Source of the DNA: a virus
Virus record (IMG/VR): IMGVR_UViG_3300046425_000042
Span: 1-24,880 of that record
Length of the DNA stretch: 24,880 nt
Strand: one strand, 5' to 3'
The notes beneath the pieces were generated by a model. It searched no databases and was not told where the DNA came from. It saw only the letters and a list, made by a program, of their open reading frames with translations. Shown here piece by piece: positions 1-24,880 of this stretch. How positions within the stretch are numbered: the stretch's first letter is position 1; each line of letters starts with the position of its first letter. A program made the translations under genes and the position numbers.

Positions 1-659
1 ATGCAACTAATATTAATGCAGTTGCTGGAAACAACGCTAACGTAACAACAGTAAGTGGTTCAATTACAAACGTTAATACTGCTGCAACTAATATTGCTAA
101 TATTAATACTGCTGCAAATAATATTTCTAGTGTTAATAGTTTTGCAAATTTATATCGTATAGATACTTCTGATCCCGGAACTAATAACGATGAAGGAGAT
201 CTTTATTTTAATACAACATCTAATGAGTTAAGAGTATATAACGGTTCAACATGGCAAGGTGGTGTAACGGCTACTGGTAACTTAGCTGGATTAGGTGCTA
301 ACACCTTTACTGGTTTACAAACACTTCAATCAGGTGCAGCAGTGACAGGAAACATTACAGTATCAGGCACGGTTGACGGTGTAGACGTAGCAACTAGAGA
401 CACATTATTTAGTGGTTTAACATCTAGCTCTGGAGTATTAACTAATGGTGTAACCGCAAGTACTCAAAGTGCGTCTGATAATACTACAAAAGTAGCAACT
501 ACTGCATATGTAACAACGGCAATCAGTAACGTAAATACAAATTTAGTTGCTGATACTACTCCTCAATTAGGAGGAGGTTTAGATGGACAAAATAACAATA
601 TGTCCAATATTGGTACTATTGATGGTACTAATTTACAACTCGATTTCGGTACAATCTAA
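1..659 (+). CDS. Tail fibre protein, C-terminal part (5' end outside window)
   Basis: The reading frame is open from base 3 to a TAA at 657-659, so the gene began before the window. The visible 218 residues start with NI/NV-TAA repeats of about ten residues, typical of the trimeric coiled or beta-helical shaft of phage fibres. A segment around residues 45-80 (LYRIDTSDPG...EGDLYFNT...LRVYNGSTW) is a motif common in marine phage fibres. The C-terminus contains SDNTTKVATTAYVTTAI, a fibre-tip signature seen in many phage fibres. The GTG at 342 is internal and not a real start. The stop overlaps the next start (TAATG), so the two are co-translated. It probably mediates host adsorption; the exact receptor cannot be read from sequence. 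If the genome is circular or terminally redundant, the rest may follow the tail genes at the other window end. Confidence 0.8.
   Translation, partial: ATNINAVAGNNANVTTVSGSITNVNTAATNIANINTAANNISSVNSFANLYRIDTSDPGTNNDEGDLYFNTTSNELRVYNGSTWQGGVTATGNLAGLGANTFTGLQTLQSGAAVTGNITVSGTVDGVDVATRDTLFSGLTSSSGVLTNGVTASTQSASDNTTKVATTAYVTTAISNVNTNLVADTTPQLGGGLDGQNNNMSNIGTIDGTNLQLDFGTI
73..117 (+). repeat. In-frame 30-bp-period repeat in fibre shaft
   Basis: The 15-mer TTAATACTGCTGCAA occurs at 73-87 and again, identical, at 103-117. The 30-bp offset equals ten codons and encodes the repeated NxNTAANNI-type shaft unit. This is a coding repeat of a fibrous protein, not an independent element. Confidence 0.7.
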
Positions 660-2104
660 TGGCAAAATTATTAAAACTAAGACGAGGTACAACCTCACAA
701 CATGGCAGTTTCACAGGAGCCGAGGGTGAAGTTACTGTCGATACTGATAAGGAAACTCTTGTCGTACATGATGGCTCAACAGCTGGAGGACATCCTGTAG
801 CAGCAGAAGATATGGCAAACGTATCTTCAGCTTCTATTGCTGGAAGATTAGGTACAGATTCTATAGCAACAACTAAGATTGCTGCTGGAGCTTTACCAAC
901 AGATGTAACCGTAACAGATACAAATATTAATGGAAACTTAACTATTGAATCAGCAGATATAGTTGACGGAACAATTGTTAATGATGATATAAACGCAAGT
1001 GCAGCAATAGCTGGAACTAAGATATCTCCTAACTTTGGTTCTCAAAATATAGCTACAACTGGAACAGCTAGTACTGGTCAAATAACTGTTAAAGGTGCAC
1101 AAGAACCACAGCTAGTATTACAAGATTCTGATACTGGCAATACAGGAAATGCTGCTGAAACAGGCATATCTTTTAGAGATGGCGGTGGAACTCAGCAAAG
1201 TATGATTGGTCATAATAATAGTGGTGACAAAGACTTTTACCTAGATACCGCTGGTAGTGACCATAGAATTAATTTTAGAGTTGGTGCTTCTACAACACAA
1301 TTAGAAATAGAAAGTAGTGCAGTCAATGTAACAGGAAATATTACTGCAACAGGCGATTTAACAATTACTTCTGCTGTACCCACAATATCTTTAACGGATT
1401 CTGGTAATAATCCAGATTATGAAATCACTAATACTAATGGTGCTTTAAACTTTAAAGACACAACAAATAATTCAACAAAAATTTCAGTTCAAAGTGCTGC
1501 TACACTTATTGCTAATAATTTAGATTGTGGTGATGGTGTTGACGTAACAGGTACTTGCACAGCCACAACATTTAGTGGATCTGGTGCGTCACTTACAACT
1601 TTAAACGCAAGTAATCTTTCTTCTGGTACTATTCCAGATGCAAGATTTCCAGCTACATTACCAGCAATAAGTGGAGCAAACTTAACTGGTATTACATCAT
1701 TTGTTAGTGGAATGATAATTATGTACAACAGTGCATCTGCCCCATCTGGTTGGTACTTGTGTGATGGTAATAATGGTACTCCCGATCTAAGAGATAGATT
1801 TATTGTTGGTGCTGGTAACTCTTATTCACAGGGAGCTACAGGTGGTTCTAACACAGCAACCGATACAATTAGCATCTCTGGATCTGATACTGTTAGTATT
1901 TCTATATCTGGAACTACTTCAGCCGCAGCTAATAATAATAATGCAACATACGGTCTTGGTTCTGTAACTAGTCACGCTAGAAATGATCATACCCACACTT
2001 TTTCAGGTACAGGTACTGATACTGTAAATATATCTGGTTCAGATACTGCTAGTATTGATACTAGATCACCTTACTATGCACTTACCTTTATAATGAAAGC
2101 TTAA
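659..2104 (+). CDS. Tail fibre / tail collar domain protein
   Basis: This is a structural protein of 481 residues, probably at the distal tail or fibre tip. Residues 1-50 (LKLRRGTTSQH...GEVTVDTDKETLVVHDG) match the small N-terminal beta domain found in phage tropism-determinant and fibre proteins. The middle is Thr/Ser/Gly/Asn-rich beta-repeat sequence. Residues about 350-395 (GMIIMYNSASAPSGWYLCDG...PDLRDRFIVGAG) are a clear phage tail collar domain, followed by a His-rich stretch (HARNDHTHTF) and the terminal YYALTFIMKA common to collar-type fibres. Its ATG overlaps the previous stop by one base. Low-complexity, modular sequence is expected for a host-range protein. The collar assignment is firm; the location in the virion is inferred. 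Confidence 0.87.
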   Translation: MAKLLKLRRGTTSQHGSFTGAEGEVTVDTDKETLVVHDGSTAGGHPVAAEDMANVSSASIAGRLGTDSIATTKIAAGALPTDVTVTDTNINGNLTIESADIVDGTIVNDDINASAAIAGTKISPNFGSQNIATTGTASTGQITVKGAQEPQLVLQDSDTGNTGNAAETGISFRDGGGTQQSMIGHNNSGDKDFYLDTAGSDHRINFRVGASTTQLEIESSAVNVTGNITATGDLTITSAVPTISLTDSGNNPDYEITNTNGALNFKDTTNNSTKISVQSAATLIANNLDCGDGVDVTGTCTATTFSGSGASLTTLNASNLSSGTIPDARFPATLPAISGANLTGITSFVSGMIIMYNSASAPSGWYLCDGNNGTPDLRDRFIVGAGNSYSQGATGGSNTATDTISISGSDTVSISISGTTSAAANNNNATYGLGSVTSHARNDHTHTFSGTGTDTVNISGSDTASIDTRSPYYALTFIMKA

Positions 2105-2115
2105 TTTTTAAAATT

Positions 2116-2376
2116 ATGAATTACAATTACCAACAAGCAAGATCTTATCTTTACCCAGAACTTTATTTAATTTGTGAGTCATTATATCCACTCGCTAGTA
2201 ATGGGGATGCTACTAAAAAGGCAGCTATAGATGCACATATTAATCTTGTAAATACCACAATTCCAGCAGATTCTACAGAATATACAAGCGAAGAATTGGC
2301 TGCAAAAAAAACAGAATTAGAAAAAGATTCTGCTTTTTTAAAATGCAACAATACTGTTCTTACTTTTGTAGAGTAA
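2116..2376 (+). CDS. Small protein of unknown function downstream of fibre
   Basis: An 86-residue, mostly helical soluble protein with no signal peptide or membrane segment. It starts MNYNYQQARSYLYPELY and has an acidic and lysine-rich second half (TSEELAAKKTELEKD). It begins 11 bases after the fibre stop in the same direction, so it is likely the last gene of that transcript. Small genes placed after fibre genes are sometimes fibre chaperones, but no motif here supports that and I do not recognise the family. The minus-strand reading frame across the same bases looks like a shadow. Confidence 0.65.
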   Translation: MNYNYQQARSYLYPELYLICESLYPLASNGDATKKAAIDAHINLVNTTIPADSTEYTSEELAAKKTELEKDSAFLKCNNTVLTFVE

Positions 2377-2383
2377 TTATTAA

Positions 2384-2515
2384 TTAGTTTACTTTTTCCA
2401 TTTGCCTAGTCATCATTCCACCTATTAAATACAATGGTATAACGGTTGGCAGAATTATAAGCATAGATATAATACTTACATGACCTATAGCTTTTAATAC
2501 TGCTTCTTTAACCAT
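2384..2515 (-). CDS. 43-residue single-pass membrane peptide
   Basis: A minus-strand ORF starting at the ATG on 2515-2513, with a good ribosome site (AAGGA, 8 bases upstream of the ATG). Residues about 12-33 (HVSIISMLIILPTVIPLYLIG) form one membrane helix; the N-terminus carries basic residues and the C-terminus is polar. From memory, a peptide of this type (...GHV..ISML...PT.IP.YLIG) recurs in cyanobacterial phages, without a known role. Its start codon shares the CATG with the divergent gene at 2514. A longer upstream start at 2596 exists but would lie entirely inside the neighbour, and the Shine-Dalgarno favours 2515. It is convergent with the gene ending at 2376, only 7 bases apart. Confidence 0.6.
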   Translation of the reverse strand: MVKEAVLKAIGHVSIISMLIILPTVIPLYLIGGMMTRQMEKVN

Positions 2516-2750
2516 GAGAAAAATCCTTGACGCTTTAACTATCCTATCTACTATTCTTGTTTTGGGAATACTAGGCGGTGGTTTTTTTACATACAAGTAT
2601 GTTCAATCACCCCAGTTTCAAAAAAAGATTATGGATAAAGTACTTGGCGAGGTAAAAGGGCTATTACCAAATGTATTAGATAAAGGTTTGCCTGACATGA
2701 CAGGGCCATCAATGCCTATCCCACTTCCTAAACAAAAAATAAAATTTTAA
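2514..2750 (+). CDS. Small membrane-anchored protein of unknown function
   Basis: A 78-residue protein with an N-terminal membrane segment at residues about 7-28 (ALTILSTILVLGILGGGFFTY). An amphipathic linker follows (KKIMDKVLGEVKGLLPNVLDKGL) and then a Pro-rich C-terminus (PSMPIPLPKQK). The general plan, one helix then a Gly/Pro-rich tail, resembles small uncharacterised cyanophage proteins I recall. No Shine-Dalgarno is visible before the ATG, which overlaps the divergent start at 2515. The next gene starts at the base after its stop, so the two are probably co-translated. It might be a virion or lysis-associated membrane protein; nothing in the sequence decides. Confidence 0.7.
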   Translation: MRKILDALTILSTILVLGILGGGFFTYKYVQSPQFQKKIMDKVLGEVKGLLPNVLDKGLPDMTGPSMPIPLPKQKIKF

Positions 2751-3392
2751 TTGGAAATACCTGAAATACATATACCTGATGTTCACATCCCATATACCTA
2801 TGTGCCTGACTATAACCATTCCAATGTACAAGTAATAGGTTGCACTTACTACCACAGAGATACAAAAAATACAGGCAATAGAAATTTATTAATAGAAGAT
2901 CCTAATGGTGTGGTTAGTAATTGTCCGTACCCTAGTTATAACCCATTAAATTATGTACCAGATCAATTAATAATTAAAGAAGAGATGCCTAATCTTGCTA
3001 ATGAAAGTGAGATGCCAACAAGCGAAACACCACAACCTGAGATACCTAAAGACAAAAAAAAAGAAACTGAATACGAACCTTGTCCTCCTAGAAATGCACC
3101 ATATAGAAAAGGAGATTTTAAAAACGAGCTTCGTATTGAAAGACTGTTAGACTATGAAAGAGACGTATCAGATGGTTCTTGTAATGCGGTCTGGGAAAAA
3201 GTACCTTTCATCGACCAATACATCCCAACGGCTAGCGTGGTTGTCTCTACTATTTTTATCGCTAGTGTGGCTGCGACTACACCTATTATTATCCAGCTTA
3301 TAAAACCTTTGATCAAGCAACTTATAAAGAAGGTTACTTCTCGAAAGTCAAAGAATGAGAGTGAGGAATTACCTGACCGGGAGGAACAGTAA
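2751..3392 (+). CDS. Pro-rich protein with C-terminal membrane segment, unknown function
   Basis: A 213-residue protein starting at a TTG directly after the TAA of the previous gene. It opens with an alternating Ile/Pro/His pattern (EIPEIHIPDVHIPYTYVP). A conserved-looking middle follows (CTYYHRDTKNTGNRNLLIEDPNGVV), then a charged Pro/Glu/Lys linker, and a Cys-containing module (CPPRNAPYRKGDFKNELRIER). It ends in a long hydrophobic stretch at residues about 160-195 with a basic tail. From memory this plan belongs to a family of uncharacterised proteins in marine Synechococcus/Prochlorococcus phages. The C-terminal anchor suggests membrane localisation. Its 3' end overlaps the convergent gene by 59 bases. 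Confidence 0.75.
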   Translation: MEIPEIHIPDVHIPYTYVPDYNHSNVQVIGCTYYHRDTKNTGNRNLLIEDPNGVVSNCPYPSYNPLNYVPDQLIIKEEMPNLANESEMPTSETPQPEIPKDKKKETEYEPCPPRNAPYRKGDFKNELRIERLLDYERDVSDGSCNAVWEKVPFIDQYIPTASVVVSTIFIASVAATTPIIIQLIKPLIKQLIKKVTSRKSKNESEELPDREEQ

Positions 3393-4053
3393 CGCTAATG
3401 CCGTCACATATAGATGCAAACTTGCCTGTAAAAACTACACCTAGTTTTGCCTGTTCACCACATACCTTGAGCCTAAAAAGGGCAAGCTCTAATTTTCCTT
3501 TTTCATATAATAACTTTTGATTTTTTATATTTACCTCTGTTGCCTGATGGCATAGTGCAGGTGCTTTGCCTAGCGGAATACTAAATTGTGCTGATATACC
3601 GTAGTTTAAATTGTAGTTATCCTTTTCAAACCTTGGTGTTTCTTGAACGTACTTAATCGCACCAGTATCTTCATCGTATATATTTTGTCTGGTAACAGTT
3701 TCTTTAGGACGATTAAATGACCATGCATCAGTTACATAGGGAGTAATGGTTAAGCTAGGAGAACTACAAACAATACCTTGACTCATCCTAAATTGTGGAG
3801 TTGAGCTAGGAGCGATCATAGTAGCGTTGTTATTAACTGTTCCCTGTGCGTTGCTAGAGGGGCTTGCAACGGTTGTATTAGCTAAAACTTTACTTGGACA
3901 TAACAATAATAAAATTACTGCCCAAACGTAGTTTCTACGGTGGTTGTGGTTGTTGTGTTTATTGTGCGATCTATTGTAGTTATTGTGTCTAGTCCGGGAG
4001 AAATTATTGACTCGACCAAACTGAAAGGTTGACCTGCGTTTACTATTTTCCAT
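3334..4053 (-). CDS. Secreted protein of unknown function (third of a signal-peptide trio)
   Basis: The frame is open for 239 codons from ATG 4053, but the first 41 residues lie in another frame of the upstream gene and are unusually Asn/His/Arg-rich. A Sec signal core follows (VWAVILLLLCPSKVLA, cleavage before NTT). After this come a Ser/Asn-rich region, a beta-rich domain (RFEKDNYNLNYGISAQFSIPLGKAPALC) and a Lys-rich helix with cysteines (IKNQKLLYEKGKLELALFRLKVCGE...). No ATG/GTG/TTG lies just before the signal core. The true start is therefore either 4053, with a long n-region, or a rare codon; ATT overlaps the TAA of the upstream gene as TAATT. Function unknown; probably periplasmic or outer-surface. 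Confidence 0.7.
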   Translation of the reverse strand: MENSKRRSTFQFGRVNNFSRTRHNNYNRSHNKHNNHNHRRNYVWAVILLLLCPSKVLANTTVASPSSNAQGTVNNNATMIAPSSTPQFRMSQGIVCSSPSLTITPYVTDAWSFNRPKETVTRQNIYDEDTGAIKYVQETPRFEKDNYNLNYGISAQFSIPLGKAPALCHQATEVNIKNQKLLYEKGKLELALFRLKVCGEQAKLGVVFTGKFASICDGISVTVPPGQVIPHSHSLTFEK

Positions 4054-4352
4054 CTAGGCACACCTTCCAACGTAGGACTTGTATATGAAAAGTTAATCCC
4101 ATTGACTGTTTGCGTAGCTTCTGCCGTAGGAATTGCATTAATATAACCATTGACATCCGCACTCTCTATGTTCGTGCCTGAAACGCTCAGAGAGTACCCT
4201 GTACGAAACTGATGAGATACCACCTGCTCTGTTATTACACTTTGAGTTTGAGAATTTGTACTGGAAGATCCTGTTCTGAAGGTAGGTACTACTGGGTTTG
4301 CAAAAATTTTGGAAGGAAATATTATTAAAAGTAGCAGCCAAAATTTAGTCAA
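3915..4352 (-). CDS. Secreted protein of unknown function (second of the trio)
   Basis: A 145-residue protein from a TTG start at 4352-4350 that overlaps the upstream gene by 8 bases. The N-terminus MTKFWLLLLIIFPSKIFA followed by NP is a typical Sec signal with an AxA-like cleavage site. The mature part is Thr/Ser/Val-rich beta sequence, including VSHQFRTGYSLSVSGTNIES and a Thr run near the end. Its SVSGTNI element resembles SISGNNITP in the neighbouring upstream protein, suggesting related folds. No ATG is available near the signal, so TTG is the best start, with no clear Shine-Dalgarno; coupling to the upstream stop is likely. From memory, similar proteins accompany the other members of this cassette in cyanophages. 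Confidence 0.72.
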   Translation of the reverse strand: MTKFWLLLLIIFPSKIFANPVVPTFRTGSSSTNSQTQSVITEQVVSHQFRTGYSLSVSGTNIESADVNGYINAIPTAEATQTVNGINFSYTSPTLEGVPRWKIVNAGQPFSLVESIISPGLDTITTIDRTINTTTTTTVETTFGQ

Positions 4353-4866
4353 TGGTAATGGTTACGGTAGTTGATCCTATGCAACTAGAGCCTGATCCAA
4401 ATGCACCACTACAAGTATGAACACCTGACGATAAAGAAGTCATAGCACCTGATCCTAAAGTACCTCCACTACCTATTGTTGTTTGTCCTGATAGATGAGG
4501 TAATGCAGCTATGCCTGATGACGGTGTAATTGCACTTGGAGTCGCATCACCCATATTTATAGCTTCCGTTAGCGAAAACGCTGACCCTGCTGTAGTGACT
4601 GATTTATCAGTTTGTATAAGAGCCGGAACACCTGCGGTTAAACTGCCTATATTTAAACCACCTATTTGTTGTGCCGTAGTAGATCCACCACTAGTAACTG
4701 AAGGAGTTATGTTGTTACCTGATATTGAATATGTAGTACCTAATTTATTCGTGACAGAGTACGGCATGTCTACACTTATTTGTGCAGATGTCGTAAATTT
4801 TTGAGTGATGTCTGCTAGTGCTACAGAAGGGCTAAACAATAGCAGTAGTGCAAATAGTTTTTTCAT
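4345..4866 (-). CDS. Secreted Ser/Thr/Gly-rich protein of unknown function (first of the trio)
   Basis: A 173-residue protein starting at ATG 4866, in an ATGA overlap with the stop of the upstream gene. MKKLFALLLLFSPSVALA followed by DI is a textbook signal peptide. The mature protein is Ser/Thr/Gly-rich and beta-prone, with SISGNNITPSVTSGG and a C-terminal pair of cysteines (VHTCSGAFGSGSSC) that could form a disulfide after export. This fits an extracytoplasmic or surface-displayed role. It is the first of three consecutive genes with the same signal-peptide architecture (hydrophobic core, then PS, then A at the cleavage site), which points to a shared system. Function not known. Confidence 0.75.
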   Translation of the reverse strand: MKKLFALLLLFSPSVALADITQKFTTSAQISVDMPYSVTNKLGTTYSISGNNITPSVTSGGSTTAQQIGGLNIGSLTAGVPALIQTDKSVTTAGSAFSLTEAINMGDATPSAITPSSGIAALPHLSGQTTIGSGGTLGSGAMTSLSSGVHTCSGAFGSGSSCIGSTTVTITID

Positions 4867-5261
4867 TTTTTTGGTTTGGGATCTACTATTTCCGCATTTT
4901 CAATACGAAGCGGAGTCTCAATTCTAATCGTTTGGTAATTACCAGACTGTGATGCTAGTAACGCTTCTACTTCCTTTTTGTTTAATGGTTTTTCATCTGG
5001 TTTAAATGTACCGTCACCTCTTTTCTTAGCACCTTCCAAACCAAAACTGGCTAATGCTCCTGTCAGCAAACTTGCAGGGAAAGTTATATCTTTGGGTTCG
5101 TTACTGTAACCGGGTAAAGATATGTAGTTAAGGGATACTATAAAACCACTCCAAGCAACAACACTAAGTCTTACGATTACAGATATGAAAGCTAACTGTT
5201 CTTCTTTATCAGTAATGTTTTCTTTGAGTTTTTGTAAAACTCCCTTTTTTTCTTCTGTCAT
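4863..5261 (-). CDS. Small membrane protein, possibly holin-like
   Basis: A 132-residue protein with a charged N-terminus (TEEKKGVLQKLKENITDKEEQ). A membrane segment lies at residues about 24-47 (AFISVIVRLSVVAWSGFIVSLNY) and a second weaker hydrophobic stretch at about 59-75 (ITFPASLLTGALASFGL). The tail is soluble (KKEVEALLASQSGNYQTIRIETP). Two hydrophobic segments and charged ends would suit a holin or a small membrane regulator, but no defining motif exists. From memory, very similar proteins occur in marine cyanophages as hypothetical genes. It heads the minus-strand cassette 5261-3334 and is divergent from the gene at 5308. Confidence 0.72.
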   Translation of the reverse strand: MTEEKKGVLQKLKENITDKEEQLAFISVIVRLSVVAWSGFIVSLNYISLPGYSNEPKDITFPASLLTGALASFGLEGAKKRGDGTFKPDEKPLNKKEVEALLASQSGNYQTIRIETPLRIENAEIVDPKPKK

Positions 5262-5307
5262 AACTAGTTTTATTAGTCATACTATACATAATTACCTATT
5301 TACGCAA

Positions 5308-5469
5308 ATGACAGAGGTACAAGCAATGTTGATAGGAGCAGCAGCTACTGCTTTTGTTATGGTTTTATCTAACATGAGTAACCGTAGAGAGAAAACTATT
5401 ATTGATATCTACACTAGATTAAACAAGTTATCGCAAGCGGTTAGCAGAATAGAAGGCAAGATACAATAA
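5308..5469 (+). CDS. 53-residue membrane protein of unknown function
   Basis: I chose the ATG at 5308. The longer frame back to 5185 runs through the divergent gene and gives a Cys/Ser/Phe-rich sequence unlike a real protein. The product MTEVQAMLIGAAATAFVMVL... has an N-terminal membrane helix (residues about 6-22). A basic segment (NRREKTIIDIYTR) and a short heptad-like helix (LNKLSQAVSRIEGKI) follow, a plan shared with small holin or Rz-like and phage membrane peptides. It is divergent from 5261, with a 46-base AT-rich gap, and heads a rightward group of small genes ending at 6020. Confidence 0.65.
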   Translation: MTEVQAMLIGAAATAFVMVLSNMSNRREKTIIDIYTRLNKLSQAVSRIEGKIQ

Positions 5470-5500
5470 CGTGTGCTATGTTTGGAAAAACAAACAAACT

Positions 5501-5668
5501 ATGTACAAGATACTAAAACCTATTCTTGTAAGGTTCTTAACAACTACTGCGGTAAAGCGGTTAATAATAGATATTTTGCGAGAAACAATTTGCAAGCAAA
5601 CAACAAACACATTGGACGATAAAGCAGTTGATATGTTGGAGCAGCAATTATTTCCTAAATTAAACTAA
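5501..5668 (+). CDS. 55-residue protein of unknown function
   Basis: The ATG at 5501 gives MYKILKPILVRFLTTTAVKRL..., an amphipathic or basic N-terminal helix followed by a soluble tail ending LEQQLFPKLN. A GTG at 5471 would add ten residues (CYVWKNKQT-type) that look unlike a natural N-terminus, so 5501 is preferred. Neither start has a strong ribosome site. The stop overlaps the ATG of the next gene (TAATG), indicating translational coupling. Family known to me only as an uncharacterised cyanophage protein. Confidence 0.6.
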   Translation: MYKILKPILVRFLTTTAVKRLIIDILRETICKQTTNTLDDKAVDMLEQQLFPKLN

Positions 5669-5943
5669 TGGCTAAAGAAAAATTTCTAAACATTGAAATT
5701 GATGAGCCACCGATAGAATTAGAATTGTCGGTTGAAATGAGAATTAGAGAAGTTTTAGCTAGTGATGATTACGATGGTGTAAAAAGATATTGCACACACT
5801 TGATTAGACATCAAATGAAAAATGATGTATTTATGGCAGGGTTATTAGGAAGATTAGTAGAACTAGAAGCAATTCTTGCAAAAAAAGATTTATCAGAAGA
5901 GCGTAAAACTATGGACAGAATAAAAAAATTCTTTCATAATTAA
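5668..5943 (+). CDS. Small charged soluble protein, unknown function
   Basis: A 91-residue, largely helical and charged protein (MAKEKFLNIEIDEPPIELELSVEMRIREVL...). It contains a conserved-looking block with CTHLIRHQMKNDVFMAGLLGRLVELEAIL and a basic C-terminus (RIKKFFHN). No signal peptide or membrane segment. It is coupled to the previous gene by a one-base overlap and followed 17 bases later by a 19-residue ORF with a strong ribosome site. It may be a small regulatory or virion-associated protein, but I do not recognise a domain. Confidence 0.65.
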   Translation: MAKEKFLNIEIDEPPIELELSVEMRIREVLASDDYDGVKRYCTHLIRHQMKNDVFMAGLLGRLVELEAILAKKDLSEERKTMDRIKKFFHN

Positions 5944-5960
5944 AAGAAAAGGAGTTTATT

Positions 5961-6020
5961 ATGCCAAAAGGAAAAGGTACTTACGGAACTAAAGTTGGTA
6001 GACCACCAAAAAAAAAGTAA
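5961..6020 (+). CDS. 19-residue basic peptide MPKGKGTYG-type
   Basis: This ORF encodes MPKGKGTYGTKVGRPPKKK and then TAA. It is preceded by an excellent ribosome site (AAAAGGAG, 7 bases before the ATG), which is stronger than those of its larger neighbours and argues that it is translated. The GRPPKKK end resembles an AT-hook (GRP core), so DNA minor-groove binding is possible. From memory, near-identical mini-proteins (MPKGKGTYGSKVGRPPKK) are found in many marine phages. It is the last gene of the rightward group; hairpins follow within 11 bases. Confidence 0.7.
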   Translation: MPKGKGTYGTKVGRPPKKK

Positions 6021-6030
6021 CATAGAAGTA

Positions 6031-6060
6031 AGTCTTGGCATCTCTACCCCAGCTAAGACT
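6031..6060. terminator. Hairpin after the 19-residue gene
   Basis: Arms 6031-6039 (AGTCTTGGC) and 6052-6060 (GCTAAGACT) pair over nine positions with one G-U, around a 12-base loop. It has no T-tract of its own and sits directly before a second, stronger hairpin, so it may be part of a bipartite terminator or an mRNA 3' stabiliser. Confidence 0.5.
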
Positions 6061-6061
6061 A

Positions 6062-6104
6062 ATACCTCAAAGTAATAGGTGGTCTAGTTACTTTGGGGTA
6101 TTTT
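6062..6104. terminator. Bidirectional terminator between convergent operons
   Basis: Arms ATACCTCAAAGTAA (6062-6075) and TTACTTTGGGGTAT (6088-6101) form a 14-bp stem with one G-U pair, followed on the plus strand by TTTT. It lies between the rightward group ending at 6020 and the leftward operon ending at 6103, where a shared terminator is expected. The minus strand lacks a long T-tract, so leftward termination is less certain. Confidence 0.65.
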
Positions 6105-6402
6105 AAAATGGAAACTGATCTAGGTTGTCATTACCTTTGTGTGATGGATCTCCCTTTTGCTTTGGTGGTTGATAATTAGATTGTTTATTTACATCAAATA
6201 CAGATACCATAACTGAAGTTGAGTTTGGGTTTTTAAAATCTGGTATACCTGCTAAGTTAACCCATCGGTCAAGAATAATAAATTCTCCTCCGTCATCATT
6301 TTGCATGACAACTCCAATGTTTTGCCAGTTAGCTTTTCGATTCCCTTCTTTGTCGGTATATTCCCTCGTCTTTACTGCTAGATCTTTCACTTTTTGTGCC
6401 AT
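6103..6402 (-). CDS. SSB-like single-stranded DNA-binding protein
   Basis: A 99-residue protein. The N-terminal part (AQKVKDLAVKTREYTDKEGNRKANWQNIGVVM) has the strand and turn pattern of small OB-fold phage SSB-like proteins. The C-terminus is a disordered Gln/Lys/Pro linker ending in acidic DNLDQFPF. An acidic tail ending in Pro-Phe is the hallmark by which SSBs bind partner proteins (DDDIPF in E. coli SSB). The start at 6402 has an AAAGGAG site seven bases upstream although it lies inside the RusA gene. It is the last gene of the recombination and replication operon, consistent with coating ssDNA for RecT, the nuclease and the loader. The family call is by tail and size, not by a full OB motif. 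Confidence 0.7.
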   Translation of the reverse strand: MAQKVKDLAVKTREYTDKEGNRKANWQNIGVVMQNDDGGEFIILDRWVNLAGIPDFKNPNSTSVMVSVFDVNKQSNYQPPKQKGDPSHKGNDNLDQFPF

Positions 6403-6769
6403 AAGGTGTCTCCTTTAGTATGCGTATTTTGACAAAACCACCAAGGTAATCTTGATCCATTGTTGAGATAACAGTATTAAATCGTTTGTCGTTAATGCGT
6501 AGTGCATCAGACAGGCCATCAATACCTGACTTCATTCTAGCAACTAGGTTGTCTCTGTCATAACTTCTTCTGTCTGGTGGTATAAACGTCATTTCTAAAA
6601 CTAAAATTTCTGGTAAATCATTGTATTTAGGATATTTTTTTAGTTGTTCTTTGGTGACGCTGAGACAGGCTTGCCTGTATTGTTTCTTTGCCCTAGCTAA
6701 CTTAGCCCAATGCAACCTAGCGTTAGGACTAAGGTCACTTGGCGGCCAACCTAAAACAACTTCAATCAT
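6329..6769 (-). CDS. rusA: RusA-like Holliday junction resolvase
   Basis: A 146-residue enzyme expected to cut four-way junctions and resolve branched replication or recombination intermediates before packaging. Residues 9-18 (PPSDLSPNAR) match the N-terminal RusA motif. The acidic core is present as Y-D71-R-D73-N, D84-G-L and N-D94, matching the catalytic Asp triad layout of RusA. Start ATG 6769 has GGAG seven bases upstream and overlaps the preceding gene by 8 bases. The last ~25 residues (Ser/Lys/Arg-rich) overlap the SSB-like gene by 74 bases in another frame and lie beyond the usual RusA fold; they look like a dispensable tail. Confidence 0.9.
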   Translation of the reverse strand: MIEVVLGWPPSDLSPNARLHWAKLARAKKQYRQACLSVTKEQLKKYPKYNDLPEILVLEMTFIPPDRRSYDRDNLVARMKSGIDGLSDALRINDKRFNTVISTMDQDYLGGFVKIRILKETPYGTKSERSSSKDEGIYRQRRESKS

Positions 6770-6944
6770 ATGAAATCTCCCAAACTATAGGTGCTTTGCG
6801 ACCCATAAAATTTGTTGCCATTTTAAATTTTTCAAGATCAACTACCTTTTTGTCACCACCCTCACCAGAACCAATCCAACAACAACCTGCTGTAATTACT
6901 TCGTTAAGGTCATAGTATTCGTCCATGCTACAAATAATTTTCAT
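6762..6944 (-). CDS. 60-residue protein of unknown function
   Basis: The start is placed at ATG 6944, not 6959. The 6944 ATG overlaps the stop of the preceding 28-residue ORF (ATGA) and has GGAGC eight bases upstream. The product begins MKIICSMDEYYDLNEVITAGCCWIGSG and ends KAPIVWEISYD. It has three cysteines, no membrane segment and no domain I recognise. It sits between the helicase-loader and resolvase genes, so an accessory replication role is possible by context only. Confidence 0.6.
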   Translation of the reverse strand: MKIICSMDEYYDLNEVITAGCCWIGSGEGGDKKVVDLEKFKMATNFMGRKAPIVWEISYD

Positions 6945-7027
6945 TGTGCTTTGCTCCATAGTTTAATTAATAATTCTAGTTCTTTAATGCGAACCTTTGC
7001 TGCTGCTATCTTTTGTTGACTTGTCAT
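6941..7027 (-). CDS. 28-residue coiled helix peptide linking loader and downstream gene
   Basis: ATG 7027 overlaps the loader stop as ATGA, and its own TGA (6943-6941) overlaps the next ATG as ATGA. An AGGAG lies about six bases upstream. The product MTSQQKIAAAKVRIKELELL... is a single basic amphipathic helix (Ala/Lys/Leu heptads) of 28 residues. Precise stop-start overlap at both ends and a good ribosome site are strong evidence that it is translated. It could be a real micro-protein or serve only to carry ribosomes to the next gene. Confidence 0.6.
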   Translation of the reverse strand: MTSQQKIAAAKVRIKELELLIKLWSKAQ

Positions 7028-7800
7028 AAATTTCTCCTGTAAGATTCCCAATCAAAACCTATCACCTTACCTCCGTTCTCACGCAACCTATCGGTTACAC
7101 GTTCACCAAGATAATCTGATAGCTGTTCTTTTGGTATGTTCGATAATAAAATAGATGGCTTTCTATTTTCATAGCGTGTGTTTAGTACATCAAACAATAC
7201 TTGTTTCTCAAACTCTGACCCAAACTGTACCCCCACCTCATCCAGTACAAGTAAATCAGGTGATGCAAATACATTTACTACCTGACTTTCTGTTTCTTCT
7301 TTTGTATGCCAACTATCTTTTACCCTTCTAATTAGACGTTGCACGGTGACAAATAATGCTGACCGTTGTTGTTGCATGATGCTCAACGCAATGCCGATAG
7401 CAAGATGAGTTTTTCCAGTACCCACTTTGCCTACGAAGATTGCACTTCGTCCTTCTCTTAAAACTAAATCAAAATTTTCTGCATACTCTGTTGCAAATGC
7501 TAATGCCTTTTGTTGACCACTAGTCTTTGCCACATAACTTTCCAATGTCCGATCTTTAAATCGTTCTGGAATTGCTGCACCATTTATTTTTGCTTTCCAT
7601 TTACTTGCAATACGTTCTTCTTTTAACTTTCGGTCTGCTGCCAATTGTTCCTTTGCTTCCTTATCCCTTTGAATCATCATGCATTTAGGACACGCAGTCC
7701 AATGCTCACCAATAAAGTTTGTTGAAGTATATGCACCATGTTCTGGACAATTGCGTTCCTCTGTTGGCCTTTCTTGGTTTAAGACTTTTTGTAAACTCAT
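7024..7800 (-). CDS. DnaC-like helicase loader (AAA+ ATPase)
   Basis: A 258-residue protein of the DnaC/IstB family, expected to load the host replicative helicase at the phage origin. It has an N-terminal zinc site (C18-x2-H21 and C37-x2-C40) and a charged helical linker. Walker A is at 124-131 (GKVGTGKT) and Walker B at 183-190 (LLVLDEVG). A sensor-1 segment (SILLSN, ~216-221) and an arginine-bearing box (LGERVTDRLRE, ~231-241) follow. Its length is normal for the family. It overlaps the upstream DUF1376 gene by four bases (ATGA), the usual initiator-loader pairing as in lambda O-P. No polymerase or helicase is encoded here, implying use of host enzymes. Confidence 0.88.
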   Translation of the reverse strand: MSLQKVLNQERPTEERNCPEHGAYTSTNFIGEHWTACPKCMMIQRDKEAKEQLAADRKLKEERIASKWKAKINGAAIPERFKDRTLESYVAKTSGQQKALAFATEYAENFDLVLREGRSAIFVGKVGTGKTHLAIGIALSIMQQQRSALFVTVQRLIRRVKDSWHTKEETESQVVNVFASPDLLVLDEVGVQFGSEFEKQVLFDVLNTRYENRKPSILLSNIPKEQLSDYLGERVTDRLRENGGKVIGFDWESYRRNL

Positions 7801-8453
7801 ATCTCTTGCTCCCCCTCACCATAGCTAGTAGTAGCAAAAGATTTTTGTTTATCTACCACCCAATCGCTTTTAAAACTTTGCCATCCTCTTGCTTGGCACA
7901 TAACCAATGCATCCTCCAAACTTATAGAAGTTTTCTTTACTTCATTCTTTATACCTTTTAAAGCAGTTTCTGTTAATGGTGCTTTCTTGTTTTTTCTATG
8001 AACTAAGAAATCATCCCATGTTTTTTTACTTACATTACGAGGACGCTTTAGCGTCTTATTATTATATGTTTCTTGTTTATTGTTTATTGTTTCTTGTTTC
8101 TTGTTTGGTTGAACCACTGTTGAACTAGCGTTAGACCTAGCAAGAGCAGATGCTTTACCTGCTCTAATTGCTGACTGTATCTTGCTTTGATACTTTTCTA
8201 TCTCTTCATCAGCCCTTGGATTAATCCATCCTTTGCCAACTTCTAATTTAAAAAACTCTTCCAAAACAATTCTTACTTCTGGCACATTATCCTTCATGTT
8301 AATCTTCCGTGCAACAAGGCTTACATCCTCGTTTAACGTCCGTTCATGTAGATAGTAGAGGTCTAGCAATCTTCGGTATGCTAGATCCTCCATATCAGAT
8401 AAGTGTTTAGTGTGGCTTATGTAATCGCCAATGTTAAAGGAATAAAAATGCAT
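7797..8453 (-). CDS. DUF1376-type replication initiator-like protein
   Basis: A 218-residue protein. Residues 1-90 carry the DUF1376 pattern (FYSFNIGDYISHTKHLSDMEDLAYRRLLDLYY...), a winged-helix-like domain found in phage replication proteins next to helicase loaders. A linker at 116-133 consists of seven-residue repeats (NKKQETI, NNKQETY). The C-terminal part (SKKTWDDFLVHRKNKKAPLT...GWQSFKSDW) resembles the DnaD/DnaT-like helicase-interaction end of such proteins. It overlaps RecT upstream by one base and the loader downstream by four. Origin binding is inferred from family and context. The linker's DNA forms a heptamer array described separately. Confidence 0.82.
   Translation of the reverse strand: MHFYSFNIGDYISHTKHLSDMEDLAYRRLLDLYYLHERTLNEDVSLVARKINMKDNVPEVRIVLEEFFKLEVGKGWINPRADEEIEKYQSKIQSAIRAGKASALARSNASSTVVQPNKKQETINNKQETYNNKTLKRPRNVSKKTWDDFLVHRKNKKAPLTETALKGIKNEVKKTSISLEDALVMCQARGWQSFKSDWVVDKQKSFATTSYGEGEQEI
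8042..8109. repeat. Tandem heptamer array plus inverted repeat: candidate replication origin
   Basis: Read on the plus strand, six contiguous 7-mers run from 8068 to 8109: GTTTCTT, GTTTATT, GTTTATT, GTTTCTT, GTTTCTT, GTTTGGT. They are preceded by AT-only sequence and by a perfect GACGC-TTTA-GCGTC inverted repeat at 8042-8055. The array lies in the linker of the initiator-like gene, as lambda's ori lies inside O. It also encodes a 7-residue repeat, so protein-level repetition is the alternative explanation. Confidence 0.45.
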
Positions 8454-9232
8454 TATTCCTCTTTGCGGTAGTTGTTTATTACGTTATCCGCTGCCTGATC
8501 TACCTCTTCTTGTTCCATACCCATTGCTTCTTTTAATCTAGACAATGGTTGAGTTTGTTTTTCTGGTGTCACGTTTACTGGTTCTTTGTAATTAGTTTCA
8601 TCATCCATCTTTAAAACAGTACTCAATGCATCGCTTTTTGGTAATAGTTTTGCCATGCGTTTTAGGATTGTCTTCTTAGCCATTTGGTCATACCATGCGT
8701 TCCAAACATTTTGACTCTTTGCTACCCTGCGGCAATCCTCGATGGATTTCATATCCATAATTTCTATGTACTCACCGTCATTTACAGTTTTGACATAACA
8801 CCATACTGCAAGACGTTCACCTCTGTCTCCAGATAATAACGGCATATGTTTTACATGAGCATTGCTACCTTTTTCATATTCAAAGCAATCATTTGTGTAT
8901 GCAACATCAACAGAAATAGTTTTAATTAATCCGCTGTTATGCATTAGCTTTATAATTCCATCGACCATAGGCAAATAATTAACTTGACTTTTATATGGGA
9001 CTGCTGCTGCTTCTCTACCATCTAATAACAAACCATCTTGTGCTGCTTTCATAAAGGTTTGCATTAAACTGTTTCTATCTAAATCAAGTAACTTTGGATT
9101 TTTATTCAAAGCTAATTTTGCCACACTAATAAATTTGTTTACATCAATGTGCGGTGGCAATGCTTCATTGAATTTGTCTGCCATTCTCTCAAGTGTAGAT
9201 TGAACAGATACGAGTGGTGATACTGAGGTCAT
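8453..9232 (-). CDS. recT: RecT-family single-strand annealing protein
   Basis: A 259-residue recombinase that anneals complementary ssDNA, normally working with a 5'-3' exonuclease. Recognisable RecT features include the N-terminal LPPHIDVNKFISVAKLALNKNPKL block and LMQTFMKAAQDGLLLDGREAA. Also present are VNYLPMVDGIIKLMHNSGLI and, near residue 190, NAWYDQMAKKTILKRMAKLLP. The C-terminus is acidic and probably disordered. Length is typical. The start has GGAG about seven bases upstream. It follows the YqaJ gene by two bases, the usual pairing, and is followed by the initiator-like gene with a one-base overlap. Confidence 0.93.
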   Translation of the reverse strand: MTSVSPLVSVQSTLERMADKFNEALPPHIDVNKFISVAKLALNKNPKLLDLDRNSLMQTFMKAAQDGLLLDGREAAAVPYKSQVNYLPMVDGIIKLMHNSGLIKTISVDVAYTNDCFEYEKGSNAHVKHMPLLSGDRGERLAVWCYVKTVNDGEYIEIMDMKSIEDCRRVAKSQNVWNAWYDQMAKKTILKRMAKLLPKSDALSTVLKMDDETNYKEPVNVTPEKQTQPLSRLKEAMGMEQEEVDQAADNVINNYRKEE

Positions 9233-9234
9233 TG

Positions 9235-10182
9235 TTAAACTCCTTTTGGTTGGTTGAATTTGAATTGGCGAAATGATCTGCGTGAGTTGATGTATGTACC
9301 CACCATTTCTTGAGTAATGTATTTACCCTGACTACCCTTGGTCATACCGCAATTGATAGTTCCATACTTAGAAATTATCTTGGATGCATTCTGACTTTTT
9401 TCTAAAATTTGTGCTTTTATTGATTCTTTTTGTTTTCCTAATGAAACGTATTCTCTATTAACTGAATTGTAATCATCAATTAATGTGTCTACGTCTTCAT
9501 CTGCTGCAAGAGTTATCCCTGCTTCAGCTTGATTGTATAAATTTTTAATCAAGTAATTTGAATCTCGTTCATAGTCAATGTCAGGTGGTGTGCCTGTTTT
9601 AACTCTTTCCCAAAACTCTTTTACCTTTGCTTCTAATTGTTCTCCTACTTCATGGAATCTTTCTCTTTTACATATTTTCATTTCATTGCCACCGACTAAA
9701 GCAACAATGTATCCAGACTCTATGTTTGCAAGATGAAGCTGATGTTGAAGCTGCATTTCTATAAATGGTGGAGCAAGTATATTACCTTCAGAATCTTCAT
9801 CCCACTTGTCGTGCCAAACATAGCGATCAACATTCTTAATTTCTAGCAAAGCTTCTTGTTCACCTAAAATTTTGTAATCGAAAGAAGATCCCATGCGGGT
9901 CTCAATATTGCTTAGATAGACATCATAAGGTTTAACTTCTACACCTTTTTCTTCTGCAAAACCTTCAGCAATACTTTTTTCAAGCCTACGACCCCAAGCC
10001 ATTCTGGGGCTATCTATATTTTGGATGAGTTTTTCTTTTTTTTCGTAATAAAGATCTAAAACTGTTTTGTATGGGTTGAGATTAAACAAGCATGAAACTT
10101 CAGTAGAGGTAACATCAAGTAATCTGTTTTCTAACCAATCTTGTTTGTTGGTTTCGGTAATTTGAAATTCTTTTACGGTCAT
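9235..10182 (-). CDS. YqaJ-family (lambda Exo-like) recombination exonuclease
   Basis: A 315-residue nuclease of the PD-(D/E)xK fold, expected to resect dsDNA ends for RecT. Visible motifs are the N-terminal WLENRLLDVTSTEVSCLFNLNPY, the WGRRLE box with E68, D102 in GSSFDY, the E114-I-K116 pair in LLEIKNV, and the QLQHQLH helix (~144-150). The ~110 C-terminal residues are helical and charged (SLGKQKESIKAQILEKSQNA). Length matches the family. It lies between an HTH protein and RecT in one transcript, with a one-base overlap to the gene before it. Confidence 0.93.
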   Translation of the reverse strand: MTVKEFQITETNKQDWLENRLLDVTSTEVSCLFNLNPYKTVLDLYYEKKEKLIQNIDSPRMAWGRRLEKSIAEGFAEEKGVEVKPYDVYLSNIETRMGSSFDYKILGEQEALLEIKNVDRYVWHDKWDEDSEGNILAPPFIEMQLQHQLHLANIESGYIVALVGGNEMKICKRERFHEVGEQLEAKVKEFWERVKTGTPPDIDYERDSNYLIKNLYNQAEAGITLAADEDVDTLIDDYNSVNREYVSLGKQKESIKAQILEKSQNASKIISKYGTINCGMTKGSQGKYITQEMVGTYINSRRSFRQFKFNQPKGV

Positions 10183-10415
10183 TAAAATAGTTCTCCTTGT
10201 TTTTGGATTTTAGGTAAAGAATAAACAGCAATCTTTTTGCCGTTCTTCATTTTTTTCATTTCCATTTGGATGTCATGCCCTGCTTCCTTAAGATCATTAA
10301 TTCTGGCAGCAAGTCTGAAACAAGCAAATAGTTCTAACGCTTCGATAGCAGTTAGTGAGCCGTAGTTCTCTAGGTGGTAGAGAACTTTGGCACTTTGTGA
10401 TGTTGTCTTTGGCAT
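10182..10415 (-). CDS. Small helix-turn-helix protein
   Basis: A 77-residue protein with a winged-helix or HTH pattern: SAKVLYHLENYGSLTAIEALELFACFRLAARINDLKEAGHDIQ, then a beta wing (KKIAVYSLP). This resembles the HTH_39-type domain that often precedes phage recombination genes. It could bind DNA to regulate the operon or assist replication. It has a good ribosome site (AAAGGAG) and overlaps the stop of the preceding gene by one base (TAATG). Confidence 0.78.
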   Translation of the reverse strand: MPKTTSQSAKVLYHLENYGSLTAIEALELFACFRLAARINDLKEAGHDIQMEMKKMKNGKKIAVYSLPKIQKQGELF

Positions 10416-10678
10416 TATTTAAACTCCTTTTGGAATTTAATAAACTCGTCATCTGGAACAACATTAGACTCCCATGATGCAACTGTTTCGTAATGACCAA
10501 AGTACTTCCAAGTAGGACTATCAGTAGACTTTTCTATTTCATGTGAGCCAGAAAATTTTCTTTGTTTGATGTTATCTCTACTGAAAACTTTACGGTCTAT
10601 CTCAGATCTGACTTCATTAAGAATGTCGTAAAGAGAATACTCGTCATTGGTGTAGACGGTGATTGTATGTTTCCTCAT
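10415..10678 (-). CDS. 87-residue soluble protein of unknown function
   Basis: Begins MRKHTITVYTNDEYSLYDILNEVRSEIDRK and ends DDEFIKFQKEFK. It is mixed alpha/beta, highly charged, with two short aromatic-rich segments (TWKYFGHYETVASWE). No membrane segment or catalytic motif is visible. It starts one base after the stop of a 25-residue membrane peptide and lacks its own Shine-Dalgarno, so it is probably translated by coupling. Early phage genes of this size often modulate host functions, but nothing here shows what it does. Confidence 0.65.
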   Translation of the reverse strand: MRKHTITVYTNDEYSLYDILNEVRSEIDRKVFSRDNIKQRKFSGSHEIEKSTDSPTWKYFGHYETVASWESNVVPDDEFIKFQKEFK

Positions 10679-10679
10679 T

Positions 10680-10757
10680 TCAATAATGGTTGATAGTGTT
10701 TTTAAGAAAGATATAAATGAGTGTGACTAAACACACCCAGACTATAAATGTGGTCAT
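10680..10757 (-). CDS. 25-residue membrane peptide
   Basis: ATG 10757 overlaps the preceding TGA (ATGA). The product MTTFIVWVCLVTLIYIFLK... is almost entirely one membrane helix with a short polar end (NTINHY). Its stop is one base from the next ATG. The stop-start linkage at both ends, in an operon where this is the rule, supports translation, though the ribosome site is only moderate (GAGG about ten bases away). Possible small membrane effector; function unknown. Confidence 0.5.
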   Translation of the reverse strand: MTTFIVWVCLVTLIYIFLKNTINHY

Positions 10758-10963
10758 TGGTAAGTTACCTCTCCTTTTTCATCTAATTCCAAAGCGTAAG
10801 TAACTTCTGGATTATGTTTAATAGTATCTACCTTTTTGCCGTAGGTAACTTTGTCGGTTGTTAAGCTTTTGCGTATCATGTCTAATGCTGTTTCCTTGTT
10901 TGGAGCATCAACGTGGTAATAGTCAGCTTGACTTACAACAACTCTTACTTCGTATGAGGTCAT
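10754..10963 (-). CDS. 69-residue protein of unknown function
   Basis: MTSYEVRVVVSQADYYHVDAPNKETALDMIRKSL... has a beta-beta-alpha opening (YEVRVVVSQADYYHVDAP, then NKETALDMIRKSL) and further strands (VTYALELDEKGEVTYQ). This pattern occurs in small phage proteins that mediate protein-protein contacts. No catalytic residues stand out. It overlaps the preceding 44-residue ORF and the following 25-residue ORF by four bases each (ATGA), so it lies in a coupled chain. Confidence 0.65.
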   Translation of the reverse strand: MTSYEVRVVVSQADYYHVDAPNKETALDMIRKSLTTDKVTYGKKVDTIKHNPEVTYALELDEKGEVTYQ

Positions 10964-11094
10964 TTGTCTAATTGGTTAAGGTGGTCTAACTCGCATTCGA
11001 GTCTTAGTTCTTCATCCCACATTTCTGGAGTGTGAGCAGAATAAGGAAGGCTGGACAAATAGTCCAACCTTTTTAATTTCTGGGTAATAGTCAT
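10960..11094 (-). CDS. 44-residue acidic helical protein
   Basis: ATG 11094 overlaps the TGA of the upstream gene, and its own TGA overlaps the next ATG at 10963; both junctions are ATGA. The product starts MTITQKLKRLDYLSSLPYSAH and continues with an acidic helix (EMWDEELRLECELDHLNQLDK). It fills what would otherwise be a 127-base gap exactly, which is the main argument that it is real. Function unknown. Confidence 0.6.
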   Translation of the reverse strand: MTITQKLKRLDYLSSLPYSAHTPEMWDEELRLECELDHLNQLDK

Positions 11095-11627
11095 TTGACT
11101 ACACCTGCTGCTCTTAAATCACGATTGTGTTTGTTCATGAACTTTTGCCACATATCTCTATGACACCAAACACCTATAACCTTTTTTAGTTTTTTGGTCT
11201 TACCTCTGGAATCCCAACTGTCATAAATAGCACCATCCTTAACGCAGACAACGTGATTGTCTTGGTCAGCAATGCAAACCTCAGGCAAGTTGTCTTTATG
11301 AAAAACAGTTTTGTATGAAACGTAAATCCAATCGTATAGTTTGCGATCAGATTTTGCCATGTCGTTAAGAGTTGTGGTCATCTCTTGGCGAGTTATGCCA
11401 CCGTATGAAGTCTGATATCTTTTGTAGCCCCAAACAGGCTCATCACCATCATGTCTTTGAGCTATTGCGTCATCAGCATAATGCTTGACAAACCTGTATT
11501 CAGTATCAGTCGCTAAAGATAAAGCTCTGACTCCGCAATCACCGTGGTCTTCCTTTTTAGGATGTGGGTTGCGTGTAAAAAAGTGCAGTCCTGTTGGATG
11601 TGAACTTTTTGGAAATGAAATTGTCAT
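11091..11627 (-). CDS. Papain-fold cysteine-peptidase-like protein, first gene of early operon
   Basis: A 178-residue protein with a plausible Cys-His-Asp triad: C31 in GDCGVRALSLAT, H125 in DNHVVCVKDG, and D136 or D139 in IYDSWDSRG. The order Cys helix, then a His strand, then Asp/Asn is that of papain-like folds (C39/OTU-like peptidases, transglutaminase-like enzymes). From memory, DCGVRALS-type proteins are recurrent unannotated phage early genes. The substrate could be a host protein or a modified peptide; catalytic activity is not proven. It is the first gene after a predicted promoter and operator, with no Shine-Dalgarno and a leader of roughly 50 bases, so it would be made immediately after infection or induction. 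Confidence 0.65.
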   Translation of the reverse strand: MTISFPKSSHPTGLHFFTRNPHPKKEDHGDCGVRALSLATDTEYRFVKHYADDAIAQRHDGDEPVWGYKRYQTSYGGITRQEMTTTLNDMAKSDRKLYDWIYVSYKTVFHKDNLPEVCIADQDNHVVCVKDGAIYDSWDSRGKTKKLKKVIGVWCHRDMWQKFMNKHNRDLRAAGVVK

Positions 11628-11686
11628 TCGTTTTGTAATTAAAAAATTGTAAGTGACGAAAATGAGACAGTTACCTGCTCACAACC

Positions 11687-11715
11687 AGTGTATCACATAA
11701 TGCAACACTTGGCAA
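11687..11715 (-). promoter_or_regulatory. Early-operon promoter with operator A
   Basis: On the minus strand, TTGCCA (11715-11710), a 17-base spacer and TACACT (11692-11687) form a sigma70-type promoter pointing at the gene starting at 11627. A 19-bp near-palindrome, plus-strand TGTATC-N7-GCAACA at 11689-11707, fills the spacer and overlaps the -10. A bound repressor would block RNA polymerase. Similar 19-mers lie at 12113-12131 and 13324-13342. Confidence 0.62.
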
Positions 11716-11722
11716 ATATTAG

Positions 11723-11890
11723 TTAATCGTAGGCATCTCGTTTTTTTAAAATATATACTTCTGAATCACATTTACTACAAGTTAAATTGGTCATTACTGA
11801 ATACTTATCATAAAAAAGTTTATGCATTGATGCATCAGTATCCATATCAGTACCTGTAATCAATTCAGCACCGCACCAATAGCAATTCAT
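11723..11890 (-). CDS. 55-residue zinc-ribbon protein
   Basis: MNCYWCGAELITGTDMDTD... contains two CxxC knuckles (C3/C6 and C38/C41) typical of small zinc ribbons; the second half reads VMTNLTCSKCDSEVYIL. From memory, short proteins beginning MNCWWC with a second CxxC are common in phages. It starts in a TAATG overlap with the repressor-like gene, after a GGAAAAG stretch, so the two are probably one transcript. Possible nucleic-acid or protein-binding partner of the repressor; role unknown. Confidence 0.7.
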   Translation of the reverse strand: MNCYWCGAELITGTDMDTDASMHKLFYDKYSVMTNLTCSKCDSEVYILKKRDAYD

Positions 11891-12105
11891 TATTCTTTTC
11901 CAAAAATAAGCTCATGGGCTGAAATTTGATATCCTAAATCCCATGCTTTTTCTAATACTTTTTTCTGAATGGAGGTAGGGATTGTTCCCTGCTTTTTCCA
12001 CTTGCTAACAGAACCTGCATCCCTTCCAACCTGACGTGCCAATTCACGGACACCGCCAAATTCAGAAATTACTAGTTCGTAGGGGGTTTTAATAGTTGAT
12101 TCCAT
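11890..12105 (-). CDS. Cro/YdaS-like HTH repressor
   Basis: A 71-residue DNA-binding protein. An HTH is clear at residues about 17-45: VRELARQVGRDAGSVSKWKKQGTIPTSIQKKVLEKA, the pattern of Cro and of YdaS-type antitoxin/repressors. I place the start at ATG 12105 (MESTIKTPYELV). The ATG at 12132 lies inside the promoter and operator and adds an unlikely MLHLWQYID. The predicted -10 is 7 bases upstream of 12105, so the mRNA may be leaderless, as for lambda cI from PRM. Three 19-bp operators nearby, one over its own promoter, suggest autoregulation and control of the early operon. No dimerisation or peptidase domain is present, so it is Cro-sized, not CI-sized. Confidence 0.8.
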   Translation of the reverse strand: MESTIKTPYELVISEFGGVRELARQVGRDAGSVSKWKKQGTIPTSIQKKVLEKAWDLGYQISAHELIFGKE

Positions 12106-12111
12106 ATCTAT

Positions 12112-12140
12112 ATATTGCCATAAATGCAACATTTAATCAA
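12112..12140 (-). promoter_or_regulatory. Repressor promoter with operator B
   Basis: Minus-strand TTGATT (12140-12135), 17 bases, then CAATAT (12117-12112; AATATA one base on is an alternative). The 19-bp near-palindrome TATTGC-N7-GCAACA (plus strand, 12113-12131) fills the spacer and -10. Transcription would start almost at the ATG on 12105, giving a leaderless message. The promoter begins about 10 bases beyond the terminator of the upstream block. Confidence 0.55.
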
Positions 12141-12150
12141 GTAATTGGGC

Positions 12151-12176
12151 AAAAAAAAGAGGGTGGTTAACCCTCT
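12151..12176 (-). terminator. Rho-independent terminator of the 13264-12167 block
   Basis: On the minus strand a 7-bp perfect stem (AGAGGGT / ACCCTCT, loop 5) is followed immediately by a run of T (12158-12151 on the plus strand reads as A8). It overlaps the end of the gene stopping at 12167, whose TAA lies in the loop. It insulates the repressor promoter from upstream transcription. Confidence 0.88.
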
Positions 12177-12367
12177 AGGCAAGCTTGGCACATATCAACT
12201 GGAATTCTCATTTGATGAACGACAGTATACATACTTTCGGCAGTTTCAGATTGGCCGTTTATTTTAGAACCTAAAGCAATGCTTTTTTGGCCGTATAAAT
12301 CCCCTTTTGATATAGAGGATTTACATGAGTAGCAATTTCTTGCTTTTCTTGTTTTTTTCAATTTCAT
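12167..12367 (-). CDS. 66-residue Cys-pair (zinc-binding) protein
   Basis: Basic N-terminus (MKLKKTRKARNC), then CxxC pairs at C12/C15 and C60/C63 separated by about 44 residues, a zinc-ribbon or treble-clef-like arrangement. An AGGA lies upstream of the ATG. Its last codons are embedded in the terminator stem. It may bind nucleic acid given the basic N-terminus and zinc site. It is the last gene of the short leftward block under the 13.3 kb promoter. Confidence 0.65.
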   Translation of the reverse strand: MKLKKTRKARNCYSCKSSISKGDLYGQKSIALGSKINGQSETAESMYTVVHQMRIPVDMCQACLEG

Positions 12368-12378
12368 AATTTATTTTC

Positions 12379-12678
12379 CTAAGTAAGACTAATGCCTGTT
12401 TCTTTACTTCTTTGTTCATACTTGTCGTAATCATTGTTGTAAAGATTGTCCAATTCATCCAATGTAGATAAATAAGTTTCTACTCTTGATTTGTCTACAT
12501 CATCTTGTCCAAAGACTAATAAAGCTTCACCAATTGCTAGTAAATCTTTATGACCAAAACCTTTAGTTGTAATAATTTGCTTGAACAAGTCATAAGGACT
12601 ATTGTCTAGCCAATTTTCAGAAGCCCATTGTAGGTCTTGGATTTTGTCAAATGCTTTAACTGTTTTTGTACTGGTCAT
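12379..12678 (-). CDS. 99-residue acidic protein of unknown function
   Basis: MTSTKTVKAFDKIQDLQWASENWLDNSPYDLFKQ... is helical and acidic, with a Tyr/Asp/Asn-rich C-terminal part (DELDNLYNNDYDKYEQRSKE). No motif, signal or membrane segment. It is followed 11 bases later by the Cys-pair gene and preceded by a 52-base gap to the 177-residue gene, in the same transcript. Acidic early proteins of this size are sometimes DNA mimics or inhibitors, but that is speculation. Confidence 0.6.
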   Translation of the reverse strand: MTSTKTVKAFDKIQDLQWASENWLDNSPYDLFKQIITTKGFGHKDLLAIGEALLVFGQDDVDKSRVETYLSTLDELDNLYNNDYDKYEQRSKETGISLT

Positions 12679-12730
12679 TGTTAAATAAGGATTAGGAATA
12701 AAAGTAAATAAGGAAAAAGTGCAAAGGTCA

Positions 12731-13264
12731 TTAGTTGACCTCTGCTTTGTGAAACTCGATGCAGTTTGAGTAATGGCCGTTGACCTTGGCTATGTAAAAC
12801 TCATTGTTGATAATAACTTTGTCACCATGTGCAACTGGTCTAAGGTTGTACATTCTGTGGTTAGCCATTCTCTGTTCTTTGCTGTAGCTGTTACAAATCA
12901 TTGAACCTGCATTGATACCTACATACTTGCCATCACATAAATGTAAACTGACATTCCAGATAAGATTAGTATCGTAAATACGTTTTTCACCTGTTGGTGC
13001 ATAAACACCTCTGCGTCTTTGTGGCTTACCTGCTCTTACTTTGAAATCATTTCTCCAATCAAAAGAATCTTTGGCCGGTGTAAGTGTTTGGTAAAGTGGC
13101 TCGCATACTGCTTCGTAATCAGCAGGTGTAGGCTCACAACCTTTCATAAACTCGTAATAAAATTCTGAAGTTGTCTCTTTGTCTTCTTTGACGTATTGAG
13201 TTACGCAGTCAATCTGACGCTTAAGGAACTCTTTTCTGTCTGTAGCTGTAGTTGTTTGTGTCAT
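12731..13264 (-). CDS. 177-residue protein of unknown function
   Basis: Starts MTQTTTATDRKEFLKRQIDCVTQYVKEDK. The middle is basic (RAGKPQRRRGVYAPTGEKRIYDTN) and the rest is beta-rich, ending YIAKVNGHYSNCIEFHKAEVN. It has four cysteines and several histidines, without a motif I can name. It is the first leftward gene after the operator-C promoter and is divergent from the late operon. Its position next to the switch suggests an early or lysogeny-linked role, but this is only context. No Shine-Dalgarno is evident. Confidence 0.65.
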   Translation of the reverse strand: MTQTTTATDRKEFLKRQIDCVTQYVKEDKETTSEFYYEFMKGCEPTPADYEAVCEPLYQTLTPAKDSFDWRNDFKVRAGKPQRRRGVYAPTGEKRIYDTNLIWNVSLHLCDGKYVGINAGSMICNSYSKEQRMANHRMYNLRPVAHGDKVIINNEFYIAKVNGHYSNCIEFHKAEVN

Positions 13265-13321
13265 TTGCTGTAGTTAATTAAATTAGTTAGGGAACAAATC
13301 GGCTCGACCACCGATACTTAT

Positions 13322-13350
13322 AGTGTTGCAGTTAATGCACCATATGTCAA
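13322..13350 (-). promoter_or_regulatory. Leftward promoter with operator C
   Basis: A consensus -35 TTGACA (13350-13345, minus strand) precedes AACACT at 17 bases (13327-13322), or TATAAG further on at a poor spacing of 22. The 19-bp near-palindrome TGTTGC-N7-GCACCA (13324-13342) starts two bases after the -35, the same placement as in operators A and B. It would drive the gene starting at 13264. Confidence 0.55.
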
Positions 13351-13367
13351 GTAATTAATTTTGGATG

Positions 13368-13396
13368 TTGCGATATTCTCTTTATTTCTCTATATT
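13368..13396 (+). promoter_or_regulatory. Rightward (late operon) promoter
   Basis: TTGCGA (13368-13373), 17 bases, TATATT (13391-13396). Transcription would begin about 13403, leaving a short U-rich leader (mostly T/A) without a Shine-Dalgarno before the ATG at 13422. A TGTTGC half-site (13366-13371) overlaps the -35, so the repressor could touch it, though the second half-site is not conserved. Confidence 0.55.
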
Positions 13397-13421
13397 ATGA
13401 GTAATTTTATTTATTTTTTTA

Positions 13422-13709
13422 ATGGCTGTAATTACTCAAACTACTAGAGAGTATATTCCAGTTAATGAGGACGGTTACAGAATCGGGGAATTTCATCATC
13501 ACGCTAGAATTCCTGAGTACATTATCCAAGCTATCTTAGATTTAAGAGAAACTTATAATTTAGGATACGGTACTCTCTCAACCATTTTCTCATCACATAA
13601 CATAAGGAGGGAAACTATTGGAAAAATCTGCCGCTACGAATCTCGCTGTCAGACACCAGATAGATGGAAAACAATCTACAAAACTAGGAAGACCTATAGA
13701 GAAAGTTGA
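13422..13709 (+). CDS. HTH DNA-binding protein upstream of terminase
   Basis: A 95-residue protein. Residues about 20-80 read RIGEFHHHARIPEYIIQAILDLRETYNLGYGTLSTIFSSHNIRRETIGKICRY, a homeodomain-like HTH common in phage proteins preceding terminase genes. The C-terminus (QTPDRWKTIYKTRKTYRES) is basic. It may recognise the packaging site or regulate the late operon. It is the first gene after the rightward promoter, and its 3' end overlaps the small terminase by 92 bases in another frame. Confidence 0.72.
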   Translation: MAVITQTTREYIPVNEDGYRIGEFHHHARIPEYIIQAILDLRETYNLGYGTLSTIFSSHNIRRETIGKICRYESRCQTPDRWKTIYKTRKTYRES

Positions 13710-14103
13710 TCCTGTTGAAAGTTCCAGAATTTGTGAATGGATTGCTCACGGTAAAACTTTAAGAGAATATTGTAGGCAAAAAGGTAATGTTCAATGGAGG
13801 ACTATTTATAAATGGTTGGAGAAAGATGAGGAGTTTCGTTCAGCCTTCGCACGTGCGAGAGATACAGGGTGTGAGATTCTGTTTGAGGAATGTCTAGAGC
13901 TAATTGATACTCCTCCTACTATGTGCGGCTCTGATGGCAATGAGAGGATAGATCCAGCGTTTATAAACTGGCAGAAGAACAGGGTTGAAACTAGGTTTAA
14001 AATGCTATCTAAGTTCAATCCGAAAAGGTTCGGTGAAAAGCTTGGGGTGGAAGGGGAAGCAAATATTAACCTGACTATCAGTACTGGCGTACCTCAAGGA
14101 TGA
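13618..14103 (+). CDS. terS: Terminase small subunit (Sf6-like)
   Basis: A 161-residue protein that recognises phage DNA for packaging. The N-terminal HTH region (SSRICEWIAHGKTLREYCRQKGNVQWRTIYKWLEKDEEFRSAFARAR) and the oligomerisation helices (DTGCEILFEECLELID...INWQKNRVETRFKMLSKFNPKRFGEKLG) follow the order of Sf6-type TerS. It starts with TTG: an AAGGAGG lies seven bases upstream, an ideal ribosome site, while no ATG fits. It overlaps the large terminase by four bases (ATGA), so the two are coupled. Confidence 0.88.
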   Translation: MEKSAATNLAVRHQIDGKQSTKLGRPIEKVDPVESSRICEWIAHGKTLREYCRQKGNVQWRTIYKWLEKDEEFRSAFARARDTGCEILFEECLELIDTPPTMCGSDGNERIDPAFINWQKNRVETRFKMLSKFNPKRFGEKLGVEGEANINLTISTGVPQG

Positions 14104-15431
14104 GCAGCATTACCCTTGATTACACCCCTAGAGCATGGCAGCGTGAAGCTCATTTAACACAAGCAAGATTCAAAGTTCTGGCACTCCACAGACGCTCTGG
14201 CAAGACTGAACTTAGTTTGCTCGAATTAATAGATAAAGCGATTAAATTTGATAAAGATTTAGGTTTGTTTTGCTACGTCTCGCCCTACCTTAGTCAAAGC
14301 AAAAGCATAGCTTGGTTACGGCTCTTAGAAAAACTAGAACCATTGCGTAGAGCAAATGCTATTGAAATAAACCAATCAGAACTAAGCGTTAAATTTCTGC
14401 ACAATGGTGCAATCATTCGTCTATTTGGAGGTGACCGATATGATGCGTTGCGAGGGGTCAGACTTGATGGTCTGGTATTAGATGAGGTTAGTCAAATAAA
14501 GAAAGAACTCTGGATTGATGTATGTCAGCCTGCACTCTCAGACCGTCTAGGATGGGCTATTTTTATCTCAACCCCTAGTGGAATTAACTTATTTTCAGAA
14601 CTGTATTACAAGGCATTAGAAGAACCCAAGGATTGGTCAGCAGCAAGGTATACGGTATACGACACAGAAAGTATTCACCCTGATGAAGTAACACGTCTCA
14701 AGCGAGACATGAGTGAGACATCATTTGCAAGGGAATATTTATGTGACTTCAGTGCAGCAGGTGATGACCAACTTATAGCTTTAGCAGATACCGAAGACGC
14801 AGCCAAAAGAACATACCAATCAGACCATGTAAAGATGTCACCTGTAGTGCTAGGTATAGACCCTGCAAGGTTTGGTGATGACAGATCTGTAGTATTCCGT
14901 AGGCAGGGAAAACAAGGTTATAAACCTATCGTCTATCGAGGTATAGATAACATGGATCTAGCAGCAAGAGTAGCCAACCTAATTGAGGAACATAACCCAG
15001 ATGCAGTGTTCTGTGATGCAGGTGCAGGTAGTGGAGTAATCGACAGACTAAGACAACTATCGTATGACGTAATCGAAATACCATTTGGAGGTAAGGCAAC
15101 CAAACCAGAACAGTACATCAACCGTAGGACTGAGATGTGGTGGTTAATGAAACAATGGATAGAAGAAGGAGGTGCAATACCGAATGACACCGCCCTTAAA
15201 CAAGAGTTAGCTACACCGATATATTGGTACGACAATGTAGGCAGAAGAGTGCTTGAGTCTAAGGATCAGATAAAGAAGAGATTGCAGGGAGCAGGGTCAC
15301 CAGATTTAGCTGATGCACTAGCACTAACCTTTGCCCTCCCAGTAGCCAAAAAAGAGATGGAGGATATATACATCAAAAGACGTAAAGTATCTACAGGTAA
15401 GGAGGAATATGACCCATACAAAGTGCTGTAA
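14100..15431 (+). CDS. terL: Terminase large subunit
   Basis: A 443-residue packaging motor. Its ATPase domain has Walker A at 30-37 (HRRSGKTE) and Walker B at 126-130 (LVLDE). A coupling or motif-III-like segment, AIFISTPSG, lies at ~154-162. The RNase H-like nuclease domain has D255 in GIDPARFGDDRS, D307 in VFCDAGAGSG, and D403/D407 in SPDLADALAL. Length is normal for the smaller TerL types. It is coupled to TerS (ATGA) and its 3' end overlaps the oxygenase gene by 23 bases. The nuclease makes the cut that ends a packaging round; whether cos or headful cannot be told from this. Confidence 0.95.
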   Translation: MSSITLDYTPRAWQREAHLTQARFKVLALHRRSGKTELSLLELIDKAIKFDKDLGLFCYVSPYLSQSKSIAWLRLLEKLEPLRRANAIEINQSELSVKFLHNGAIIRLFGGDRYDALRGVRLDGLVLDEVSQIKKELWIDVCQPALSDRLGWAIFISTPSGINLFSELYYKALEEPKDWSAARYTVYDTESIHPDEVTRLKRDMSETSFAREYLCDFSAAGDDQLIALADTEDAAKRTYQSDHVKMSPVVLGIDPARFGDDRSVVFRRQGKQGYKPIVYRGIDNMDLAARVANLIEEHNPDAVFCDAGAGSGVIDRLRQLSYDVIEIPFGGKATKPEQYINRRTEMWWLMKQWIEEGGAIPNDTALKQELATPIYWYDNVGRRVLESKDQIKKRLQGAGSPDLADALALTFALPVAKKEMEDIYIKRRKVSTGKEEYDPYKVL

Positions 15432-15975
15432 TTTTGTTCGTATAGCAGAAGGTCTAGATGTAGACCCATTACTCCAATTGTTGGACGGTAAACCTGAGTT
15501 ATGGAAAGAGATAGAGACAAGGCAAAAATGCACTAACTCACCACATAAAGATACCGAGTGTATATATGTTAGAGGACCACTAAAGATGAGTTTGTATTAC
15601 GTTTTATGGGATACAGGATCATACGATTACCCATGCATGGAGTACTTGAAAGATGCATTAGTGCCCTTGATGCAACCAATCCTAGAAAAACTAGGGGTTA
15701 AAGACATGGGTAGGCTACTTATTGTCAATCTGAAGCCTAGTGGTCATGTGACCAAACACAATGATCAAGGAACGTATGCAGATCACTACCAAAGATTTCA
15801 TCTTGTACTTAAATCTAACCAATGGTGTAGCCAAACTTGCGGAGATCAGGAGCAAAAGTTTGAGGTAGGTGAGGTCTGGTGGTTTAACCATAAGAAATTA
15901 CATACGGCTCACAATGTTGGCATGACAGATAGAGTGCATATAATATTTGATTGTGTTACTAATTATCCCTTATGA
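15409..15975 (+). CDS. Asp/Asn beta-hydroxylase-like Fe(II)/2-oxoglutarate oxygenase
   Basis: A 188-residue enzyme of the aspartyl/asparaginyl beta-hydroxylase type. The metal site is H117-x-D119 (HVTKHNDQGTYADHYQRFHLVL) with distal H168 (HTAHNVGMTDRVHIIFD) and R175, which would bind 2-oxoglutarate. A Trp/Glu-rich strand (FEVGEVWWFNH) lies between. The reaction would be hydroxylation of an Asp, Asn or related residue, or of a small metabolite; the substrate is unknown. The ATG at 15409 has AAGGAGG only 3-4 bases away, and no better start exists. It is flanked by TerL and a GNAT gene (ATGA overlap), so it is expressed late, with the virion proteins. Phage copies of this family are known but rarely characterised. 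Confidence 0.85.
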   Translation: MTHTKCCNFVRIAEGLDVDPLLQLLDGKPELWKEIETRQKCTNSPHKDTECIYVRGPLKMSLYYVLWDTGSYDYPCMEYLKDALVPLMQPILEKLGVKDMGRLLIVNLKPSGHVTKHNDQGTYADHYQRFHLVLKSNQWCSQTCGDQEQKFEVGEVWWFNHKKLHTAHNVGMTDRVHIIFDCVTNYPL

Positions 15976-16481
15976 CGAGTGTGACCGTAAGTACTGATGA
16001 TACAGCTACTGTAAACGAAAGTAGAGTACCTAAAACAACCATCAGACTCTGCACGTTAGATGAATTTAAAGTATTAGCAGAACCATTGTTTGAGGAGCAT
16101 TACGAAGAGATTGCTCGCAACAAACAAGTGATGAAGCTAAAACCAAACTGGCCGATGTATGAATCGGTTGACCAGAATGGGTTCTTATTTATTTATCTAG
16201 CAATGCAAGGCGATGTTTGTATTGGTTATTCTATGAATATCATCATGCATCATTTTCATTATGCTGATCTAAGAGTTGCCCAAAATGACGTTTTGTTTGT
16301 CAAAAAAGAATTTAGGGGTGGACGATTAGGATTACGTTTATTGAAAGTTACAGAAGACCATGCAAAACTTGCAGGTTGCAAACTGATGTTATGGCACGCT
16401 AAAGAAAACACCGCTCTAGCAAAACTGTTACCAAAACTAAAGTATGGTGTACAAGAAATCATGTATTCTAGGGAGATTTAA
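15972..16481 (+). CDS. GNAT-family N-acetyltransferase
   Basis: A 169-residue protein. The GNAT core is visible from residue ~73: IYLAMQGDVCIGYSMNIIMHHFHYADLRVAQNDVLFVKKEFRGGRLGLRLLKVTEDHAKLAGCKLMLWHA. It contains the acetyl-CoA binding R-G-G-R-L-G-L loop (115-121) after strand 4 (DVLFV) and the motif-B strand and helix (KLMLWHAKENTALAKLL). The first ~20 residues are a Thr/Val-rich extension. It is coupled to the oxygenase (ATGA overlap) and followed by virion genes. It may acetylate a protein or small molecule, with target unknown; GNATs near phage structural genes are seen in marine podoviruses. Confidence 0.88.
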   Translation: MTSVTVSTDDTATVNESRVPKTTIRLCTLDEFKVLAEPLFEEHYEEIARNKQVMKLKPNWPMYESVDQNGFLFIYLAMQGDVCIGYSMNIIMHHFHYADLRVAQNDVLFVKKEFRGGRLGLRLLKVTEDHAKLAGCKLMLWHAKENTALAKLLPKLKYGVQEIMYSREI

Positions 16482-16484
16482 AAA

Positions 16485-16808
16485 ATGATTGTATCAGCAG
16501 TTATTGTAGGAGCAGCTACTGTTGGATCGCAGATATATGCAAGTAACCAACAAAAAAAACAGCAAAAGAAACAGTTAGCATTGCAACGACAAGCTAATCA
16601 AGATGCTAAAGATAGAGCGAAAGAAGCAGGTGATCGTGCTGATATTGAAATGAATAAAGCAAATAGAAAGAGAGCAGATGTAAGTGCATTAACTAAGAAA
16701 GAAGAACAGGCAGCAATGGCTGGCCCTGCCGGTACATTACTTACTGGAGTACAAGGTGTAGACTCTGGTAGTTTAAATTTAGGCGGTAACACATTACTTG
16801 GTGGTTAA
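16485..16808 (+). CDS. Small virion-associated protein with N-terminal helix and coiled coil
   Basis: A 107-residue protein. Residues 1-20 (MIVSAVIVGAATVGSQIYAS) are hydrophobic. A long Lys/Gln/Ala-rich helix follows (QQKKQQKKQLALQRQANQDAKDRAKEAGDRADIEMNKANRK), then a C-terminal GPAGTLLTGVQGVD motif that recurs in small proteins next to podovirus portals. A ribosome site (GGGAGA) precedes the ATG. It may be a head-tail or ejection accessory protein. It lies three bases from both the GNAT gene and the portal gene. Confidence 0.7.
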   Translation: MIVSAVIVGAATVGSQIYASNQQKKQQKKQLALQRQANQDAKDRAKEAGDRADIEMNKANRKRADVSALTKKEEQAAMAGPAGTLLTGVQGVDSGSLNLGGNTLLGG

Positions 16809-16811
16809 TCA

Positions 16812-18491
16812 ATGAAAACAAAACGTGCTGACCTGTTAACTAGGTGGGGTCACCTTAGATCTGAAAGAGCTACATGGTGGTCACATTGGCAAGAAGTCAC
16901 TACATATCTATTGCCAAGGAATGGACGTTATTTTCAGCAAGATAGAAATAAAGGTCATAGAAGACATAACTCGATATACGACAATACTGGTACAAGAGCA
17001 TTAAGAACATTAGGTGCAGGTATGATGGCAGGTGCAACAAGCCCTGCAAGACCTTGGTTTAGACTTGGAACGGCTGACCCAGAGTTAAATAGATATACAC
17101 CTGTCAAGTTATGGCTAAATGATGTAACAGAACGTATGCAATTGGTGTTTCAAAAGTCCAATACATACCGAACATTGCATGGTATTTATGAAGAATTGGG
17201 AGCATTTGGTACGGCAGGTTCGATTATATTGCCAGATCCTAAGACAGCTATCCATCATTACCCTGTAACGATAGGAGAATATGCAATTGCTACGGATTAT
17301 CAAGGCAGAGTTAACACTTTGTACAGAGAATTCCAAAAAACAGTAGGAGAAGTAGTAAGAGAATTTGGATATAACAAATGTTCAACGTCTGTTAAGAATT
17401 TGTTTGACAGAGGTTCACTAGACCAATGGATTACGTTAGTTCATGCGATAGAGCCAAGGGATGATAGAGAGCGTGACTTTAAAAAGAAGGACAATATGAA
17501 CATGGCATACAAGTCTTGTTACTTCGAGATAGGTGGTGATGGCGAACAAGTACTAAGAGAGAGTGGATATAAAGAATTCCCTGCTGTTGTACCTAGATGG
17601 GGCATTTCTGGTGGCGATATTTATGGTAATTCACCGGGAATGGAAGCATTAGGTGACGTAAAACAGTTACAACATGAACAATTACGCAAGGCACAAGGCA
17701 TTGATTACCAAACAAAACCACCATTACAAGTACCTAGCTACATGAAAAACCGTGATGTAGATAGTTTGCCGGGTGGAGTTACGTTTATTGATGGTCAACA
17801 GGGCAAGATTGAGACTGCATTTAACGTAAATCTAAATTTAAATCATTTATTAGCAGATATACAGGACGTTAGGCAACGTATTAATGGTAGTTTTTATGCT
17901 GATTTGTTCCTTATGTTGGCAAATGCTACTGATACTAGGATGACTGCAACAGAAGTAGCAGAACGACATGAAGAAAAATTATTAATGTTAGGTCCAGTAC
18001 TGGAACGATTACATAATGAATTATTAGATCCATTAATTGATAATACCTTTAACAGAATGCTTGAAACTGGGTTAGTACCACCTGCTCCAGAAGAGTTACA
18101 AGGCATGGAATTAAACGTAGAATTTGTTTCTATGTTGGCACAAGCACAACGTGCAATTGGTACAAATAGTGTTGATAGGTACGTTAATAATATGGGTATG
18201 GTTGCCCAGATGAAACCTGATGTTTTAGATAAATTTGATTCTGATGCATGGGCTGATGGTTATGCTGATATGTTAGGTGTAGATCCTAAACTTATAGTTG
18301 CAGGTGAGCGAGTAGCCAAGATACGTCAAGCAAGAGCGGAACAACAACAAGCAATGGCACAACAAGAAGCACAACAACGTGCTGTAGAAAATGCAACTAA
18401 ATTAAATAATAGTAAAACTGGAGAGCCATCTATGATGGACATGATGAACCAATTTAGCGGTTACAATTCACCATCACCATTGGAGGTATAA
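16812..18491 (+). CDS. Portal (head-to-tail connecting protein family)
   Basis: A 559-residue protein forming the dodecameric portal through which DNA is packaged. It starts RWGHLRSERATWWSHWQEVTTYLLPRNGRYF and contains RALRTLGAGMMAGATSPARPWFRL, both diagnostic of the T7/epsilon15-type head-to-tail connecting family. Further typical segments include SPGMEALGDVKQLQHEQLRKAQGIDYQTKPPL, RMTATEVAERHEEKLLMLGPVLERL and the Gln-rich C-terminal helix. Length agrees with T7 gp8 and epsilon15 portal proteins. It is in the late operon between the small coiled-coil gene and the staple-like gene, whose ATG begins the base after its stop. Confidence 0.95.
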   Translation: MKTKRADLLTRWGHLRSERATWWSHWQEVTTYLLPRNGRYFQQDRNKGHRRHNSIYDNTGTRALRTLGAGMMAGATSPARPWFRLGTADPELNRYTPVKLWLNDVTERMQLVFQKSNTYRTLHGIYEELGAFGTAGSIILPDPKTAIHHYPVTIGEYAIATDYQGRVNTLYREFQKTVGEVVREFGYNKCSTSVKNLFDRGSLDQWITLVHAIEPRDDRERDFKKKDNMNMAYKSCYFEIGGDGEQVLRESGYKEFPAVVPRWGISGGDIYGNSPGMEALGDVKQLQHEQLRKAQGIDYQTKPPLQVPSYMKNRDVDSLPGGVTFIDGQQGKIETAFNVNLNLNHLLADIQDVRQRINGSFYADLFLMLANATDTRMTATEVAERHEEKLLMLGPVLERLHNELLDPLIDNTFNRMLETGLVPPAPEELQGMELNVEFVSMLAQAQRAIGTNSVDRYVNNMGMVAQMKPDVLDKFDSDAWADGYADMLGVDPKLIVAGERVAKIRQARAEQQQAMAQQEAQQRAVENATKLNNSKTGEPSMMDMMNQFSGYNSPSPLEV

Positions 18492-18854
18492 ATGGATTTA
18501 ATTGATCTTAAAAAAGACCCACAACCTATAGATAGCAATGAAATGTTTGACGAACCGATGTATAGCTACGGTTTGTGTATATCGCTTGGTAGGGAAGAAC
18601 TAGAAAAGTTAGGAATAGAAAAGTTACCAGAAGCAGGTAGCGAAATGATGATTAAAGCTATTGCTTATGTTAAGACTGTTAGGGAAAGCAAAGAAAAAGA
18701 TGGTGTTGAACAGAATGTAGAGCTACAAATTTGTGCAATGGGAATTGATCCTATTGACAAAACAAAAGATCAAGCCAAAGGTTTGTACGAAACCCAACCC
18801 AAACCTGCGATAAAGGCAACACCTGTTGCTAATACCTCAACTTACTTAGCATAG
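18492..18854 (+). CDS. Capsid staple-like protein
   Basis: A 120-residue protein of the family placed next to portals in epsilon15-like phages. It reads MDLIDLKKDPQPIDSN, then YSYGLCISLGREELEKLGIEKLPEAGSEMMIKAIAYVKTVRESKEKDGVEQNVELQICAMGI, matching the capsid staple pattern (Y.YGL.I.L...LEKLG...P..G......A.A.V). Staples bind across capsomers and stabilise the head. A strong GGAGG site lies five bases before the ATG. The C-terminus is Lys/Pro-rich and likely flexible. Confidence 0.8.
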   Translation: MDLIDLKKDPQPIDSNEMFDEPMYSYGLCISLGREELEKLGIEKLPEAGSEMMIKAIAYVKTVRESKEKDGVEQNVELQICAMGIDPIDKTKDQAKGLYETQPKPAIKATPVANTSTYLA

Positions 18855-18861
18855 GAACTTT

Positions 18862-19029
18862 ATGACTTACACGAATCCAGATTATGCCAAAAAATCGCCT
18901 GAGTTTAAAAAAAATTTTAAAAACATGGTTGATCAACATAATGCAAATAAAGCAAACAAAAACAAAAATAAAAATAAAAAATCTAAATTAGAACAATTTG
19001 CTGAAAGACTTTATGGAGGTAGCAACTAA
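18862..19029 (+). CDS. 55-residue Lys/Asn-rich basic protein
   Basis: ATG at 18862, seven bases after the staple stop, with a GGAAC stretch just before it. The product starts MTYTNPDYAKKSPEFKKNF, has a run of alternating Lys/Asn (NKNKNKNKK), and ends KLEQFAERLYGGSN. It is strongly basic and probably unstructured until bound to DNA or capsid. The stop overlaps the next ATG by one base (TAATG). It sits among head genes, so a virion or head-assembly role is likely. Confidence 0.65.
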   Translation: MTYTNPDYAKKSPEFKKNFKNMVDQHNANKANKNKNKNKKSKLEQFAERLYGGSN

Positions 19030-19172
19030 TGGAAGGTGCAGAAAAAATTATTCCTAGAAAAATAGAGAATAAAATAAAATTAATACAAGCCAAACAAGAA
19101 GGCAATATGGCATCTAAAAAAGATCTAAAAGATTTAGAAAAACTTAAAAAACTTTACCCTTCAATGTTTTAA
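19029..19172 (+). CDS. 47-residue basic helical protein
   Basis: A coupled start (TAATG) at 19029. MEGAEKIIPRKIENKIKLIQ... is followed by a charged helix (ASKKDLKDLEKLKKLYPSMF). It is a single Lys/Leu amphipathic helical hairpin, very basic and without cysteines. It is likely a small head-associated or regulatory protein. Stop-start linkage on the upstream side and a start three bases downstream of its stop for the next gene support translation. Confidence 0.6.
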   Translation: MEGAEKIIPRKIENKIKLIQAKQEGNMASKKDLKDLEKLKKLYPSMF

Positions 19173-19175
19173 ATT

Positions 19176-19319
19176 ATGAAAAATCAAGGATTATGGGCAA
19201 ACATTCATGCAAAACGTAAAAGGATTGCAGATGGATCTGGAGAAAGAATGCGTAAGAAAGGTAGCAAAGGTGCTCCAACTAACAAAGCGTTAAAAGATAG
19301 CCAAAGCAAAAAAGCATAA
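19176..19319 (+). CDS. 47-residue basic protein, GSGERMRKKGSKGAPT family
   Basis: MKNQGLWANIHAKRKRIADG, then SGERMRKKGSKGAPTNKALKDSQ. From memory, the pattern W.NIHAKR.RI..GSGE.MRK.GSKGAPT...K.SQ is a widespread tiny phage protein of unknown role. Arg/Lys-rich and Gly-containing, it could bind nucleic acid. It starts three bases after the previous stop, is followed by a small hairpin, and is surrounded by capsid genes. Confidence 0.75.
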   Translation: MKNQGLWANIHAKRKRIADGSGERMRKKGSKGAPTNKALKDSQSKKA

Positions 19320-19325
19320 GGTGTG

Positions 19326-19338
19326 ACCGTAACACGGT
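19326..19338. other. Short hairpin between tiny basic genes and Bbp19-like gene
   Basis: ACCGT-AAC-ACGGT forms a 5-bp perfect stem with a three-base loop, extended by one possible G-T pair on the outside. No T-tract follows, so it is not a classical terminator; it may be an RNA processing or stabilising element. The 12-mer GTGTGACCGTAA at 19321-19332 occurs also at 15979-15990. Confidence 0.35.
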
Positions 19339-19359
19339 TATGACTAGATATATTAGAAC

Positions 19360-19704
19360 ATGAGTGAATACAATCCTCTCGACCTCAAGAGTCAACAAAA
19401 ATCTAAAGACAATAAAAAGTCTGAAGAAAGAATTGACCGCCAAAATGAAGAGTCGGACATCAAATGGTTGATGAGCAGCAAGAGGGGTCGCAGATTAATC
19501 TGGAGACTTCTGGAGCAAGCAGGTGTTTTCCGATCATCGTTCAACACTAACGCAATGGCAATGTCATTTAGCGAAGGTAACAGGAATTATGGTTTGCAAA
19601 TACTAAACTTAATCCACACTCTCTGCCCAGAACTATACCCGACAATGATTAAGGAGCAAAAAAATGTCAGAAACGCTGATGACGGAAGCCAACCAAACCA
19701 ATGA
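19360..19704 (+). CDS. Bbp19-like phage structural protein
   Basis: A 114-residue protein matching the Bbp19-type pattern: ESDIKWLMSSKRGRRLIWRLLEQAGVFRSSFNTNAMAMSFSEGNRNYGLQILNLIHTLCPELYPTMIKE (residues ~31-100). The N-terminus is polar and Lys/Ser-rich. Members sit between portal and scaffold genes in podoviruses related to Bordetella phage BPP-1 and epsilon15. The exact role is not established. Its 3' end overlaps the scaffold gene by 41 bases. Confidence 0.82.
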   Translation: MSEYNPLDLKSQQKSKDNKKSEERIDRQNEESDIKWLMSSKRGRRLIWRLLEQAGVFRSSFNTNAMAMSFSEGNRNYGLQILNLIHTLCPELYPTMIKEQKNVRNADDGSQPNQ

Positions 19705-20359
19705 AGGCAGCACACAGCAAGCAGTAGAAGGAACACAAACTGAGCAATCAGTTGAAACTACTAATACTGAAAATACACAGCAACAAGCTGAAACTGTAGC
19801 GGATCAACAAGATTCGGATGAATCCTCTGTTGAAAGTGAAACTAGCGAACAGGAAACCCCAGAAGGTGCTCCTGAGAAATACGAGTTCAACGACAAGGTG
19901 GCTGACGCACCAGAGGTACTCGACCCCGATGTATTAACTGCATTCGGTGAAGTCGCTAAAGAACTTGACCTGCCACAGGAAGCTGCACAAAAAGTATTAG
20001 ACAAAGTCGCACCTGTAATACAGGCAAGACAAGCAGAACAGGTTGAAAAGGCACGAGTAGAATGGGCAGAAGATTCAAAATCAGATGATGAATTTGGTGG
20101 CGAAACTTTTGATGCCAATCTAGAAGTTGCAAAATCAGCCCTTGATGCTTTCGGTACTTCTACTTTTAAACAGTTGCTGTCAGAATCTGGCTTGGGAAAC
20201 CATCCCGAAGTAATTCGGTTTATGTACCGAGCAGGTAAGGCAATTAGTGAAGACAGTTATGTTGGTAATTCTCAAGGTGCTAATGCTAAAAGCAATGGTA
20301 TTCCAAAAGATTTTAACGGCATAGCAAATGCACTATATTCTAATCAGCAAAACAAGTAA
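19664..20359 (+). CDS. Capsid scaffold-like protein
   Basis: A 231-residue protein. The first ~75 residues are very rich in Gln, Thr, Glu and Ser (disordered, acidic). Then come EKYEFNDKVADAPEVLDPDVLTAFGEVAKELDLPQEAAQKVLDKVAPVI and GNHPEVIRFMYRAGKAISED, the typical scaffold or assembly pattern of epsilon15-like and related podoviruses. It has an AAGGAG site inside the Bbp19-like gene. It is immediately upstream of the major capsid gene, where scaffolds normally lie. It acts in procapsid assembly and is then lost. Confidence 0.85.
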   Translation: MSETLMTEANQTNEGSTQQAVEGTQTEQSVETTNTENTQQQAETVADQQDSDESSVESETSEQETPEGAPEKYEFNDKVADAPEVLDPDVLTAFGEVAKELDLPQEAAQKVLDKVAPVIQARQAEQVEKARVEWAEDSKSDDEFGGETFDANLEVAKSALDAFGTSTFKQLLSESGLGNHPEVIRFMYRAGKAISEDSYVGNSQGANAKSNGIPKDFNGIANALYSNQQNK

Positions 20360-20370
20360 GGAGTTATTAA

Positions 20371-21390
20371 ATGGCTACACTCTCAACAGCAAATTTAACA
20401 CTAGCGGATTGGGCAAAAAGATCTGACCCAGACGGTAGAGTTCCAATCGTTGCAGAACTGTTATCACAGAGCAACGAAATACTAGATGACTGCGTTTTTA
20501 AGGAAGGTAATTTACCTACTGGTGAACGTGTAGTTATCAGAACAGGTTTACCCGGTGTTTACTGGAGAGCATTAAACCAAGGTATTCCATCAAGCAAGTC
20601 AACAACAGCACAAATTGATGAAGCTTGCGGAATTTTAGAAGCACGTTCTGAAGTAGACAAAGACTTAGCGATGTTAAATGGTAACACCGCACAATTCCGT
20701 TTATCTGAAGATACTGCGTTCTTGGAAGCAATGAACCAGACTCAAGCTGAGACAATGTTCTACGGTAATCCCGGAACAGATCCTAAAAAGTTTCTAGGTC
20801 TTGCACCAAGATACGGTGATCTTTCCGCAGATAATGCTGTAAACATTCTTGATGCAGGTGGATCAGGTTCTGATAACGCTTCTGTTTATCTAGTTGTTTG
20901 GGGTGACAATACTGTTTATTGTCCTTTTCCAAAAGGATCTAAAGCAGGTTTAACACACGAAGATCTTGGTGAGCAAACTGTTTACAATAGTGACGGTACA
21001 AGGTTACAAGCTTTTGCTACTCGTTACCAATGGAAAAACGGTTTGGTTGTTAAAGATTGGAGATACGTTGTTCGTATTTGCAACGTTGACATTTCTGACC
21101 TACTTGGTAGTGCTAATACACAAACTGCTGCTGCATCAACTAACTTAGTTAAATTGATGGCTAGAGCATTATACAGAATACCAAACATGGCTATGGGAAG
21201 AGCAGCGTTCTATATGAACAGAACTGTTCACTCAGGCATGAGTATTGCTGCACTTGATAAATCACAAAATGTATTATCAATACAAGAAGGTTTATCTCAG
21301 TTTGGATCAGCACAAAGCTACTTATCATTCTTGGGTGTTCCTCTAAGAAGAGTAGATGCACTAATCAATGCTGAAGCTCGTGTGACTTAA
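20371..21390 (+). CDS. Major capsid protein (epsilon15 gp7-like)
   Basis: A 339-residue protein, close to the 335 of epsilon15 gp7. It begins MATLSTANLTLADWAKRSDPDGRVPIVAELLSQSNEILDDCVFKEGNLPTGERVVIRTGLPGVYWRALNQGI. Further recognisable elements are the SRSEVDKDLA-like helix (ARSEVDKDLAML), AETMFYGN, and VKDWRYVVRICNVDISDL, all typical of this HK97-fold capsid family. AAGGAG precedes the ATG. It is the most abundant late product expected and lies between scaffold and Bbp16-like genes. Confidence 0.93.
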   Translation: MATLSTANLTLADWAKRSDPDGRVPIVAELLSQSNEILDDCVFKEGNLPTGERVVIRTGLPGVYWRALNQGIPSSKSTTAQIDEACGILEARSEVDKDLAMLNGNTAQFRLSEDTAFLEAMNQTQAETMFYGNPGTDPKKFLGLAPRYGDLSADNAVNILDAGGSGSDNASVYLVVWGDNTVYCPFPKGSKAGLTHEDLGEQTVYNSDGTRLQAFATRYQWKNGLVVKDWRYVVRICNVDISDLLGSANTQTAAASTNLVKLMARALYRIPNMAMGRAAFYMNRTVHSGMSIAALDKSQNVLSIQEGLSQFGSAQSYLSFLGVPLRRVDALINAEARVT

Positions 21391-21435
21391 TAGTTACAAG
21401 ATATTTATTTCTATTTTTTTGGAGAATTTCTTAAA

Positions 21436-21867
21436 ATGATTACAGACAAACTGCTCCGAGTGAGCGAAGATCAAGCATTAACTACAACTGCTGTTTCTAC
21501 AAACACTATTGATTTAAGTGTTGCTAGAGATGTAGGTGAAGGTACTGCTTTGTATATGAACTTTGCAGTAACAGAAGCACTAGCTAATGGTACAAGCGTA
21601 AAGTTTGAAGTTATTAGTAGTGCAGCAGCAAACTTAGGTTCTCCTACTGTAATTGGTAGCACCGATGCTATCCTTACAGCAGCATTAACACTAGGTAAAA
21701 ATGTAGTTGTTCGTATTAACCCAGATATTGCTGGCAAAGGCCAAAGATATTTAGGTGCTAGATACACAATTGCAGGTACTTTTAACGCTGGTAAAGTTAC
21801 TGCTGACGTAGTAGAAACAATCGGTGACGGTAGGAAGTTCTATGCTTCTGGCTTTACCGTAGCTTAA
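21436..21867 (+). CDS. Bbp16-like capsid cement/decoration protein
   Basis: A 143-residue beta-rich protein: MITDKLLRVSEDQALTTTAVSTNTIDLSVARDVGEGTALYMNF... followed by GQRYLGARYTIAGTF near residue 110. The D.LLR.S..QA.T.TA.STN.IDL...RDVG.G pattern is that of Bbp16-type proteins that decorate or stabilise podovirus heads next to gp7-like capsids. A GGAGA lies about 12 bases upstream. It follows the capsid gene after a 45-base AT-rich gap. Confidence 0.83.
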   Translation: MITDKLLRVSEDQALTTTAVSTNTIDLSVARDVGEGTALYMNFAVTEALANGTSVKFEVISSAAANLGSPTVIGSTDAILTAALTLGKNVVVRINPDIAGKGQRYLGARYTIAGTFNAGKVTADVVETIGDGRKFYASGFTVA

Positions 21868-21881
21868 ACTAAAAAAGACTT

Positions 21882-22175
21882 ATGCCTATTTACAAAGCAA
21901 AAATTAAGTGTTTCGTTGGTCAATCCATGAGAGAAGCTGACGAAGAATTTGAGTATAACGGAGAGTATTGCAAGCATCTTGTATTGATTAGTGGTCAAGA
22001 ACCTCAGACACCTGTAGCGTCTACTACACCTGTGGAATCTGAAGTAAAGATAACTAATTTAGAATTGATGACTAAAGCAGAACTTGAAGTTTATGGTCGC
22101 ACTATCGGTCTTGAACTTGATAGAAGACAAACAAAAGATACTCTTATTAAACAACTTGAAGCAGCTAGTAAATAG
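21882..22175 (+). CDS. Head completion-like protein with C-terminal HeH/SAP-like domain
   Basis: A 97-residue protein in two parts. The N-terminal strand-rich part reads MPIYKAKIKCFVGQSMREADEEFEYNGEYCKHLVL. The C-terminal helix pair at residues ~62-95 (LELMTKAELEVYGRTIGLELDRRQTKDTLIKQLEAA) has the HeH/LEM-like or SAP-like pattern seen in phage head or tail completion proteins. A virion role is inferred from position between capsid and tail genes. The stop is followed by a strong hairpin. Confidence 0.75.
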   Translation: MPIYKAKIKCFVGQSMREADEEFEYNGEYCKHLVLISGQEPQTPVASTTPVESEVKITNLELMTKAELEVYGRTIGLELDRRQTKDTLIKQLEAASK

Positions 22176-22200
22176 GTTTAGTCTTCTTATTTGATTTACA

Positions 22201-22236
22201 GGGGGCTAGTAGTATTACTGCTATCCTCCTCTTTTT
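22201..22236 (+). terminator. Hairpin terminator or attenuator before tail genes
   Basis: Arms GGGGGCTAGTAG (22201-22212) and CTGCTATCCTCC (22218-22229) pair with one C-T mismatch and two G-T pairs around TATTA, followed by TCTTTTTATA. It looks like an intrinsic terminator inside the late operon, placed just before the Shine-Dalgarno (AGGAG) of the gene at 22249. It would lower tail-gene expression relative to capsid genes. Confidence 0.75.
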
Positions 22237-22248
22237 ATAGGAGATGTA

Positions 22249-22917
22249 ATGGCAACTGAAGTAGATATTTGCAACCTTGCCCTAGCTCATTTGGGTGATG
22301 ATGCAACAATAGCTTCGCTATCCCCACCAGAGGGATCAGCACAAGCTGAAAAAGCTGCACGTTTTTATCCAATTGCTAGAAACAATTTGTTAGAAATGCA
22401 TAATTGGAATTTTGCAGCCAAGCGTGGAAATTTAGCACTTACTACAAATACATTAGATCAATGGGATTATGCATATGTTGCACCTGCGGATATGATGTCT
22501 CCTGTTGCAATAATATCTCCTACTTCACAAAACGATTACGCTACAAGAATGTCAGCAGGGGATACTCCCGGAGGAATAACATCTAACTATGCACCGACAA
22601 TTGTGGCAGGTCAATATACACCACAACAATTTGCAGTAGAAGGTGAATATATTTATACCAATCAAGAAAATGCGATGTTGCGATATCAAGCATTTATAAC
22701 TGATTCCTCATTATTTTCTCCTTTATTTGTAACTACATTGTCATGGCATTTGGCATCTATGCTTGCAGGTCCTGTAATTAAAGGAGATCAAGGAGCAGCA
22801 GAAGCAAAACGTAGTACACAAATGATGACAAATTATTTAACTAGTGCAAAACAATCAGATAATTTACACAGAGATATTACGGTAGAACATATAGTACCTT
22901 GGACATCTGGGAGATAA
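22249..22917 (+). CDS. Tail tubular protein A-like (gp11-type tail adaptor)
   Basis: A 222-residue protein. The start MATEVDICNLALAHLGDDATIASLSPPEGSAQAEKAARFYPIARNNLLEMHNWNFAAKRGNLAL is the diagnostic pattern (ICNLALAHLG, then Y..AR..LL..H.WNFA..R..LA) of T7 gp11-type adaptors linking portal to nozzle. The C-terminal half has FVTTLSWHLASMLAGPVIKGDQGA, also typical. AGGAG lies five bases before the ATG. It is followed three bases later by the nozzle gene. Confidence 0.93.
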   Translation: MATEVDICNLALAHLGDDATIASLSPPEGSAQAEKAARFYPIARNNLLEMHNWNFAAKRGNLALTTNTLDQWDYAYVAPADMMSPVAIISPTSQNDYATRMSAGDTPGGITSNYAPTIVAGQYTPQQFAVEGEYIYTNQENAMLRYQAFITDSSLFSPLFVTTLSWHLASMLAGPVIKGDQGAAEAKRSTQMMTNYLTSAKQSDNLHRDITVEHIVPWTSGR

Positions 22918-22920
22918 TTA

Positions 22921-24880
22921 ATGCCAGTAACACGCAACTTTAAACAAGCATTTTCTGGAGGTGAAATATCACCAGAAATGTTTGGCCGTATTGCTGATAA
23001 TAAATTTCAACAAGGTGCAGCAACAATGCGTAATTTTATTGCTAAACCACAAGGACCTGCCCAAAACAGACCGGGATTTGCTTTTGTAAAAGAAGTAAAA
23101 TATAGTGCAAAATCTACAAGGTTATTATCTTTTACATTTAATACAACTCAAACTATGGTAATTGAGTTTGGTGATCAATATTTTAGGTTTCATACACAAG
23201 GATTAACTTTAAATTATAGCGATGGATCAGCATGGAGTGGCGGTACTAATTATGTAGTTGGTTCAATAGCTAAACATAGCGGTACAAATTATTATTCTAA
23301 AACTGTTCATTCTAATAGTCAGCCACCAAACTCTACAAATTGGTATGCATTACCTGCTGATATGACGTATGAAGTACCACATCCATATTTAGAAGCAGAA
23401 TTATTTGATGTGCATTATGTACAATCTGCTGACGTTATAACAATAGTGCATCCTAATCATGCACCTAGAGAATTAAGAAGACTTGGTGCAACACAATGGG
23501 AATTGCGTGTAATTGACTTTGGTAGTCCTTTGGCAGCACCCGGTGGTGTTAGTTCTTCTATGTATATACCAGCATCTACTACAACAGATACAGATACTTA
23601 TCAAGCACATGAATATGTTGTTACGGCAGTAAAGGCAAATTTAGTAGACGAAAGCAATCAATCAAATGCCACATCTGTTAACAACAATATATTTGTTACT
23701 GGAGCAAAAAATACTGTTACATGGAACGCAGTTACTGGTGCTAGTCGATATAGAGTTTATAAACAATCAGGTGGTATATATGGATTTCTTGGAGAAACAA
23801 CTTCTACTACACTTGTAGACGATAATATTTCACCAGATTTTTCTAGAACTCCACCAATACATGAAAATGATTTTGTAGGTACTGGTAATTATCCCGGTGC
23901 TGTATCTTATTTTGAACAACGTAGAGTGTTTGCAGGTACAAATAATGCACCGCAAAATATATGGATGACTAAATCTGGTACTGAAAGTAATATGTCTTTT
24001 GGATTACCAATACGAGATGATGACCGAATTGAGTTTAGAGTTGCTGCTCGTGAAGCAAATACTATAAGACATATTGTTCCATTAACAAACTTACTTATGC
24101 TTACTGGATCAGCAGAATGGAGAATAACTTCTGTTAATAGTGATGCAATAACACCTACATCTATATCAGTAAAGCCACAATCGTATGTTGGTTCTAATAA
24201 TGCACAACCAGTAATAGTTAATAATAGCTTGGTATATGGTGCTGCTCGTGGCGGTCACGTTAGAGAACTAGGTTATAACTGGCAAGCTAATGGATTTATT
24301 ACAGGTGATTTATCTCTTCGTGCTCCGCATTTATTTGATAATTTTACAATTGTAGATATGGGTTTATCAAAATCACCAATACCTATTGTATGGACAGTTA
24401 GTAGTAGTGGTAAATTATTAGGTCTTACATATGTACCAGAACAACAGATAGGTGCATGGCATCAACATGATACGGATGGTTTGTTTGAAAGTGTTGCTTG
24501 CGTTTCTGAAGGTAACGATGACGTTACTTATTGCGTTATAAAAAGAACAATTAATGGTGCTAGTAAAAGATATATAGAACGTATGGGTACAAGATTATTT
24601 GCAACTCAACGAGATAATTTCTTCGTAGATGCAGGTGCTACTCTTGACGGTACTAATACAAACACAGGCCAAAACGTTACCATATCTGCCGGTACAAATT
24701 ATACAAAAGGAGAAAGCGTTACTATAACTGCTAATTACAATTTATTTAATGCTCCTCCTAGTACTAACGATATTGGTGATGCGATTGTATTAGTAGATGG
24801 TACAAATTATTATCGTTGCAATATAACCTCTACTACAAGTGCAACTGTAGCAACTGTAAAACTAGACAGAGATTTACCTG
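22921..24880 (+). CDS. Tail tubular protein B-like (tail nozzle), 3' end outside window
   Basis: The frame is open from ATG 22921 to the window end, about 653 codons visible; it is incomplete. N-terminus: MPVTRNFKQAFSGGEISPEMFGRIADNKFQQGAATMRNFIAKPQGPAQNRPGFAFVKEVKY, the standard opening of gp12-type nozzle proteins (gGEiSP...gR.D...y..G...m.N..v.p.G....RPG..fv). Further matches include FEQRRVFAGTNNAPQNIWMTKSG and ANTIRHIVPLTNLLMLTGSAEWRI. A segment at residues ~225-305 (AHEYVVTAVK...VTWNAVTGASRYRVYKQSGG) looks like a fibronectin type III domain inserted in the nozzle. T7 gp12 has 794 residues, so the gene may need only a further few hundred codons. Confidence 0.92.
   Translation, partial: MPVTRNFKQAFSGGEISPEMFGRIADNKFQQGAATMRNFIAKPQGPAQNRPGFAFVKEVKYSAKSTRLLSFTFNTTQTMVIEFGDQYFRFHTQGLTLNYSDGSAWSGGTNYVVGSIAKHSGTNYYSKTVHSNSQPPNSTNWYALPADMTYEVPHPYLEAELFDVHYVQSADVITIVHPNHAPRELRRLGATQWELRVIDFGSPLAAPGGVSSSMYIPASTTTDTDTYQAHEYVVTAVKANLVDESNQSNATSVNNNIFVTGAKNTVTWNAVTGASRYRVYKQSGGIYGFLGETTSTTLVDDNISPDFSRTPPIHENDFVGTGNYPGAVSYFEQRRVFAGTNNAPQNIWMTKSGTESNMSFGLPIRDDDRIEFRVAAREANTIRHIVPLTNLLMLTGSAEWRITSVNSDAITPTSISVKPQSYVGSNNAQPVIVNNSLVYGAARGGHVRELGYNWQANGFITGDLSLRAPHLFDNFTIVDMGLSKSPIPIVWTVSSSGKLLGLTYVPEQQIGAWHQHDTDGLFESVACVSEGNDDVTYCVIKRTINGASKRYIERMGTRLFATQRDNFFVDAGATLDGTNTNTGQNVTISAGTNYTKGESVTITANYNLFNAPPSTNDIGDAIVLVDGTNYYRCNITSTTSATVATVKLDRDLP

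Follow-up and report, generated by a model that had tools for sequence, protein, structure and literature searches.

A Cro-type repressor gene and three promoter-embedded operators suggest early-gene shut-off without CI in a probable cyanophage lineage

What does a small repressor gene control in a phage genome when similar near-palindromes lie at its own promoter and at two promoters nearby? The question is raised by a viral DNA of 24,880 nucleotides (IMG/VR record IMGVR_UViG_3300046425_000042, positions 1 to 24,880; this whole stretch is called the window). A preliminary description made from its letters alone proposed that three matching 19-bp operators around a Cro/YdaS-like repressor form the control switch of the phage, with autoregulation, and remarked that a lysogeny-type switch would be unusual if the phage were a marine cyanophage. 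The leftward genes, promoters and operators of the region are as follows.

6103..11627, minus strand: early operon (178-aa ORF, small ORFs, RecE-like exonuclease, RecT, primosomal protein, DnaC-like loader, RusA-like resolvase, 99-aa ORF)
11687..11715, minus strand: early promoter, TTGCCA-N17-TACACT, from the sequence
11689..11707, minus strand: operator O_early, TGTATC-ACATAAT-GCAACA, between the -35 and -10 of the early promoter; relatives keep it some 0.4-1.3 kb downstream of where the repressor gene starts
11723..11890, minus strand: 55-aa CxxC zinc-ribbon-like ORF, its start overlapping the repressor stop; homologue in marine virus AG-345-A17
11890..12105, minus strand: Cro-type repressor gene, 71 aa, ATG at 12105
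12106..12140, minus strand: repressor promoter, TTGATT (12140-12135), 17 bp, CAATAT (12117-12112), with a predicted start site
12113..12131, minus strand: operator O_rep, TATTGC-CATAAAT-GCAACA, in the repressor promoter and over its -10, from the sequence; conserved in nearly all of 50+ relatives
12150..12176, minus strand: terminator AGAGGGTTAACCACCCTCT followed by T8, z -3.25; directly upstream of the repressor promoter in relatives too
12167..13264, minus strand: third leftward block with three ORFs (177, 99 and 66 aa) of unassigned function; gene content differs among relatives
13322..13350, minus strand: third-block promoter, TTGACA-N17-AACACT; same geometry in relatives
13324..13342, minus strand: operator O_third, TGTTGC-AGTTAAT-GCACCA, in the -35/-10 spacer of the third-block promoter, from the sequence; conserved in relatives

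The three near-palindromes are read directly from the sequence where the preliminary description had placed them, and on the minus strand the -35 hexamers TTGCCA, TTGATT and TTGACA end 2, 3 and 2 bases ahead of the sites at 11689, 12113 and 13324, also as described. The claim that the sites lie at the promoters of the early operon, the repressor and the third block can be made more exact: in each of the three leftward promoters, the site occupies the 17-bp spacer that separates -35 from -10 and overlaps the -10; it is the promoter spacer itself rather than just a neighbour of the -35. Scored against the consensus TGTTGC-N7-GCAACA, the site at 11689 matches 10/12 and the sites at 12113 and 13324 match 11/12 each. 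Two 11/12 sites in the window are unusual (0.09 expected), while the 10/12 site is ordinary by count (four in the window against 1.3 expected, the three further matches lying in coding DNA at 7370, 7720 and 18824). When a site was required to score at least 10/12 and to have TTG 5-6 nt before it, the window contained three, and none of 200 dinucleotide shuffles did (no site in 182, one in 16, two in 2). In this promoter-placed form, the motif is not equally frequent in coding DNA.

In the repressor promoter, exactly 6 nt separate the -10 from the ATG in the window and in relatives, and the -35 and the spacing are also kept; in phages with a KDP-type repressor the -10 reads TACAAT and the 6-nt gap is retained. 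Because of this short distance, the repressor message is predicted to be leaderless; transcription starts in this report are predicted positions. The 55-aa ORF is likely co-transcribed with the repressor. With the third block ended by the terminator immediately upstream of the repressor promoter, the region comprises three separate leftward units.

The decisive support for the sites is conservation, as relatives carry them at the corresponding three promoters. Scanning viral contigs with the repressor yielded 56 relatives, nearly all with O_rep. Among the 41 contigs spanning the region, 30 have three promoter-operators, 3 have four or five and the rest have one or two, so the motif is present, not absent, at the related promoters. 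The sites recur next to different surrounding genes and usually in a stronger form (at the early promoter, for example, TGTTGCATTATGTGCTACA, which scores 12/12 when the right side may be CAACA or CTACA): the genes behind the promoters vary, and promoter and operator stay. DC33, zth2-2, ctEw122 and ctQRb9, with more distant repressors (44-56% identical), likewise have an operator-like site before the repressor gene. Four contigs (G020, L021, L022 and L103) keep the repressor, and a strict search found no further promoter-operator nearby. G017, a terminase relative without the repressor, was dropped as a control, as its contig may lack the region.

Other arrangements were seen among the relatives. 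G020, L021 and L022 combine a 77%-identical repressor with another promoter layout, TTGTAA-N17-TATACT, in which a TGTTG-N9-CAACA site lies over the -35. Five contigs (L034, L052, L055, L056 and L076) have additional operator-promoters before inserted genes, suggesting that each newcomer brings a repressed promoter with it. A fourth recurrent match (TGTTG...ATGGCAACA style), where the gene following the 874-aa tail gene begins, was set aside because it lies over start codons and is probably due to constraint on the coding sequence.

By profile and fold, the 71-aa protein is a member of the all-alpha Cro family of the P22/N15 type. Its helix-turn-helix (HTH) consists of residues 19-26 and 30-39, with the recognition helix AGSVSKWKKQ. 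The Pfam matches of the window protein to P22_Cro (PF14549; 1e-5, 25.3 against a cut-off of 30.2) and to YdaS_toxin (PF15943; 1e-4, 22.5 against a cut-off of 30 bits) are both below threshold, and profile matches to XPH1, Xfaso1, N15 and P22 Cro have E values of 1.5e-4 to 0.015. PF14549 was matched by 16 of 17 family members at E<=0.1, and YdaS by 14 of 17. A single-sequence structure model of modest quality (pLDDT 75) contains five helices with the HTH, and Cro structures fill the first nine places among its Foldseek matches (E 4e-3 to 0.07), headed by N15, Xfaso1 and P22 Cro. Cro-family is thus a better label than the earlier 'Cro/YdaS-like', YdaS having the lower scores. We infer that the protein binds the operators in the early promoters as a dimer. 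The Cro proteins of N15, the Xfaso-1 prophage and P22 (PDB 6on0/2hin, 3bd1 and 1rzs; PF14549) share its fold, size and HTH position, and there too a small repressor precedes early replication genes and the operators are near-palindromic. In contrast to these systems, no opposing CI/CB prophage repressor was found here, single operators at three promoters over about 1.6 kb take the place of clustered operators, the repressor forms its own unit, predicted to be leaderless, and the host is probably that of a cyanophage.

Cro recognition helices correlate with operator half-sites (Hall, LeFevre and Cordes 2005, as cited in PMC4997575). In the present lineage, the repressors fall by recognition helix into the classes RDAGS, RDPAS, KDP and a small CGSI group, and in the sequences compared the recognition helix covaries with operator bases. 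Operator position 4 is T in 52/54 distinct RD-type sites (with CGSI) versus 3/13 KDP-type sites (Fisher 7e-8), and position 3 is other than T in 10/26 RDAGS-type versus 0/24 RDPAS-type sites, both counts ignoring the relatedness of the phages. Independent pairs were also compared on supported branches: operator base and class agree in 3.3 of 4 pairs for KDP at the third site, 2.6 of 4 for KDP at the early site and 3.8 of 5 for RDAGS at the third site, and no pair goes the other way, although none of these comparisons has enough pairs to be significant by itself. TGTTG is retained at the early site in some KDP-type phages.

The classes change 18 times on the terminase tree (minimum 3) and 3 times on the repressor tree. 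The window is RDAGS, and L062 (KDP) and G002 (RDPAS), which represent two other classes, are among its closest terminase relatives at about 93% identity. Because the classes are scattered over the terminase tree, repressor alleles appear to have been exchanged repeatedly. The repressor gene and its operators lie within a few kb of each other and may travel together as a single block, so that joint transfer accounts for their matching as well as coevolution does. Lambdoid phages have swapped immunity regions and heteroimmune types, and the present phages are alike in that repressor alleles and matching operators move between backbones. Unlike the lambdoid case, there is no evidence of lysogeny here, and we infer the swapping of repressor and matching sites from metagenomic contigs only.

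To the right of the three operators, transcription turns to the other strand.

13368..13396, plus strand: rightward late promoter, TTGCGA-N17-TATATT, for terminase and virion genes, without a full operator

The TTGCGA is unchanged in KDP-type phages, for example L062 and G001. A reading of the late promoter as a half-operator (TRTTGC) was rejected: the right arm is not conserved, and TTGCGA is independent of repressor class. The first rightward gene (13422-13709, plus strand) encodes a 95-aa HTH-like protein with a counterpart in G006 at 38271-38537; it gave no family match and might be another regulator acting on the late operon.

Behind the early and third promoters, most relatives have a leader module in which a hairpin begins 5-7 nt after the -10 and is followed by a conserved A/T-rich tail (CACTTACTAATTT..AATTAAC) and then the ATG. 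In the window, its hairpins are:

11662..11682, minus strand: 5'-terminal hairpin of the early-operon leader, by folding; the stem is kept with varying sequence across relatives
13298..13315, minus strand: 5'-terminal hairpin of the third-block leader (ATCGGT...GCCGAT), by folding

At least 5 Watson-Crick pairs form in 73 of 77 distinct leaders versus 11.6% of shuffles, with the stem sequence varying freely; this holds for the set, while the window's two leaders singly fold no better than shuffles (z -1.24 and 0.01). No Shine-Dalgarno sequence is evident in these two leaders, and an Rfam search gave no match. The promoter-leader module is portable, being reused before different genes in relatives. 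Antitermination of the boxA/nut kind was considered and rejected, as the conserved tail is a poor boxA match and some leaders have no hairpin. The mRNA leader of T7 gene 10 likewise starts with a 5'-terminal stem-loop followed by an A/T-rich, enhancer-like stretch, and by this likeness the module may stabilise the message or help translation; unlike the T7 leader, the window's two leaders have no evident Shine-Dalgarno sequence, and the stem sequence is free to vary.

The products of the genes at 3337-4053, 4866-5261 and 4348-4866 match 389, 310 and 102 phage records, all of them Synechococcus, Prochlorococcus or cyanophage entries except some unnamed marine or uncultured viruses and one 'Tiamatvirus', and the best named matches of the products of 3337-4053 and 4348-4866 are the Prochlorococcus phages MED4-117 and MED4-184. 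Because these lysis-side genes match almost only cyanophages, a cyanobacterial host, probably picocyanobacteria, is likely, and the suggestion of a marine cyanophage has thus become probable. A betaproteobacterial host, suggested by DC33, was dropped on the same matches. No psbA was found. The window's capsid belongs to the type of DC33 (a Limnohabitans phage), zth2-2 and the Manatee Spring phages ctEw122 and ctQRb9, at 84-85% identity, and the window's cyanophage lysis-side genes were not found in these four; DC33 and ctEw122 have the repressor gene in divergent orientation to exo/recT. The lysis-side block (2514-5943), whose products match cyanophages almost exclusively, lies beside a capsid/terminase backbone whose closest GenBank capsid relatives are non-cyanophage podoviruses, which makes the genome a mosaic. 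A single-cell-derived marine virus contig (L226; MH327490, AG-345-A17) has the lysis-side genes in common with the window, at up to 81%, as well as the zinc-ribbon ORF of 55 aa, and no operator-promoter of this type was found in it.

Could the repressor maintain lysogeny or a plasmid-like state, that is, integrase-free persistence (for example as an episome) with the early genes held off and superinfection immunity? Operators at several promoters, autoregulation and swapped specificity groups do resemble phage immunity regions, Exo/RecT genes are present, and the genome of the related zth2-2 was obtained from a growing culture and is separate from the host chromosome (PMC11361711), so that an episomal state is conceivable in the wider family. 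Yet the searches found no integrase (PF00589) in 26 records, comprising the window and relatives of up to 43 kb, and neither a serine recombinase/resolvase (PF00239) nor a CI-like HTH_3 (PF01381) or S24 (PF00717) match at E<=0.1 in 30 records including the four named relatives. No relative of the repressor was found in 84,980 GTDB genomes by a pattern scan that sees close relatives only, and the plaques of DC33, the single isolated relative with plaque data, are clear (PMC12195039). The repressor gene is itself under the same kind of operator, and the late promoter has none. T7-like marine cyanophages show integration but no lysogeny, attempts having given no stable lysogens, and marine Prochlorococcus and Synechococcus isolates are described as lacking intact prophages (PMC8776855). 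We therefore consider a maintenance repressor unlikely. A control region with three operators, an internal repressor gene and autoregulation stands from the earlier proposal of a switch; its lysogeny-type reading finds no support in these results.

It is more improbable still that a host regulator binds the sites, or that they are simply constrained promoter sequence, with the Cro-like protein acting elsewhere. Overlap of the right arm with the -10 means that promoter constraint accounts for part of the conservation, but the conserved left arm sits outside both hexamers, arm sequence varies in step with the class of phage repressor, and the late promoter lacks a conserved right arm despite its similar -35. 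The least probable explanation, to which we give very little weight, takes the protein for the YdaS member of a toxin-antitoxin-like pair of the YdaS/YdaT kind, with the sites serving its autoregulation: against the sub-threshold YdaS_toxin match stand the better P22_Cro scores in more members, the exclusively Cro nearest structures, the lack of a visible YdaT-like partner and the presence of replication genes under the same sites.

The reading we consider probable, drawn from sequence, is that of a Cro without CI, an autoregulated shut-off of early genes that spares the late promoter. It is favoured because the sites are conserved, promoter and operator keep a fixed geometry, profile and modelled fold place the protein in the Cro family, helix and operator covary, the late promoter is free, no lysogeny genes were found and DC33 forms clear plaques. 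Counting against it are the small number of independent pairs, joint transfer as an equally good account of the matching, the KDP-type phages with TGTTG at the early site, and the four contigs in which the strict search near the repressor gave no further promoter-operator. At infection, the three leftward promoters would fire; the repressor, made from a leaderless message, would bind each site as a dimer and keep RNA polymerase off the early operon with its RecE/RecT and replication genes, the third block and its own gene. Early transcription would be damped at a self-limited level while late transcription continues. Because the allele and operator groups match and shuffle between backbones, a cell holding one phage would also be expected to repress an incoming phage of the same specificity. 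That the exchangeable repressor-operator specificities are superinfection-immunity types, perhaps supporting a non-integrated carrier state, is a tentative proposal that we think rather doubtful; if true, immunity types would occur in a host group in which no intact prophages have been found.

The T7-like marine cyanophages S-TIP37 and P-SSP7 are also short-tailed and share the habitat and the probable host group. An integrase is present in many T7-like marine cyanophages, for which no homologues of repressors were found (PMC8776855), whereas in the present lineage a repressor was found and no integrase. A repressor with mapped operators and exchangeable specificities is thus the opposite combination to that of the T7-like cyanophages. 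The natural covariation set, with four helix classes and dozens of matched operators, is ready data for the Cro recognition code. Two questions become directly testable, namely early-gene shut-off in these phages and the mutual exclusion of cyanophages by repressor-based immunity.
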